From Planctomycetales bacterium 10988 (GTDB lineage: Bacteria; Planctomycetota; Planctomycetia; Pirellulales; Pb10988): a stretch of DNA of 64,000 nucleotides. Under the pieces are notes generated by a model. The model had not been told where the DNA came from. It worked only from the letters and a program-made list of their open reading frames with translations, and did not search any database. The stretch is taken from the NCBI GenBank assembly GCA_009664345.1, contig CP043547.1, forward strand, positions 5,670,709-5,734,708, given 5' to 3'. Below are positions 1 through 64,000 of this stretch, piece after piece. The translations under genes were made by a program, and so were the position numbers. Position 1 is the stretch's first letter. Each line of letters begins with the position of its first letter.

Positions 1-118
1 GAATTCTTGTCGAAGCCCTGGACTATATCTAATGAAAGATGTCAGCACAAACGCTTTTGAGAACTGCCTTTAGATAGACTGATGGAAGGATTTGAAACTG
101 GAGAGCGACTGTAAATCT

Positions 119-1720
119 CTATTCGACGAAGCGATATTCGCCGCCATTTTGATAGGCGATATCTTTCAACAAGTGTTCGCCGACGCCGGATTCGAGGCCA
201 ATCGTATAGATGATCACCCCTTTATCGGCATTCGCCTCTCGAACTTTATCCACTGTTTGATTATCAAATTCCCCATCGGAAAGGAAGAAAATCACATCGG
301 GGCGGAGATTGATCATCTGCAACAGGGCATCTTCAGGAATCGTTCCGCCAAAAGGCGTTGCTTTGGAGAGCCAATCTTTCAAGCGATAACGGTTCTCCGG
401 CGTCGCGGGAATCAGGTCTTTCCGCACTTTGCGTTGAAAGCGATCATCCGGTTCATAGAACATGGGGTAAGTGCCGTGATTGAAGAAGATCACGAAGAAA
501 CGCTGATCGGGAGTCAGTTCATTGACGGAATAAAGGGTTTCTTTAATCGCCCGTTCGAAACGAGCCCCGGACATACTATCGGAGGCATCCAGGACATAGG
601 CGAAACTCATTCCATTTGAGGCAATCCCAAAGAATTCCCCACGGGGTTGTCCGTCGCCGCCGGATTCTCCGCCGCCACCACCTTCTTCCCCACCGCCTAG
701 AGCGCCGCCATCCAAGGATGGTTCAAAAGACTCAAGCATGGAATCTTCAAAAGAGGGAATCTCGATGCTCGAAAAATCTTCTTCAACAAAAGAGGGATCT
801 GTCTCGAACGATTGCGATTCAATTTCTTGGGATTCACTATCAAAGAGCGAATCACTGGCGCTGTCGTCCAACGTCTCTTCCGACAAGGCCACGGAAAGTT
901 CGAGGCTTCCTCCATCACCTCCATCCATCGGTAACAGCAGCAGACCCAATAGTAGAAGGGTCAAGGCATGGAGAATGATGGCGGACGAATGAGCGGTCAA
1001 GGCTTTGCGGTGACGCCAGTACCAGGGCTGAGCGTCTTCTTCCTCCTCGGCAGCGTTAATTTCGACCTGTTGAAGCTCGACATCGTTTGGATTCTGCACT
1101 TTATTAAAATGAGCGCGAAGCAAGTCGGCTTTGGAATCCTCGGTCGTCGGCTTGATGGTTCGTTGTGGAGTCTGTTTTGTTTCCGCAGGGGCGTTCTTCG
1201 CCGCAGACTCTTTTTTCGAAGTGCTGAGAACATTCTCTTCCGTTGACTGGGCTGGTTGCGTTTCACTCGATTTGGCAACTTCCGGCAGAGTCACGGCCAG
1301 GGCCGGTTCGCAACGGAGGCGAATGGCTTGCTTGGTTGAATTATGAATGTGAACCGATTGCTTGACCAATTGCGAGAGAATTGTGTGGCAAGCGGCGACC
1401 TCTGCCAAGCGGCCATCTTTTTGCCAACAGGCTTGTTCCACTTGAGCTTGTTTTTCGGCTGGCAGGACATTTTCCAAGTAACGAGCGACTTCACTGCATT
1501 CACGAAAGTCCTGGGAATCTTCGATAGGAAGACCTTCTTGCGGCTCTTGCACGACTTGTCGGATGCGGGCGTTAAGTTGAGAAGCCCTTTGATTTTCGGA
1601 GATTTGCCTCTCGATCTGCTCAACTTGCATGCCACGAAGAAGCCCATCGCGATAGGCCAGGAATGGTCGAATGACTGGAAAGGTGTCTGCCTGCAATCCT
1701 TCGGTATCCGTGGTAGCCAT
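119..1720 (-). CDS. VWA domain membrane protein
   Basis: A 533-residue protein with a cytoplasmic N-terminal part of about 240 residues, one hydrophobic helix at about 245-263, a very acidic Ser/Glu-rich stretch (270-335), a Gly-rich linker (338-358) and a C-terminal von Willebrand A domain. The metal-binding DxSxS motif is visible at D378, S380 and S382, so the fold is likely competent for metal-dependent ligand binding. The layout suggests a single-pass inner-membrane protein with the VWA domain outside the cytoplasm. The protein at 44828-46645 has a related plan (soluble N-terminus, one helix, acidic stretch, C-terminal domain). It is transcribed alone, away from the tRNA-Ser. The partner and process are unknown; the VWA call is firm, the topology is inferred. 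Confidence 0.85.
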   Translation of the reverse strand: MATTDTEGLQADTFPVIRPFLAYRDGLLRGMQVEQIERQISENQRASQLNARIRQVVQEPQEGLPIEDSQDFRECSEVARYLENVLPAEKQAQVEQACWQKDGRLAEVAACHTILSQLVKQSVHIHNSTKQAIRLRCEPALAVTLPEVAKSSETQPAQSTEENVLSTSKKESAAKNAPAETKQTPQRTIKPTTEDSKADLLRAHFNKVQNPNDVELQQVEINAAEEEEDAQPWYWRHRKALTAHSSAIILHALTLLLLGLLLLPMDGGDGGSLELSVALSEETLDDSASDSLFDSESQEIESQSFETDPSFVEEDFSSIEIPSFEDSMLESFEPSLDGGALGGGEEGGGGGESGGDGQPRGEFFGIASNGMSFAYVLDASDSMSGARFERAIKETLYSVNELTPDQRFFVIFFNHGTYPMFYEPDDRFQRKVRKDLIPATPENRYRLKDWLSKATPFGGTIPEDALLQMINLRPDVIFFLSDGEFDNQTVDKVREANADKGVIIYTIGLESGVGEHLLKDIAYQNGGEYRFVE

Positions 1721-2314
1721 TAAATACTCTCCTATCTATTCCAGCAAAGCGATCATGCCTGAGGCAGCAATCCATCCCCATTGTGCCAAAATAGACGAAA
1801 TCGAAACGATGATGTTGATCGCGTCGTTGCTTTGGTTTTTCTAAGAACCACAGTCAGAATCGTTCTTGACTTCGTAGTTACTAGAAATAGAGCAAACCGT
1901 ATTCCAATCAATCTTAATAGTTACACCTTCTAAGTTTGTTGCTCTTAGCTTTTTATCGAACCTTTTTCGGTCGAACCTCATCTATTCTTTATACGGAGAA
2001 TCGCTTCAAATACCAACTTCTTTCTCTCAAATCAGCAAAGTTTCCCAAAAGCTCCAGCAGGAATCCGATGGGAGACCTTGGTAGTTAGAGCATCAAGTTC
2101 CTCCGCAATCACAAAATCACCAGCGATAGAATCTACGTATCTCTAATAAAAAGAATAGTTTAAGTCAAAGTGGTAAATCGCGGTGCGGGAACGTTTGACA
2201 GATGAACCTTTTCGTGGATAATAAAGCTGCATTGATGCTCCCCAGGGTAGTTTCCCTTTCCCTGGCAATCGTTGAAGCGAAATGGAAGATTTCTTCCGAA
2301 AATGATGAAAATTG
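1721..2314. other. Intergenic region, nothing recognised
   Basis: About 590 bases, AT-rich and without a credible reading frame. It must hold the promoters of the VWA gene and of tRNA-Ser, but I could not pick out convincing -35/-10 pairs. Confidence 0.6.
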
Positions 2315-2401
2315 GGATGGGTGGCCGAGTGGTCGAAGGCGACGGTCTTGAAAACCGTTGACGTTTAACAGCGTCCGGGGGTTCGAATCCCTCCCCATCC
2401 G
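2315..2401 (+). tRNA. tRNA-Ser (anticodon TGA)
   Basis: A full cloverleaf of 87 bases can be folded. The acceptor arms GGATGGG and CCCATCC pair over 7 bp, the discriminator base is G, the D arm holds TGGCCGAG, the anticodon loop reads CTTGAAA (anticodon TGA), a long variable arm is present as expected for class II tRNA-Ser, and the T loop is GGTTCGAATCC. The CCA end is not encoded. A minus-strand reading frame across this tRNA is a shadow. Confidence 0.97.
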
Positions 2402-2494
2402 CTTCGTTTCTCCTTCCTCTGTCTGGCTAAGAGTTGATTCTTCCTGCTCTAGCCAGTTTGTGGATACTCAGCCATTTCAACAGGAGGAGCCACC

Positions 2495-3649
2495 GTGAGT
2501 TCTCCCCAAACGTGGGCGTCGCACTGGTCCTTTCCTCCCGAGGTAATCTACCTCAATCATGGCTCTTTTGGCCCTTCGCCACGTGTTGTGCAAGAGGCTC
2601 GTCAAGCCTGGACGACCCGCCTGGAAACCCAACCTTGTCTCTTCTTCTTGCGTGGATTGGTCGAAGCCCTCAATGAGGCTCGGCAGGCGTTGGCCAACTT
2701 TCTCAACTGTGCGGCGGATGACTTGGGATTTGTGGACAATGCGACCACCGGAATGAATGTCGTGGCCGCAAGCTTTCCCTTAGAAGAAGGGGATGAAGTC
2801 CTTCTCACCGATCATGAATATGGGGCCGTCCAGCGAATTTGGGAACATACCTGCCAGGAAAGCGGGGCCATTCTGAAAACGGCAACCATTCCTTTGCCGA
2901 TTCAATCGGCGGATGAAGTGATCCAAGCGTTGCTAACGGAAATCACTCCGAACACGAAATTGTTGGTGGTAAGCCATGTTTCAAGCGCCACCGCCATTGT
3001 ATTTCCCGTCGAAAAAATTACCGCCGCTTTTCAAGAGAAAGGGATCGCGGTCTGTATCGATGGGCCCCATGCGGTCGCGATGCGAGATGTGAATCTGTCT
3101 GCATTAGATTGTGATTTCTATACAGCTAGTTGCCACAAATGGCTCTGTGCCGGATTCGGTTCTGGCTTTCTTTACGTGCATCCACGTCATCGAGATTCCA
3201 TTCAACCGCCCGTGCGGAGTTGGGGGAGAATGCCGGGCCGTGAACCTCAGCGGTGGCAAGATGAACTGGAATGGCAAGGAACCCGCGATCCTGCCGCATT
3301 CTTATCGATTCCTACCGCCATTCAATTTCTTTCAGAGATCGGCCTCGACGCCTTTCGCAGCCACGGATACGAGGGAGTCAAGGCTGCTTATGACCGGCTT
3401 ACCCCCCTCTGTCGGGGGCCTCTCTTAGTCCCTATGGCACAGGATTGGCTAGGAACCATGGTGTCCCTCCCAATAGGGGAGGTGAATCCCCTGGGGTTAG
3501 GGGGCGATCTCTGGCTAAAAAATCTCATAGAAGTCCCTATTTTCACATGGAACGACTATCATTTCCTTAGAATCTCATGGCATATCTATAATCAAGAAAA
3601 GCATTTAGATAAACTGGAGCAATCACTTAAATCGTTGCTTCCTCTTTAA
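2495..3649 (+). CDS. Class V aminotransferase (isopenicillin-N-epimerase-like)
   Basis: A 384-residue PLP-dependent enzyme of the aminotransferase class V / cysteine desulfurase superfamily, closest in feel to the isopenicillin N epimerase-like subgroup. The N-terminal motif YLNHGSFGPSPR (about 19-30), the cofactor-contacting Asp in IDGPHA (D189) and the Schiff-base lysine in SCHKW (K215) are all visible. The GTG start is chosen because a strong AGGAGG lies 6-8 bases upstream and the N-terminal motif follows at the usual distance. Length fits the family. The substrate cannot be told from sequence; many planctomycete copies have no beta-lactam context, and none is seen here. It follows tRNA-Ser as a single gene. 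Confidence 0.88.
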   Translation: MSSPQTWASHWSFPPEVIYLNHGSFGPSPRVVQEARQAWTTRLETQPCLFFLRGLVEALNEARQALANFLNCAADDLGFVDNATTGMNVVAASFPLEEGDEVLLTDHEYGAVQRIWEHTCQESGAILKTATIPLPIQSADEVIQALLTEITPNTKLLVVSHVSSATAIVFPVEKITAAFQEKGIAVCIDGPHAVAMRDVNLSALDCDFYTASCHKWLCAGFGSGFLYVHPRHRDSIQPPVRSWGRMPGREPQRWQDELEWQGTRDPAAFLSIPTAIQFLSEIGLDAFRSHGYEGVKAAYDRLTPLCRGPLLVPMAQDWLGTMVSLPIGEVNPLGLGGDLWLKNLIEVPIFTWNDYHFLRISWHIYNQEKHLDKLEQSLKSLLPL

Positions 3650-3808
3650 TTTATGTATAATTCATATTTTTTATATTTGTATTAAAAAATAACTTGCTAT
3701 TCCTAGTCCCGCTTGGTAAGATCCCAGTGGAACAAGTTCTTTGTTTGAAGTGAGCTGAAGGAATTTTGCGAGTCGCGATTTCCTTCCGTTTCTTTCAAAG
3801 ATTGCCGA

Positions 3809-4336
3809 CTATTTTAAGGGATAGAGATCACGCTTACGACGCTCTTGATTGACTTGCTGAAAGGCAAGAGGTTCCTTTTTTAAGAACTTCATCAACTGAG
3901 AACTTGAGACCTGCAAGGCCTCCGCGGCTTGCCGAGGGTCCCAGTCAAAGTGAAAAAGAGCCGAAAAAGCCTCCGCGAGTAACGCGGGAAAATCCTCGTT
4001 ATTAACGCTGATTTTGATCTGTTGACCTTGTAGGCGTTTTTTCCAGAGGGCAGTAGGAAGCGAACTTATTTCGAGTTGAATGCGTAGATCCATAGCCAAG
4101 CGAATCCTTAACCGAGTGAGCGCTTGTTCTCGGTTTTTTGCTTGACTTCGAGCTTCATTGGCTTCTGCCATCTGTCCGGTTGGAAGATAGGTAATCCGAA
4201 CTGCCGTTTCGACCTTATTTCGGTGTTGACCTCCGGGGCCGGACCGCCGGCCAAACTCCCATTGACAGAAGGACAATAATCGGTTTTTCTCCATCCGGGA
4301 TGGATGTATACGAAGCTCTCCCCTTCCGTCCCCCAT
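3809..4336 (-). CDS. Peptide chain release factor-like protein (GGQ domain)
   Basis: A 175-residue protein with the peptidyl-tRNA hydrolase domain of class I release factors. The GGQ tripeptide is at 35-37 within [13 protein letters not shown], followed by the usual helix. It lacks the stop-codon recognition domain of RF1/RF2, so it resembles ArfB/YaeJ, which rescues stalled ribosomes. Unlike ArfB, a predicted helical segment of about 50 residues (roughly 110-160) precedes a short basic tail. The start is supported by a GGGGGGA ribosome-binding site five bases before ATG. A rescue role is inferred; the domain identification is secure. Confidence 0.85.
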
Positions 4337-4530
4337 ACTTTCCCCCCTACGAGAACTAGCCTAAACACCCTTACTTCCCTGTTAACTTGAAATCTATACT
4401 ATCACCATCAATTGCTTATGAAACGCTCTTAAGCTAATTGCGGTTTGATCGTGCGAACTGATTCTACTTGAGATTTGAAAAGGAAAAAACATTTTTCATC
4501 TCTTTGAAGAGGTATTTTTCCTTGGAAAAA

Positions 4531-4580
4531 TGGGGGATTCATACGAATTACACCCCCCTCCTCGGTGGGGTTTTTTCAGA
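4531..4580 (+). promoter_or_regulatory. Candidate transcription attenuator
   Basis: A run GGGGG at 4532-4536, a run CCCCCC at 4553-4558 and a run GGGG at 4567-4570 followed at once by six T. The C run can pair with either G run: the first pairing is an anti-terminator candidate, enclosing the small palindrome ATTC-GAAT, and the second is a short terminator hairpin with a T tract. It lies just ahead of the gene at 4624. Seen by eye only. Confidence 0.4.
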
Positions 4581-4623
4581 GTTTTTTCAATTTAGCTGGT
4601 TTTTTCGTCCCAGAGGCGGCACA

Positions 4624-5049
4624 ATGCAAGGAAAGATAAAGTTTCATTCTTGTTCCAACAGTAACTGTAACCAACTATCTCCATCTCCCTTCTCACAACG
4701 GTTTAGTTCCATGTCGGAGGTACGATGCAAAGTGGAGCGACGAAAGGACGGGGTCCTCGTCGTCCGCTGCCCTTCCAAGCCTATTAATGGGATCGCGTTG
4801 CCAGATGCGGTTTTCTCGTTTCGTATGGGAGACCCCCAGTACGAAAAATGGGAAGCTTATTGGAAGGAACAACAAGAACTATTGGAAGAAGAAGCGGAAG
4901 ACCTTGATGCAGAAGATTCTACCTTGGAACTTCCCCAATTAGAGGCCAAAGCGAACGGCCGGGCTCATCATTCCCGTGTTGAAAAGAATTCTGCGAATGG
5001 TTCCTCGAATCATGTCGATGTTCGTAAGAAAGATATCTTTTCACAGTAG
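4624..5049 (+). CDS. Hypothetical protein, acidic C-terminal half
   Basis: Not recognised. The frame is open from 4468, but the upstream part runs through a terminator-like hairpin and encodes an unlikely Phe-rich peptide. The start is therefore placed at 4624 (AGAGGCGG nearby, 141 residues) or at the ATG at 4711 (112 residues). The conserved-looking core begins MSEVRCKVERRKDG and continues with a short motif rich in Pro and Gly. Next come an aromatic segment (MGDPQYEKWEAYW), an acidic helix with Glu runs that may form a coiled coil, and a polar tail. No signal peptide or membrane helix. It converges on queG. Function unknown. Confidence 0.6.
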   Translation: MQGKIKFHSCSNSNCNQLSPSPFSQRFSSMSEVRCKVERRKDGVLVVRCPSKPINGIALPDAVFSFRMGDPQYEKWEAYWKEQQELLEEEAEDLDAEDSTLELPQLEAKANGRAHHSRVEKNSANGSSNHVDVRKKDIFSQ

Positions 5050-5064
5050 TAAAAACTTGTGAAT

Positions 5065-6234
5065 TCAGCCTTCCTTCAACTTACCCTGCCTTTGAAGTTG
5101 GTGTACCGCTGCTTGAATTTCAGCTTTTACCTCTCCTTCCTCTTCTTGCTGAAATCGAGCCTGTAACACTTGGATCAATGTTGGATTGCCCAACTCCCCT
5201 AAAGCCCAGGCACTTGCCCCACGCACGAGCGGTTCCTCATCCGCCAACCCCTTGAGTAATGCACTTTCAGCCTGTGGATTTTTTTGATTTCCCAGCACAA
5301 TCGCGGCATTGCGGAGCAACCCCCGGCGTTTCGCTCGCCAAATCGGCGTCCCTCGAAATCGTTGGCGAAATGCTTCTTCCGTTACTTCAAAGAGTTCCAG
5401 TAAATCGAGTTGCGTTTGTTCTTTCCGAGGGTAAAGTTCCGGAATGCCCAAAGCAGCAGACTTCTTGTTGTATGGACAAACATCCTGGCACACATCGCAT
5501 CCGTAGACCCAATCGCCGATTTGAGTACGAAGCTCAATTGGGATCGGGCCAGGAGATTCTATCGTCAAATAACTGATGCACTTACGGGCATCCAACACAC
5601 GAGGCTCAACGAAAGCATCTGTCGGACAGGCATCGAGACAGGCTCGGCAATTCGCACAGTCATCGGTTGTGTAAGCCTGATCGTAAGGAACTTCTTGGTC
5701 GATCAATAACGCCGCTAAAAAGAACCAACTCCCGATTTTGCGATCGATCAGCAGCGTGTTCTTTCCGATCCAGCCCAACCCGGCAAGTTGAGCATATTCC
5801 CGTTCCAGCAACGGGGCGGTATCGACCACCCCGCGGGCGTGTCCATCGGGTACACAACTTTTATATTCATACACAAGCTGCTTGAGCCGGGTTCGAATTA
5901 AATCGTGATAGTCGAGCCCCCAGGCATATCGCGAGATTCTCCCTTGCCCCGGCTGGCTCGGTTCGGGCTGTATTGTTTTATAGGGAAAGAGCAAAACGAG
6001 CAGGCTTTTAACCCCGTCCATCACTCCGCTTGGGTGAGAATAAGCATCCCTTCGCTTCTCAATCCACTGCATTTCGCCGGCATAACCAGCTTCCAACCAG
6101 GCAAAGAACTCCGGCAATCGCCCGATGGAAATCGCCGGACAGCACGCCGCCCTGACAAAACCAAGCTCGTTGGCTTTTGTTTTCAGATGGCTGGCAAGTT
6201 CCTGGCTGGATCGTTTCATAGGGTGATCTGGCAA
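5065..6234 (-). CDS. queG: Epoxyqueuosine reductase
   Basis: Catalyses the last step of queuosine synthesis, reducing epoxyqueuosine to queuosine in tRNA with a cobalamin cofactor and two [4Fe-4S] clusters. The 389-residue length fits. Visible are the N-terminal domain with the CCP..IGRLPEF region, the ferredoxin-like cysteine motif CANCRACLDACP, the second cluster CDVCQDVCPYNKK, and C-terminal HEAT-like repeats (about 310-380) as in QueG from many bacteria. No other queuosine gene is near. It converges on the hypothetical gene ending at 5049 with a 15-base gap. Confidence 0.95.
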   Translation of the reverse strand: MPDHPMKRSSQELASHLKTKANELGFVRAACCPAISIGRLPEFFAWLEAGYAGEMQWIEKRRDAYSHPSGVMDGVKSLLVLLFPYKTIQPEPSQPGQGRISRYAWGLDYHDLIRTRLKQLVYEYKSCVPDGHARGVVDTAPLLEREYAQLAGLGWIGKNTLLIDRKIGSWFFLAALLIDQEVPYDQAYTTDDCANCRACLDACPTDAFVEPRVLDARKCISYLTIESPGPIPIELRTQIGDWVYGCDVCQDVCPYNKKSAALGIPELYPRKEQTQLDLLELFEVTEEAFRQRFRGTPIWRAKRRGLLRNAAIVLGNQKNPQAESALLKGLADEEPLVRGASAWALGELGNPTLIQVLQARFQQEEEGEVKAEIQAAVHQLQRQGKLKEG

Positions 6235-6375
6235 AGAGAATAGAAATTGAGCGGTCCTTCTATTCTAATCCCTTGCCAATTTCGGGTCGTCTACCTTGGC
6301 ACAAGAAATGCACTTTAAGTCAAGCGGGAGAAGACCTTAGAAAAAATGTCTCGAATTGATACAGAAGGTGCAAAG

Positions 6376-6939
6376 ATGCGACAATATTGGGTTTGCTTGC
6401 TGTTGGGATGCTGTTTGTTTGCCGCTTCGGAGGTTTTGGCACAACCGCTGTTAATCTCTCCGCCACCTGCTGAGGAGCTAGTGCATCAACAATATATGCC
6501 CTATCCTCAACCAGAGCCGGTCAAGATTTTGCTCTTCAATAGCTCGCCGGAACGGCTGTTGGTGAAGCTGATTCCTTTAAGGGAGACGGTAAAACCGCAG
6601 CAATTCGCCATCGAACCGCAAGTCCGGATTCAGGTGGAACTTGAACGCGATGGAGGCGGGATCTTGGAACAGGTCTACCACATCCGCCGCTATGGCTTTC
6701 CCACTCAAGAAGAAAGGAACAGAATTTCCCAACCGCCACAACCTCTTTACCGTATCGTGGTCGCGGTTGATCGAGTCACCTACAGTTATCGCGACCCGAA
6801 TCAAATTAGTGCCGTGGAAGAGTTCGATCTTCGCAGCCCTTCCTTGCTGGGAAGTTGGCTTCTGCCAGCGGGCAAAGCCCTGCGAAATGGCATCACGCTC
6901 GATCTCACCCGAGAGGCTTTGGCTCGCCAGGGATATTAA
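6376..6939 (+). CDS. Hypothetical secreted protein
   Basis: A 187-residue protein starting MRQYWVCLLLGCCLF, a clear Sec signal peptide with a likely cleavage after VLAQ. The frame is open from an ATG at 6346, but the start at 6376 puts the signal peptide at the N-terminus and has GAAGG upstream. The mature part is Pro-rich at first, then a beta-rich domain of about 140 residues with conserved-looking charged and aromatic positions. I do not recognise the family. It is divergent from queG and alone; a perfect 10-bp inverted repeat follows it. Confidence 0.7.
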   Translation: MRQYWVCLLLGCCLFAASEVLAQPLLISPPPAEELVHQQYMPYPQPEPVKILLFNSSPERLLVKLIPLRETVKPQQFAIEPQVRIQVELERDGGGILEQVYHIRRYGFPTQEERNRISQPPQPLYRIVVAVDRVTYSYRDPNQISAVEEFDLRSPSLLGSWLLPAGKALRNGITLDLTREALARQGY

Positions 6940-6967
6940 ACGAGAACCGACCTAGTAAGCCAGTAAT

Positions 6968-7000
6968 GCTCAAAACTACCATCCCTGGGGAGTTTTGAGC
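6968..7000 (+). terminator. Inverted repeat after the secreted-protein gene
   Basis: GCTCAAAACT at 6968-6977 and its exact complement AGTTTTGAGC at 6991-7000, with a 13-base loop. There is no T tract. It lies between two convergent genes, so it may act as a terminator or 3' end stabiliser. Confidence 0.5.
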
Positions 7001-7053
7001 GGCTCGACACTGGAGGAGTTGTCGAGCAAGAATCAATATCTCGAAGCAATGGT

Positions 7054-7227
7054 CTAGCCGGCGATGGCTTCGTGATTCATTTCTTTGTCTTTTGCTTCCA
7101 TCTCTTCCAAGATGATGGGGTGCCAATCGTTTTGACGATTCTTTTGCGAGACCCAGTTTTCGCGAGCCCAGCGACGCAACTGAAGTTCGGAGATCATATC
7201 GATTTCGAGCAAGGCGGAAGCAGACAT
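7054..7227 (-). CDS. Small hypothetical protein, 57 residues
   Basis: Reading the minus strand gives a 57-residue protein beginning MSASALLEIDMISELQLRRW and ending in NHEAIAG before TAG. The start has an AGAGGACT ribosome-binding site three bases before ATG. Composition is natural for a soluble protein: a hydrophobic-charged helix, a Trp-rich middle with WAREN and DWHP, then a Glu/Lys-rich helix, rather than a random frame. No signal or membrane helix. It converges on the secreted-protein gene and shares its hairpin. Family unknown; the ribosome-binding site and composition are the evidence that it is real. Confidence 0.65.
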   Translation of the reverse strand: MSASALLEIDMISELQLRRWARENWVSQKNRQNDWHPIILEEMEAKDKEMNHEAIAG

Positions 7228-7520
7228 CGAAGTCCTCTAAAAGATTAGGGAATCAGTAAGATTAAAAGTTTGAGATTTTATCGTCTCAAACCCACTAGAA
7301 TCAAGAGGTTAACGGCGGGATAGATTCAAAATTTCGGCATTTTTTCCCGGAAAAAGTTAGATTTTGCCAATTAGCTTCGATGGCTTTCGACCTGCTAATA
7401 CTGCGTGATATCACCATCAATTATCTGAATAGTCCTCCTCCTTTTTTCGAAGCGGCGGCTCGGGTATTCTAAGACTCCTGGCCACACTCTTCTTGCTACT
7501 TTCGAATTGAAAACGAACCT

Positions 7521-8489
7521 ATGGAATCTCCTCAAACGAACGTCTCTTCCAATCAGCCCATCTCTGACAAGGAATATCCCGAGGATGGTTTCTTTGAAAA
7601 GTATGCCAATGCGATCCTCTGGACGCTCGCCATTTTCATGGTCGTGGCAGTTCTCGGGCTCATTGCCTATCAATACGGTTCGCTGATGGTAACGACTTCT
7701 TTAGTCGCTCGGGCACAAGAACGCTATCAAAGCGGGGATTATAAAGGGGCGATTGCGGATTTGGATCAAGCCGCCGAATGGACCCCCGACTATTACATTC
7801 CGTACTATGTGCGGGCGACGTTTCGGCTTGAAGAACGCCAAGATGTGGACCTTGTTTTAAAAGACCTTGACCGGATGTTGGAGATCGATTCTTCGATGAA
7901 ACTCGGCTATCTGAGCCGAGGGATGGCACGCAAATGGAAAGCGATGCAAGTTTCCGGAGAGGAGAGGGCAGAATGGCTTGCCCAAGCGACCGAGGACTTG
8001 GAGTTCTATCAAGAATTCTCAAGTGTCACAAACTATAACGCTTGGAATGCCGTGGCTTACGCCCGAGGGATTTCAGAAAAGAAGGTCGAGCAGGGCTTGG
8101 AAGAAGCGAACAAATCGTGGGAAATGCTGGAACGAGAGGAAAAAAAATTCCCCTCGAAGGAAGCCTATGAAATAGCTCAATCCAATGTGTTAGATACTCG
8201 AGGGTTATTGCGATTTCTCAACGACAAACATGACAAGGCCCTGGAAGATTTCGATTTAGCCATTGAGCTCTTGGAACGAAATCAAGAGAAGATCCTCAAG
8301 AAGTTGGAAGAGGACGGGGCGATGGAAATCGAGGTCGAGCGACAGACCGAGGACCTGCAACATATGCTCGCGGTTTATTATCATCACCGCGGCCAGGTGC
8401 ATGAAGATTTAGGCCACGAGGAACATGCCGAGGAAGATTTCAAGCGAGCGGACGAATTGGGTTACTCTCCCAAAGACGGCATTTTTTAA
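7521..8489 (+). CDS. TPR-repeat membrane protein
   Basis: A 322-residue protein with a short Asn/Ser-rich cytoplasmic N-terminus, one transmembrane helix at about 34-54, then tetratricopeptide repeats. At least two classic TPR units are visible (the segments around RYQSGDYKGAIADLDQA and around NDKHDKALEDFDLAIELL), with a third near the C-terminus around YYHHRGQVHEDLGHEEHAEE. It is probably anchored in the inner membrane with a periplasmic scaffold domain. No ribosome-binding site is obvious. A YezG-like gene follows 21 bases later on the same strand but has a different composition and is probably unrelated. Confidence 0.85.
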   Translation: MESPQTNVSSNQPISDKEYPEDGFFEKYANAILWTLAIFMVVAVLGLIAYQYGSLMVTTSLVARAQERYQSGDYKGAIADLDQAAEWTPDYYIPYYVRATFRLEERQDVDLVLKDLDRMLEIDSSMKLGYLSRGMARKWKAMQVSGEERAEWLAQATEDLEFYQEFSSVTNYNAWNAVAYARGISEKKVEQGLEEANKSWEMLEREEKKFPSKEAYEIAQSNVLDTRGLLRFLNDKHDKALEDFDLAIELLERNQEKILKKLEEDGAMEIEVERQTEDLQHMLAVYYHHRGQVHEDLGHEEHAEEDFKRADELGYSPKDGIF

Positions 8490-8510
8490 AGCTTGTAAAG
8501 AGAAGATAAA

Positions 8511-8909
8511 ATGAGCGAGGATCAACTACAGAATTTTGAAAGTATTTCCAATGAGATCGCCAGCCGTTTTTATCATGCCGTTGAAGAGAAGCATGGTACA
8601 AATTGGACGTGCGCAATTGTGGATCTTCGCATTTTTGAAGATGGAAATTTCATTAAGAAAATAAGAGTCTATAGCAATACGGAAAAAGCATTTATTGATC
8701 CTGGAGGTATTTCTCATAAAGCCGATACAACCCTGCTTGTAGAAGAACTATTGGAAACAAGAGAAACTTCTCTGATAAATAGTTGGCATGGATTGTTGTT
8801 TAAAATATTTCAGGATGGCAACTGTAAGATTGAAATGAATTACGATCCTAAGTGCGCTGAGGATCCGAACTTTTTTAAAGAGATAGAAGATTACCTCAAT
8901 GAAGATTAA
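8511..8909 (+). CDS. YezG/DUF600-like immunity protein
   Basis: A 132-residue acidic protein without signal or membrane segment. The plan resembles the YezG (DUF600) family of antitoxins for secreted polymorphic toxins: an N-terminal helix, two beta strands in the first half, a helix rich in Glu and Leu (LLVEELLE), then a hydrophobic strand followed by a Gly-turn strand of the type KIFQDGNCKIEMNYD. It is clearly more AT-rich than its neighbours, which suggests recent arrival. No toxin gene is seen within the window. The family assignment is from fold pattern only and is moderate. Confidence 0.5.
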   Translation: MSEDQLQNFESISNEIASRFYHAVEEKHGTNWTCAIVDLRIFEDGNFIKKIRVYSNTEKAFIDPGGISHKADTTLLVEELLETRETSLINSWHGLLFKIFQDGNCKIEMNYDPKCAEDPNFFKEIEDYLNED

Positions 8910-8942
8910 AGGTTTAGAAAAACGATCACTTATAGAAAAGGT

Positions 8943-10487
8943 TTAATCAGCATTCGCTTGGGTTTTTAAATCCTGCCAAAATTGGCGGGCTTCCGTGAAG
9001 GCGTTTTCGGTGACTTCATCGAGCTGCGGAGATTTTTTGCGAACATCTGTTTCCAAATCTTCGAGCCAATTGATAAAGAAATCAACGCTCTCTCGGCTGA
9101 TACGTGGCTCTCCGTTGAACTTGACGAAATAGGGAGCCGACATGACAAAGCGATACGTTTCTTTGTGCTCCGTGATGGCTCGCAACAGAAACCAGCCACT
9201 TCGTTCGAAGTAAAGCTTCGGCATTCGCCCTTTGGCAGCGACCCATTCTTGAATCGAGAGCGTTTGGATCACCATGCCGTTTTGCACGATCTCCAAATAG
9301 CGAATTTTATCGCGAGTGCTGAGCGTGACCGCCGGTTCCAAGATGAGCGTTTCGCCCGCCCCTCCGGTGAAGGTCGCCCCTGGATAAGAGCCATTCACCG
9401 TGGGCATTAAGAGCGGTCCATTCGAGAGAAAGCACTGTCCGTGCTTGAGGGCTCGCCACCAGTTGTCCGGGGTCATCTCCTCTTCAAGATGGACATAAAC
9501 GCGATTGTAACCGATCGGGTTCTTCGCATCTCCGGTTCCGCTGCCGGCGGTTGGAGGCAGATCAAAACCACAATTCAACAGATGCCAATAGACCTTTTGC
9601 GGAAGATCGCCCAGATCGAAATCTGTAGGACGCGGCGAATTTCCAGGCACGCGATAACGACTCGCACGAGGCCGCATCTCCGACCGGGTAAAATGTTCAT
9701 CGATCACCCGGACGGAATCGACGGCTTCCAGACCGATCCACAGCGGGAGATCGCGAGAAAGAATCGCGGCATCCACCCAATAGTCATTGCCTTCGGCCTC
9801 TTCTTTGGCAACTTCATTCACCACGTGCAAGGAGCGGACGTCGGGATAAGCGGCCAAGCTCGTTGGGAGCGGAAGCGGCTTTTCCCCGCGAAAGAGCAAG
9901 AGTTGCCCGCCTTCATCGCGGTACTCTCCGCCTTGCTGAGCATACCAGCGGCCGTCTTCGGTAGACTCCGCGGCGGCGAACGGCGTCGAAAGTGCCGAAG
10001 TCCACCGCTTGACATTTCCCCACCGCAAAACCGGGGCAAAGTGCAAATGATCGGATTGCAAAAGGAGCGGAAGCTCGCGTTCCAGTCGGGCGACATGCAG
10101 ATCACCGGCGTACCAACCTTGCTCGGGCAGATTGATGAATCGCTTCATCTCCACGACTTTGGAATCTTCCGCGAAGTTGTCAATCGTGAAGTGACCGGAT
10201 CGGTAAAGATACTCCGGACCACATTCCATTTCGAAGGTGTAAATCCCCCGAGGAAGTTTCAATTCGACTTCACCGAACGCGGCAAAATGATCTTCATAAA
10301 AAGGAAGACCCGGCACCTTGCGAGGGCGTTTATATTGATTGAAAAGGTGCATGCGAAAGGGAAGTGGCTGCCGGGTTTGCGCATCGATCACCTGAATGCG
10401 GAAGTTTCCGCCACTGGCATTCGCCGTTTCAGGCAGCATCATTCCAGCGAAAAGACAAGCGAGCGTCAGCCAAACAAAACCTTTCAT
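8943..10487 (-). CDS. Secreted CehA/McbA-like protein, probably not catalytic
   Basis: About 514 residues. The start at 10487 is chosen because AAAGGA lies eight bases upstream and MKGFVWLTLACLFAG begins a signal peptide directly; the frame is open to 10529. Mature order: a carboxypeptidase-regulatory-like beta domain (about 25-120), then GWYAGDLHVAR, which resembles the CehA/McbA metal-hydrolase motif GDLHVH but lacks the second His. A long middle region follows, then a C-terminal beta domain with NGPLL and a Gly-rich turn. The altered motif argues against normal phosphoesterase chemistry. It is last in a minus-strand series with the HEAT gene 60 bases upstream, so it is probably co-transcribed with it. 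Confidence 0.65.
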   Translation of the reverse strand: MKGFVWLTLACLFAGMMLPETANASGGNFRIQVIDAQTRQPLPFRMHLFNQYKRPRKVPGLPFYEDHFAAFGEVELKLPRGIYTFEMECGPEYLYRSGHFTIDNFAEDSKVVEMKRFINLPEQGWYAGDLHVARLERELPLLLQSDHLHFAPVLRWGNVKRWTSALSTPFAAAESTEDGRWYAQQGGEYRDEGGQLLLFRGEKPLPLPTSLAAYPDVRSLHVVNEVAKEEAEGNDYWVDAAILSRDLPLWIGLEAVDSVRVIDEHFTRSEMRPRASRYRVPGNSPRPTDFDLGDLPQKVYWHLLNCGFDLPPTAGSGTGDAKNPIGYNRVYVHLEEEMTPDNWWRALKHGQCFLSNGPLLMPTVNGSYPGATFTGGAGETLILEPAVTLSTRDKIRYLEIVQNGMVIQTLSIQEWVAAKGRMPKLYFERSGWFLLRAITEHKETYRFVMSAPYFVKFNGEPRISRESVDFFINWLEDLETDVRKKSPQLDEVTENAFTEARQFWQDLKTQANAD

Positions 10488-10547
10488 ACCAAACATCCTT
10501 TTTGTCGTTCGTCGTAGCGTGGGGGGCAATTCGCGAATCGAAGCGGG

Positions 10548-11222
10548 TTACGCCTTCTTTTCCAAGGCTCGTTTCGCCAAGTATGAAAGTCGGGCATTGG
10601 CTTCTTTTTCTGCAACATGCAAAGCTTCGATGGCGGCGTCCGGGAGCGTTTCATATTCCCCCAAAGCCCAGGCAATCCGCTGCCGAACGGTCATGCTAGG
10701 GTGACTTTTCAGCAACTCGGCCAAGTGCGGCAAGGCCCGTTCCGACTTGCGACGACCCAGCAACGTGACGGCCCAAAAGGCTTGATCCTTCGAAGCTTGA
10801 GAAGTTTTCTTGACGGACTTTATCAAAATATCCAGCAGTGGTTCGACATCTTCCGCCAGCGGAGTTCCAAGTTCTTCGAGGGCGGCAACTGCCCATTCTC
10901 GAATCGATTCCTCTTCTTCTCCGGCGGCCAGGACCAAAGGAACCGCAGCGGGTTTGGCTTCGATGCCACTCATCGCCAGGGCTTTGGCGGCTTCCGAGCG
11001 GGTTTCGGTTTGTTGCGATTTGAGTTGTTCGATCTGCTGGGCCGTACGAGTCGTCATCTCTTTGCTTCCTTGTGGTGAGATTTTCGGCGTGTCCGCTTGA
11101 GAGAGGCTCGGACAAGCCAACACAAATAGTAGGAGAGTTCCACTGAGAAACGGTCCCGCCAAGTCTCCGCTTCGCGAGTTCATTCCTTGTTTCCAGTTAA
11201 GAAGAGAACCTAAACCCTTCAT
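10548..11222 (-). CDS. Exported HEAT-repeat protein
   Basis: A 224-residue protein with a signal peptide-like segment (hydrophobic core at about 25-40, SLSQADT as likely cleavage region) and then four or so HEAT repeats. Examples are the helices around EEESIREWAVAALEEL, SKDQAFWAVTLLGRRK and MTVRQRIAWALGEY. The ATG has AAAGGGA upstream. HEAT repeats bind protein partners; the partner here is unknown, but the CehA-like secreted protein directly downstream is a candidate. Similar exported HEAT proteins are common in planctomycetes. Confidence 0.8.
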   Translation of the reverse strand: MKGLGSLLNWKQGMNSRSGDLAGPFLSGTLLLFVLACPSLSQADTPKISPQGSKEMTTRTAQQIEQLKSQQTETRSEAAKALAMSGIEAKPAAVPLVLAAGEEEESIREWAVAALEELGTPLAEDVEPLLDILIKSVKKTSQASKDQAFWAVTLLGRRKSERALPHLAELLKSHPSMTVRQRIAWALGEYETLPDAAIEALHVAEKEANARLSYLAKRALEKKA

Positions 11223-11313
11223 GATCGAATCCCTTTAAAAGCGAAAGCGTCATTGTTCACACTCTTCAACTATGGGATCCTTCTAATTCGTCGACAACAA
11301 AAAAATGAACGAG

Positions 11314-12300
11314 TTAAGCCCCGATCTCGCGGATGGCGGCCACGGCGGCGTTGTGAACTTTTCCATTCGTAGCGAGAATCCCGCGATTTTCGGTGAGTTC
11401 GCGTCCTTGGGTGAAGTCAAGAGGCTTGCCATCGAGATCACTCACCATGCCACCCGCTTCGGTAACGACCAGCATTCCGGCGGCATGGTCCCAGATTTTT
11501 TCGCGATAATTGGGACGGCTTGCCGAAAGGAATCGGACCAAGATTTCCCCGGCCCCGGCGGCCAGCAATCCGTATTTGGCTTGGCTGTCAAGGCGAACGG
11601 GATCGAGGACTGTTTGCAATTTTTCGCGGAAGCTGACGACTTGCGTATCGTTGGTATGGCCGGATTCATACGAACCGAACAACCGGGTTTGCGAAGGATC
11701 GGTCACTTCCGAAACCGAAACAGGATGCCAAGTTTTCGTCTTCTCCAAACTCGTCACCGCAACGCCTTGTCCTTTGATCGCTAAGAACAACACGCCGGGG
11801 TCATCGTGAGGAAAGAACTCCGGCAGCCGCAGATTCGGACAGCCCAGCAGACCCAAGATCGGTTCGCCCTTTTCAATCAAGGCCAAGGCAACCGCATACT
11901 GATCGCCACGCAAAAAGCCCTTGGTTCCATCAATCGGGTCGAGAGTCCAAAAACGTTCCGCCGGTTCGCCGGTTCCGCGATCGATCCAATCGCAAACACG
12001 ATCCGGCGTCGCGGACGGAATCAGGCGTTTCACAAATCCGCAAATGCGTTGCAAGGTTTCGGCTTGCTCCGGTTCCCGCAAGGCATTGGCTTGCTCTTCG
12101 CCCACCAGAATGTCGCGAGGGAAGGTGTCCTGTAAATAAGAAGCAAACACGGCTTGGGCTGCATAATCTCCGACGGTCACCGGGGAGCGGTCGTTTTTCG
12201 TAAGGGCGGGCGAGACCATTTCGCCTTGGATTTGTTTGACTAAGCCGGAAACCTGCGCGACCGCTTGGCAGGCGAATTTTGCCTCGGGAGTACTTAACAT
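11314..12300 (-). CDS. 3'(2'),5'-bisphosphate nucleotidase / inositol monophosphatase family
   Basis: A 328-residue Mg-dependent, Li-sensitive phosphatase of the HAL2/CysQ group, likely hydrolysing 3'-phosphoadenosine 5'-phosphate to AMP. Metal ligands are visible: the acidic pair in VGEEQ (E68-E69) and the signature DPIDGTKGF with D121 and D124. A later Asp in the IWDHAAG segment is the last ligand. The frame is open to 12594, but the ATG at 12300 with GAGG upstream gives the right N-terminus and avoids overlap with the giant gene. No sulfate-assimilation genes are nearby. Substrate preference is inferred from similarity to the plant/yeast type. Confidence 0.88.
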   Translation of the reverse strand: MLSTPEAKFACQAVAQVSGLVKQIQGEMVSPALTKNDRSPVTVGDYAAQAVFASYLQDTFPRDILVGEEQANALREPEQAETLQRICGFVKRLIPSATPDRVCDWIDRGTGEPAERFWTLDPIDGTKGFLRGDQYAVALALIEKGEPILGLLGCPNLRLPEFFPHDDPGVLFLAIKGQGVAVTSLEKTKTWHPVSVSEVTDPSQTRLFGSYESGHTNDTQVVSFREKLQTVLDPVRLDSQAKYGLLAAGAGEILVRFLSASRPNYREKIWDHAAGMLVVTEAGGMVSDLDGKPLDFTQGRELTENRGILATNGKVHNAAVAAIREIGA

Positions 12301-12392
12301 TCGATCCTCAAGTTGTGGAGCATTTGTGCTGGAGATTGTTTGCATTTTATCGGAAAACCCTGTCGGAAATCGAGGGTGAAAGAAAGAATCTT

Positions 12393-15300
12393 CTACTTGA
12401 TCAAACGGAAAAGGGAATCGATCCCTTCTTGCAATTGATCCTTGGCCGCACGGCGGGCGGTCTCGCGCAGAATCCGTTGGCTTTCCGCCAAGAGGGCCTG
12501 TTGATTGAAGCGAGGCTCGTTCAAGGTCCCTTCGACGGGCAAATTCACCCGCTGGTCTTGAAAGAGTTGATAAGCCATTTCCTTGCCGAGCCATTTTTCG
12601 GGGATCGGAATTTCCGCTTGCATTCGCAAGGTGCTATCGACACCGACCGAACCTTGGGTTTTGATTTGGAGGTCCCCAAAGTTTAGCTCAAGATTCTGGT
12701 GATGCGTCCACCCATGAATATATTGGAAATCAATCACCGATTCGCGGCGAATTTCGGTTTGTGGCTCTCGATTCAACAACGTAGCGATCTGGCGAACCAT
12801 CGGGGAGTTCGAGCCGATCCGCATTTGATGAAGCTGCAAACGCCCATAGACCTCACTCATAATCGGTTGATCGAAGGGGATTTTTCCACCAATCAGATCG
12901 ACCGAGAACCTTCCATCCGCTTCGGTTGCCCCGGCGATCGCAGGTGCGGGATATTGCAAGAAGCGTTGCACCATCTCCGGAGTGACACGGACGTTCGTTA
13001 AGACTTTGCCTTGGCTGTGATGCAATTCCATCGGTCCAGGAGCCAAACGAACTCGCGGTTCCAGACGGAGTTGCCCTTCGCTGACACTGCATTCAATCGG
13101 CGTAGAACGAATCCAACCATCGCTGAGCGTCAGCTTCCAATTCGCGGCCCCACAAGGAAAGCCGAGAATCTCCGCACGCTGCCAACCGTTGTGACATTCG
13201 CCTTGCCAAGTCTCGATCTGATGCACCGTTGCGAAGGGAATGGTGATTTGAAACGCATCTTCTCGTTTGCCGAACATTGCAACTTGATTTTCGACATAAG
13301 GCTGCCAGCGTTTGCCGAGTTGCTGATGATCGTAACTCAGTTTCCCTTTGAGGTGGAAAGGTATTTCCTGTTCCTGGGGGTTTACATCTCCCGTCGCATC
13401 GACTTTCCAATCATCACCCTGTAGTTGCGAAGTTTGAATCACCCATTGCGGAGAGGAATCCTCCTTGACCAGGGTCACTTGAGTTTGCAATTGTTTCTCT
13501 TGCCACAGAGGAGGGTTCGTTGTCCCATAGCGGAAATTGTCAATGGTTGCATGCAGATTCCCGAACATCGTTTCGGTATCATCTTTCCAATGGAAAGAAA
13601 GTTCGGTATTGCCGGCGACTTGATTTTCCGCAGGGATATTTGCTGCGCCCACCCACTGTTGCCAGGTTGCTAGATTGCCCGAGGCCTTCCCAGTAAGTTC
13701 GATGCTGGGGTTGCCCGCCGAAGAATGATCGACCAAAAGTTGTTCTAAGTTTGCTTGGAAGTGTCGTCCTTCAAGAAGAACCTTTTCGCCTTTGATTTGC
13801 GAAAAATCGCTAGCAAAGCTCAGATTGCCTTTCAAATGAAGCTCTTGTTCAGCAATGGTGTCCGGAGCGATTCCGAAGACGGCTTCATCGAGCTTGACTT
13901 GGAGCGGTTCGATTTTCCAAGCATTCGGCTCGCACTTCAGATCAACATTGCAACTGAGTGCCCCGTTGACGGCGACTTGCTGCGTCGCCAGCTGTAAGGA
14001 ATCCCCTCCAAAGTAATTGGCTCGCTGTTTCCAACGCGGGGCGGTTCCTCCGAAGTAGAGCTTCCATTGCGTTCCTGTCAGTCCCTGTTGTCCGCCGTCG
14101 AAGAGTTTCCAAGAGGAATTCGATTGGGCCGCGAGGAGATCGCCGCTGAGCCGCAACTCTGTCCAAACCCCTTCGACCGTCAGCGGGGAGAGGAAATCGC
14201 CATCCCAGACACTCGGCAAGGCGGCGGTGGTTTGAAAGGCCCACTTCACGCCAGTCTCATGGTGCGGAGGTTGACCCGGCTTTTGAATCGTCAGCTTGGC
14301 AAAGTCGACCGAGCCTTTGCTCTCAATCGTTTGGGCGTTGGGCCAAGTCCAATGGGCGGCCAACTCCCCTTGTCCGGCAACTTTCCAACCTTGCAAGTCG
14401 ATGAAGTCCTGCAAGCGAGTCGTGAGCCGTTGCAAGTCGATTTTCCCCGTGAGTTGTCGGCCATTCTCTTGCGGAGTTGTGGCCAGCGAAAGGAATTCCG
14501 ACTCACAAAAGAGGGTCTCAATTTCCGTTTGTTGCGTGCTGGGGTGATTCAAAGCGAGATCGAGTTCAATCGGTTCCGGCCAAGCAATCTGTTTGCCTTG
14601 TTGCTGGGCGATGATTTCCGAACTAGAGATTGAAATCTGTGATTTCCCTTTGCCTGCGGTTCGCAGATGCTCAAACTCTCCAGACAGCTTCCCGGAAGTC
14701 AGTTCAACCTCCGGCAGCAAACCGAGCGTTTGCGGAAAGGTTGCAAAGAGTTCGACGAGGGCCAACTCCCCGGCAGCCTTTAGCTTCAGGTTTTCCGGCA
14801 GGGCGGTGCCATCGACTTCGTTATAGCTTGGAAAATCGCCTTCTCCTTGGAGGCTCGCAGTCCCCCAATCGCAAGTCAGTAGGGCACGGTCCAGCTTCCA
14901 AAGATCGGCATCCAGAGCGGCGGCCAACTGCAATCGCAAATCGTCGATGGCAATCTGTTCTTCGGCGAAACGATCGCTCCGGCAAAGAATCCTCGCGAGC
15001 CGCCATTCCCCACGAAATTCGAGATCGGTCGAATTCTTCTCGGCGGTGACTTCAAGCGTCCCGGCCCCATTCGCTTCGCCGGCAAGTTCCAAGTCAGGCT
15101 CGGAACGCCGCGCGAACATCGCCACCAGATCGAGCGGGCAACCTTCCAATTTATAATTCAACGAAGCCCCACGCAGAGCATACATTCCCTCGGGGCCTTC
15201 GAGTTGTAGCTTTCCTTGGATCAGATTATTCGGTTGGTTCGCTGGGGCTGCTCCAATTTGATGCTGATCCCAGGCGAATTCGATTTTCCAGCCAAGCTCG

Positions 15301-15899
15301 GAACGCTTGGCAAAATCGGCATCGAGTTGAACGGTGGGAACAGAAATCGAAAAGTGCTTTTTGAATTTAGGTTCGTGAAGTTCAACCTTGCCGTCCTCGG
15401 CTTTCACGGCAATTTGCCACAGCGGCAACGGCCCTTCGATCGGGGTGTTCCACCAGGTTAGAAAGACATCTTCCCAATCGGAGTTCTTTTCCTTCTCCTT
15501 GACCTCAACTTGAGCCAGCCACTTTGAAGCGGTCCAGTTCCCGAGTTGCAAATCTTGAGCAAGCAGAAAATCCAATAAGTGCTTTTCGCTTTGGATCTGC
15601 GCAACGTGGAGCATCGCCTCTCGATCGTCTTGCTGTAAGGTCAGCCCTCGTAGAACGATCGGTTGCCACCATCCTAGCTGGGCACTTTCAACTTGAAGCG
15701 TGGCCTTGGCAAAGGGCGGATAGGTCTTCAAAACCCAATTCACTCCGCCGAAGGTGGCAAAGAGCGTAGGAGCAAAGTAGCCCCCGACCAAGAGCAACGA
15801 CGAGAAGATTAAACAACGCCAAATCCACTTCCCCCGACATGCAGGTGGTGGAGAAGGGATCGGACCAAATTCGCAGGAATCTTTGATAGAAGTGGACAT
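12393..15899 (-). CDS. AsmA-like giant membrane-anchored protein
   Basis: A 1168-residue protein with a Pro-containing cytoplasmic tail, one transmembrane helix at about 25-50, and then a very long beta-rich region. The C-terminal 150 residues, with the segment from DLIGGKIPFD to the basic end, have the character of the AsmA-like C-terminal domain. AsmA/TamB-type proteins are thought to bridge inner and outer membranes and move lipids or assist outer-membrane assembly. Repeated alternating hydrophobic/polar strands and many Trp and Gln support a periplasmic beta-groove. It is the first of four minus-strand genes. The AsmA link is inference; no strict motif is available. Confidence 0.65.
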   Translation of the reverse strand: MSTSIKDSCEFGPIPSPPPACRGKWIWRCLIFSSLLLVGGYFAPTLFATFGGVNWVLKTYPPFAKATLQVESAQLGWWQPIVLRGLTLQQDDREAMLHVAQIQSEKHLLDFLLAQDLQLGNWTASKWLAQVEVKEKEKNSDWEDVFLTWWNTPIEGPLPLWQIAVKAEDGKVELHEPKFKKHFSISVPTVQLDADFAKRSELGWKIEFAWDQHQIGAAPANQPNNLIQGKLQLEGPEGMYALRGASLNYKLEGCPLDLVAMFARRSEPDLELAGEANGAGTLEVTAEKNSTDLEFRGEWRLARILCRSDRFAEEQIAIDDLRLQLAAALDADLWKLDRALLTCDWGTASLQGEGDFPSYNEVDGTALPENLKLKAAGELALVELFATFPQTLGLLPEVELTSGKLSGEFEHLRTAGKGKSQISISSSEIIAQQQGKQIAWPEPIELDLALNHPSTQQTEIETLFCESEFLSLATTPQENGRQLTGKIDLQRLTTRLQDFIDLQGWKVAGQGELAAHWTWPNAQTIESKGSVDFAKLTIQKPGQPPHHETGVKWAFQTTAALPSVWDGDFLSPLTVEGVWTELRLSGDLLAAQSNSSWKLFDGGQQGLTGTQWKLYFGGTAPRWKQRANYFGGDSLQLATQQVAVNGALSCNVDLKCEPNAWKIEPLQVKLDEAVFGIAPDTIAEQELHLKGNLSFASDFSQIKGEKVLLEGRHFQANLEQLLVDHSSAGNPSIELTGKASGNLATWQQWVGAANIPAENQVAGNTELSFHWKDDTETMFGNLHATIDNFRYGTTNPPLWQEKQLQTQVTLVKEDSSPQWVIQTSQLQGDDWKVDATGDVNPQEQEIPFHLKGKLSYDHQQLGKRWQPYVENQVAMFGKREDAFQITIPFATVHQIETWQGECHNGWQRAEILGFPCGAANWKLTLSDGWIRSTPIECSVSEGQLRLEPRVRLAPGPMELHHSQGKVLTNVRVTPEMVQRFLQYPAPAIAGATEADGRFSVDLIGGKIPFDQPIMSEVYGRLQLHQMRIGSNSPMVRQIATLLNREPQTEIRRESVIDFQYIHGWTHHQNLELNFGDLQIKTQGSVGVDSTLRMQAEIPIPEKWLGKEMAYQLFQDQRVNLPVEGTLNEPRFNQQALLAESQRILRETARRAAKDQLQEGIDSLFRLIK

Positions 15900-16181
15900 C
15901 GCACCTATTTCATCCTTGAGGATGCGAAGGAGAAAGCAGTCTCGCTGCCGGCAGAATGGTGTTCTGAATACCCGATGTTCTATGCGGTATGCCGAGTTGC
16001 ATCCAGGCCAATTTTTTTCTAAGAAGACGAACTTGCGAACGGCGCAGCTTCCCTAAATCCCGTGCGCTCAACGGTGGCTGATGTTTTTTGCCGGCTCACT
16101 TGCAATTTGAGAGAAGAATTGATGCAATTAAATAGTGATCCAGCTGCTGCCAACCACTTCCTTTTGTAAGAAAGTTTTCTC

Positions 16182-17453
16182 ATGGAGTTTCCGCAACTCT
16201 TTCGTGTGCATCAACATTTCGATGCTCCGTCTATTTCTGATATCGATGGGGAAATCCATGATCAATTGACAAAGCTCGCCCTCGGAGAAAAAATTTCACC
16301 CGGTGAGACGGTCGCGATCACGGCGGGGAGTCGAGGGATTTCGAACATTGCCCAGATTATCAAAGCTGTGGTGATGCATTTTCAACAGTTAGGGGCCAAG
16401 CCGTTTATCGTCCCTTCGATGGGCAGTCACGGCGGCGGAACGGCGGAAGGACAACGGGCGATTATCGAAGGGTATGGCATGACCGAAGAATTTCTCGGCT
16501 GTCCGATTCGTTCTTCGATGGAAACCGTACTCGTTTGCGAGTCACCAGAAGGGGTGCCGATTCACTTTGACCAAAACGCCTATCAAGCGGATCACGTTTT
16601 CGTTTGCGGTCGGGTCAAGCCGCATACTCGCTTTAGTGGCGAAATTGAAAGCGGCCTGCTCAAGATGATGCTCATCGGTCTGGGCAAACGGACCGGGGCG
16701 AGAATCTATCATCGGGCGATTCAAGATTTTAGCTTCGATCAGATCTTACACAGTGTCATCGGCGAGGTGTTGCAAAAGTGTTCGATTGTCGCCGGATTGG
16801 GCATTGTGGAAAATGGTTATGAACAGACCGCGATGCTGGAAGCGATTCATCCTCAGGATTTCATCGAACGTGAAAAGGTCTTACTTAAACAAGCTAAAGA
16901 CTGGTTTCCCAAGGTTCCTTTTGAAAAAGTCGATCTCTTGCTGATTGATCAAATTGGCAAAAACATCAGCGGTTCAGGGATGGATACCAATGTCGTCGGG
17001 CGAAAGGTGTATGATCACTGTGCCGCCGAACACGAATTCCCCAAGGTAAAACGGATCGCGTTGCGGGGATTGACCGAAGCGACGCACGGGAATGCTTGTG
17101 GTTTTGGAATTGCCGAGTTTGCCACGCAAGCCGCCCTCGATTCAGTCGATTGGGAAATTACGAAAGTGAATGCGCTTACCGGCGGACATCCCACCGTAGC
17201 AATGAGCCCGGTGATTTTTCCCACCGATCAAACGATGCTCGAAAATGCTTTGACCAGTATCGGACTCACCGAACCGCCCGATGCCAGAATGGTCTGGATT
17301 CAAGACACACTTCACTTGGCGGAATTTGAATGCTCCACCGCATTTCTCAAGGAAGTACAAGCCAACCCGGCTCTCGAAATCCTTCGCGAACCGCTCCCGC
17401 TTGGCTTTGATGAACATGGCAAAATCCTCGAACGCTATGAACATCATTCTTAG
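16182..17453 (+). CDS. LarA-family (DUF2088) protein
   Basis: A 423-residue protein related to LarA, the nickel-pincer-dependent lactate racemase, probably one of the LarA homologues with another substrate. Visible are MGSHGGGTAEGQ (about 88-99), a motif typical of the N-terminal domain, and GRVKPHTRF with a conserved Lys and His, followed by the ESGLLKMM helix. The cofactor synthesis genes larB, larC and larE are not in the window. The last 27 codons and the following terminator recur in a diverged, truncated copy at 27474-27611. The start is the first ATG of the frame; its ribosome-binding site is weak. Confidence 0.8.
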   Translation: MEFPQLFRVHQHFDAPSISDIDGEIHDQLTKLALGEKISPGETVAITAGSRGISNIAQIIKAVVMHFQQLGAKPFIVPSMGSHGGGTAEGQRAIIEGYGMTEEFLGCPIRSSMETVLVCESPEGVPIHFDQNAYQADHVFVCGRVKPHTRFSGEIESGLLKMMLIGLGKRTGARIYHRAIQDFSFDQILHSVIGEVLQKCSIVAGLGIVENGYEQTAMLEAIHPQDFIEREKVLLKQAKDWFPKVPFEKVDLLLIDQIGKNISGSGMDTNVVGRKVYDHCAAEHEFPKVKRIALRGLTEATHGNACGFGIAEFATQAALDSVDWEITKVNALTGGHPTVAMSPVIFPTDQTMLENALTSIGLTEPPDARMVWIQDTLHLAEFECSTAFLKEVQANPALEILREPLPLGFDEHGKILERYEHHS

Positions 17454-17506
17454 TTGGCAACCAATACGAAACACAAAAAGCCTGCTGATTGCGAGAACCA
17501 GCAGGC
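17371..17506 (+). repeat. Direct repeat, left copy (3' end of LarA-like gene plus hairpin)
   Basis: This 136-base segment covers the last codons of the LarA-like gene, the stop codon and the downstream hairpin GCCTGCTG/CAGCAGGC. It matches 27474-27611 with about ten substitutions and two single-base insertions. Here the hairpin has lost its T tract (ATTCTATTT follows), while the right copy keeps six T. Confidence 0.9.
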
Positions 17507-17722
17507 ATTCTATTTGGTGCGTTGGGACCTGGTGCTGGTAACTGGGGAGCGAACATGAACCTGGAAGTTGCTTCGTCGTCGAATGGGTGGGAAGAAAGCT
17601 AGAAAATTCAAACGTCGAGGTCATCTGGATTGATCCGGCGTAAATGACACGAATGGTCTGGGAGGACAGCGGGAGCATTTTCTCATCCTCCTCGATCCTC
17701 TTCACAATTCTCCGTAGGAACG

Positions 17723-18754
17723 GTGGTAGGTTACTTTGCTGTGAGTCCCGAATCTCAAACCACGAATCCGAAAGCAATTCCTTTCTCTTTTCCAGAGTTT
17801 CGTTCCCATCTTTTGCTGCCTGGTCCACATTTGCAAACGATTGCAGGGAGTTGGGGACAAGGGCCGGTCTTGCCAGAAATCGAAAAGCACTTTTTAGAAC
17901 TTTCCGATGGCGATCAGTTGATCCTCTATGATCTTTGCCCACCTGAGTGGAAGCCTTCGCGGACATCGGCCTTGCTGGTGCATGGTTTGGCGGGGAGTCA
18001 TGGGAGTCCTTATCTAAAAAGAATTTGTGCGCGACTTTATCAATTGGGCATTCGGGCGTGGCGGCTCGATCTTCGCGGAGCGGGACCGGGGGCGGAGTAC
18101 GCCACGCGGCCTTATCATGCGGGAAGAAGTGAAGACCTGTGGGAGGCCGTCCGATGGATTACCCGGCGACAACCCGATTCTCCGTTGGTGGTGGTAGGTT
18201 TTTCTTTGGGCGGGAATCTGCTTTTGAAATTCTTGGCCGAACATTCCGCTAAGGAACTGGTCCCCGTTCGTCGAGCGATGGCGGTTTCGCCCCCGGTGGA
18301 CCTTTCTCACTCCGTGCAAAATCTCAATCGATGGCCGCAACGGATTTACGATCGTTACTTCGTCAGAATCCTGTTGAGCCAGATTCGCCGCAACAACAAA
18401 GTTCCTTTCCCCGAAGGCGATCTGGTTTGGAAAAATCCTCCGCGAACGCTGCAAGAGATCGATGCCCGCTACACGGCACCGCTCGCGGGTTTCTTGGATG
18501 AGTGGGATTATTATTCGCAATCGAGTGCCGCTCAGGGGTTGGCAAAGATTGAGATTCCCACGTGGATGGTTTCGGCGGATGACGACCCGGTCGTGCCTGC
18601 CTCGATCTTTGCCGAGCTTTCCTATTCCGAGCAAGTTCACGTGACGCTTACTCGCGGTGGTGGTCATCTCGGTTTTTTAGCTGCCAACAATTCGGATGAA
18701 TGCTTCCGCTGGATGGATGGCCGGGTGGTTGATTGGATCAAAAATGAGTTTTAG
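17723..18754 (+). CDS. Alpha/beta hydrolase, YheT type
   Basis: A 343-residue hydrolase of the YheT/ABHD1-3 group, likely an esterase acting on lipids. The N-terminal motif with LPGPHLQTI, the oxyanion segment LLVHGLAGSHGSPY, the DLRGAGPG turn, the nucleophile elbow GFSLGGN with S161, the acid in the VSADDDPVVP segment and the catalytic His in GGGHLGF are all present, so the enzyme should be active. The start is GTG with AGGA upstream. It lies alone between the LarA-like gene and the exosortase gene. Confidence 0.9.
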   Translation: MVGYFAVSPESQTTNPKAIPFSFPEFRSHLLLPGPHLQTIAGSWGQGPVLPEIEKHFLELSDGDQLILYDLCPPEWKPSRTSALLVHGLAGSHGSPYLKRICARLYQLGIRAWRLDLRGAGPGAEYATRPYHAGRSEDLWEAVRWITRRQPDSPLVVVGFSLGGNLLLKFLAEHSAKELVPVRRAMAVSPPVDLSHSVQNLNRWPQRIYDRYFVRILLSQIRRNNKVPFPEGDLVWKNPPRTLQEIDARYTAPLAGFLDEWDYYSQSSAAQGLAKIEIPTWMVSADDDPVVPASIFAELSYSEQVHVTLTRGGGHLGFLAANNSDECFRWMDGRVVDWIKNEF

Positions 18755-19263
18755 TGAATGCTCTAACTTCTGGCTTTAACCTATCTTACCAGATTCAGAA
18801 TGTTTTTGATCCTAGCTAAAAAGTCGTCTTTACTTGATCGGCGGAGGATGGTAGGTTCTTCGCAGATTTCTGTGATGGAATCGCTCCAGGCTTGTCCTTT
18901 TCCAACCCTGTGCTCCGCGGATGACGTGAGAGTAGCGGAAAAATGGCCTGGGTGCCGACACTCGCCGACTTCGGCGAACGCCTAAAGTTCGACCATTGCT
19001 TTTCCCAACTTACTGTGGGAAGTAATGTTTCCTTGATGTGGAAGTTTTCGAGAGAAGCTTCTGTTCGATGACGTTGATGGGCCATGAAGCGAGGAAGCTT
19101 TTGACCCTCAACTTGGTAAATGCTAAACGGTTTCGCTTGACTCGTGTTTGCGGGATTCGATCGTTTACCCCCTTTGAAATCGGTTCGCGTTTTTTGCGTG
19201 AGCATTTCAAAGATGACACCTAGGAAGGGTGTTCCTCTAATTTTGCTGCAAGGATGCTCAACT
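18755..19263. other. Intergenic region before the exosortase gene
   Basis: About 500 bases without a credible gene. It contains a small perfect hairpin, TCGCCG-ACTT-CGGCGA at 18962-18977, without a T tract. The exosortase promoter must lie here, but no clear -35/-10 pair was seen. Confidence 0.55.
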
Positions 19264-20154
19264 ATGTCTGCAACTCCGCGCTGGGAATTCGTTGCGCGAA
19301 TTTCCGCCTTCCTCGGTCTATTAGGTCTATTTGCTTGGGCTTATTGGCCGACGTTTCTTGATCTTGTCCATACGTGGGAGACGGAAGAAGATTACGCCCA
19401 CGGGTATTTGGTCGCCCCGCTGACTTGTCTTTTTCTTTGGATGCGACGCGATCGCTTTCCGGGTTGGGGCAATCCTCAGATTCTCGCCGCTGTCAGTTTG
19501 GTGACCGTTGCTCTCATTCTGCGGCTTGGCGGTTCGCTCTTTTATATGGAATCGCTGGAAGGCTGGTCGATTCCGATTTGGATCGCCGGAGCCGTGTTGC
19601 TCCTCGGTGGCGGTTCTTTTTGGAGTTGGTGTCTGCCGGCCATTGGCTTTTTGTTCTTTATGGTTCCTTTGCCGTTTCGGGCAGAACAAATGTTGAGCTT
19701 TCCGCTGCAACGTTTCGCCGCTCGCCTGAGTGCTTGGGCCTTGCAATGCATGGGACAACCCGCTTTGGCTGAAGGCAATACGCTTTGGCTCGGCGATCAA
19801 CAATTGGAAGTGGAACAAGCCTGCTCCGGCCTGCGAATCCTCATGGGGATCTTTGCGATTGCCTATGCTTATCTCATTTTAACCCGGCGAAACTGGTGGG
19901 AACGCGGACTTCTGATCCTGACCATCTTGCCGATCACCTTGATTGCCAATTCCACCCGGATCGTAGTGACCGGGCTTTTATTTCAATCGATCACCGATGA
20001 AGCCACCAAAGATTGGGCACATGACATGGTAGGTTGGGCGGTCCTGCCGCTGGCAGCCGCGATGTTTGCCCTGGTGTTGAGTTATCTCAGCATGTTAATG
20101 CGTGAGGAAGAAGTCGTCTCCGTCGGGGAGTTGGTTCGTAGTCGCAGCGCGTAG
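19264..20154 (+). CDS. Exosortase (membrane transpeptidase-like protease)
   Basis: A 296-residue, eight- or nine-helix membrane protein of the exosortase/archaeosortase family, which cuts C-terminal sorting tags (PEP-CTERM-like) and probably transfers the protein to a surface anchor. The catalytic triad is complete: C187 in EQACSGLR, R232 in NSTRIVVTG and H253 in WAHDMVGW. The frame is open from 19144, but the ATG at 19264 follows AAGGA and starts just before the first helix, so it is preferred. No EpsI domain is fused at the C-terminus. The gene is followed by the Wzz/BY-kinase gene, the classical exopolysaccharide context for exosortases. Confidence 0.92.
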   Translation: MSATPRWEFVARISAFLGLLGLFAWAYWPTFLDLVHTWETEEDYAHGYLVAPLTCLFLWMRRDRFPGWGNPQILAAVSLVTVALILRLGGSLFYMESLEGWSIPIWIAGAVLLLGGGSFWSWCLPAIGFLFFMVPLPFRAEQMLSFPLQRFAARLSAWALQCMGQPALAEGNTLWLGDQQLEVEQACSGLRILMGIFAIAYAYLILTRRNWWERGLLILTILPITLIANSTRIVVTGLLFQSITDEATKDWAHDMVGWAVLPLAAAMFALVLSYLSMLMREEEVVSVGELVRSRSA

Positions 20155-20321
20155 GGAAGCTGTCCTTTCCCATTCGCCCACCCGTCAACCATTGTTTCGT
20201 TTTTAAATCATTCGATTTCCGTTCACACGGAGCATCTTTTGTCGAGATACTTTCCGCCATGGCAACTTGCCGAGCGGCGAACAACGTCTTGACACCTTGG
20301 TCCTCGGAAAAGGTATCCATT

Positions 20322-22484
20322 ATGGCAACCAAAGCGATTTTGCCGGCGATTCGCCAGGCACCAGCGTTACCGGCTGAAACAAATCCCGCACAGCCGATCA
20401 CGGCCACCTTCGTGGCGAATTCCTTGCGACAATGGTGGTGGGCCTTCGTTCCTGCTGCCTTGGGTCTCGCCTTGGCAAGTGCCACGGCCATCATGATGTT
20501 CTTCGAACCTGTCTACGAGGCTTCAGCCTGGATTCAGATTGCGGAACGTGAACCTTATATTGCCTTCGATACCCCGCTCGAAAGCCATCGCTTCGTGGAA
20601 ACGCAGGTCGGCTTGATGCGATCGCCTTTGATCCTTGGCCCGGTCGTGAGCAAGCCGGAAGTCGCTCAAATGCCGGAAATCCTCCAGGAAGAGGCTCCTA
20701 TCGAGTGGCTTTCCGAACGGATTCATGTGAAGTCCGTTGGGGATTCGGAACTCTTTGAAGTTCGCTTTGAAGGCCCGAACGCCGCCCATGCCCAACTCAT
20801 CACCAATGAGGTTGTGAATACTTACCTCAAGATGCGAAACGAAGATGACAATGCCCAAACGCAACGGGTCATTGAACTCCTCGAAGGGCAAAAGGAACAA
20901 CGTTCGCAAAACGTCATGCGATTACGCGAAAATGTTCGCGAACTGAGCAAGCAAACCACCGGGCAAGACCCCTTCGGACCAAATCCGGTTTCCGAAGTGA
21001 TCTCCTTGGAACATCCGCTGGGGAATTTGCAAAAGCGTTTGACCGAAGCGGAAGTGCATCGCGAAGTGATGGAAGCCCGTTTGAAGGTCTATCAAGAAGC
21101 CATTCACGCTCGACCGGTTGAACTTTCGCAAATGGAAGTCGAAGAGTCCGTTGAACGGAATGTCGAAGTTCAAGAGCTAAAGACCAAGCTGGCTACCATG
21201 CGGGTGATGATGCTCGATACCGAACGCCGTGCGGCGGACCCGGAGAAATCCTCGACCTATCGTAAACTCGCTGGGGATTACAAAGAGACGCAAGCTTCTT
21301 TGGAAGAAATTCGCGAAGAGTTGCGAGCACGCGTCGTCAGCGAAATGGAATCTCACGAACGTAGTGTTCGCGATGATCAACTCCTTTCCTTGCAAAGCGA
21401 ACTCGACAGCACCCGCTTGATGGAAGAGTTGCTCAGCCGCCGGTATGAGGAGGAACTCGGCAAAGTGAAAAAGTCGAGTGGGCAATCGTTGGAACTCGTT
21501 TTCGCCTTGGCGGAACTCGAACGGGAAGAGAAAGTCTTCGAATTGATCGCCGCCCGGACCTTGGCCCTCCGCACGGAAATGCGTGCTCCTGCCCGTGTCA
21601 ACTTGCTGAAAGAAGCGGAAATTCCTCCGAAGCCGATCGAAGCCTTGCCCGTTAAGAAACTTGGCATTGCGATGTTGGGAAGCCTGGGCTTGCCGCTGTT
21701 GATCTGTGTTTTCTGGGAACGTACGGTTCGCCGAGTCAGTGAAGCCAAGCAGCTTGGACAAGACCTTAAAGTGGAAAGCGTTTGGGAAATCGCGAGCTTG
21801 CCGGTTCGATCGCGAAATGCTCGTCGAGCAGGTCGGGCAAGGGGGCTCTTCGAAGAGAGTGTGGATAGCCTCCGCACGGGGCTTGTGCTTTCCGAGCCAC
21901 TCCGCGATGCCCGCGTGTTGGCCGTTACGAGTGCCATCAGCCGCGAAGGAAAAACGAGTCTCTCTTCGGAACTGGCCGTCAGTATCGCTCAAGCCACCGG
22001 CGAACCGACCTTGTTGATCGATGGGGATATGCGATCTCCAGACATTCACACGATCTTCGAAATTCCGATGGAACCGGGTTTGTCGAAAGTCCTTGATTAT
22101 CAATGCGATGTTCAAGATGCGATCGTCACCGATTGGGGCGAAGGCGTTCACTTGCTGCCGGCAGGTCGCTTGCACAAAAGCCCGCACAAGCTGCTGGGGA
22201 ATGCTTCCTTCGCGACGATCTTGAAAAATCTCTCGCGTATCTATCGTTATATCATTATCGACTGCCCGCCGATCTTGCCCGCCAGTGAAGCGATGGTGAT
22301 CGCCAAGGCTGCCGATGCTACGTTGGTTTGTGCCAAACGCGATCTCTCTCGCGTCGAACAAGTGGAAGCTGCTTTCGAGCGGTTGCATGTTGCCGGGGCT
22401 CGTCCAGTAGGAGCTGTCCTCAATGGCGTGCCGGCTCGCTCTTATCTGTATTCCTATGGCCGGTATGCTTTGCCAACGGCATGA
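20322..22484 (+). CDS. Wzz / bacterial tyrosine kinase fusion
   Basis: About 720 residues controlling chain length and export of polysaccharide. Order: N-terminal helix and Wzz domain in the periplasm, long coiled coils with Glu/Lys/Arg heptads (about 170-420), a second transmembrane helix followed by EAKQLGQDLK, then a cytoplasmic BY-kinase domain. In the kinase the Walker A (SREGKTSLSSELA), Walker A' (LLIDGDMRSPDIH) and Walker B (YIIIDCPP) motifs are visible. The C-terminus has a Tyr cluster (YLYSYGRY) for autophosphorylation. The ATG at 20322 with AAGG upstream is preferred over 20259. A terminator follows directly. Confidence 0.92.
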   Translation: MATKAILPAIRQAPALPAETNPAQPITATFVANSLRQWWWAFVPAALGLALASATAIMMFFEPVYEASAWIQIAEREPYIAFDTPLESHRFVETQVGLMRSPLILGPVVSKPEVAQMPEILQEEAPIEWLSERIHVKSVGDSELFEVRFEGPNAAHAQLITNEVVNTYLKMRNEDDNAQTQRVIELLEGQKEQRSQNVMRLRENVRELSKQTTGQDPFGPNPVSEVISLEHPLGNLQKRLTEAEVHREVMEARLKVYQEAIHARPVELSQMEVEESVERNVEVQELKTKLATMRVMMLDTERRAADPEKSSTYRKLAGDYKETQASLEEIREELRARVVSEMESHERSVRDDQLLSLQSELDSTRLMEELLSRRYEEELGKVKKSSGQSLELVFALAELEREEKVFELIAARTLALRTEMRAPARVNLLKEAEIPPKPIEALPVKKLGIAMLGSLGLPLLICVFWERTVRRVSEAKQLGQDLKVESVWEIASLPVRSRNARRAGRARGLFEESVDSLRTGLVLSEPLRDARVLAVTSAISREGKTSLSSELAVSIAQATGEPTLLIDGDMRSPDIHTIFEIPMEPGLSKVLDYQCDVQDAIVTDWGEGVHLLPAGRLHKSPHKLLGNASFATILKNLSRIYRYIIIDCPPILPASEAMVIAKAADATLVCAKRDLSRVEQVEAAFERLHVAGARPVGAVLNGVPARSYLYSYGRYALPTA

Positions 22485-22519
22485 CCGACCGTTGTGAAAC
22501 AGTGATCTGAATCGTTCAC

Positions 22520-22562
22520 AAGGGGAGAGGTTGGATTATCAAGAAGACTTCTCCCCTTTTTT
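22520..22562 (+). terminator. Rho-independent terminator
   Basis: AAGGGGAGA at 22520-22528 pairs with TCTCCCCTT at 22550-22558, and further T follow. It lies directly after the Wzz/BY-kinase gene, separating it from the TPR gene. Confidence 0.85.
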
Positions 22563-22768
22563 CCTCTCCAAATCATGACAATGATCGTTATCGATATCGG
22601 AAAGCGTCTCGATCCCTGCCGTAGCGAAATTAGGTTGATCTTCTTCGTTCTTCACCTTATTCCGTTCGTGGCTGCTCAGACCTGATCTTACACTCCTAGA
22701 TTTTCCTCGTGTCCCAACCAACCTTTTGAACTTTCCTTGAGAACATCCGACTTCGGAAGGAACCGACC

Positions 22769-25700
22769 ATGCTGCAAACAGGACGTTCTGTCGCCCGCCC
22801 TCGGCCGAGTAGCTACGTTGCCTCGGTCACACAACCTCAAAAGAAATCACGCCGTCGCATCCTCAATCTTCCGCTGATGATCGGAAGTTTTGTCGGCATC
22901 GCCCTCTTAGGAATCGGTGGTTATGCTTGGCATAACTATCAACTCGAACAAACGGCTACGATCTTTTTGGAACGAGCCGAACAACTTGATGCCGATGGCA
23001 AGCCGGAAAAAGCCGCCGCTTACCTGCATCGCTATTTGCAACTTCATCCCGAGGACCGAGATGCCCGCGTGCAACTTGCCCAAGTCTATCGCAAGGCGGT
23101 CACGGACGAAGCCGGCAAGGCCCGGGCCGCGGAGCTTTACTATCGAGCCATGGGGCTGGTTCCCAATAATATGGAGCTGCGGAAGGAGTTGGGCGTTCTC
23201 TTGATCGAGCTGGGGCGATATCAAGCGGCTTACGAACAGGCCGAGTCGATCCTTGAAGAGAAACCCAATGATCTTCCTGGCCTGAAACTTCGTGCCCAAG
23301 CCCTTTATGGAAAATACCACAACGGCGGCAGCGTCACCAAAGCCACCGTCTCGCAATCCTTCGAAGACTATCTTTCTCAAGACCCTGGCAATGTCGAACT
23401 CGCCGCGGTCCTTGCTGCTTTCTATCGAGAAAATTGGAAAGGCGAACCTTCCTTCGGAGCTGAGAAGAAAGCGGATCGCATCATTGATCGCCTGCTCGAA
23501 GTCAACCCGGATTCGGTCGATGCCTTGCTGACACGCTTTCAATATCGCCGTCTGTTTCAGTTGGATGGGGGCGAATCTGATCTTCAAGGGGCCTTGGAGA
23601 TGGACCCGAACCATTATCAAGGGCATGTCGCTGCCGCGGATTATGCAACGCAACGCGAAGAATTCGAGACCGCTCAGCATCACTATCAACGTGCAATCGA
23701 GTTGAAACCTGAAGAATCCGCCGCCTATTTGGGCTTAGGAAAACTCTGGCGAACACAAAATGAACCCGCCCAGGCCATCGATTTTTTACGCACCGGCATC
23801 GAAAAATCCTCGGTCAATCCTTTAGAGTTACATTTTGAATTGGCCGAAGCCCTCTTTGAAAGTGAAGCTTATGCCGAAGTGGAAGAGGAAATTACCAGCC
23901 TTCGCAAAGTCTTGAAAGAACTGCGACCCAAAATGGTCGTGACCGAATGGGAGAACCATCAAACCAAGGTGGGACAACTTGAAGCTCGTTACTTGATGTC
24001 TCAGGGAGAATTCCACCAAGCGGTTGATCTTCTTTCGTCGTTGGTCCTCTCTCGGGACCTGAAAACCGAAATGCTTTTGGGCAACTGCTATCTGAAGCTA
24101 CAACAATGGGACTTGGCTGCGGATACGTTTGAACAAGCCGTTCAAATCGATCCCGCTTACGCTCCTGCTCGGATTTCCGCTGCAAAATCGCGGGTGGCCG
24201 CGAATCGTCCCGACTTGGCAATTCAACATTATCAGCATGTGATCGCCTTGCAAAATTCTCCAGAGTCTCATTTTCAATATGCCCGTGCGTTGTTTGAAGA
24301 ACAATGTCGCAAACCAAAATGGGATCGCAACTGGGATCAGTTTGAGCAAGCCATCTCGACGGCCCTTTCCGTGGCTGATCAAAACCACCTTGAAGATGCC
24401 TGGCGAGTTCACTTGCTCAACATGACCTATCAGTTGATGAAAACGACTTCGGAAAATCCCGCCACTGCCTTGATTCCAGAACTAAAACAGTTGGAAGCAG
24501 AGTACGGAGATTCCGAGGCTCTTTGGAAAGAACTGGCCGTCATCTATGAAACCTTTGGACTGACAAGTTCGACGGATCGAGCGCTGAAGCACTATCAAGA
24601 ACTCACGCCACACCGTGCCTCGGGGACGATCCTCGCCGCACAAATCACCGCCGGTCGAGACGGATACGATGGGGCAGAGCGTCTGTTGGAACAAGCCTTG
24701 CCCTTCCTTACCCCAGAAGAACAAGTCAAAATCCGACGGGAATGGGCCGTCTTGGCAACGAAATTCTCCAAGACGGAAGAAGCCGTTAAGCAATGGGAAT
24801 CCATTCATCGCATTGACCCCAAGAACCTGGAAGCCTTGAGCCAACTCGCTCAATCCGCCTTGCAAGCCGGGCACATCGAAGCCACGGAACATTGGGAAGA
24901 GAAGCTGATGAAAGTCGAAGGCGAACGCGGTACCCACTGGCGTTTCCACCGTGCTCAGCGACTTCTGCAAACCAATGAAGAGGTCGATTCCCCTGGTTTC
25001 CGGGAAGCGATGAAGTTGTTGGCCTTTTTGCAACAAGAACGCCCCTCCTGGTCGGCCGCCAGTTTGCTCAAGGCCCAAGTGGCTCAACGCCAAGGCTTCA
25101 TCGATCGTGCCATTGATGCTTACCAGATGGCTCTGCACCAAGGGGACCGCCAACTTCCCTTGTTCGAACAGTTGATCTCCTTGCTCTACGAACAAGAACG
25201 CTTCGCGGAAGCGGAACGCCACTTGGCAATGCTGGAAGGTGAAATTCCTCATTCGCCGACGCTTTCTTCTTTGGCAATTTCGGTTGCTTCTCAACGAGGT
25301 AATTTGGATAGTGGCTTGGAAGTTGCGAAGAAACGAGTGAAGAACCAACCCAAGGACCTAATGGCTCGCATCTGGCTTGGTCAGTTACTCCTGAAAAGTG
25401 GCGATTCCCAAGGTGCGGAAGAAGCCTTTCTAGAAGCCCATCAAATGGCTCCCGAAGATGCCCGCAGTTGGGTTGCCCTTTACACTTACTATTTGCAAAG
25501 TGGGGAGCAGGTTGCCGCCCGCGATTTGCTGACAAAACTGACTGAAGAAACGCATCTTCAACCGGCTCGAAAGTCCTTTATTTTAGGGCAAGGATACGAG
25601 AAACTTGGCGATCGCGACAAGGCCCGCCATTATTATCGATCCGCCCGCCAGCAAGCTCCCGAAGATGCCAACGTGCATTTGGAATTTGCCCGCTTCATGC

Positions 25701-27100
25701 TTTCGGAAGATACCGAACAAGCCGAAACGGCCCTCCGCGAAGTTTTGCGATTAGAGCCGACTCGCTCCGAAGCCCGCCGCTTGCTCGCCCGATTGCTGGC
25801 GGAACGAGGGGGAAGTCAAGCTTGGTCGGAAGCCCAACGGCTTCTTTCCATCGAAGAAGGAAATACCAATCAATCGCCCCTCGACTTGCGACTTCAAGCG
25901 GTCTTGCTTGCCCAACGGGGTGGCCAAGAGAATGTCAAACAGTCGCGACAGATTCTAGAGCAACTCTTGGAACAACCGCAAACCGCGATTCCCGCCGATC
26001 GTCTGCTGCTCGCCAAATTGCTTGAGCAGGAAGGTCGCGAACACGCCGCTCGACAACAGTATGTGGTTTTGATTGGAAGATCCGATCCTCAACCGGAACA
26101 TGTGATCGCTTATCTTGATTTCCTTTTCCGCAATGGACATACCAGTGAGATTGATCATTGGTTGACGAAGTTGGAAAGAGTGGAACCCGATGCGTTAATC
26201 ACCTTGGCTTATCGCTGTAAACTCCTTCATACTCGTGGAGACCTGACAGAGATCGAACGTCGTCTCAATTCGTATTTATTGAAATTACAAGATTCAACTT
26301 CTGATAAAACGCAACTTGCCCAGACGATGGTTCAAATTGGCAAGCTTTATCGTGAGTTGGAAATGTATGACGCCAGCGATCGTACTTTCGCAGAGTTGAT
26401 GGAACTGGTTCCTTATGGATATGGAGAGCTGGCATTAAACTTTGCCAATCAAGATCGTTTAAATGAAGCCATTGATCTTTGTTTACAAGCGGCCCAACAA
26501 GATCAAACCGTTCGCCCGGCTCTCTATTTAGCCACGGTGTTAACCATTCGAAAAGGAACCGTCGAACAATATCAACAAGCGGAACCGTTGTTTCAACAAA
26601 CCATGGAACAATTTCCGCGTCATGTTGATCTCTTGTTACGTATTGCCAACATGCGTGTGCAAGAAGGTAAATCCGAGCAAGCGATGGCCCTGTATCGTGA
26701 ATTGTTAAGTATCCAACCGGATCATGTGATCGCAATGAATAACTTGGCAACACTCCTCGGGGAAAAAATCGAGACGCGTGAAGAAGCCTTGGCTTGGGTC
26801 GATCGAGCGTTGGAATCCGCCGGGAATCATGCAGAGTTGTTGGATACTAAAGGAATGTTGCTTGTTCATTTAAATCGAGCGGAAGAAGCCATTCCTGTCT
26901 TGATGGAAGCGACTCTATTAAAGCCTGTTGATCCTCGTTACCATTTCCATTTAGCCGTTGCCTACCATAAACAGGTTCGGTTAGATGAAGCGGCACAAGC
27001 CTTCCAACAAGCCCGAGAGAAAAAGCTTGATCGCTCCGTCATGACCTCGGAAGAGTTGGACTTGTTAAATCAATTAACAAGCACCCTCTCCGTTCCTTAA
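22769..27100 (+). CDS. Giant TPR-repeat protein of the exosortase/EPS module
   Basis: A 1443-residue protein with a basic N-terminus, one transmembrane helix at about 35-54, and then tetratricopeptide repeats over nearly its whole length. I count well over fifteen candidate units, for example around HYQRAIELKPEESAAYLGLG and ALYRELLSIQPDHVIAMNNL. Large TPR proteins accompany exosortases in many bacteria (PrsT-like) and may organise export of the polymer or tagged proteins. The final 0.9 kb, from about 26.15 kb, is noticeably more AT-rich in codon choice than the rest, although the frame and repeats continue intact. Position after the BY-kinase gene supports membership of the module. Confidence 0.88.
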   Translation: MLQTGRSVARPRPSSYVASVTQPQKKSRRRILNLPLMIGSFVGIALLGIGGYAWHNYQLEQTATIFLERAEQLDADGKPEKAAAYLHRYLQLHPEDRDARVQLAQVYRKAVTDEAGKARAAELYYRAMGLVPNNMELRKELGVLLIELGRYQAAYEQAESILEEKPNDLPGLKLRAQALYGKYHNGGSVTKATVSQSFEDYLSQDPGNVELAAVLAAFYRENWKGEPSFGAEKKADRIIDRLLEVNPDSVDALLTRFQYRRLFQLDGGESDLQGALEMDPNHYQGHVAAADYATQREEFETAQHHYQRAIELKPEESAAYLGLGKLWRTQNEPAQAIDFLRTGIEKSSVNPLELHFELAEALFESEAYAEVEEEITSLRKVLKELRPKMVVTEWENHQTKVGQLEARYLMSQGEFHQAVDLLSSLVLSRDLKTEMLLGNCYLKLQQWDLAADTFEQAVQIDPAYAPARISAAKSRVAANRPDLAIQHYQHVIALQNSPESHFQYARALFEEQCRKPKWDRNWDQFEQAISTALSVADQNHLEDAWRVHLLNMTYQLMKTTSENPATALIPELKQLEAEYGDSEALWKELAVIYETFGLTSSTDRALKHYQELTPHRASGTILAAQITAGRDGYDGAERLLEQALPFLTPEEQVKIRREWAVLATKFSKTEEAVKQWESIHRIDPKNLEALSQLAQSALQAGHIEATEHWEEKLMKVEGERGTHWRFHRAQRLLQTNEEVDSPGFREAMKLLAFLQQERPSWSAASLLKAQVAQRQGFIDRAIDAYQMALHQGDRQLPLFEQLISLLYEQERFAEAERHLAMLEGEIPHSPTLSSLAISVASQRGNLDSGLEVAKKRVKNQPKDLMARIWLGQLLLKSGDSQGAEEAFLEAHQMAPEDARSWVALYTYYLQSGEQVAARDLLTKLTEETHLQPARKSFILGQGYEKLGDRDKARHYYRSARQQAPEDANVHLEFARFMLSEDTEQAETALREVLRLEPTRSEARRLLARLLAERGGSQAWSEAQRLLSIEEGNTNQSPLDLRLQAVLLAQRGGQENVKQSRQILEQLLEQPQTAIPADRLLLAKLLEQEGREHAARQQYVVLIGRSDPQPEHVIAYLDFLFRNGHTSEIDHWLTKLERVEPDALITLAYRCKLLHTRGDLTEIERRLNSYLLKLQDSTSDKTQLAQTMVQIGKLYRELEMYDASDRTFAELMELVPYGYGELALNFANQDRLNEAIDLCLQAAQQDQTVRPALYLATVLTIRKGTVEQYQQAEPLFQQTMEQFPRHVDLLLRIANMRVQEGKSEQAMALYRELLSIQPDHVIAMNNLATLLGEKIETREEALAWVDRALESAGNHAELLDTKGMLLVHLNRAEEAIPVLMEATLLKPVDPRYHFHLAVAYHKQVRLDEAAQAFQQAREKKLDRSVMTSEELDLLNQLTSTLSVP

Positions 27101-27216
27101 TCGCAATTTAAATAATCAATTAAAGTTTTAGAGCCAACGGTCAAAACTTATATAAATAGATAGCTACCTATAAAAAGGCTGCTTTCAAGTAACTTTTGAC
27201 CACACACTCTTAATAG

Positions 27217-27251
27217 CCCTCTTGGAAAGTTCTTTTCTGAGAGGGTTTTCT
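27217..27251 (+). terminator. Probable terminator after the TPR gene
   Basis: CCCTCT at 27217-27222 pairs with AGAGGG at 27240-27245, followed by a T-rich tract (TTTTCTTTT). The stem is short, with a loop of 17 bases. Confidence 0.6.
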
Positions 27252-27473
27252 TTTGTGCATCGGTCATGACACGCGGCGTCAGGACCTAGCGTCGGTAGTT
27301 AAAGAGACAAGCCGAGACCAGAACAATGACATGCTTGCCACGGCGAAGAGCCGCACTGTTGAACCGTTTGCAGCAGAGCATTCACTGACCTAAGGCAGAC
27401 ATCGACCGAAAGCGGAGCCGCCGGAGAGGGTATCGAATAGGTAGGGCGGAAGGACATGGTAGGAGCAAACTGC

Positions 27474-27611
27474 CTCTCGAAATCATTCGCGAACCGCTGC
27501 CGCTTGGGTTCGATGAGCGTGGCAAAATCCTCGAACGCTATGAACATCATTCTTAGTTGGCAACCAATAAGAAACACCAAAAAAGCCTGCTGATTGTGAA
27601 AACCAGCAGGC
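27474..27611 (+). pseudogene. Truncated LarA-family gene remnant (right copy of direct repeat)
   Basis: Only the last 26 codons, the stop codon and the terminator of a LarA-family gene are left. The segment reads LEIIREPLPLGFDERGKI then LERYEHHS and stop, against LEILREPLPLGFDEHGKI in the intact gene at 16182-17453. The coding differences are conservative or silent, so this copy was under selection before it was truncated. Upstream (about 27260-27473) is a stretch that matches no part of the intact gene and has no ATG-started frame joining it. It may be a remnant of something inserted or deleted there. Rough identity of the 136-138 bases is 92-93 percent. Confidence 0.85.
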
Positions 27612-27617
27612 TTTTTT
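27584..27617 (+). terminator. Rho-independent terminator in the right repeat
   Basis: GCCTGCTG pairs with CAGCAGGC across an 11-base loop and is followed by six T. The left copy has the same stem but no T tract. It also faces the PVC small basic protein gene on the other strand. Confidence 0.85.
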
Positions 27618-27647
27618 GTTTTGATAACGAACTCGATGGCGAGAACG

Positions 27648-27875
27648 TTATTTTTTCTTTTTCTTCTTATCGCCTTCTTCCTCAGGTGCTTTGACTTTCT
27701 TTTTCTTCTTCACCTGAAGTTTGTAAACGCGAACTTTTTGCAAGCCCAAGGGGGATTGTTCATCCGCATCAAAGGCGTCCTGTTCTTTCAGCTTTTCAAT
27801 CCGTTCCGCGCGGGTCAGCACACTTCGCATGCGAGTCAGGGCGGCCTTCGGCTTGATGCTGCGGTCTAAAGTCAT
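27648..27875 (-). CDS. PVC small basic protein
   Basis: A 75-residue, strongly basic protein starting MTLDRSIKPKAALTRMRSVL and ending in Lys-rich runs. I recognise the small basic protein family shared by Planctomycetes, Verrucomicrobia and Chlamydiae (TIGR04137 type), regarded as a signature of the superphylum. The conserved first part (LDRS, RSVLTRAERI) is intact, and the poly-Lys extension at the end is longer than the core family needs. A GGAGGG ribosome-binding site stands before ATG. Its exact role is not settled; a ribosome or RNA association has been suggested because of its size, charge and abundance. Confidence 0.9.
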   Translation of the reverse strand: MTLDRSIKPKAALTRMRSVLTRAERIEKLKEQDAFDADEQSPLGLQKVRVYKLQVKKKKKVKAPEEEGDKKKKKK

Positions 27876-28036
27876 AACTTTTTCCCTCCGCAGTGTTGAG
27901 ATTTTTTAAAATAATAGATGCTATCGACTTATTGAAGGAGGATACAGAAAGCGATTTGCCTTCCAGAAGCTCCTATAAAAAGGGAAGCAACTTGCCGAAT
28001 CCGCCAACGATGCTTCACTCTACTAAAGAAATAATT

Positions 28037-28606
28037 CTAACTTTTGACTTCCACCGGACCTTGATGGACGGGTGAAGAAATCGCTTTCGATTCCGCGACT
28101 ACCATCGGATTGAGCGTTGCCTTTCCCCAAGCCAAGTCAATCGGCAAGCGGGAGAAATCGACCAAGCACCCGTCGCGACTATAACAACTCAAATCATGAG
28201 TAGACCCCATGAAGATACAATCGACCGGGCAAGGCTCCACACATAAAGCACAAAACATGCACTTGGTGTAATCAATGGTGAAACCGGTGACGCGAAAACC
28301 GCGGCCACCTTGTACCCGTTCTTTCCCAATATAGATACAGTCCACCGGGCAGGCTTTGGCACATTGATCACATGCGATACATGTTGTGAGATCAAATCGA
28401 TGAAAGCCACGGTATCGCGGAGAGACCGGAACGGGCAATTCCGGGTATTCTCGCAACTCCGTAAAGGTTTTACGATCCGGCTGATACGTCTTCAGCCAGG
28501 CACGCATGGTGATCCACATCCCGGAAGCGACCGAATAGACGGCGATTCCAATTTCGGATAACCAGCCCCAAAAGGCTTGCCAAGTTTCTCGTAACCAAAC
28601 GATCAT
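28037..28606 (-). CDS. nuoI: NADH-quinone oxidoreductase subunit I
   Basis: A 189-residue protein of the peripheral arm of respiratory complex I, which carries electrons through clusters N6a and N6b toward quinone. Two CxxCxxCxxxC motifs are complete: C76, C79, C82 with C86, and C116, C119, C122 with C126, the latter set within the matching CPVDC segments. The amphipathic N-terminal helix and the segment with the PELPVP turn are typical. No other nuo gene lies in the window, so this is either a scattered subunit or a second copy. The family call is firm. Confidence 0.92.
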   Translation of the reverse strand: MIVWLRETWQAFWGWLSEIGIAVYSVASGMWITMRAWLKTYQPDRKTFTELREYPELPVPVSPRYRGFHRFDLTTCIACDQCAKACPVDCIYIGKERVQGGRGFRVTGFTIDYTKCMFCALCVEPCPVDCIFMGSTHDLSCYSRDGCLVDFSRLPIDLAWGKATLNPMVVAESKAISSPVHQGPVEVKS

Positions 28607-29288
28607 AGGGACCTTGGTTTCTGGTGACTCTACGTTCTTTCCAAGCGAATCAATCCGTGTGGAAAACGTCCTAATTTATCGAAGTTTCCTGAGGTTGGCA
28701 AGGGTCTTTCTGCCAGAAGGAGAAAGTTCTCGTTTGCCTTAATCCATGACATTCATCGCACAGGAATGGTTCTGCCCGAGCACGGCAGCGACACTTTCGT
28801 TGTAGTGAACAGTTTGTTGTGTGACTCCCCCAAAGGATCGCTGATACGGCATTAAGTCTCATTCTCTTAAATAGTTATCTAGATTTCCCAAGATATCTAT
28901 TTTTCAAGGATGTCTCACAAAGGAGAGTGACTAGCATCCAGAAAACTTTAATAAAAAGGAAGATTCCTGAAAATAATTTCGCGAAGAAATTTTACTATCT
29001 ATAAACTGGCTATTGGAGTGCTTCTCGCGTAGTTACATAAAAAGATCATAGGTCGTTCTTTTCTAAGGTACTGTATACAAATAGTTTAGTGTAAATTTCT
29101 GAAGGTAGGAGACCCTTCGATTATCCTCGGAAGCAACGTAACTACTCGAACGATTCTACCGTATTTAAGGTGATTTTCGTGTAATCTTCGGAGAAAATTA
29201 GCTGCCGGGTCCAGCATTTGCTTGACTACGGATTCCTAGCACGTAGAGTGAATAGTGTACTCAGGCTATGCTGCTGTCAGAGAAACGC
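28607..29288. other. Long AT-rich intergenic region
   Basis: About 680 bases between nuoI and the hairpin chain ahead of csrA. No reading frame is credible on either strand. It should contain the nuoI promoter and the promoter for the csrA leader; neither could be fixed by eye. Confidence 0.5.
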
Positions 29289-29394
29289 ATGTGGTATTCT
29301 AGAATATGAATTCCACATCAGAGTGGTCGGGAGGATTTACTCTGCAATCAGTCTCGGTATGCCTTGAGGTGGTGATGCTGCCTTGAGGAATACC
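29289..29394 (+). ncRNA. Structured leader with three hairpins ahead of csrA
   Basis: Three adjacent inverted repeats. First, ATGTGGTATTC (29289-29299) with GAATTCCACAT (29308-29318), one T-T mismatch. Second, CAGAGT (29319-29324) with ACTCTG (29339-29344), whose loop contains GGGAGGA. Third, GGTAT-CC (29356-29363) with GG-ATACC (29387-29394). The loop GGA resembles CsrA binding sites. It may be a csrA 5' leader or a separate small RNA. Confidence 0.5.
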
Positions 29395-29439
29395 TTGTAC
29401 TGTGAGGGCTGTCAGTAGTCGAAGACCATTTTAGCGTCA

Positions 29440-29464
29440 GAGCAAGGAAAAGGGACTGCCGATG
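29440..29464 (+). promoter_or_regulatory. csrA translation start region with GGA motifs
   Basis: The stretch just before the csrA ATG contains CAAGGA and AGGGA. Such GGA motifs overlapping the ribosome-binding site are how CsrA represses its own or other translation in known cases, so autoregulation is likely here. Confidence 0.5.
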
Positions 29465-29686
29465 TTGGTCTTATCTAGGAAGAAAAACGAAAGTATTGTC
29501 ATCAACAACGATATTACCATTGTTGTTGTCGAAATTCGCGGCGATAAAGTTCGTCTCGGGGTGGAGGCTCCTAAAGAGGTGCCTGTCCATCGGAGGGAAG
29601 TTTATGATGCCATTCAGCGTGGTACGGTGGTGAATGATTCGAAAGCATCGCATGGTGCAGATCGGGCTACAACTGGGGAAGCTTAA
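29462..29686 (+). CDS. csrA: Carbon storage regulator, RNA-binding
   Basis: A 74-residue CsrA/RsmA protein, a homodimer that binds GGA motifs in mRNA leaders to control translation and stability. The first strand [15 protein letters not shown] is near canonical, as is the [23 protein letters not shown] segment with the RNA-contacting Arg. The C-terminal tail is short and polar. It has a long leader of paired sequences and is followed by tRNA-Glu on the same strand. Targets in this organism are unknown. Confidence 0.95.
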
Positions 29687-29809
29687 CTTTTCCAAAAAAG
29701 TGCCGAACTAATCTCTTAGAATCACTGTCTCTCAAGTTGATGGGTGTGCGTTAGAAAGTCAAGTAGGATTCGCTTTTTCTTGATTTATTTGAAAAGTTGT
29801 CTGATCCGG

Positions 29810-29838
29810 TTGACGAATTTTTGACGAACTCTTATAGT
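29810..29838 (+). promoter_or_regulatory. Sigma-70 type promoter of tRNA-Glu
   Basis: TTGACG at 29810-29815 and TATAGT at 29833-29838, separated by exactly 17 bases. The tRNA begins 35 bases after the -10 box. Confidence 0.8.
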
Positions 29839-29873
29839 AGGAAAACCTTCTGCGGAAGGGACATTTCCTCGCT

Positions 29874-29948
29874 GGCCCCATCGTCTAGTCAGGTCTAGGA
29901 CACCGGCCTTTCACGCCGATAACACGGGTTCGAATCCCGTTGGGGTCA
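29874..29948 (+). tRNA. tRNA-Glu (anticodon TTC)
   Basis: A 75-base cloverleaf. The acceptor arm GGCCCCA pairs with TGGGGTC (one G-T pair), discriminator A, anticodon loop CTTTCAC giving anticodon TTC, T arm ACGGG-TTCGAAT-CCCGT. No encoded CCA. Confidence 0.96.
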
Positions 29949-29971
29949 TTTACTTCTTATGAAGTCAGAAT

Positions 29972-30006
29972 AGGACGAAGCTCATTTTGGGTTTCGTCCT
30001 TTTTTC
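29972..30006 (+). terminator. Rho-independent terminator after tRNA-Glu
   Basis: AGGACGAA at 29972-29979 pairs with TTCGTCCT at 29993-30000 and is followed by a run of T. It ends the tRNA transcript before the convergent DUF2064 gene. Confidence 0.9.
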
Positions 30007-30008
30007 AT

Positions 30009-30710
30009 TTAGGTGCTGCGGTTTTTCCAGGAAAGCATTTCCATCTGGAGTACCGCCCAAAGCGAACGTTCCCAACTCTCTGCTTCTTCTCGATCTACTT
30101 TTGTTTTTAGAGAAATCGCTAAGCGGGCTAAATCTTCCTGTTCATCCACATCGTACCAAGCGGGAAGAAGGTGGTACTCAACTCCCAGCTTCTTGAGCCT
30201 TTCGACCGTATAATCCAGCAAATTCGGCTGACTCCAAGGCATGTCGTGGAAGATCGGTTCAATCATCTGCTGCAAGCCGATTAAATAATAGCCCCCATCT
30301 TCTGCTTCCCCCAGAACAACCGGCACCTGATCGAGTTTTTCCCAGGCTGTTTGGAGATACTCCTCTGGGAGATCAGGGCTATCGGAACCGAGGAGTATCG
30401 CCTTGGTCCCCGGATGGTTCAATGCCTGTTCAAAATAGAAAACCATCCGCTGCCCAAGATCCCCCTCGGATTGAGGCTGAACGATAAACGGATCGCCGGC
30501 AATTTCCTCAAAGGCTTCTCTTTTATCTGGGGGGCTAAAGGCTAATACTTTGCGATCTCCCCAGACCGTTGAATCTCGGGCACGGTTTAATAGGGTAGTT
30601 AAAAAGTGTTGGTGACAGCTCGCCGCGAACGCTTCATCGAAGCTCGATGCCAAGCGGGTTTTGACTTTCCCGGGTTCCCAATACTTGGCAAAGATCCCTA
30701 ATTGTCGCAT
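30009..30710 (-). CDS. DUF2064 / TIGR04282-type nucleotide-diphospho-sugar transferase
   Basis: A 233-residue protein with the GT-A-like fold of the TIGR04282 (DUF2064) group. Visible are the N-terminal FAKYWEPGKVKTRL motif, LGSDSPDLP with its acidic pair in the middle, and GGYYLIGL further on. Some members act in arsenosugar synthesis, but the true substrate is unknown for most. The frame stays open far upstream, so the start is set at the ATG at 30710. That leaves an 11-13 base overlap with the glutaredoxin gene before it, a sign of coupled translation. A glutaredoxin partner would fit a redox or arsenic-related job, though this is speculation. Confidence 0.82.
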   Translation of the reverse strand: MRQLGIFAKYWEPGKVKTRLASSFDEAFAASCHQHFLTTLLNRARDSTVWGDRKVLAFSPPDKREAFEEIAGDPFIVQPQSEGDLGQRMVFYFEQALNHPGTKAILLGSDSPDLPEEYLQTAWEKLDQVPVVLGEAEDGGYYLIGLQQMIEPIFHDMPWSQPNLLDYTVERLKKLGVEYHLLPAWYDVDEQEDLARLAISLKTKVDREEAESWERSLWAVLQMEMLSWKNRST

Positions 30711-30958
30711 GACGGGCCTTTGCTGGGAAGTTGCTTGGACAGCAACAGACGATTGAGAAGAATGGGAGAAATACGCCCTCGAAAGCGGACTTTGCCATCG
30801 ATTTCGAGAACAGGAACACAGGTGGTGAAGCGTTTTCGGAACTCCGGGTCTTCGTCGATATCGATCCGTTCGTAGTCCGTGATCTCTTTTTCCTGCAAGA
30901 GTTTTTCCGCATCCTCGCAGAGATGGCACCCTTTTCTTGTAAAAAATCGGATTTTCAA
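30698..30958 (-). CDS. Glutaredoxin-like protein
   Basis: An 86-residue thioredoxin-fold protein starting KIRFFTRKGCHLCEDAEKLL. The CxxC pair is C11 and C14, and the cis-Pro segment CVPVLEIDGKV follows at the expected distance, so it is likely a redox-active glutaredoxin of the DUF836/YruB-like small type. The start is TTG: GAAGGAG lies six bases upstream and an earlier ATG would add an unrelated N-terminus. It overlaps the DUF2064 gene and forms a two-gene operon with it. Confidence 0.8.
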   Translation of the reverse strand: MKIRFFTRKGCHLCEDAEKLLQEKEITDYERIDIDEDPEFRKRFTTCVPVLEIDGKVRFRGRISPILLNRLLLSKQLPSKGPSCDN

Positions 30959-31271
30959 ACAATTCTCCTTCAATTCTTGTGTAAGCAAAGCAGGGAAGAG
31001 GCGGAGAAATCTTGCAGCTTCCGCCACCTTCCTGGTATAGTAAAGAGTCAAGAGGTTTGGAAATGGATGTGAATCTCGACTTGAAAACCATCCTACGTTC
31101 CGAACTCGACAAAACATGGAAACATTGCTGCCCGTGAAAGCTCCTAGGTAGGGGTCTTTCCTTGATTATAGGCACCGACCACTTGGCGGAGCGAGAGAAG
31201 GTAGAGATCATTCCCTGCTCGCTTTGTCCTTTTCGTTTTAATCCTACAATTTGATAGGTCAAATTCGTTTT

Positions 31272-32408
31272 ATGTCAGAAGAAAAAAATCAGGAAGATCG
31301 TTGGCTTTCCCTGGTCTCCGAATTGGGAGCCGATGCCGCTCCGGAACCAGAATCGCAAGAAACCCGCAAATCCATCGAACCCCGTGTTTCCATCCCCGAA
31401 GATTACGATCAATTTCCCAAACGGCAAAGTGGCTGGGGGGACTTAGCTTCGCAATTCGGTTTAGAAGTCGAAGAGCCGGAAGCTCCCGCTGTTGAAAAAA
31501 TCACGACGCGGCAAACGCGAAAAGTCCGGGTGAAGAAGACCACGACGACCGAAAAGCCTGCTGAAGAAGCCGCTGCTAAAACGGAAATCGAGGCGAAATC
31601 GGAAGAGAAAGCCCCCGAACAACCCACGGACACACCCGCTCCTGAAGTTGCCGCGTCCGCGGAAACGCAAGAAGAAACCACCGCGGAGGCACCGACGGAG
31701 CAAGGAAAAACCGAGGAGGTCTCTGTCGAATATGAAGAAATCACCGAAGAAGAACGCATTCGGGCCTCGGCTCGGGCGTCTTTCGATTCCCTCTTTGGAC
31801 CGCTTCCAGATGCTCAATCCTCCGGTTCGGATTCCATTTTGACCGGGTTGGACGCCGGATTTTCTACCCAAGAGCTGGATCTTACGAAGATTGTTCCTTC
31901 TTCGAATACCTTTTTCCCGGAAACGGAATCGCCGAACGAATCGGATCAAGAAGAATCTTCCCGTCATTCCTCGGAAACCTATGATGAACGCACCGAAGCG
32001 GAAAGTAAATCGGAGCAAGGGGCGGAGAGTGAAGCGAAGGAAAAACGAAGTCGTCGCGATTCCGGCAAGCGTCGCCGTCGCGGATCACGTTCGCGTCAGC
32101 GGTCGAAGTCGGACACGAATCAAATTGCGGAAGTGACCCCTGAAGCCCGAAGTGATGATGATCAATCGTGGAATGAAGAGGCGACTTCTGAGCAAGAGAA
32201 GACTCCTAAAACCCGTTCTTCCGAGAAAAGCTCCCGTCGCTCTCGTTCGAAAAAATCTTCTCATCACAAAGGGATTCCTTCTTGGGAAGAAGCGATCAAC
32301 GTGATCATCGACACGAATATGGAAAGTCGGCAACGCGATCCGCGTTCTGGTTCCCCACGAGGTCGCCGCGGTTCCAACCGCCGTTCCCGTCGAGGCTATG
32401 ATAATTAG
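31272..32408 (+). CDS. Charged, disordered protein with acidic and basic halves
   Basis: A 378-residue protein of low complexity. The first 240 residues are rich in Glu, Ala, Thr and Pro, with short ordered islands (for example SWGDL-like motifs around QSGWGDLASQFGLEVEEPE). The last 130 residues are rich in Arg, Ser and Lys with RSRSKK and GRRGSNRRSRR runs. One conserved-looking segment is GIPSWEEAINVIIDTNMES near the end. Such Arg/Gly/Ser tails often bind RNA. The start at 31272 is preferred over 31251. Family name unknown; I have the impression of a planctomycete-specific protein. A strong hairpin follows. Confidence 0.7.
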   Translation: MSEEKNQEDRWLSLVSELGADAAPEPESQETRKSIEPRVSIPEDYDQFPKRQSGWGDLASQFGLEVEEPEAPAVEKITTRQTRKVRVKKTTTTEKPAEEAAAKTEIEAKSEEKAPEQPTDTPAPEVAASAETQEETTAEAPTEQGKTEEVSVEYEEITEEERIRASARASFDSLFGPLPDAQSSGSDSILTGLDAGFSTQELDLTKIVPSSNTFFPETESPNESDQEESSRHSSETYDERTEAESKSEQGAESEAKEKRSRRDSGKRRRRGSRSRQRSKSDTNQIAEVTPEARSDDDQSWNEEATSEQEKTPKTRSSEKSSRRSRSKKSSHHKGIPSWEEAINVIIDTNMESRQRDPRSGSPRGRRGSNRRSRRGYDN

Positions 32409-32421
32409 AAACAGACAAAAA

Positions 32422-32468
32422 ACTGCCGCTTATTCAAACGATTCGGAATAAGCGGCAGTCACTTTTAC
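32422..32468 (+). terminator. Strong hairpin terminator
   Basis: ACTGCCGCTTATTC at 32422-32435 pairs perfectly over 14 bp with GAATAAGCGGCAGT at 32446-32459, followed by a weak T-rich tract (CACTTTT). Confidence 0.8.
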
Positions 32469-32501
32469 CCTCGATTTTCTCGGTCCAAAGAGGGTCGCTT
32501 C

Positions 32502-33974
32502 GTGGCAGAGACGGCAGAACAACGCGAATTTTCCTTTGCCTACTATGCCCTCGTCAGTGGACTGGTCACCCCGCAAGTCTTGCAAAAAGCCCTCGCCGCG
32601 TTTGAGATCATCGATGATGATTCGCGTGAGGCTCCTTCACGGATGCCGGCGACAGGCCCCACCTTGACCCCGATCGAGGAAGAAGAAACTTCCTCCGATG
32701 CGGACAAAGTCACCTCTTTAACCGAGTACACTCCCGAGGAGTTGGAATTTCTCGCCCGAAAACTCGATGAAACCCTGCTTTCTGATTGGTTGATTCAACA
32801 AAATATCCTCAACGCTTGGCAAGCAGAGCAATTGCAGGCCGGTCGGACCAAGTTCAATCTCGGGATTTATCGCATTCTCGATTCCATTGGGCGAGGGGGA
32901 ATGGGGCAGGTTTTTCTGGCCGAGCATATGATCATGGCCCGCAAGGTGGCTATCAAAGTCTTGCCCAAAGAGAAATGCACGCCCAAAGGGATTCGCAGTT
33001 TTCACCGAGAAATTCGCACTTTGGCGCAGCTCGACCATGAGAACTTAGTTCGGGCGTACGATGCCGGGGCCGATGGGAAAGTTCACTACTTAGTGACCGA
33101 ATATGTGCCGGGAAGTGATCTCAAGCGGCGGATTCGCGAGCAAGGTCCTTTGACGATGTTCGCGGCGGCCTCGGTGATTGCCCAAGCCGCCCGCGGTTTG
33201 GCAGCGGCTCATCGCGAAGGGATCATTCATCGCGACATCAAGCCGGCCAATCTCCTGGTGACACCTGAGGGATTGACCAAGATTTCCGATTTAGGACTCG
33301 CAAGCGTTCTCGAAGATACGATCTTTCCCGAGAATCCCGACGAAATCAATTCACGCGGAAAACGCCGCATCGTGGGAACAGCGGATTACTTGCCGCCTGA
33401 ATTTATTCGACCGGAGGGAAAACTTTCGATCCGCTCCGATTTGTACTCTTTGGGTTGTACGCTCTTTTTCGCAGTCACTGGCAAAGTCCCTTATCCCGGG
33501 GGAAAAAGCAGTGAAAAGGCAAAAGCACATTTGCAACAGCCCTTTCCCGATCCGCGAATCTATAATCCGCAAATCAGCCCGGACTTTGTCCAAGTCATTC
33601 AAAAAATGGCGGCAAAGGCACCTCAAGACAGATATTATTCTGCTGAGGAGGTGGTGCGACACCTTCAGCCTTGGCTGCCTCGCTCTTTTCCGATGGAGAT
33701 TCAAGAAGGATTCGGCGCTGCCTGGCCGATGGAGGAAAATGAGACCAATGATCAATTATCCGTCGAGTCCGAGGATCAAGGCTACACGTTGCAAACAAGG
33801 ACCGAAGACTTACAAGAGGAGGACTCTCAGTTAGAAAATTCGTCTTCTCAAGTCGTCCTTATTGAGGAAGAAAAGCTTTATTACTTTACGCTACCTGCCT
33901 TGATGATTCACTGGTTTCTTTCGCTCCTCCTCGCGCTAGGAATTATTTTGACCTGTTGGTTTCTTATCTTTTAA
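32502..33974 (+). CDS. Ser/Thr protein kinase with C-terminal membrane anchor
   Basis: A 490-residue Hanks-type kinase. The first 120 residues hold a small helical domain common before planctomycete kinases. The kinase domain has the Gly loop IGRGGMGQVF (about 129-138), catalytic Lys K152 in VAIKVL, Glu in the FHREIRTL helix (E170), HRDIKPANLL with D245, and DLG in place of DFG at 263-265. All key residues are present, so it should be active. A single transmembrane helix at the very C-terminus (about 468-488) tethers it, with no extracellular sensor beyond. GTG is the start, in good distance from AGAGGG. Substrates unknown. Confidence 0.92.
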   Translation: MAETAEQREFSFAYYALVSGLVTPQVLQKALAAFEIIDDDSREAPSRMPATGPTLTPIEEEETSSDADKVTSLTEYTPEELEFLARKLDETLLSDWLIQQNILNAWQAEQLQAGRTKFNLGIYRILDSIGRGGMGQVFLAEHMIMARKVAIKVLPKEKCTPKGIRSFHREIRTLAQLDHENLVRAYDAGADGKVHYLVTEYVPGSDLKRRIREQGPLTMFAAASVIAQAARGLAAAHREGIIHRDIKPANLLVTPEGLTKISDLGLASVLEDTIFPENPDEINSRGKRRIVGTADYLPPEFIRPEGKLSIRSDLYSLGCTLFFAVTGKVPYPGGKSSEKAKAHLQQPFPDPRIYNPQISPDFVQVIQKMAAKAPQDRYYSAEEVVRHLQPWLPRSFPMEIQEGFGAAWPMEENETNDQLSVESEDQGYTLQTRTEDLQEEDSQLENSSSQVVLIEEEKLYYFTLPALMIHWFLSLLLALGIILTCWFLIF

Positions 33975-34008
33975 GTAAGTAAAGACCAGCAACAATTCCT
34001 TGGGGAGA

Positions 34009-34230
34009 TTAACGTTCTCGGTAGGTGATCCGACCTTTGGTCAAATCGTAGGGGGAGAGTTCAACGCGGACCTTATCACCGGGGACAATCCGGATAAAGT
34101 TCTTCCGCATCCGCCCAGCAACGTGGGCAATGACTTCGTGATCGCCTTCTAGCTTCACTCGAAACCGAGTATTCGCCAAGGCTTGGGTGACGACACCTTC
34201 AACTTCAATAGCTTCTTCTTTTTCCGCCAT
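34009..34230 (-). CDS. infA: Translation initiation factor IF-1
   Basis: A 73-residue S1-like OB-fold protein that blocks the ribosomal A site during initiation. The sequence matches the family throughout: [39 protein letters not shown] and the C-terminal [10 protein letters not shown]. It is a single gene, converging on the kinase gene with 34 bases between them, rather than part of a ribosomal-protein operon. Confidence 0.97.
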
Positions 34231-34426
34231 AGAGGTCTACACAGCTCCTTTTTCGATGAAATATAAATGAGTACGTAGGAAAAACTAATCATATCAAAAA
34301 AGACCAATTCGTCCAGCGACATTTTCTTGCAAAGAGGGCAAGTCGCCAAAATGAGCGAACTTGCGCTCCATTCTCATTACGAAGAAAAGATGGTTTTGGA
34401 CGAACTATTCTCTGAAAATAGATAGA

Positions 34427-35101
34427 TTAGGTTAAATAGGGAAGGATTTCCGGTAATTGGGTGATTTGTCCCTCAGTGTGATCGGGTTTCTTTCGGCAAA
34501 GATGAAGAACTTGCCACTCGGTCAACTGCCGGGCAGAAAGGTCATTTTGCTCATCATCTCCAATGAAAAGAATTTCCCGAGGAGGAATCTTCAAGGTTTG
34601 CTGAATTGCTTGAAAGTAATCCGGATGAGGCTTTCTCAACCCCATTTCGCTAGAGATGAAAAGCTGCTGACAAGCGGAAAGTTGGGGCATCTCCAAAGCA
34701 ATCGTTCGTAAACGCCGGTCAAAATTCGAGGCAATTCCCCAAGGAACCTTCTGTTCATCCAGGGCGTTGATAGTTTCGCAAGCATCTGGATAAATCGACC
34801 AAGCATGCGTCTGGGCAAAATAATCCCAGAGAAATTCAAAGACTTGGTTCGAATCTTCTATCTCAGAAAACACCTCCGCGACAATGGTTTGCCAGCGGAG
34901 GTGTTCGCGAGATTCGTCGGTTTTTAACTGATTTTCGAACTGGTCTTGTTGCTCCTGTCGCAAAAAAGCCGCACGAAAACGCCGGGCAACTTCTTGCTGC
35001 TGCCAGTCGATGCCTGCCTTTTGCCCCGCTTTCCAGTAAACTTCGACTGCGGAAGGCGACGGCTCGATGAGGGTGCCGACGGCATCAAACAAGACCCACA
35101 T
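34427..35101 (-). CDS. HAD-superfamily hydrolase
   Basis: A 224-residue haloacid dehalogenase-like phosphatase of subfamily IA. The first motif is LFDAVGTLIEPSP, where the nucleophile is the first Asp and the usual second Asp is replaced by Val-Gly-Thr as in several HAD-IA members. The helical cap follows, then the SNFD segment, the Lys of motif III (RKPHPDYFQA) and the acidic motif FIGDDEQND. The stop of rseP is 9 bases before its start, so it is probably the last gene of a dxr-rseP-HAD operon. Substrate unknown. Confidence 0.85.
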   Translation of the reverse strand: MWVLFDAVGTLIEPSPSAVEVYWKAGQKAGIDWQQQEVARRFRAAFLRQEQQDQFENQLKTDESREHLRWQTIVAEVFSEIEDSNQVFEFLWDYFAQTHAWSIYPDACETINALDEQKVPWGIASNFDRRLRTIALEMPQLSACQQLFISSEMGLRKPHPDYFQAIQQTLKIPPREILFIGDDEQNDLSARQLTEWQVLHLCRKKPDHTEGQITQLPEILPYLT

Positions 35102-35110
35102 GCGTACAAC

Positions 35111-37225
35111 CTAGGATGGAATCACGAAGCGGAAGACTTCCAGCACAATCACCGTGACCATCAGGACCACAATGAAGGCGACTCCGATAAATTGCAGCAT
35201 GACCGCCACAACGGAGTTTGCCGGCTTTCCGCGAATCAGCTCCCAAGTCAAAAAGACCATGTGACCGCCATCGAGAACTGGAATCGGCAAGAAATTCACT
35301 ACCGCGAGGTTGATACTGAGAATCGCCAGGAAGAACAACAATTGTCCTGGACCCGTGCTGGCACTGGCACTTCCCATGCTGAAGATCGTCAATGGTCCGG
35401 CGACACTCTTTTCAAAAGGAATCGCCCCCAGAACAATCTTCTGTAAAAACCGAAGCGTGGATACCAAGGTATCAACCGATGCCCGCCAGGAAAGGGAAAC
35501 CGTTTCGCTCAGGTTTTCGGCAACCTTCAAAGTAACATCCGGTTGGAAGCTGAAGCCACGTTGCGGATCGCCGACTTCCTTCGAAGCCAAAAGCGGAAGC
35601 GTAATCGTATCCCCTTGTTTCACTTGAAGGCGAACGAGGGTATCTTCTGGAATAATCTGGAAGAACATCGTTAGGTAAACCCAATCGACTCCGTCTTCGC
35701 CGAGCGAATAATAGGTTGAAACGCCGGAGGGCCATTCTTCTTCCGATTCCGAAGACGTAATAAATTCAACCGAGGAGATCACTTGGCCAGCGAGCTTTTC
35801 TTGATGTTTTAGGATTTCGGAAATCGCATTCTTGCCAAATTCCTTTTCCAAAGCGGCTTGGTCCCAATTCGAATCGACTCGCGAGAGGACACGGCAAGCC
35901 AGGCCCAACGCGGGGATGTCGAGTGGAGCCTTCTCTTGATAAAGCCAGCTAATCCAAGGAGGTTTTGGCTCGGTCGTCAGTCGAATCGGCTCTTCCAGCG
36001 GTTTGCCATCTCGTTGCACCGAAAGAGTGATCTCGGGGTTCTCCGACTGAGCGATTTCGTACATCCGCTGCGGTAAACCGAAGGGATCGCCGACCGGTTC
36101 GTCATTGATGGAAAGGATCAAATCTCCGGTTTCCAGCCCGGCTCGCGAGGCCGGGGAATCTTTTTGAATGGCTTCAATCGTTCCCAACTGCATGGGGAAG
36201 CCAAGCATCTTCATAGGGTTCGGAGCGACACTGATTTCAATTTCGTCCGATTTGCCTTCGCGTTCGACTTTGGCTAAGACCCGTTCGTTGGATTTCTTCG
36301 CAAATGCGATTAGGATTTCCGCGGCACTATTCACCGGCGCGCCATCGATGGCAACGATGCGATCGTTTCCTTTAAAGGCAGGTTCGGCTTTAGCAGCGAC
36401 CGAATCCGGCAGCGTTGGTTGCCGTTCGGCAAGTTGATTGGTTCGCCCTGGAATGATCCCGATGATCGGCATTCCTTCATCACTCGTTTGAGTGTTGAGG
36501 CGGAAGCTCTCTTCTACGCCGGTTCCTTGTTTTCGCACGGTTACCGGAATGCCATCTGTATAATCCTCCAGAACCACCGTTCGCTGGAGATCGCTGAAAG
36601 TAGGTTTGTTTTTGTCCCCGATTTTGATGATATCATCGCCAGGACCAATGTTCGCTTGCCAAGCGGGACTGCCGGAGCTGGGCAAGTAGACATTACTTTT
36701 CTGCTGATAGACTCCCAGATTGAAAGCGACCATGATCATCAAGAAGGCGAAAATGACATTCATAATCACGCCGGCGGAGATGATCGCCATTCGCTGGAAG
36801 ACCGTCTTCGAAGCATAGCTATTACTCGGGGGAACCTTGGCGGCTTCTTCCTCGACTTCTTCAAGATTCCCGGCTTCCCGGGCTTCTTCCGCTCGTTCTT
36901 GGGCCTCTTGAGCTTCGCGAATTTCTTTGGTTTCCTCGAAAGGATTGTCATTTTGCCCGAGCATCATGACATAACCACCCAGAGGCAAGGCCCCGATTCC
37001 GTATTCGGTTTCACCCCAACGGAAGCTAAAGAGCTTCAGATTGAAGATATCGAAGCCAAGATAAAACTTGTCGCAGCGGACTCCGCACCATTTGGCGACG
37101 GCAAAGTGTCCCAATTCATGGACAAAAATCACAAATCCTAAGCCGATTGCGATCTGGACATAGCCCCAAATCGTCATGAGCCAATCCGTCCACTCCGACG
37201 TCTCGGCAATCAAGAAGAAGCCCAC
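35111..37225 (-). CDS. rseP: Site-2 protease RseP, extended form
   Basis: A 704-residue intramembrane zinc metalloprotease that cuts membrane-spanning regulators such as anti-sigma factors. HELGH (H36, E37, H40) and the C-terminal LDGGH motif are present, with two PDZ domains between. It is about 250 residues longer than E. coli RseP. A charged cytoplasmic insert (about 95-135, rich in Glu and Ala) precedes the second helix, and a domain of about 200 residues lies between the second PDZ and the last helices. The GTG start has TAAGGAGG seven bases upstream, and it overlaps the end of dxr by 16 bases. Confidence 0.93.
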   Translation of the reverse strand: MGFFLIAETSEWTDWLMTIWGYVQIAIGLGFVIFVHELGHFAVAKWCGVRCDKFYLGFDIFNLKLFSFRWGETEYGIGALPLGGYVMMLGQNDNPFEETKEIREAQEAQERAEEAREAGNLEEVEEEAAKVPPSNSYASKTVFQRMAIISAGVIMNVIFAFLMIMVAFNLGVYQQKSNVYLPSSGSPAWQANIGPGDDIIKIGDKNKPTFSDLQRTVVLEDYTDGIPVTVRKQGTGVEESFRLNTQTSDEGMPIIGIIPGRTNQLAERQPTLPDSVAAKAEPAFKGNDRIVAIDGAPVNSAAEILIAFAKKSNERVLAKVEREGKSDEIEISVAPNPMKMLGFPMQLGTIEAIQKDSPASRAGLETGDLILSINDEPVGDPFGLPQRMYEIAQSENPEITLSVQRDGKPLEEPIRLTTEPKPPWISWLYQEKAPLDIPALGLACRVLSRVDSNWDQAALEKEFGKNAISEILKHQEKLAGQVISSVEFITSSESEEEWPSGVSTYYSLGEDGVDWVYLTMFFQIIPEDTLVRLQVKQGDTITLPLLASKEVGDPQRGFSFQPDVTLKVAENLSETVSLSWRASVDTLVSTLRFLQKIVLGAIPFEKSVAGPLTIFSMGSASASTGPGQLLFFLAILSINLAVVNFLPIPVLDGGHMVFLTWELIRGKPANSVVAVMLQFIGVAFIVVLMVTVIVLEVFRFVIPS

Positions 37226-38373
37226 TGAGTAACCTCCTTACGTGCCCAGCGATCTACACTTCGTAATACATCCAGCGTAGGGCTTGGGTCAAAATGATGA
37301 TATTTCAAAGCCCGACGGCATGCCGGGACAATTTCGTGAAACGCAATTTCTTTGTTCAAAAAACGAGCGACTGCTGCTTCGTTGGCCGCGTTGACGACGG
37401 CTCCGGTCGTTCCGCCTTGCTTGGCGACTTCCCAGCCCAATTCCAAAGCGGGGAATCGACCCAAATCGGGCGGTTCAAAATGCAAATCCCAAACCGCTTT
37501 CCAATCCATCTTGGCCGCGTTGCCTGCTTGACGATTTGGATAATCTAAAGCGTACTGGATTGGGAGTTTCATGTCAGGGGGGCTGAGTTGGGCAACCACC
37601 GATCCATCGACATATTCGACCATCGAATGAATCACCGATTGGGGGTGAATGACGACTTCGATCTGTTCCGGGCGAAGATCGAACAACCACCGGGCTTCGA
37701 TCATCTCGAGGGCCTTGTTCATCAGCGTGGCAGAATCCACGGTGATTTTTGGTCCCATCTTCCAAGTCGGATGATCGAGGGCTTCCTCGACGGAGACCTG
37801 TCGCAATTGATCGCGGGTGTGTCGCAGAAATGGCCCACCGCTCGCGGTCAAAATGATTCTTCGAACCTCGCGATCTTTCCCGGCCTGCAACGCTTGGAAA
37901 ATGGCACTATGTTCGCTATCGACTGGAAGAATAGGGGCTTTCCGTTCCTTGGCCAAGTCCGTCATCAGCTTCCCGGCGACAACGAGGGTTTCCTTATTCG
38001 CCAAGGCAACCGTCTTGCCTGCGGAAAGAGATTCCCAAGTACTTTCTAAACCAGCACTTCCGACAATCGCCGCCACGACGACATCGACTTCGTCCGAGGT
38101 AGCAATTTGATTGAGTCCCTCCGCGCCGGAGAGAATTTCGATTTGCGAAGGAAGGTCTTGCAGGCCAGGATAAGAACAGGCGGAAGGATCGGTCAGGACC
38201 AACCAGCGAGGGCGATATTTTTGGGCAAGCTGGCAAACATGCTCAATCGATCGGTGGGCAGATAAAGCCACCGCTTGCATGCGATCTTCAGCACAGCGAA
38301 TCACTTCCAGAGTACTGGTGCCGATACTTCCGGTTGCCCCGAGCACGGCAACACGTCTGCCTTCAGAACGCAT
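37210..38373 (-). CDS. dxr: 1-Deoxy-D-xylulose 5-phosphate reductoisomerase
   Basis: A 387-residue NADPH enzyme of the MEP isoprenoid pathway, converting DXP to MEP. The N-terminal dinucleotide motif VLGATGSIGTSTL, ALANKETLV, the metal-binding PVDSEHSA and the substrate loop with ASGGPF are all visible. The ATG at 38373 is chosen because GGAGGGG lies upstream and the Rossmann motif follows at once; the frame is open to 38421. It is first in the dxr-rseP-HAD operon. The cdsA and uppS genes that often stand before it are absent. Confidence 0.96.
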   Translation of the reverse strand: MRSEGRRVAVLGATGSIGTSTLEVIRCAEDRMQAVALSAHRSIEHVCQLAQKYRPRWLVLTDPSACSYPGLQDLPSQIEILSGAEGLNQIATSDEVDVVVAAIVGSAGLESTWESLSAGKTVALANKETLVVAGKLMTDLAKERKAPILPVDSEHSAIFQALQAGKDREVRRIILTASGGPFLRHTRDQLRQVSVEEALDHPTWKMGPKITVDSATLMNKALEMIEARWLFDLRPEQIEVVIHPQSVIHSMVEYVDGSVVAQLSPPDMKLPIQYALDYPNRQAGNAAKMDWKAVWDLHFEPPDLGRFPALELGWEVAKQGGTTGAVVNAANEAAVARFLNKEIAFHEIVPACRRALKYHHFDPSPTLDVLRSVDRWARKEVTQWASS

Positions 38374-39133
38374 GGTCAAAGGTTCCCCTCCTGGGAAATG
38401 GAACAGTAGAGGCAAGCACAAGACATGGCAAACTTCACCTCGGTCCCATCCTTTTATCTGAATTCGTTTTCGAGTTGTTTCGCCAATTTCTTAAAAGGCT
38501 CGGAGTAGAGCCCCTGATTGAAGGCAAAGTCGCTCGTGTTTGAGTGTTTAGCACTTCTTGAAACTGTTTTGTTAGAGCTTCAAGAAAAGAGAATCGTGCG
38601 AGGAACCTTTTTCGCAACCAATAAATTCGATTAGAAAAATCGTCTCCAACATGTCAGCATAGCGGTCCATTCGTTGGAGAGTCATACGAAACCACCTTGT
38701 AAGTGAGGAATCGTTTTAATCATTTTTATTGTAAAAGACCATGTCAGGATTCACAAGTCGGTTTCCTTTCTCAACGCATGGTGGAGAACTTGGCGGAGTT
38801 CTGCCATTTGACTACGATTTTTCAGAGTTTCTCCAGCTCGATCGCTTTGAGAATTGTTCTCGGCCCCAAGTCGGGTCTTCATGACAGGCTCGCTGGGATT
38901 TGCTAGAATTGATCTATCCGCCGTTTCGCACATTCTTCCCTGAGAAGGAACCGAAAAGTGGCGGTTCCAATAACCTTTTATCAAACTTCGTTGTTTAGAG
39001 ATCGTGTTACCCCTTCCTCACGGAGTCCCTGGTTGACTCTTCGGCAAGTTGAGAGGGCAATGCACGAGAATCGTTCGCAGCGATGTTTAGCAGATAGAAA
39101 TTACCTCATCCTGGTAGGGAGATTAGGAATAGA
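38374..39133. other. Divergent intergenic region dxr/ftsH
   Basis: About 760 bases without a convincing gene on either strand. It must carry the divergent promoters of dxr and ftsH. I see no strong repeats or hairpins in it. Confidence 0.5.
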
Positions 39134-41290
39134 ATGGACTCCAATCAACCGCAGAAACCCACTCCGCCCAAAGGCTCGCAAAACAAGAAAAATGATAAGA
39201 AAGGTTCGCCGCTTGCGAACAATATCATTGTTGTTGTGCTGATTGGGTTTGTCGTTCTCCTTCTGTTTTTGGGGCTCGGACCTCATCAGCAGCAGGTCTC
39301 GGTGCCCTATAGTGATCTATTGACCTTGATTGAAAAAGGCCCTGGCGGAACACATGAAATCCGCGGCTCCAATGGAGTGATCTTCCGCTATTCGGGGCTT
39401 TTCAAGAATGCCGAAGATACGCCGCTTCAGGTTGGTTCGGAGGCCATCACTGGGAAAATTGACCGCATTCAAGTAGAGCCCGCTAGGCCCAACAATCACA
39501 AAGCAGAAGGGTTGGCCTTCCAAACGCCTCGCATGGGTTTGGAGGAAGATCAATTCCTTTTCGATACCTTGCGAAAGTCCGAACTCAACTGGGGAGGGGA
39601 AGCAAGTCCTTCTCCTTTAATGGATTATGGCATTGCGATTATCTTTTGCTTGCTGGTTCTGATCCTGATTTATTATCTCTTCCGCAAGCTTTCCGGGGCC
39701 GGCTCGCCGATGGCCTTCGGGCGGAGTCGGGGACGAATGTATGCCCAAGAGGATATCGAAGTTACGTTCGATGAAGTGGCCGGAATCGATGAAGCCGTTG
39801 ATGAGCTTCGTGAAGTCGTTGAATTCTTGCGATATCCCGAAAAGTATCAAAATCTAGGCGGTCGAATTCCGAAAGGGGTGCTGCTGGTCGGACCTCCGGG
39901 AACCGGGAAAACCTTGCTTGCCAAGGCCATCGCAGGGGAAGCCGGCGTACCGTTCTTTAGTCTCTCTGGTTCTGATTTCGTCGAAATGTTTGTCGGGGTC
40001 GGGGCGGCCCGTGTACGGGATTTGTTCAATCAAGCCGAGTCCAAATCGCCTTGCATTATCTTCATCGACGAGTTGGATGCTTTGGGAAAAACCCGGGGCG
40101 GAAGTGTCGTGGGTGCGCATGACGAACGCGAACAAACCCTCAATGCCCTCTTGGTTGAGATGGATGGCTTTGATGCAAACACCGGCGTCATCGTCATGGC
40201 GGCGACGAACCGACCGGAAACCTTGGACCCTGCCTTGTTGCGACCGGGACGATTTGACCGAAATGTCCTTGTTGATCGGCCGGACATCCGTGGACGTGAG
40301 GCGATTCTCAAAGTCCATGTAGAAAACGTCAAGCTTGATGATTCCGTGGATTTGAAATCGATCGCCCGAATCACTTCCGGTTTTGTCGGAGCGGACTTGG
40401 CGAACTTGGTGAACGAAGCCGCGCTGCTGGCGGCCAGAAATGGAAAACCCGCCGTCAGTATGGAAGAGTTCAACGAAGGCGTCGAACGCGTCACCGCGGG
40501 GCTGGAAAAGAAACAACGCATCATTCATCAAGACGAAAAACAACGCGTGGCCTATCACGAAAGTGGTCATGCTCTCGTCGCTCATAGTCTGCCGAATACC
40601 GATCCTGTGCATAAAGTCTCAGTCATTCCTCGGGGGCTTGCGGCCTTGGGATACATGCTCCAACGCCCCGAAGGCGATCGTTATTTGATGACCAAAGGCG
40701 AGCTAGAAAGCCGCATCAAAGTCCTCTTGGCTGGCACGATTGCCGAAGAAATCATCTTTGAGGAAGTTTCCACCGGGGCACAAAATGACCTGGAACGGGC
40801 AACCTCCATCGCCCGCAGCATGGTGATGGATTATGGAATGAGTCGCCTAGGTAGGGTCACTTTCCGGGAAAGTTCGCAATCCCCGTTCTTGGCCGGTTCT
40901 GGCGGGGCGGATGCAGGGCGCATGCGGGAACATAGCGAACAAACTGCCCGAGAGATCGACGAGGAAGTTCAACATATCGTCACGGAGAACCTCGAAGCCG
41001 TGCGAAAGATTCTAGGGGATCAACGCGAAATCTTGGAGAGAATGGCCCAGACGTTGATTATTAAAGAAGTCATCGACGCGGAGGAATTGCAACGGATCAT
41101 TGATGGAAAACAGGAAGTTCCAACCGCGGAAGAATTGAATTTGGCCGATGAAGAAAAGTCCACATCGGAAGAAGGTGATGCTGACGAAGTCTCTCCGAAA
41201 ACCTTGGAGAATGGCCAATCTACCGTGGGTGCCGGCAACGATGCCGAAACCTCTTCCTCCCCGCCTGAAGAGGATGCCAAGACAACTTAA
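39134..41290 (+). CDS. ftsH: ATP-dependent zinc metalloprotease FtsH
   Basis: A 718-residue membrane AAA protease that degrades misfolded membrane proteins and short-lived regulators. Order: two transmembrane helices (about 29-48 and 165-183) flanking a periplasmic domain, Walker A GPPGTGKT at 253-260, Walker [14 protein letters not shown] with [18 protein letters not shown], and the zinc site HESGH (H475, E476, H479; HEAGH is the commoner form). The tail beyond 660 is acidic and disordered. A polar Gln/Lys/Pro-rich segment precedes the first helix. Confidence 0.97.
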
Positions 41291-41316
41291 TTGATTTTCA
41301 ACTGGGCCAACAAAAA

Positions 41317-41356
41317 ACGAGGCATCCCCTGGGGCAAGTAAGGGATACCTCGTTCT
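41317..41356 (+). terminator. Hairpin after ftsH
   Basis: ACGAGGCATCCC at 41317-41328 pairs with GGGATACCTCGT at 41342-41353 with a single C-A mismatch. Only a short T stretch follows. Confidence 0.6.
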
Positions 41357-41521
41357 GGAGTCGTTTGCGAACTGGTTGCTCAGGGAGTCCAGAGCAAAGC
41401 AACCAGCGAATTTCAAACGACGTTCGCCTACCGGGCGTAGGTGGCTATGGAATACGTTAAGATCGTGTTGAGGAAAGTTGTTTTTGAGCGAAGCTTGAAT
41501 TCGTTAAACGCTTGAGCTTTT

Positions 41522-41959
41522 TTAGCCCCAGAAATTCCACCATGACTTGGCATGCTTCATCGAGGCCTGCCTGCGACAGCCATTGCTTTCAGGGGAAAAA
41601 TTAAGAGGCCAAACCGTCGTTTCATCGTAAATGGCACCTTGCAACAACGCCCCATCAATTTTGGCTAGGGAAAGGTCTGCTCCCAAGAAATTGGCATTTC
41701 TTAAATCTGCCTGACGTAAATCAGAGGCAATCAGCGTTGCTCCGGCAAAAGAGCAGCTTTCGAGGCAAAGATTGGAAAGATCGGCCTCGATCAGGTCCTG
41801 TTCGGAAAAATCAGTTCCCGCCAAATCTTCACTTTCACAGACAAATAACAATCGTTGCGTATAGCGATGGTAAATCCCATAAACCTCGGGGGTTTCCAGA
41901 TTTTCGTAAAATTGTGGGGAAGTCGTTCGTTCTTGGATATTCATAAGATGTGTGGACAT
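41522..41959 (-). CDS. Pentapeptide-repeat protein
   Basis: A 145-residue protein. After about 45 residues of unassigned N-terminus, the A(D/N)Lxx repeat runs from about 46 to 112 (for example FSEQDLIEADLSNL and ASDLRQADLRNANFLGADLS), which should form a short right-handed quadrilateral beta helix. The last part contains three Trp and a basic patch. Repeats are too few for a gyrase-mimic of the Qnr type. Function unknown. It converges on ftsH. Confidence 0.85.
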   Translation of the reverse strand: MSTHLMNIQERTTSPQFYENLETPEVYGIYHRYTQRLLFVCESEDLAGTDFSEQDLIEADLSNLCLESCSFAGATLIASDLRQADLRNANFLGADLSLAKIDGALLQGAIYDETTVWPLNFSPESNGCRRQASMKHAKSWWNFWG

Positions 41960-42257
41960 GAAGCAGCTCCTTGCTTATTCGTTCCAAGCTCAGGTTTCCC
42001 CGAGCTATTGATGTCGTCAGAGGTGTAAATGGTAATCAAACCTTATGCAAAGCAAATGCCAATTTGATAGAGATGCAGGCAAGATGATTGCGGTTACGCC
42101 GTTTAACTTGTTTGATTACAGTCGCTTACGAAAAGTTAATTGATTGCAGAATTGGCAATCGTGTAGCGAAAAATGAAAAAAGTAGAATGGAAAGATTCAC
42201 AATTTTGAAAAAAGAATCTATAACAACGTGAATAAATGATACGAAAGAAAGGTAGAA

Positions 42258-43544
42258 TTATAGCAAGTCGTTTTCGAAATGATAAAACTCAGTCGTATCT
42301 CCGGCATTCAGTTGATCGACCTCGGAGGGAATAATGAGAAAACCATCCGCGGAGACGATCGAAGTGAGACGTGAACCACCTTGGATTTGAAGAGGGGTAA
42401 TTCCTCCGTTGACCAAAGTACCGCGAACGAAATCGGTCCTCCCTTCTTTGGATAGGATTGACTGATTCAGGCGACGCATTGATTTAGAATAGGCAATCTT
42501 AGTCGCTTTACCACCCCATCTTTGGGGGATTTGGCTCACAAAAAGTTCATAGATCCAATAACAAGCCACGGGATTTCCAGGCAACAAAAAGACCAACTTC
42601 CCTTCCCAAAAACCAATCCCTGCCGGACCTCCAGGCTTCGTTGCAATGCCATGGAAGATCAATTCGCCATCTTCCTTGAGAATTTGCGGTAGATAATCTT
42701 CTCCACCCGCGCTCGTTCCGCCGGAGACAAGAATCAGATCGGCTTCCGTCTGTCGCAAAGTCTCTTTGACTTCCTCAGGGTGGTCGATGACATTTTTGAT
42801 TTCCAGGGGATAAGCACCGTCTCGCTGGACCAAGGATTGCAACATCGGACCGTTCGAGTCCGCAAACCGAAAGCCTTCCGGTTGCGAACCTGGCGGCAAC
42901 AGTTCATTTCCCGTGATCAAAAGGGAAACCTTTGGTTTTTGACGAACGGGAACTCGCTTCATTCCCAACATGGAAAGAAGACCGACATCCGCAGGACGAA
43001 TTCTGCGTCCCGCAGCCAGAATCTTCGACCCTTCCATCAAGTCTTCGCCGGGTTCCGCAACATGTTTCCCTGCCGGGAGTTCCACCCCCATCTCCCAGTA
43101 GGTTTGTTTATCGTTATGTGGCTTGCAATGTTCAATCGGAATCACCGTATCGGCCCCGTCTGGCAGCGGAGCCCCGGTGAAGATCTGAATCGCCGTACCG
43201 GGTTGAACTTGTAAAGAAGTCCCTTGCCCCGGTCGGGATAAACCTAACCTCTCTAGTAAGACGGGCTTTTCTTCGGTGGCTCCTTGTAAGTCTTCCGCCC
43301 TGACCGCGAAACCATCCATCATGCCACGTTGAAAATGAGGAATGGAAATCGGGGCAATCACATCCTTTGCTAAAATTCTTCCGTAGGCTTCCGATAATTT
43401 GACGGCTTCATCGCCTGATAACGTAGGATGAGTCTTGAGGAAATCTTCAATCCAGGCTTGTACCACTTCCACGGGGGTCCGCTTTCCCTGTTGGCAGGAA
43501 CCCAGCGAAGGAGATTGCGAGGATGATTTGGACGGGAAATTCAT
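42258..43544 (-). CDS. moeA: Molybdopterin molybdenumtransferase
   Basis: A 428-residue enzyme that inserts molybdate into adenylated molybdopterin. The N-terminal HFQRGMMDGFAVRAED segment, IPIEHCK, the central VSLLITGNELLPPG and LILVSGGTSAGGEDY and the C-terminal FLLPGNPVACY are classical. Domain IV follows with the usual Gly-rich strand. No other moa/mob gene is close. A polar Ser/Gln-rich N-terminal extension of about 20 residues precedes the conserved part, so a later start is possible. Confidence 0.93.
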   Translation of the reverse strand: MNFPSKSSSQSPSLGSCQQGKRTPVEVVQAWIEDFLKTHPTLSGDEAVKLSEAYGRILAKDVIAPISIPHFQRGMMDGFAVRAEDLQGATEEKPVLLERLGLSRPGQGTSLQVQPGTAIQIFTGAPLPDGADTVIPIEHCKPHNDKQTYWEMGVELPAGKHVAEPGEDLMEGSKILAAGRRIRPADVGLLSMLGMKRVPVRQKPKVSLLITGNELLPPGSQPEGFRFADSNGPMLQSLVQRDGAYPLEIKNVIDHPEEVKETLRQTEADLILVSGGTSAGGEDYLPQILKEDGELIFHGIATKPGGPAGIGFWEGKLVFLLPGNPVACYWIYELFVSQIPQRWGGKATKIAYSKSMRRLNQSILSKEGRTDFVRGTLVNGGITPLQIQGGSRLTSIVSADGFLIIPSEVDQLNAGDTTEFYHFENDLL

Positions 43545-43960
43545 ACAAGTACCTGAAGATTTCTGGGAGATGCCACCGTGAGGGGAGCGAATCGACGTAA
43601 CCTTCTTTTGGTTGTAGTGGGCAAGGAATTCCCGGACAATGCCTCCAATGGTGGGATTGTGAACTTGCGAGAGACACCGAAGAACCGTATCTTCGACAAC
43701 TTACGCGATCGATTCGAGGTAAATGCCCTCACGATTTCGCGACAGTCCGCTTCGATTCGCCCTTAATTTGTCCCTGTTGGAATGGCCGAGATTCCCTGCA
43801 ATTGGATCGAGAGATGTACCTGAGTCTGTCTTCTCCAAAGGGGGAACTTCACTCGGTTTCTCTGGTGAGTCTTTGCCCGATCTATCATGATCCATCTATT
43901 TCTTCATGTGTTATGATCAACGGCAACCATTCTGAATAGGAGAGAAAGGATGAAAATAGA
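43545..43960. other. Divergent intergenic region moeA/yceH
   Basis: About 415 bases. A 62-codon frame at 43578-43766 has no ribosome-binding site and an unlikely composition, and was not accepted. No repeats seen. Confidence 0.5.
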
Positions 43961-44734
43961 ATGAGTGATCTGCCCCCACGCCCGAGTGAGCTTGCCGAAA
44001 ATCCCCCACGCTGGGTCCCTCTCAATCCCCAAGAACGCCGGGTACTTGGGGTCCTTGTCGAGAAGGCAAAGACGACTCCGGATGTCTATCCACTTACCCT
44101 CAATGCCATGAAGTCCGGTTGCAATCAAAAGAGCAATCGTTCCCCGACGATGTCGCTTGAGATCGAGGATATCGAGGAAACGATCGATTCCTTACGGGAA
44201 AAAGGGGCGGTCGCGGAGGTTCTCGGTTCTGGCCGTGTCGAGAAGTACCGTCATTTTGCCTACGAATGGTTTGGAGTAGGGCGCGTCGAGGTGGCGATTC
44301 TGGCCGAGTTGTTGTTACGGGGAGAGCAGACCCTCGGAGAACTGAGGGCGAGAACTTCTCGGATGGAAAAAATAGCTGATCTCGATGAACTCAAAGGGTA
44401 TCTCGACACGCTGATCGAACAGAATCTCGTGATCGAGCTCTCTCCCAAAGGCCGCGGGCAACTCGTCACACACGGGCTCTATTCCCCTGTGGAACTTGAT
44501 CGGTTAAAAATCCGGCTGGAACGAAACGCCGGCTCCACGGATTCCTCCCCTTCTACTTCTGCCCCGGCATCCGCATCTCCGGGGGTGGTTCCGAATGCCG
44601 ATGCTTTGGAGAAGAATGTTGCAGAGCTGACTCAACAAGTTGCCTCCTTGCAAGCAAAGCTAGAGAGCATGGAAGCGAAATTGTCCTCGTATCAGCAAGC
44701 CTTCGAGGAATTAAAGGCGGCGCTCGGAGAATAG
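43961..44734 (+). CDS. yceH: YceH family (DUF480) winged-helix protein
   Basis: A 257-residue homologue of E. coli YceH. Two winged-helix domains: the first with RRVLGVLVEKAKTTPDVYPL and MKSGCNQKSNRSP, the second with EVAILAELLLRGEQTLGELR and ARTSRME. A Ser/Ala/Pro linker (about 190-208) leads to a C-terminal coiled coil (ELTQQVASLQAKLESMEAKL). Its biological role is not established, although DNA binding is suggested by the fold. It stands alone, with a bidirectional terminator after it. Confidence 0.93.
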   Translation: MSDLPPRPSELAENPPRWVPLNPQERRVLGVLVEKAKTTPDVYPLTLNAMKSGCNQKSNRSPTMSLEIEDIEETIDSLREKGAVAEVLGSGRVEKYRHFAYEWFGVGRVEVAILAELLLRGEQTLGELRARTSRMEKIADLDELKGYLDTLIEQNLVIELSPKGRGQLVTHGLYSPVELDRLKIRLERNAGSTDSSPSTSAPASASPGVVPNADALEKNVAELTQQVASLQAKLESMEAKLSSYQQAFEELKAALGE

Positions 44735-44765
44735 CAAAAAGCAATTTTTCATTTGAGAAGAGAAA

Positions 44766-44803
44766 AGCCAGTCTCGCACGATAAGCGGGGCTGGCTTTTT
44801 TTG
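44766..44803. terminator. Terminator between convergent genes
   Basis: AGCCAG-T-C-TCGC pairs with GCGGGGCTGGCT using two G-T pairs, followed by seven T on the plus strand and by AAAA on the other side. It serves yceH and probably also the gene ending at 44828. Confidence 0.85.
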
Positions 44804-44827
44804 TTTGACCGACTTTGATCATTCACA

Positions 44828-46645
44828 TTAGGGGAACGTTGGCGCTGAGAAGGTATCATTAAAATCGAAGGAAGGGGCATTCGATTCCGCTGGGGCCATC
44901 TCGGTGTAAATCGGTAAATGTCGATAGTACACTTCCAGAATGAAGATCGCAAAGCAAGTCGTATAAAGTCTCCCTGCGTCGTCTCCCCAGGCGGTACGTT
45001 TCACCCCCCAGCTTCCTATTTCTTTCCCCTTTGTCTCTTGCAGGCTTACGACCAAATCGCGAGTGACACTATTCCACCGTTCCCATAAGGCACCTTCGAG
45101 ATGATGAAAGAATTGAGTGCCGTAATACCAGTAATAATAGTTGAGCTTTTGTCTGCTGGGGAGATTTTGCATCAGCCAGCTCGCGCCGCGTTGCATCCGT
45201 TTATCTTTTCTGGCCCAACCCAGATACTGGCGGCAAAGCAAGGCCTCGGCAGTCATCACTTCGGTCACTCCCACAGTCCCATTCGGTCCATTCGGGGCTA
45301 AATATCCGTAAAGACTGGCATCTTGATCAGAGGCGGAGTCCAGATACCGACCTGCTTCGTCGAAGACTTCCGGGGGAATTTGAAACCCTCCCATTCGAGC
45401 ACTTTGCAAAGCCATCAAACACCAACCAGAAACCGAAGTATCACTTCCCTTGCGAGCGCCATAGCGCCAACCTCCGTGGTCCGGGTCTTGACTCTCAACG
45501 ATGTAGTTGATCGCGCGTTCGGCCGGAACCTTCAAACGTGGGTCACGAGTCATCGCGTACAGTTCACAAACGACGATCGTTGCTTGACCATGGGTATAAA
45601 ATCGGTGCGAGTGAAAGGCCTCGTCATCGTAAAAGGAACCTTCTTCATCCTGCCCGGCAAGGAGGAAGTTCAAGCCTTTTTGCATCAGCTCGATGTATTC
45701 CCCATCGCGATGGGTATGGCCGGCTCCTTGGAAAGCGAGCATTGCCATGGCCGTCGCAGCCATCCGGTTTTCACGATTCGCGCCATCCTCGTAAGGCCCC
45801 TTGAGACTCCAGCTTCCTTCACGCTTGTTTTGTTGTTTCTCCAGCCAGCCGAGCGCCAAATTAACGGCGTCTTCACTCTCCTTCGAACCGCCGTATTTTC
45901 TGAGGAGGGCCTTCTTCATCCCTGGCGAACGGCCTTCCAACTGCATCGAAATGCCTGGAACATCGATGGTGCTGACATTGATTTGCCCGGCATCAAAGGT
46001 TGGGATATCCAACTGAGCCGCTGCCGCAAAAGGATCGGAAGTTTCAGGCATCTCGGTGAGAACTTCCATCTCTTCGGGAACTTCAGTGTCTACCTCAAAG
46101 GAATCATCTTCAAGTTGAAATCCTTCCTCTTCCGACCAGTTGGCATCGACCACCAGAGGTTTCTCGGTGGCTGTGGAAAACCACCAAAGTGCCCCGATAA
46201 GCAGAACCACCACATGGGCGATGATACTAATCAGCCACGGCGGAGCCTTTTTGAATACCTCATCGATCGGCTCCTCGTTCTCTTCCTCCTCCGGATTCTT
46301 GGTCGTTAAGAGCCGCTTGTCTCCTTTTGGAACCGGGATAGGTCTGGCTCCGGGACCAAGCTGCCGGGGCATCGCCTTACTTGCAGGAATATTTCCTCCA
46401 AATGTCGGTGTTGGTTCCTTTGGCTGCGCGGCTTGCTCCTTGGGAATCGGAGTAGGGGCCATGGGCTTCGGAGTAGGGGTCCCCTGAGGAATGGGCTTGG
46501 GAGCCATCGGCTTCGGGGATGGAGTTCCTTGAGGAATCGGCCGCGGGGCTTTCGGCTTGCCCGAGACTGGCTGAGGACGCGGGGGTTCCGACTCTGAAGG
46601 GGTCTCAGAAAGAGGCCGAGGTGAAAGGGGTCGATCTGGAGTCAT
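44828..46645 (-). CDS. Membrane protein with squalene-cyclase-like alpha-toroid domain
   Basis: A 605-residue protein. The first 100 residues are Pro/Lys-rich with tandem short repeats of the type PKPMAPKPIPQGTP. One transmembrane helix is at about 137-158, and an acidic stretch (170-225) follows. The C-terminal 370 residues form an alpha/alpha-toroid with the repeats of the prenyltransferase/squalene oxidase family, for example LALGWLEKQQN, GLNFLLAGQDEEGSF and the segment DPDHGGWRYG. The DxDD catalytic motif of cyclases is not seen, so a binding or scaffold role is more likely than cyclisation. The plan resembles the VWA protein at 119-1720. Confidence 0.82.
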   Translation of the reverse strand: MTPDRPLSPRPLSETPSESEPPRPQPVSGKPKAPRPIPQGTPSPKPMAPKPIPQGTPTPKPMAPTPIPKEQAAQPKEPTPTFGGNIPASKAMPRQLGPGARPIPVPKGDKRLLTTKNPEEEENEEPIDEVFKKAPPWLISIIAHVVVLLIGALWWFSTATEKPLVVDANWSEEEGFQLEDDSFEVDTEVPEEMEVLTEMPETSDPFAAAAQLDIPTFDAGQINVSTIDVPGISMQLEGRSPGMKKALLRKYGGSKESEDAVNLALGWLEKQQNKREGSWSLKGPYEDGANRENRMAATAMAMLAFQGAGHTHRDGEYIELMQKGLNFLLAGQDEEGSFYDDEAFHSHRFYTHGQATIVVCELYAMTRDPRLKVPAERAINYIVESQDPDHGGWRYGARKGSDTSVSGWCLMALQSARMGGFQIPPEVFDEAGRYLDSASDQDASLYGYLAPNGPNGTVGVTEVMTAEALLCRQYLGWARKDKRMQRGASWLMQNLPSRQKLNYYYWYYGTQFFHHLEGALWERWNSVTRDLVVSLQETKGKEIGSWGVKRTAWGDDAGRLYTTCFAIFILEVYYRHLPIYTEMAPAESNAPSFDFNDTFSAPTFP

Positions 46646-47131
46646 AGCCCTGGGGTTCCAGCAGTTTGGGGGATTTTAAATCTTCGAAAGTCCTCTGAGA
46701 TGGGAAATCCTCAAGAGGGCTCCGTGGTCATCTTCCGTTGTCAGAGTGACAAAACTGGGAATTTTGTCGGTTGTCAGTCGCACCCTTGGTGAGGGATTCT
46801 AAACAGGGGCTTTGGCTGAGGAAGTGAATTTCGCACTTGCAGAGCTAGCCCAGTGGTCCTTCATAATAGCCAACTAAAAGAGGGATTTCATCTCTTTTTT
46901 TCTAAATGCCCACCCTTTCTTTGCCTATTGATAAAGGGCGCATCGTGTAATGTAATCGATCCTGAAAGCTGGTGCCACCCGCAACTCTTGAAACAGGGGA
47001 ACAGCGCGAAATAATGGGACTTAGCCAAGAGCGCCCTCGACCACTCCGTAGAATTGTACGCTCGAATCAATTGGATGTTGCAGCTTTTCTTTGAATCCTA
47101 CCCAAGTCTCCCTTTTGAGCGATCATGCCCC
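46646..47131. other. Divergent intergenic region
   Basis: About 485 bases with no gene I accept. The frame of the carbonic anhydrase-like gene is open from 47054, but the family N-terminus starts near 47132. Confidence 0.5.
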
Positions 47132-47647
47132 ATGAAGCGTCAAACGCAATTTCGTTCCGAATTGATCCATCCCACCGTTTTTCTGGCCGCTGGCTCGCAG
47201 ATCGTCGGTGAAGTTCATCTCGCGGAAGAGGCGAGTGTCTGGTTCAATGCCGTACTGCGAGGAGATACCACTCCGCTCACCATTGGGCCTCGGAGCAATA
47301 TCCAAGACGGGGCGATTCTGCACGCCGATCCTGGTTTTCCTACGATCATTGCGGAAGAAGTCACTGTCGGGCATGGGGCGATTGTCCACGGGGCGAAGAT
47401 CACAAGCGGGGCTCTGATCGGAATGAGGGCGGTTCTTCTCAATGGAGCACAAATCGGAGAAGAGAGCCTGATCGGAGCGGGAGCCATCGTGAAAGAGAAA
47501 CAAGTCATCCCGCCGGGGGTCTTAGCCGTAGGGACGCCTGCCCGCGTCGTTCGAGAACTGACCCAAGCGGAGCGGAAAGGTTTGCGCGAGACAGCCCTTC
47601 GCTATGTCGAAGCCGCCCGACAATATCGAGAAACCTCAGGAAGTTAA
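47132..47647 (+). CDS. Gamma-class carbonic anhydrase-like protein
   Basis: A 171-residue left-handed beta-helix protein of the gamma carbonic anhydrase / YrdA group. The three metal-binding His are in place: H64 in AILHADPG, H81 and H86 in VGHGAIVHG. The hexapeptide repeats run through SNIQDGAILH, VTVGHGAIVHGAKI and ALIGMRAVLLNGAQIGEESL, followed by the C-terminal helix with ERKGLRE. Many members lack strong activity, so CO2 hydration is not certain. Start chosen at 47132, since upstream codons add nothing family-like; the ribosome-binding site is weak. Confidence 0.9.
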   Translation: MKRQTQFRSELIHPTVFLAAGSQIVGEVHLAEEASVWFNAVLRGDTTPLTIGPRSNIQDGAILHADPGFPTIIAEEVTVGHGAIVHGAKITSGALIGMRAVLLNGAQIGEESLIGAGAIVKEKQVIPPGVLAVGTPARVVRELTQAERKGLRETALRYVEAARQYRETSGS

Positions 47648-47947
47648 CGCCTCTTCTTCCGCCAATTCGTTTACAGGGAATATCCCTATTCCAAAAAGCT
47701 TTTTAAGACAGAGATATTCTGCATTTTTTACCCCTTGGCTTTTTCACCATTCTAGGTCAAAATAAAAGAGGCCCCTGGAAAGAAGATTTCACCTTCAGGG
47801 GTAGACAATCCCGCCTAAGCCAACCTATTTTGTTTGATAGTCGTGCTTTCGTCCTCTCTGTTAATGTCTTTCTTGAGGGTAAGTAGAGGAACCCCCCTTG
47901 CCTCACAAGCCACTCATCCTTAATCAGCCTACTGAAAAGGGAACTTT

Positions 47948-48958
47948 GTGAACCTTCCTTGGATAGAACGGCCTCAATTACGTGTGGCAATGGAAAAACC
48001 GCTTTCCCACCGCTGGGAGATTTTTTCTGATGCCATGCTGGAAGGCGCGCGCGAACTGTCCGAAGAAATCCGAGCGGATATCCCTGCTTCGCTCCGTTTT
48101 GTGGCAAATGTGGTTCGGGTGCGAACGCTCAATCGGTTCCAGAATGAGATGTGTTCCTTGGCTCAAGCCTTGGAGATCGATTGGCGAGATTTGGCCCTCG
48201 CAAATGTCTCGTATGATTTGGTCGTCAATTTTGGTTGCTCGACTTTGGCTCTGGCGACAGGAGAAGGACCGGTCCTGGCTCGCAATATGGACTGGTTTCC
48301 CGCGGACCTGATCGCCCGCAATAGTTATGTGCTTGACTATTATTATCACGACCAACACCGCTTCTCACAGGCAAACTGTCCGGGGGGCATCGGCGTAATT
48401 ACCGGGATGTCCACCCAAGGATTTGCGTTGGCACTCAATGCAGTGTCTTGCGAAGAAGGTTTAAATCGCTGGGGATATCCTGTCTTATTGCATCTACGAC
48501 GCGTGCTGGAAGACGCCCGCAATTTCGAAGAAGCCTTGCGAATGTTGACCGAAGCGAAGCTGGCCTCCGCCGCCTTGATCACGCTCATCGGCAAGGAAAA
48601 TAAAGAACGGGTTTGTGTCGAGCGAACGCCGACCCAAGCTGTTCAAAGATGGCCGGAAGGGAACGATCCCCTGGTCACGACGAATCACTATCAACTTCTG
48701 AGCGAAGACACTTCCAATATCGAAAGCCTCGCTTCTTCGTCATGTCCGCGATTAGACTCGCTTTCCGATACCTACTGTCGTTTCGCGGAGAAAGCTCCTT
48801 CGGATGCTCAGTTGCTTTATTCGCTGACGGACCCTTCCGTCATGCAAGAGATCACCGCTCAACATATTCTCTGCAAGCCGAGAGAGAATTACTTCAAACT
48901 GTTCGTTCCCGCAAAATTTATGCAAGAGAGCGAAAAGGAAGAAACCGCCGGCATCTAA
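47948..48958 (+). CDS. Ntn-hydrolase of the C45 / acid ceramidase-like type
   Basis: A 336-residue amidohydrolase related to the N-acylethanolamine acid amidase / C45 family. The nucleophile is C97 in FGCSTLAL, which would be exposed by self-cleavage of the preceding 96 residues. After it follow GPVLARNMDWF and GVITGMSTQGFALALNAV, both typical of the Ntn fold. The GTG start has an AAGGGA upstream. No signal peptide is evident, so it probably acts in the cytoplasm, unlike the lysosomal relatives. Substrate unknown, an N-acyl amide most likely. Confidence 0.82.
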   Translation: MNLPWIERPQLRVAMEKPLSHRWEIFSDAMLEGARELSEEIRADIPASLRFVANVVRVRTLNRFQNEMCSLAQALEIDWRDLALANVSYDLVVNFGCSTLALATGEGPVLARNMDWFPADLIARNSYVLDYYYHDQHRFSQANCPGGIGVITGMSTQGFALALNAVSCEEGLNRWGYPVLLHLRRVLEDARNFEEALRMLTEAKLASAALITLIGKENKERVCVERTPTQAVQRWPEGNDPLVTTNHYQLLSEDTSNIESLASSSCPRLDSLSDTYCRFAEKAPSDAQLLYSLTDPSVMQEITAQHILCKPRENYFKLFVPAKFMQESEKEETAGI

Positions 48959-48998
48959 GCCGTGCTCGCTCCGGGATTCACGAAGTGCCCTTCGGCAA

Positions 48999-49319
48999 CT
49001 ACTCGGGGGCAGAGCCAGGTTTCGGCAAAGCAAAGCTATGCAAAACCAATACCCCGCCGATCGACAAGAGGGCTAAGCCAATCCAAGAAGGAAAAATCAC
49101 TTTTTGCTTGGGGATGCTTGAGTCGGAAGATTGTAGAATGCGATCAAGGGTAAGCACCGCGTTGGTCGTTCGCGGGGCTTGTTGGGCCGCTAGTTTCTCG
49201 CTGATTTCTTGATTCAGTACGATATGATCGACCAGACGGAAATGAAGGCCGATGAACAGAATCAGCATTCCGATGAGAAAATAGCGGTTACGGTTGATCT
49301 TGGTGATATCAAATTTCAT
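48999..49319 (-). CDS. Small two-helix membrane protein
   Basis: A 106-residue protein starting MKFDITKINRNRYFLIGM, with two membrane helices at about 13-32 and 78-98 and a polar loop of about 45 residues between them (contains VLNQEISEKLAAQQAPRTTN). The start at 49319 follows GGTGGAG; the longer frame to 49502 has no such site. No recognised family. It converges on the amidohydrolase gene with 40 bases between them and is otherwise isolated. Confidence 0.7.
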   Translation of the reverse strand: MKFDITKINRNRYFLIGMLILFIGLHFRLVDHIVLNQEISEKLAAQQAPRTTNAVLTLDRILQSSDSSIPKQKVIFPSWIGLALLSIGGVLVLHSFALPKPGSAPE

Positions 49320-49625
49320 GGGGTTTTCTCCACCCTTAGAGGAAGGGCAGTCCGGTCCAAGGGGCATCCTGCCAGGTGTGTGGACTCTCTGCTTTACTCC
49401 TTCGGAATGTTGGGCGAAAAAAATAAAACCCTTCCAACGGGCTCCTTTCTTGCGAATAATGATCAATACCCTCTCAAATCTATCACTCAGAAGAAAACGC
49501 AAAGTTGTTCATCCCCTGAAATGACGTTGATCCGCAGAGAGGAAATAACCAACGTAATCCCTTTTTTGGGTAAGATATAAATAGGATATTCACTTCCACC
49601 GGGCTGCATCTTTGCCGAGGATCTC

Positions 49626-50792
49626 ATGAGATTGACTCACATTCGACGAAGTTATTCCTTCTGGTTGCTTCCTGTTTGGGGTGGTTTGATTTTGGCCTTC
49701 TGCGTCAGTGTCGGAAGTAGCCAAGTCCCCGGCATGAGCCAGATGGATCGTCACAATCCGAACTCCAGCAAGTACAATGACTTGCGACCCAAGCACAATC
49801 CCAGCAACAGCGGGACGGTTCCTTATAAGCCTGGCTATAACACTCCCCGCTACAATTATACGGTGCCGAACCGATCGCCATCGTATTCGGGTGGGCACGA
49901 CTATCACGATCACGACGACCACCACCATCATCACCATGACAATTATTATCCCCGGTATCGCAGGCCCTCGACTTACGTGCTGCCGCCCTTGTGGGTTTCT
50001 CCGGGGAATTTTGGCTATGCGACGCCTCCGGCAACCCCAAATTACTACTATTACAACAATGGAAATAGTTCGATCTATGGCCCGTTGACCTTGCCGAATC
50101 AATCTCTCTATGGTCCGCAAGCCCTGCCGGTTCCGCCCAGCCAGCCGTTTGTTCCCGAGCAAAACGCAGTTCCTGGATACAATGATCCGCTCCGGTTTGG
50201 ACCCGACAGTAGCTTCGGTGAGGCAACTCCGGAGATGGAAGACGATACGCCCCATCCTCGTTCTTTGGCGAGAGCCCAAGAATGGATTGCCTTGGGGGAT
50301 GAAAAGTTTCACGATCAGCTCTTCGCCGAAGCGATCGAAGCGTATCGAAAAGCCGTGATTGCCGTTCCCCAGTTAGCGGAAGCTCAATTTCGGTATGCTT
50401 TTGCCTTGGCAAAGATTAAACGCTTTGACCGAGCCGCTTCCGTCTTTCGTCATGGACTGACCCTCGATCCAACTTGGCCTGCTGGGAATTTCGATATCGA
50501 TCAGCTTTATGAAGAGAATCAAGTTGCCAAAGAGGCGGTTCTTGATTCCTTTGCTTTGGAGTTGGAGAAGAGTCCAGAAAATGAAGACCTGATGTTTCTG
50601 CTGGGGCTTCATCTCTATTTTGATGAGCAGCGGATTCGGAGTGAGCCTTTCTTTCGCGAAGCCGCCCGACTTGCGGAAGAGCCGGAGTATCTCAATGGTT
50701 TCCTGCAAGTGATTGCGGCACAAAAGCAACAACCCCGTCCTCAGCCGGCGGCTCCTGTTTCGAACCGGACGGAGGAAGGGGTTGAGTTTTAA
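49626..50792 (+). CDS. Exported TPR protein with His-rich segment
   Basis: A 388-residue protein with a signal anchor or signal peptide (hydrophobic core about 11-30). Next is a Pro/Asn/Tyr-rich region holding a His/Asp cluster (about 95-108) that could bind metal ions, then a Tyr/Asn/Pro-rich stretch. The C-terminal half has about three TPR-like units (around DEKFHDQLFAEAIEAYRKAV, FRYAFALAKIKRFDRAASVF and MFLLGLHLYFDEQRI). Similar planctomycete proteins are common. A metal role is speculation; the TPR assignment is good. Confidence 0.8.
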   Translation: MRLTHIRRSYSFWLLPVWGGLILAFCVSVGSSQVPGMSQMDRHNPNSSKYNDLRPKHNPSNSGTVPYKPGYNTPRYNYTVPNRSPSYSGGHDYHDHDDHHHHHHDNYYPRYRRPSTYVLPPLWVSPGNFGYATPPATPNYYYYNNGNSSIYGPLTLPNQSLYGPQALPVPPSQPFVPEQNAVPGYNDPLRFGPDSSFGEATPEMEDDTPHPRSLARAQEWIALGDEKFHDQLFAEAIEAYRKAVIAVPQLAEAQFRYAFALAKIKRFDRAASVFRHGLTLDPTWPAGNFDIDQLYEENQVAKEAVLDSFALELEKSPENEDLMFLLGLHLYFDEQRIRSEPFFREAARLAEEPEYLNGFLQVIAAQKQQPRPQPAAPVSNRTEEGVEF

Positions 50793-50810
50793 TTCGATGG
50801 TTGAAAAAGC

Positions 50811-52757
50811 TTAGCGAACCGGCTTGAAGACGACCGTTGCCAGCGGCGGCATCACGATTTTGATGGAGTACGGTCGGCCGTGGAATTCAATCTCTTCGGC
50901 CATGACCCCGTTTCCATTGCCGAGATTGCTCCCGGAATAGTAAGACGAGTCGCTATTGGAAATCTCGCGATAGTAGCCTTTTTTCGGCACTCCGATGCGA
51001 AACTCCATTCGCGGGACTGGCGTAAAGTTGATACTGACGACCACAAAATCATCAGGGTCTTTTGCCTTCCGCATAAAGCTCAAACAACTTTCGTCACTGT
51101 TGTGGCAATCAATCCACTCAAAGCCATCGCTGTCAAAATCAAGCTGGTGCAAGGAAGGCTCTTCACGATACATGCGGTTGAGATCGGACAGATATTTCTG
51201 CATCCCGGAATGAGATTCCCAGTGAGTCAGGTGCCATTGCAGGCTTTCATCATAATCCCATTCGGCCCACTGTCCGAAATCGCAACCCATAAAGAGCAGC
51301 TTCTTCCCAGGATGGCACCACATATACCCATATAATGCCCGCAAGTTGGCAAACTTTTGCCACAGATCGCCCGGCATTTTATCGAGCATCGAGCGTTTGC
51401 CGTGAACGACTTCATCGTGCGAAAATGGTAAGACGAAGTTCTCCGTAAAGGCATAAATCAGGCTAAACGTAAGGTGATTATGGTGATACTTGCGGTGAAC
51501 CGGGTTTTGTTCGATGTACCGCAAGGTATCGTTCATCCAGCCCATATTCCACTTCATACTGAAGCCGAGTCCACCCAAATGCACCGGGCGGGAGACCCCT
51601 CCAAAAGCCGTGGATTCTTCGGCAATGGTCAACGTGTTCGGGAATTGACTATGGACTTGGGTATTAAAGGTGCGAATGAAATCCAAGGCTTGTAAGTTCT
51701 CGCGACCACCATATTCATTGGGAATCCATTCGCCTTCTTCCCGGCTGTAATCCAGATAAATCATCGAGGCGACCGCATCCACCCGCAGCCCATCGATGTG
51801 GTATTTATCAATCCAGAAAAGGGCATTCGACACCAAGAAGTTGCGAACTTCCCAACGGCCGAAGTTGAAGATCAAGGTTCCCCAATCGCGGTGTTCTCCT
51901 TGGCGGGGATCGGAATGTTCATACAAATGCGTTCCGTCGAACATTCGCAAACCGTGGGCATCTCGCGGGAAGTGAGCAGGGACCCAATCGAGAATGATCC
52001 CGATTCCGCGTTGATGGCAATAATCCACAAACCACATGAAATCTTCGGGATCGCCATACCGACTGGTGACCGCAAAGTAACCAACCGGCTGATAACCCCA
52101 GCTGGCAGTCAAGGGATGTTCGTGGATGGGCAATAACTCAAGGTGCGTATAGCCCAACCTTTGCACATAATCGACGAGTTTTGGACCTAATTCCCGATAG
52201 CTGAGCCAACGTTGTGGCTCTTTCGGGTCGCGCATCCAACTTCCCAGATGGACTTCATAAATCGAAATCGGAGCATCGAGCGAATTGAACAGCGAGCGGC
52301 TTTGAATCCACTTTTGATCCTTCCACTCATGCTTCGCCAGATCGACGACCTTGGAAGCCGTCCGCGGGGGAATTTCCGCCCCGAATCCATAAGGATCGGC
52401 TTTTTCGAAAGTGTCCGACCCGTGCGTTATTTGGAATTTATAAAGGTCGCCCACTTTGACGCCAGGGATGAAGATTTCCCAAATTCCTTGCGGGATCAAT
52501 TTCTTGAGTTCGTGCTTTTCACCTCTCCAACCGTTGAAGGAACCAATCACCCGTACGCGATTGGCATTCGGAGCCCAAACGGCGAAATTCACCCCTTTGA
52601 CTCCATCCACCTCACGAAGATGAGCCCCTAATTTATCGTAACTTTGCCAATGAGTTCCCTCTCCCAGCAAATAAAGATCATATTCGGTGATGTAGTTTGG
52701 ATAGGTCATTACGTTTTGGGAAGTCGATGAAGAGCCATTGTTGCCAGCGGATTTCAA
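50811..52757 (-). CDS. glgB: 1,4-Alpha-glucan branching enzyme
   Basis: About 648 residues; transfers segments of alpha-1,4-glucan to alpha-1,6 branches. CBM48 comes first ([23 protein letters not shown]), then the GH13 barrel with [10 protein letters not shown], the nucleophile region [10 protein letters not shown], the acid/base in TIAEESTAF, and FSHDEV as region IV. The TTG start at 52757 is preferred: GGAGGA lies seven bases upstream, while the ATG codons at 52841 and 52709 have no such site. A 16-bp inverted repeat lies just upstream. Part of a glycogen cluster with the synthase at 53972. Confidence 0.95.
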
Positions 52758-52804
52758 TGGAAATTCCTCCCTGAGGAAGCCATGACGAGGGGTCAATACA
52801 TAAT

Positions 52805-52865
52805 ATTTAGAGAACGAATCAGCCCCAGCGATTGTTCGCACTTGGCGCGGATTCGTTCTCTAAAT
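52805..52865. repeat. Perfect 16-bp inverted repeat ahead of glgB
   Basis: ATTTAGAGAACGAATC at 52805-52820 and its exact complement GATTCGTTCTCTAAAT at 52850-52865, with a 29-base spacer. It lies 48 bases upstream of the glgB start, likely in the leader or promoter, with no T tract on either side. Confidence 0.85.
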
Positions 52866-53003
52866 CTAAGGCTTTTGCTCGGTTTTCGCCAGGAGGAAAG
52901 CCCGCTGCTGGACAGAATCCTCAAAAACGAGGAAGATCCGGCTCCCTGATTGTGAATCTGCGAAAAATAGAAAAAATTTACCGATTGATCCATATCGACA
53001 TAA

Positions 53004-53507
53004 CTAGGCGGAAGCCAATCGATAAGGAGAAATCAGGCGATTGAGAAAGCCTGTTTTCTGTTGATGAAGCCGAGGTTTCGGCTTGGGGGGCGTTGTCTGC
53101 GGGGCATCGATTCGCCACAGACGGCACTTCACTTGATGAATGGAGAGTGCTCGATCCAATCTTCGCCAGAGCTGTTGATGGGAAATCGGAACCATTTCGC
53201 CGAATGATTCCCATCGCCAATCTTTCTCCCGCCATTCAGGCAGTCCTTGGCGAATCCCTCGAATGAGGCTCGCATGTCGGCAAAGAATGGTGACTTGCGA
53301 GGCTTCGTCCAGCGATTCCAAAGCCCAAACAAGAGTGCGTAACTCTAGATTTTCAGAAGAGATGCGACCAAATTCCTGGTCACAAACATGCCGAGGGGCC
53401 GAACCGTCTTCTGCTTGAAAGGTAAAACTCCAAGCATAGCGATCAGCTTCAACCTGTTGATGGGTCATCAGCAACCAAGCTGTTGAACGCGGGATGCAAA
53501 GTTTCAT
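53004..53507 (-). CDS. Degenerate RNase HI-like protein
   Basis: A 167-residue protein aligning with E. coli RNase HI from the YAWSFTFQ strand on. The segment LELRTLVWALESL matches the MELMAAIVALEAL helix, keeping the catalytic-site Glu (E55). Then LIRGIRQGLPEWREKDW and the LWRRLDRALSIHQVK helix match closely. The catalytic Asp residues are missing: the first-strand Asp is not present, the TDSQYV Asp is replaced within CRHASLI, and the GHAG/Asp part is gone. So it has the fold but not the activity. The tail is basic. Start at 53507 or 53543; no clear ribosome-binding site. Confidence 0.65.
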   Translation of the reverse strand: MKLCIPRSTAWLLMTHQQVEADRYAWSFTFQAEDGSAPRHVCDQEFGRISSENLELRTLVWALESLDEASQVTILCRHASLIRGIRQGLPEWREKDWRWESFGEMVPISHQQLWRRLDRALSIHQVKCRLWRIDAPQTTPPKPKPRLHQQKTGFLNRLISPYRLASA

Positions 53508-53971
53508 GGGGTCACGCCGTTTTCGAGAATGCTCGATCGTCATGAATGTTGGGTATCGGTCTCAGCTGGTGATCGGCAAAGAACTTCAGATACCCGGCCA
53601 TCGCTTGACGACCAGACGGAGCAAAACAAACAAAAGTACAAACATAAGCCAACTGACTCAGAGCGAACGAAGCAAGGCAACGCCTTCTCCTTTGCTCAAA
53701 GAATCCTTTCCGTCCGAGTGGCAAATAGGCTGGAGAAGCTGAGAGAACGAAAAATCCATGCTCTCCCAACAGAACGAAAAAAATCGAAAAATTCGATGGA
53801 AAAATTTACCAACTACCAAAAGATAACCTATATTGCGCCACCTGCCTGATTTTTCAGAGAATTTTCTCTATTTCTTCTCTTCTACGCGACTTTCCGGGAG
53901 CCCCTCATTGTCATTAATCGCTTCTTCGATACCCTAACGAGTGGTGCTTCCGTCTGATTTTTCCTTGAACC
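53508..53971. other. Intergenic region before the glycogen synthase-like gene
   Basis: About 465 bases with a rise in A. Short frames here are not credible. No terminator or repeat of note. Confidence 0.5.
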
Positions 53972-55717
53972 ATGAAAGTGTTCGCTATGATCCATCGGAT
54001 TGCCTTCCTTTCGTATGAAACGGCCTTCGCCCCTTGTGGCGGAGTTGCTGCGGTGATGTCTCACCTGCCCGAAGCGATCCAACAACGGGTCGGCAAACCG
54101 ACGATTCTGGTAACCCCGCTGCATTATCGTATTGCCAAGTCCCAGAAACTTTTCTCAAAGATGGAGTTCGTTGGCTGCGTGACCGTTCGCCATGAAGGCT
54201 ATCCGATCACGATTCAAGTCCTTCGTTGGATCGACAAAATCAGTTGGTATTTTCTATTGCCCGATGATCCCCGGTATTTTGCCGGCGTTCGCCATCCTTA
54301 TGATGTGGCAACTTGGCAGGAACCCGGCGGCGCGGTCCTGCTGCGGGACTCCTTCCTCTTCGGAATCGCTGCCGCGAAGGCCCTGCACATCATTGCCCCC
54401 GGGGAACCTTGGCATGTGATGATGCAAGATTGGGAAGCGGCGACGGCTGCCTTGGCTCTCTGCCATCATCCGATCAATCACAAGCTCTTCCTGACTTTGC
54501 ATAACAGCTACGATGCCCACACCGAGGAATATGACCTCTTTCGTTTCCACCTGCCGAGCGATGGCAAAGGGGGTCGCTCGCTGTTGGAACGGGTCTTGCC
54601 ACATGTTGAACGCCCAGTCTTCACCGTTTCCAAGCAGTTTGCCGCGGAGATCACCGAAGATGTTTTGCAAACCAGGGTGATCGCTCCGCATCTTCAATCG
54701 ATTTTCAAACGTGATCCGCTCCGAGGAATTGATAACGGCCCCTTTGTCGAGCTGGCGGTTCCGCAAGAAATATTGAGTAAAGAAGGCGACGCTGCCGTCC
54801 AAGCCCTCCGGCAGTGGAAAGGTTCACGCCGTCGAGCCTTCATTGATGCCCTTAAGCAAGTGGGAGATGCCGCCCGTTCGGGGAAGGAGATGCCTTGGGG
54901 GGGCTTTGATCCGCCGTGGGGGAGCCTGCCGGGCTTTTTGGAAGAGGTCGAACACGATGAAAAAATGCCTTGGTTCGTCATGGGTGGGCGTGATGATTCT
55001 CGGCAAAAAGGTTACGATGTCGCCGCTCGGGCGGTCCGGCTCTTCCTGAATGACGGTGGCAAAGGCTGTTTTCTGTTCTTCCCGATTCCTGGGGATGAAG
55101 GACTGGCCGGGCTTCAATTTTTACGGCGTTTGACTGAAGAAGAACCCTTCCGCCGCCGCGTGCTGATCTTTCCCTTCCGTTTCCGGGAAGGATTCATGGC
55201 CGCTTTGCAGGGGTCTCACTTTGGCCTCATGCCTTCGCTTTACGAACCCTTCGGGGCGGCGAATGAGTTCTATCTCAACGGAACCGCCGGCATTGGCCGA
55301 GCCACCGGAGGCATTACCCAACAGATCGTTCCTCGTCGCGATGGGCAATCTTTTGCTAGGGAAATCGCCCTACGAGCCCAACGCTATCATGAACCAGCCG
55401 CACCCGAGACCGGGATTCTGTACCGAGAAGCCGATAATCTCCCCACGGCAGTTGCCGACTGGCACGGAATCAATCGCGGGGAATATGAGCTAGGCCGTGA
55501 AGAGATGGATCGCGTTCGCCAGCGTTCTCGCTTCCCTCTCTTTGAAGGCATGGTCAACGGCTTGCAACTGGCACTCATGGATGCTTCCCACCTTTATCAA
55601 GAGCATCCCGATGAATATGCCCGGATGCTGCTAGCGGGGATCAAGCACATCCAATCCCGCTTCTCTTGGGAAGAAACCGCCAATCTCTACGCACAATATC
55701 TCTTGCAAAATTCTTAA
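53972..55717 (+). CDS. Glycogen synthase-like glycosyltransferase
   Basis: A 581-residue GT-B enzyme of the GT5/glycogen synthase group. The N-terminal motif is FAPCGGVAAVMSHLP where classical GlgA has KxGGL; the nucleotide-binding Lys is replaced. The middle LTLHNSYD and the C-terminal FREGFMAALQGSHFGLMPSLYEPFG contain the conserved donor-site Glu. An insertion of about 60 residues around the WGGFDPPWGSLPG stretch is unusual. With glgB 1.2 kb away it probably makes storage glucan, but the sugar donor (ADP- or UDP-glucose) is open. The start may be the ATG at 53987, five codons later. Confidence 0.8.
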   Translation: MKVFAMIHRIAFLSYETAFAPCGGVAAVMSHLPEAIQQRVGKPTILVTPLHYRIAKSQKLFSKMEFVGCVTVRHEGYPITIQVLRWIDKISWYFLLPDDPRYFAGVRHPYDVATWQEPGGAVLLRDSFLFGIAAAKALHIIAPGEPWHVMMQDWEAATAALALCHHPINHKLFLTLHNSYDAHTEEYDLFRFHLPSDGKGGRSLLERVLPHVERPVFTVSKQFAAEITEDVLQTRVIAPHLQSIFKRDPLRGIDNGPFVELAVPQEILSKEGDAAVQALRQWKGSRRRAFIDALKQVGDAARSGKEMPWGGFDPPWGSLPGFLEEVEHDEKMPWFVMGGRDDSRQKGYDVAARAVRLFLNDGGKGCFLFFPIPGDEGLAGLQFLRRLTEEEPFRRRVLIFPFRFREGFMAALQGSHFGLMPSLYEPFGAANEFYLNGTAGIGRATGGITQQIVPRRDGQSFAREIALRAQRYHEPAAPETGILYREADNLPTAVADWHGINRGEYELGREEMDRVRQRSRFPLFEGMVNGLQLALMDASHLYQEHPDEYARMLLAGIKHIQSRFSWEETANLYAQYLLQNS

Positions 55718-55968
55718 CATTCCCAACGGAAACCTCTGTTGTTGACAAGATTTAAGGATTGAGACAGCCAAGAGATTTCGATTCATGCCCTTGTGGAAGA
55801 CTCGAAAATCCGGGTTGCATCAAAATCGCGAAAGGCTTAAATTCTTCCCCAAACCCAGGCCTAGACGAAGCGCTCGGGAAACACTTCACATCTTTTCATT
55901 TCATTCGATAAGTGATTGATAGCTCGAGTCAGCCATCAAGGAACTACTGAACAGGGGAAGGACTCAGG

Positions 55969-56532
55969 ATGAACGTCCGTACGACCAGCCTGGAAGGCGT
56001 GTTAGTTTTTGAACCAAAAATCTTTGGCGATGATCGTGGGTTCTTTTTAGAAACTTGGAATAACGCCCGCTATCAAGAACATGGGCTTCCTCCTTTGATG
56101 GTTCAGGATAATCTTTCCTTTTCACAAAAAGGCGTCTTGCGTGGACTTCACTACCAACAACCCCATCCCCAAGGCAAATTGGTTATGGCTTTGCAAGGGG
56201 AAATCTTTGATGTGGCTGTCGACATTCGTCCCGATTCTCCAACTCGCGGCCAATGGATCGGCGAATGGCTTACCGAAAAAAATAAACATCAATTGTATAT
56301 TCCTCCCGGGTTTGCTCATGGTTTTTGTGTCACCTCACCGCAAGCCTTAGTGACTTATAAATGTACCGAGCTTTACTATCCAGAGTACGATGCAGGTATT
56401 CGTTGGGATGATCCAGAAATTGGAATCGATTGGCCGATTACCGATCCCATTCTCTCCGCCAAAGATACCAAAGCTCCGTATTTAAAAGCGGTCGATCAAT
56501 CGACACTACCAATGCGATTTAAAGCGGCATAA
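55969..56532 (+). CDS. rfbC: dTDP-4-dehydrorhamnose 3,5-epimerase
   Basis: A 187-residue cupin enzyme, third step of dTDP-L-rhamnose synthesis. Visible: EPKIFGDDRGFFLETWN, the catalytic His in VLRGLHYQ, KLVMALQGEIFDVAVDIR, and FAHGFCVTSP. The C-terminal IRWDDPEIGIDWP is typical. It is the first of four rhamnose genes on the plus strand. From here on the DNA is more AT-rich. Confidence 0.95.
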   Translation: MNVRTTSLEGVLVFEPKIFGDDRGFFLETWNNARYQEHGLPPLMVQDNLSFSQKGVLRGLHYQQPHPQGKLVMALQGEIFDVAVDIRPDSPTRGQWIGEWLTEKNKHQLYIPPGFAHGFCVTSPQALVTYKCTELYYPEYDAGIRWDDPEIGIDWPITDPILSAKDTKAPYLKAVDQSTLPMRFKAA

Positions 56533-56695
56533 TTTAGAAGCTGTAAACAAAGCGTTAGAAACGATCGAGAAGTCTAATTGGTATTGTGAAGAGACGATCC
56601 GCTCGTTAAATTTTTGCAGCGATCAAAAAACATTTCAAGCTAACCATGATCGATGAACTCAATTCAACATTTTTCTACAAAGAAAGTCTAAAGCG

Positions 56696-57763
56696 ATGGA
56701 ACGAATTTTAGTCACGGGAGGGGCAGGCTTCATCGGGAGTTGTTTTGTTCGTCAATGGATAGAACAAGAACTTGGGCAAGTCATCAATCTTGATAAACTG
56801 ACCTATGCAGGCAATGTAGACTCTTTAGAAACCGTGATGAATAATCCTCAACACACATTAGTGGAAGGGGATATTTGCAATAGCGAATTGATTAAAGAAC
56901 TGCTGGATAAACATAAACCAACCGCCATTGTTCACTTCGCCGCGGAATCTCATGTCGATCGTTCGATTGATGGACCAGAAGCCTTTGTAGAAACCAACGT
57001 GATGGGAACCTTCCGCTTGTTGCAAGCTGCCCGAGAATACTGGGAAGCCTTGCCAAGTTCGGAAAAAGAAACATTTCGTTTCCTGCACGTTTCCACCGAT
57101 GAAGTGTATGGAACGTTAGGTAAAACCGGCAAGTTTAAAGAAACAACTCCCTACGCTCCCAACTCCCCTTACTCCGCATCCAAAGCATCTTCGGATCACT
57201 TTGTCCGAGCCTATCATCACACCTTTGGAATGCCGACTTTAATTACAAATTGTTCCAATAACTACGGTCCTTTTCAATTTCCTGAAAAATTGATTCCTTT
57301 AATGATTTTAAACGCTATGGAAGGAAAGCCGCTTCCTGTTTATGGCGATGGGCAACAAATTCGCGATTGGCTTTTTGTGGAAGATCACTGTGAAGCCATC
57401 CGCACGGTGTTAAGTAAAGGCACCCCCGGCGAAGTATATAATATCGGTGGAAACTCCGAGCGAGCCAACATGGATATTGTCAATTCCATCTGTCAGGAAG
57501 TTGACACTCGTTGCCCGAATCTTCCACACGGCCCTTGTAAAAATTTAATCACCTTTGTGCAAGATCGTCCTGGCCATGATCGCCGTTATGCCATTGATGC
57601 GTCCAAGATTAAAAATGAACTTGGTTGGGAACCGAAACAAACACTGGAAGTTGGTCTAGGATTGACCATCCAGTGGTACCTTGACAATCCTGTCTGGGTC
57701 AATCGCGTTCTCACCGGACAATATCGTCGCGAACGTTTGGGTTTAAAGCGAAGGAGCGCTTAA
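56696..57763 (+). CDS. rfbB: dTDP-glucose 4,6-dehydratase
   Basis: A 355-residue SDR enzyme that makes dTDP-4-keto-6-deoxyglucose, the second step of the pathway. The Rossmann motif TGGAGFIGS, the catalytic TDEVYG segment with Thr-Asp-Glu, and the YSASK motif are all present. Length and the [18 protein letters not shown] segment fit the family. It is 3 bases before rfbA, so they are certainly co-transcribed. Confidence 0.97.
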
Positions 57764-57766
57764 CAA

Positions 57767-58711
57767 ATGATTATTCAAGAGACGACCCCTAATGTCAGAA
57801 AAGGAATTATTCTGGCGGGCGGGGCAGGTACGCGACTGCATCCAGTTACGTTGGCAGTCAGTAAACAAATGCTGCCAATTTATAACAAGCCCATGATTTA
57901 CTATCCGCTCTCCGTGTTAATGTTAGCGGGTATTAAAGATATTCTGGTCATCTCGACTCCTCATGATATCGGTGGTTTTCAACGCCTGTTAAATGACGGT
58001 TCGCAATGGGGTGTCAATATTCAATATGCGGAACAACCAAAACCGGAAGGCTTGGCCCAAGCTTTTATTATTGGAAAAGAGTTTATCGGCGATGATAGTG
58101 TCGCTCTAATTCTAGGCGACAATATTTTCTACGGTCACGGATTACAAAGTCTGGTGGCTGAAGCCGCTGATCAAAACTCAGGTGCGACCGTCTTTGCCTA
58201 TCATGTTCGCGATCCCGAACGCTACGGGGTTGTAGAAATGAATGAAAATGGGCAAGCCGTTTCTTTAGAAGAAAAACCTGCTCATCCTCGTTCGAATCTA
58301 GCTGTAACCGGCTTGTATTTTTATGACAATCAAGTCGTAGAAATGGCGGCCAATCTAAAACCTTCCGCCCGAGGCGAACTTGAAATTACGGATATTAACC
58401 GTATTTATTTAGAACAAGAAGAGCTGAAAGTTCAACAACTTGGTCGTGGTTCCGCATGGTTGGATACGGGAACGCATGAATCTTTAATTCAAGCCAGTAA
58501 CTTTGTTCAAACGATCGAACAACGACAAGGTTTAAAAATCGCTTGTTTGGAAGAAATCGCCTACTATCAAGGCTTCATGTCCTTAAGCGAACTTGAAGAT
58601 CGGGCTGCCGGCTATAAAAACGAGTACGGTGAATATTTAAAGCACCTCGTTGATCATGAGCATGAACGCATCTCCCCCATTCGCGTCAACGACCTTCGCA
58701 AGGCCGGTTAA
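57767..58711 (+). CDS. rfbA: Glucose-1-phosphate thymidylyltransferase
   Basis: A 314-residue enzyme for the first step, making dTDP-glucose. The N-terminal [14 protein letters not shown] signature, the catalytic Lys in [24 protein letters not shown] with its metal-binding Asp and the [10 protein letters not shown] segment are intact. The extra C-terminal 20 residues and 10 N-terminal residues are unremarkable. A strong hairpin follows. Confidence 0.97.
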
Positions 58712-58740
58712 TGTACTATTGCAATTAAAAGAATTAATAA

Positions 58741-58792
58741 AAAAGCTCATGCGTTTGAAGAGAGTATTCCCCAAACGTATGAGCTTTTCATT
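58741..58792 (+). terminator. Terminator after rfbA
   Basis: AAAAGCTCATGCGTTTG at 58741-58757 pairs with CAAACGTATGAGCTTTT at 58772-58788, with one G-T pair, followed by a short T-rich part. It divides rfbCBA from rfbD. Confidence 0.85.
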
Positions 58793-58847
58793 TATTAGCA
58801 AGTTATCTCAACGCTACTCTATTTGATACTTTCATTTAGGATTCACT

Positions 58848-59732
58848 ATGAAAGTCGCGATAAACGGCACATCCGGTCAACTAGGTTCCGCACTTGTACG
58901 GCACCTTGGAAAACAAGCGATACCTTTAAGCCGTACCGATGGCGACCTAGAGACATTAACAGAGAAACAAATCGGCGAAATCTTGGACACTACTCGCCCT
59001 GATGTCTTCGCCAATTCCGCTGCTTATACACAAGTGGATAAAGCAGAGCTAGAAATTGAACGTGCCTATCAAATCAATGCCTCGGCTGTCAGCACGATTG
59101 CCGAAGCCTGTCAGAAACGGGATATACTCTTCGTTCAATTTTCCACAGATTATGTGTTTACCGGCTCAAAGCAAAGAACTCCGTTTGTGGAATCGGACCC
59201 GATTTCTCCACAAGGAATCTATGCGGCAAGTAAAGCAATGGGCGAAGCATACGCCAAAAGTGTTAGTAAACACTTAATCTTGCGAACATGTGGTCTTTAC
59301 GGACACATTCCACAAGCAAGTAAAAGTGGAAACTTCGTGTTAACCATGCTTCGGCTAGCTCGATCCCGCGATTTTCTCAAGATTGTAAATGATCAACACT
59401 GCACTCCGAGTTATGTAGAAGATGTCGCCCAAGCGACCATTCATTTAATAAAGCATTGTTTAAATCATTCATCTGACTCAGGTGTCTATCACTTAACGAA
59501 TCAAGGAAGTACGAATTGGAAAGATTTTGCTGAACAGATCTTCTCTCTATCCGGAATTCCAATGAAGATACAAGGGATCACTACCGAAGAGTATGGAGCA
59601 CCAGCTCCACGACCTTCGTATAGTGTTTTAAATACAAAACGATATCATGATCTACAGCTTCCTCCGATTCCAACGTGGAAAGTTGCCTTGAAAAACTTTT
59701 TAACAAGCCAACAGGCTCAGAAGGCTGCTTAG
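58848..59732 (+). CDS. rfbD: dTDP-4-dehydrorhamnose reductase
   Basis: A 294-residue SDR enzyme for the last step to dTDP-L-rhamnose. The motif INGTSGQLGSALV stands at the N-terminus, with FSTDYVFTGS and the catalytic Tyr and Lys in GIYAASKAMGE further on. The C-terminal substrate region contains APRPSYSVL. It completes the set of four. It has its own promoter region of about 55 bases after the rfbA terminator. Confidence 0.96.
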   Translation: MKVAINGTSGQLGSALVRHLGKQAIPLSRTDGDLETLTEKQIGEILDTTRPDVFANSAAYTQVDKAELEIERAYQINASAVSTIAEACQKRDILFVQFSTDYVFTGSKQRTPFVESDPISPQGIYAASKAMGEAYAKSVSKHLILRTCGLYGHIPQASKSGNFVLTMLRLARSRDFLKIVNDQHCTPSYVEDVAQATIHLIKHCLNHSSDSGVYHLTNQGSTNWKDFAEQIFSLSGIPMKIQGITTEEYGAPAPRPSYSVLNTKRYHDLQLPPIPTWKVALKNFLTSQQAQKAA

Positions 59733-59755
59733 TTAACTATTACATACTGAAATAG

Positions 59756-59802
59756 AACGAAGAAACCCAAGAAGAATCTCAATCTTCTTGGGTTTCTTCG
59801 TT
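59756..59802. terminator. Bidirectional terminator, 20-bp perfect stem
   Basis: Two perfectly complementary 20-base arms at 59756-59775 and 59783-59802, with a 7-base loop; the inner part reads CCCAAGAAGA/TCTTCTTGGG. It lies between convergent rfbD and the GT2 gene. Confidence 0.9.
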
Positions 59803-59848
59803 TCAGAACTTCTTATAAAGCAATAAGGTTTCTATTCAACCGTATATT

Positions 59849-61726
59849 TTACGCGGCTTTGGCAGAGTGTTTATGACAAATTCTCTGAAAACTATTACTA
59901 ATCAATCGTTCCCAGAGTTGTTGATCGGATATGAGCCTTTGACAAGCATCTTCTAACTCGTCCACATTATTGGCAACAAGAACTTCACGTTCCGCAGTAA
60001 AGTTTAAAATGGAAGCAAGCTCAGAATGGACAATCAACGGGATATGATGGCGGACACATAAAACGGCCCATGGCCAAGCGGATTTACAATCGGGCGAAGG
60101 AAAAACTCCAAACTTTGCATTTCCTAAAACGTTTAACCACTGATGATAGCGATTAACCTCATGAAGTGAGCTGCGAAGATTTTGCACAGTCCCAGGATGA
60201 CTAGCAACATCGGTGGTGATAATTTCGAGTGAAAAGGATGTAAAGAAATTTTTAAATTCTGCTCCCAATATAGATTGTAACCATTTCCATTGTCGAAGCT
60301 CAGTTGATCCTGGATACATTGCTCCAGAGAACAGAAGGCCTTTTGCTCTCTGTTGGAACGGTACTAGTTTTTGAAAGTCAATCTCTTTGAGTTCACTTGT
60401 AATTTTATAATCTTCTGATGAATACGGACTAACGTCTTCTGATGGTTTAGACAAATAGGTGATAGAAATTTGATTCAATGAATCTGAGTCCTTCTTTAGC
60501 ATTACGTCAAGCATCCGTGCAGATTGCTTTCCATAAACCCAAAGTATTCTCTTCTTAGCAGGGCGAAAGTGTAGAAAATCTGACAAAGAGTAAATCGCTG
60601 AAGATGGAAGTATTTCAACCTCTCGTGGTATTTCCTGGTATGCCTCGTGCCAAAAAGTTGCTTTATCAAGAGTTGCAAGATCGGCTCGATCTCTTGTAGG
60701 AAGGAGTAGAATTTCGTTCATTTTTTTGTCAATGGTTTTTAAAAGGTCAATCAAATGACAATCATCAGATCTTCGCCAGGAGCTTGGTAGGGTTTCGGTT
60801 AACAGTATGATCTGGGAGTCTTTTAAAGACTCTGTGCGTGTGAGTTGAACCTTTGTTAAGTCCGCAGGTGGGCGAGTTTCAAGCCACTTTTGGTGAGTTT
60901 CTTGAAAGATTGTTTTTCGCCATCGTACCCATTTCAAAACTTCTTCAGACTTGGCGCTTGCGGATTCAAAGTGTGAAAGAATCAGCTCTGGACGATAAAC
61001 AACTTTATAACCCGCCTTCCAGCACCGTACACAATAATCGACATCTTCATAGTAGGCAGGATAATAGAGCGGGTCAAAGCCTTTTAGTTTTTCAAAAAGT
61101 ACTTTTCGTGTTAAGAGAAAAACTCCTGAGACATAAGGCACTTCACGAACCGCCTGGAATTCTGCATCTAGTCCGTTTTCATGACGCCCATAATGATAGG
61201 TCGATCCTTCATTCCATAATACACATCCGGCTTCTTGAAGTGTCCCGTCGGCTAGCAATACTTTCGCTCCAAGCACTCCGATGTCGGAATCCGCAGCCAT
61301 ACAGTCTACCGCAAACTTTAAATTTTGGCCGATCCATTGAGTGTCATTATTTAATAATAGAAGATACTCTCCTTGTGCTCGTTCCGCAGCTTGATTGACA
61401 GCTTCCCCAAAGCCTCGATTTGTTTTGTTGTCAATGATATGGACATTGTCAAGCCGGTTTAATAGTTCAATGGTTGTATCCTGAGACGCGTTGTTTACAA
61501 GGATCAGCTCCCAATCGATACTTCTATCTAAGGCCAACGTTTTTAAGCATTGAAGTGTTAACTCAGCTTGATTATAGAGGACTAGGATCAAGCTAATACG
61601 AGGTCGATTTGATTTAGGAAATTCAAGCCTGGCACTACTTGTCAGAAAACTTTCGAGTGAAATCCGTGCAAAGTGTCGATATTTTTCTTGGAATTCCGGA
61701 GATGCCGGCTGAGGGGTCTGAAACAT
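59849..61726 (-). CDS. GT2 glycosyltransferase with C-terminal extra domain
   Basis: A 625-residue protein. The first half is a GT2 family (GT-A fold) transferase, with the start at RISLILVLYNQ, the acidic donor site in LLLNNDTQW, and an acceptor/base segment around YYEDVDYCVRCWKAGY. This form resembles rhamnosyltransferases in polysaccharide loci. The second half (about 290-625) has beta/alpha units that may be a second, GT4-like transferase or a targeting domain. The ATG at 61726 is chosen over 61771, since the upstream 15 residues are not family-like. Confidence 0.85.
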   Translation of the reverse strand: MFQTPQPASPEFQEKYRHFARISLESFLTSSARLEFPKSNRPRISLILVLYNQAELTLQCLKTLALDRSIDWELILVNNASQDTTIELLNRLDNVHIIDNKTNRGFGEAVNQAAERAQGEYLLLLNNDTQWIGQNLKFAVDCMAADSDIGVLGAKVLLADGTLQEAGCVLWNEGSTYHYGRHENGLDAEFQAVREVPYVSGVFLLTRKVLFEKLKGFDPLYYPAYYEDVDYCVRCWKAGYKVVYRPELILSHFESASAKSEEVLKWVRWRKTIFQETHQKWLETRPPADLTKVQLTRTESLKDSQIILLTETLPSSWRRSDDCHLIDLLKTIDKKMNEILLLPTRDRADLATLDKATFWHEAYQEIPREVEILPSSAIYSLSDFLHFRPAKKRILWVYGKQSARMLDVMLKKDSDSLNQISITYLSKPSEDVSPYSSEDYKITSELKEIDFQKLVPFQQRAKGLLFSGAMYPGSTELRQWKWLQSILGAEFKNFFTSFSLEIITTDVASHPGTVQNLRSSLHEVNRYHQWLNVLGNAKFGVFPSPDCKSAWPWAVLCVRHHIPLIVHSELASILNFTAEREVLVANNVDELEDACQRLISDQQLWERLISNSFQRICHKHSAKAA

Positions 61727-61751
61727 AATGCATCTCTCTTTATTATTAAAT

Positions 61752-61806
61752 AAAAAACTACACGCATTCATCCAATAAAGATTGATGTCCGCGTGTAGTT
61801 TTTAAA
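61752..61806 (-). terminator. Terminator after the methyltransferase gene
   Basis: AAAACTACACGC at 61754-61765 pairs with GCGTGTAGTTTT at 61791-61802. On the minus strand it is followed by a T-rich tract. Confidence 0.8.
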
Positions 61807-61822
61807 TTTCACAATCACTCTA

Positions 61823-62614
61823 TTATTGAGGGCGACGAACAACCGATTGAACCGAAATACATTTTCGGAAGGGGAACTCTTCGTAACTCATTTGCCCTCG
61901 CCATAGGTTATGTCCTAAAGCAGAAAGGTAGTATGTTTCTAAATCTTCATGAGCGGCGTGAAGAAGAGAATCGAGTTCAGCTTTGATAGATTCTTTGCTA
62001 GCAGGTGTCCCTGCAAGTTGTTTTTGTTGAGCGACAACCCAGTTCAACATGGCTTCATGTTGGTCTTGACCTTTTCCACGGAAAACATGATCAATCGCGT
62101 GCATGCAGTAGCCACCTTTTGCCAAGCACAGATCAATCCCATCATAAACTTTTTGAAGGTCTTGTTCAGCAATATGTTCAACAACAGAAATCGAAAAAAT
62201 ACAGTCAAACGTTTTGTTTAATTTGATTGCCATGTCAGCGTCAAACAATTCCTGAATCAATTCCACTTCAGGAAAACGTTTTACATATTCATCATAACCT
62301 TGGGGCCCGAAAGCCGTTCCATCCAAAGGATCGCAGACCGTGACTTCGTAACCATGCGATGCAAGAAGCGAGGCAGCTAATGGTTCGCCACCACCGATTT
62401 CAAGAAGTTTGGCACCGGGCTTCAAGGATTCTAAAATGCGTTTGACCATCCAAGGACGTTGTGCATCTTTCAAGTCATACTGATAGCGAGCCAAGGAAGG
62501 AAATCGATCCGCACTATCACAGTAGTCTCGCACTGTCTGATACGAAAGCGTGGGGTACTCTACATCGTTGGCTTTGTCACTTGTTTTTAAAGTTGGTTGT
62601 GGTGCGATGGACAT
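61823..62614 (-). CDS. SAM-dependent methyltransferase
   Basis: A 263-residue class I methyltransferase. Motif I is LLEIGGGEPLAA, with the second-strand acid in VTVCDPLDG, and motif IV-like FDCIFSISVVEHI places it near the small-molecule or sugar methyltransferases. It lacks membrane helices. Its place between two glycosyltransferases suggests methylation of a sugar in the surface polymer. Acceptor unknown. Confidence 0.85.
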   Translation of the reverse strand: MSIAPQPTLKTSDKANDVEYPTLSYQTVRDYCDSADRFPSLARYQYDLKDAQRPWMVKRILESLKPGAKLLEIGGGEPLAASLLASHGYEVTVCDPLDGTAFGPQGYDEYVKRFPEVELIQELFDADMAIKLNKTFDCIFSISVVEHIAEQDLQKVYDGIDLCLAKGGYCMHAIDHVFRGKGQDQHEAMLNWVVAQQKQLAGTPASKESIKAELDSLLHAAHEDLETYYLSALGHNLWRGQMSYEEFPFRKCISVQSVVRRPQ

Positions 62615-62716
62615 TGATTTCTCGCTTTTGTGAAATTAAATGATGTTTAATTGGAAGTCGAACTGAATCTTCTACTTCAGTGTCAGAAAGAAGCTTTTCT
62701 GAAAACTCATTTTCGA

Positions 62717-63904
62717 CTAACTTGCCATACGATTTTCTTGGTTGTTTTGATTAAGGATCGAAGTATATAAATTCTCTAGTGTCTCCGCTGATCGCTTCCA
62801 ACAAAAATGTTGTTTCTGAAAGCTTTGTGAACCTTGTGAAAGATGAGATTTTAAATCTTTATCTTCCCAAATTTCAGCTACGGCACTTGCAATATTACTT
62901 CCATTCGCCTCTGAAAGAATAAACGCATGCTCAAGATGCTTCGCCACCAGCCCTACGTTGGTTTCTGGAAGAATGACAGGGCGACCCAAAGAGAAAAATT
63001 CAGGTACTTTTGAAGGGAAGCGATAGTTGTTAAATAGATCGCTCTTGCCTGGCTGTACGAACATATCGGCCATTGCAAGGATGTTTGCCAATTCTTGTCT
63101 TGTTTCAATAAAGCCTAAGTGAAGACAGAATTGTTCTTCCCAACTTTTAAATTCAGCACTAACCGGAAAATAGTCACCACCGGTTCGCACAAGGCGGGCT
63201 TTAATTCCATTTTCATTTAACAAAGCAACCGCTAAGTAAAGACTACGGACTTCTTTAAAATTTACATGGTGAATATTTCCATGATAAACTAATACGAGTT
63301 CATCATCCCCGATCCCATATTTCTCACGCAAACTGTCATTGCGCGGACGTGGATACCAAACCGAACGATCCAGCCCTGGCCAAAAAGTTACTTTTGGTTG
63401 TGATGGCTTGGTGACGAACTCACCTAAAGTATCGATTAGGAGGCTGACCGCGTCTGCTGAATCTAAAAAGTCTTTCGATTTAATAGGGTGTGAGAGATGC
63501 TCAGGATACTCAAAAGGAAGTGTTCCCTCTTCAGCTTGAAGATATTGTTCTTCACTTAATTGACCACGAGTGATGACATCTTCGTTGTCTTCCAAATGGA
63601 TAACGAGTTTAAAGTCATATTGTTTCTTAAGTTGGTTTGTTAACTTTCGTAGTCGTTCGCGAGGGGTCCAACAATGAACAATATCGGGTCCTTTGCCATT
63701 TGGAAACGTTAACTCCCTGGAGAGAAGTTGTTGAAAGGTTGAAATGCCGTAAGGTCTGGGTACAAGTGGATCACGGCCTTGCCGACGCTCGGGGGCAGTC
63801 ACATGGCATTTATGCCCTGCTTTGACAAGCTCTCTTGCAAGCCCATCAATGTGGTAGGCACTATTACAAGCGATATCCCCATGTAATGCAAAAAGAATAT
63901 TCAT
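62717..63904 (-). CDS. GT4 glycosyltransferase
   Basis: A 395-residue GT-B enzyme. The N-terminal domain includes the Gly-poor start HGDIACNSAYHIDGLARELV, then DIVHCWTPRERLR. The C-terminal donor domain has LVLVYHGNIHHVN and FVQPGKSDLFNNYRFPSKVPEFFSLGRPVI, where the usual EPFG becomes a variant with SKVPE. It reads towards the methyltransferase with about 100 bases between and ends the window's polysaccharide locus. Sugar donor unknown. Confidence 0.88.
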   Translation of the reverse strand: MNILFALHGDIACNSAYHIDGLARELVKAGHKCHVTAPERRQGRDPLVPRPYGISTFQQLLSRELTFPNGKGPDIVHCWTPRERLRKLTNQLKKQYDFKLVIHLEDNEDVITRGQLSEEQYLQAEEGTLPFEYPEHLSHPIKSKDFLDSADAVSLLIDTLGEFVTKPSQPKVTFWPGLDRSVWYPRPRNDSLREKYGIGDDELVLVYHGNIHHVNFKEVRSLYLAVALLNENGIKARLVRTGGDYFPVSAEFKSWEEQFCLHLGFIETRQELANILAMADMFVQPGKSDLFNNYRFPSKVPEFFSLGRPVILPETNVGLVAKHLEHAFILSEANGSNIASAVAEIWEDKDLKSHLSQGSQSFQKQHFCWKRSAETLENLYTSILNQNNQENRMAS

Positions 63905-64000
63905 TACTGCCCGTTAGTTACTTTTGAAGAGAAGTTAATCAAGAACGATCTATTTATCGTGTGTATGTTTTTTAACGTTTTTTGGTTAAAGTAATGTATG

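What the first reader, a model, noticed from the sequence alone, without database searches (positions are those of the whole stretch)
17371..27611. Exosortase/BY-kinase block lies between two 136-bp direct repeats of a gene's 3' end
The last codons, stop and terminator of the LarA-like gene at 16182-17453 recur at 27474-27611 with about ten substitutions. Between them lie the YheT hydrolase, exosortase, Wzz/BY-kinase and giant TPR genes. Elements that integrate at a gene's 3' end and restore it leave exactly this pattern, but no integrase is seen. A partial duplication with later loss is the other option. The repeats would also allow loss of the whole block by recombination.
Basis: partly seen in the sequence, partly recalled or inferred. 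Interest (0 to 1): 0.65.

Follow-up and report, generated by a model that had tools for sequence, protein, structure and literature searches.

The report
Duplicated gene end flanking exosortase operon
The last 30 codons and the transcription stop signal of one gene occur twice, 10 kb apart, around a conserved cell-surface operon; this is most likely the scar of an old recombination event that joined two gene orders, and not a mobile element, because no integrase or other mobility gene is present.

Summary
Window 17363-17509 (codons 395-423, stop and terminator hairpin of a LarA-like nickel-pincer isomerase) recurs at 27466-27614 at 90% identity, with 13 substitutions and one 2-base gap. These are the only two copies in the 6.65-Mb Pirellulales-order genome. 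The 9,956 bp between them carry a YheT-type hydrolase and an exosortase, BY-kinase and TPR operon. That operon is conserved in about 20 loci from the order, but in none of the searched relatives next to LarA, YheT or the small-basic-protein gene beyond the second copy. No tyrosine integrase lies within 580 kb, and no phage gene was found. No same-family genome is held, so an empty site cannot be shown. A second case exists in the same genome: the 3' end and terminator of clpX (317 bp, 96%) recur 37.6 kb away, again with no integrase found. All 7 of its coding differences are synonymous, which argues strongly against decay in place. I favour additive recombination at a gene's 3' end with diverged DNA (single-crossover or homology-facilitated illegitimate recombination). 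Rivals are a decayed duplicate or an integrative element that lost its integrase. For LarA alone the choice is not settled. Ordinary genome plasticity, of modest interest.

The parts
16182..17453 (+). LarA-like gene, nickel pincer cofactor-dependent isomerase group 22; intact
   Evidence: NCBIfam NF052515 500 bits against cut-off 400, model ends at residue 394; relatives 54-65% identical
17363..17509 (+). Repeat copy A: LarA codons 395-423, stop, terminator hairpin
   Evidence: 90% identical to copy B
17480..17506 (.). Hairpin of copy A; T tract only on the minus strand
17417..17466 (+). 50-base stretch identical in both copies, spanning the stop codon
   Evidence: read from the alignment
17723..18754 (+). 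YheT-type alpha/beta hydrolase; in relatives located elsewhere
19144..20154 (+). Exosortase (EpsH type), the only one found in this genome
   Evidence: PF09721 205.6 bits, TIGR02602 147.6 against cut-off 105.6; one match in own genome
20259..22484 (+). Wzz/BY-type tyrosine autokinase
   Evidence: TIGR01007 123 bits against cut-off 108; next to exosortase in relatives
22769..27100 (+). Giant TPR protein (PrsT-like, below that model's cut-off)
   Evidence: TIGR02917 287 bits, cut-off 312; third gene of the conserved operon
27129..27212 (+). Copy of an 84-bp dispersed element with inverted ends
   Evidence: 43 copies in 1.59 Mb of this genome, none in 2.1 Mb of relatives
27215..27247 (+). Likely terminator of the TPR gene
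   Evidence: 15-pair hairpin followed by T-rich tail
27248..27465 (.). Spacer of unknown origin, single copy in the genome, nothing recognised in it
27466..27614 (+). Repeat copy B: orphan 3' end and terminator of a LarA-like gene
   Evidence: encodes KLPLEIIREPLPLGFDERGKILERYEHHS in frame
27578..27618 (-). Near-perfect two-way hairpin terminator, placed to serve the small-basic-protein gene
   Evidence: 18 pairs, -27 kcal/mol on the minus strand
27648..27875 (-). Small basic protein gene, convergent with the LarA fragment
   Evidence: TIGR04137 59 bits against cut-off 50

Best explanation
Copy B is the displaced 3' end of a larA gene that once ran directly into the small-basic-protein gene, sharing one two-way terminator. 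DNA carrying larA followed by YheT and the exosortase operon recombined at the larA 3' end: homologous exchange at larA, then either a single crossover of circular DNA or an illegitimate join at 27465/27466. The intact gene received one 3' end, and the other was left stranded 10 kb downstream. No integrase is needed. Shown: the repeat, its boundaries, no tyrosine integrase nearby, the conserved operon, and a second case at clpX whose fragment diverged while still coding. Inferred: the direction, the donor, and that LarA and clpX share a cause.
For: The repeat runs from inside the gene to the end of the terminator, as expected if two gene orders share larA and differ after it. Copy B keeps the better two-way hairpin and abuts a convergent gene. 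Copy A's hairpin has its T tract only on the minus strand, as if it too once served a convergent gene. The clpX pair in the same genome has the same layout: a 317-bp repeat from inside the gene through the terminator, fragment next to a convergent ORF, 37.6 kb apart. All 7 coding differences there are synonymous; simulated in-place decay gave 0 of 4000. No tyrosine recombinase is near either pair. Gene order is fluid across the order. Homology-facilitated illegitimate recombination that leaves orphan 3' regions has been proposed for Vibrio T6SS and Rhs loci (PMC5361080).
Against: No relative with larA next to the small-basic-protein gene, or with larA followed by YheT, was found. In LarA itself only 4 of 6 differences in the solid part are at third codon positions (P about 0.10), so in-place decay of copy B is not excluded. 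No microhomology was proven at 27465/27466. Natural transformation or conjugation in this organism was not tested. Composition of the block is native.
Confidence: 0.45

Rival explanations
1. Segmental duplication inside the genome followed by loss: a second larA (with its surroundings) arose by duplication and all but its 3' end was deleted; the terminator was kept because the convergent gene uses it.
For: Only two copies exist, 10 kb apart in direct orientation. The same 1.59 Mb holds other direct repeats of 0.1-2 kb, some of which may be segmental duplications. The kept hairpin is the strongest terminator found by the scan of the region.
Against: Needs two deletions, one of which would have to end at the terminator, in both the LarA and the clpX case. 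The clpX fragment shows only synonymous coding differences, so both copies would have had to stay functional for a long time.
Confidence: 0.3
2. The block is an integrative element that used the larA 3' end as its attachment site, as e14 uses icd, and has since lost its integrase.
For: Intact gene plus displaced 3' fragment with an identity block across the stop codon and into the terminator is the att pattern described for icd and fis islands; the 147-149 bp here compare with 163 bp at icd (PMC6379469, PMC10111431). The longest identical stretch, 50 bp, spans the stop codon.
Against: No tyrosine recombinase within about 580 kb. Cargo is a conserved chromosomal operon and a hydrolase, with no phage or conjugation genes recognised. 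No viral contig or plasmid carries this 3' end.
Confidence: 0.17
3. Only the short 3' segment was copied, not the block inserted: a terminator-bearing fragment was pasted in front of the small-basic-protein gene, for example by template switching or reverse transcription of a transcript end.
For: Both fragments end at the terminator and are truncated at the 5' side.
Against: Such a dead copy should pick up non-synonymous changes; the clpX copy has none. No mechanism was identified, and both fragments lie near their source and in the same orientation.
Confidence: 0.05

Closest known systems
e14 prophage in icd of E. coli K-12 (icd / icd' pseudogene)
   Same: A protein-coding gene with an intact, replaced 3' end, a block, and a displaced 3' fragment of about 150 bp (163 bp in icd; PMC6379469).
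   Different: e14 is a prophage with its own integrase; this block has no recombinase and carries conserved chromosomal genes.
Genomic islands (PICIs) at the 3' end of fis
   Same: The identity block covers the stop codon and can run into the rho-independent terminator (PMC10111431).
   Different: Those islands have an integrase clade and precisely mapped boundaries; here there is no integrase and no empty site could be shown.
Homology-facilitated illegitimate recombination, as proposed for orphan immunity genes and orphan Rhs 3' regions (PMC5361080)
   Same: Homology at one side only, an added block, and an orphaned 3' end downstream of it.
   Different: Here the anchor gene is a metabolic enzyme and the added block an exosortase operon; donor and join are not demonstrated.
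Exosortase / BY-kinase / PrsT-like TPR operon of PEP-CTERM-type systems
   Same: Same three genes in the same order in nearly all of 20 loci read from relatives.
   Different: In none of them next to larA, YheT or the small-basic-protein gene; the TPR protein is below the PrsT model cut-off.

Membership tests
Integrative element at a gene 3' end (e14/icd type) | Direct repeat of the target gene's 3' end at both block ends, gene restored | tested here: met
Integrative element at a gene 3' end (e14/icd type) | Site-specific recombinase in or beside the block | tested here: not met
   whole-genome PF00589 scan, nearest match about 580 kb away; no such domain in the block genes. Serine recombinases were not scanned genome-wide
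Integrative element at a gene 3' end (e14/icd type) | Phage, conjugation or other mobility genes in the block | tested here: not met
Integrative element at a gene 3' end (e14/icd type) | Empty site in related genomes | tested here: inconclusive
   no same-family genome held; nearest LarA 65% identical; downstream order differs in every relative read
Additive recombination (single crossover or homology-facilitated illegitimate recombination) | Shared homology at one side, intact recombined gene, orphaned remainder downstream | tested here: met
Additive recombination (single crossover or homology-facilitated illegitimate recombination) | Two copies differ as diverged coding sequences would | tested here: inconclusive
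   LarA 4 of 6 at third positions (P 0.10); the clpX pair does meet it with 7 of 7
Additive recombination (single crossover or homology-facilitated illegitimate recombination) | A donor gene order larA-YheT-exosortase without copy B | tested here: inconclusive
   not found in about 100 relatives
Exosortase-associated operon | EpsH-family exosortase next to BY-kinase and PrsT-like TPR gene | tested here: met
   but the TPR protein scores 287 bits against the PrsT cut-off of 312
Nickel pincer cofactor-dependent isomerase group 22 (LarA-like) | NF052515 above cut-off | tested here: met
   500 bits against 400

The most novel reading that the evidence does not exclude
This lineage repeatedly gains or reshuffles chromosomal operons by an integrase-free process anchored at gene 3' ends and terminators (LarA and clpX are two cases in a quarter of the genome), possibly helped by its 84-bp dispersed palindromic element, a copy of which lies within 260 bp of one repeat edge in both cases.
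Probability: 0.1. Interest if true: 0.55.

Novelty: new member of a known kind. Interest (0 to 1): 0.3.

Why it matters
It would show how a core cell-surface operon (the genome's only exosortase with its kinase and TPR partner) can come to sit at a new place without a mobile element, and leave a readable scar. Gene order around these genes is almost fully shuffled between families of this order of planctomycetes, and paired gene-3'-end scars such as those at LarA and clpX could help explain how, if a genome-wide and within-genus survey confirms them.

Tried and rejected
Comparing LarA, YheT, exosortase and small-basic-protein neighbourhoods in 57 whole genomes and 80 further contigs: none has the window's order, so no pre-state could be read. 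The first genome-contig scan with the single protein found nothing. clpX and its outer neighbour (a xylose-isomerase-like gene) are also apart in relatives, so the second case gives no pre-state either. I suspected the 27248-27465 spacer to be a tRNA or IS remnant, but found no second copy in the genome and no convincing match elsewhere. Shared terminator sequence as a genome-wide repeat: rejected, only these two hairpins. Viral contigs and plasmids with the same 3' end: none.

Full report
Check of the observation. A 147/149-base direct repeat is present at 17363-17509 and 27466-27614, with 13 substitutions and one 2-base gap. A whole-genome search finds exactly these two copies (E 8.5e-78 and 1.3e-51); the hairpin of the terminator, searched as a pattern, also occurs only here. 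The unit comprises LarA codons 395-423, the stop codon and the hairpin. The family model of this LarA-like enzyme (NF052515, nickel pincer isomerase group 22, 500 bits against a cut-off of 400) ends at residue 394, so the repeat covers the variable tail. Both tails look like real LarA tails when set beside relatives. The longest identical stretch is 50 bases around the stop codon (17417-17466).

Anatomy. Between the copies lie a YheT-type hydrolase (17723-18754), an exosortase (19144-20154), a Wzz/BY-kinase (20259-22484) and a 1443-aa TPR protein (22769-27100). After the TPR gene come a copy of an 84-bp dispersed element (27129-27212), a likely TPR-gene terminator (27215-27247), 218 bases of unassigned spacer and copy B. 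Copy B's hairpin is near perfect in both directions (18 pairs, -27 kcal/mol on the minus strand) and lies about 30 bases from the end of the convergent small-basic-protein gene (TIGR04137), which it presumably terminates. Copy A's hairpin is weaker and has its T tract only on the minus strand, as if it too once served a convergent gene.

Relatives. The genome is a single 6.65-Mb contig of a family with no other genome held; the nearest LarA is 64-65% identical, in genomes labelled Pirellulales or Planctomycetaceae. The gene upstream of LarA (a DUF748-like gene in divergent orientation) is kept in many relatives, but downstream genes differ from family to family. The exosortase, kinase and TPR genes form a conserved three-gene operon in nearly all of the 20 loci read, always without LarA, YheT or the small-basic-protein gene beside it. 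YheT and the small basic protein also lie elsewhere. So the window's order is particular to its lineage, and relatives tell neither the empty site nor the donor order. Only one exosortase was found in this genome, and G+C of the block is like the rest.

Is it a mobile element? A whole-genome scan for tyrosine recombinases finds 18 matches, the nearest about 580 kb away. No phage or mobility function was found among the block genes searched, and no viral contig or plasmid carries this 3' end. The pattern as such is that of e14 in icd, where a 163-bp icd fragment is displaced (PMC6379469), and of islands at fis, whose identity block can extend into the terminator (PMC10111431). The resemblance is in layout; the defining enzyme is missing. 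Serine recombinases were not scanned genome-wide.

A second case. I read 1.59 Mb of the same genome (5060001-6649480) and listed repeats of at least 60 bases. Apart from IS-like families and the 84-bp element, one pair has the same design: 317 bases at 96% identity at 5945394-5945710 and 5982966-5983282, the 3' end and terminator of clpX, 37.6 kb apart in direct orientation, the fragment 7 bases from a convergent ORF. The genes read between the copies are ordinary, with no integrase. All seven coding differences between the intact clpX end and the fragment are synonymous; in a simulation of duplication followed by neutral decay of the copy, 0 of 4000 runs gave this. The fragment therefore most likely diverged while it was still part of a working gene, in a donor or a long-kept second copy. 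For LarA the same test is weak: 4 of 6 differences in the solid part are at third positions, P about 0.10.

Interpretation. The simplest single event that explains an intact gene, an added block, an orphaned 3' end that stops at the terminator, and pre-diverged copies is recombination between two DNA molecules sharing the gene but differing downstream: a single crossover of circular DNA, or homologous exchange at one side with an illegitimate join at the other. The latter has been proposed for orphan immunity genes and orphan Rhs 3' regions (PMC5361080) and was measured at low frequency in E. coli (PMC3240628). Duplication and loss inside the genome needs more steps but is not excluded for LarA. 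An element that lost its integrase is possible but has no positive support beyond the layout. The direct repeats could in principle allow loss of the block, but at 90% identity with a 50-base identical core this would be rare (inference).

Verdict. It is an ordinary kind of recombination scar, with modest extra interest from the second, clpX case.

Noticed in passing
window 27129-27212; 42 further copies in G000 5060001-6649480 (e.g. 6065293-6065375, 6358069-6358151): An 84-bp dispersed intergenic element with inverted ends (TAAGAGCCAGTGGTCAAAA ... TTTTGACCACAAACTCTTA), 43 copies in 1.59 Mb and none in 2.1 Mb of relatives. It is enriched near ORF starts (4.4% within 300 bp against 1.8% of 3' ends) and, counted by hand on 36 full copies, 26 lie upstream of a gene in the same sense: MITE-like or a regulatory element.
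   Followed up: partly
G000:C1:5945394-5945710 and 5982966-5983282 (L283, L285): Second gene-3'-end repeat: clpX 3' end and terminator duplicated 37.6 kb apart, all 7 coding differences synonymous, no integrase found between them.
   Followed up: yes
window 27129-27212 and G000:C1:5982888-5982971: In both the LarA and the clpX case a copy of the 84-bp element lies within 260 bp of one repeat edge; a random position has a 1.8% chance of being within 300 bp of one. Cause unknown.
   Followed up: partly
G000:C1:5526000-5623500: A stretch about 50 kb before the window dense in mosaic direct repeats of 0.3-2 kb at 81-98% identity.
   Followed up: no
L091-L110: The exosortase, BY-kinase and giant TPR genes form a conserved operon across many families of this order, always in a different neighbourhood from the window's.
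   Followed up: yes
window 29462-29950: A csrA-like gene followed by tRNA-Glu, 2 kb beyond the small-basic-protein gene and a NuoI-like ferredoxin gene.
   Followed up: no
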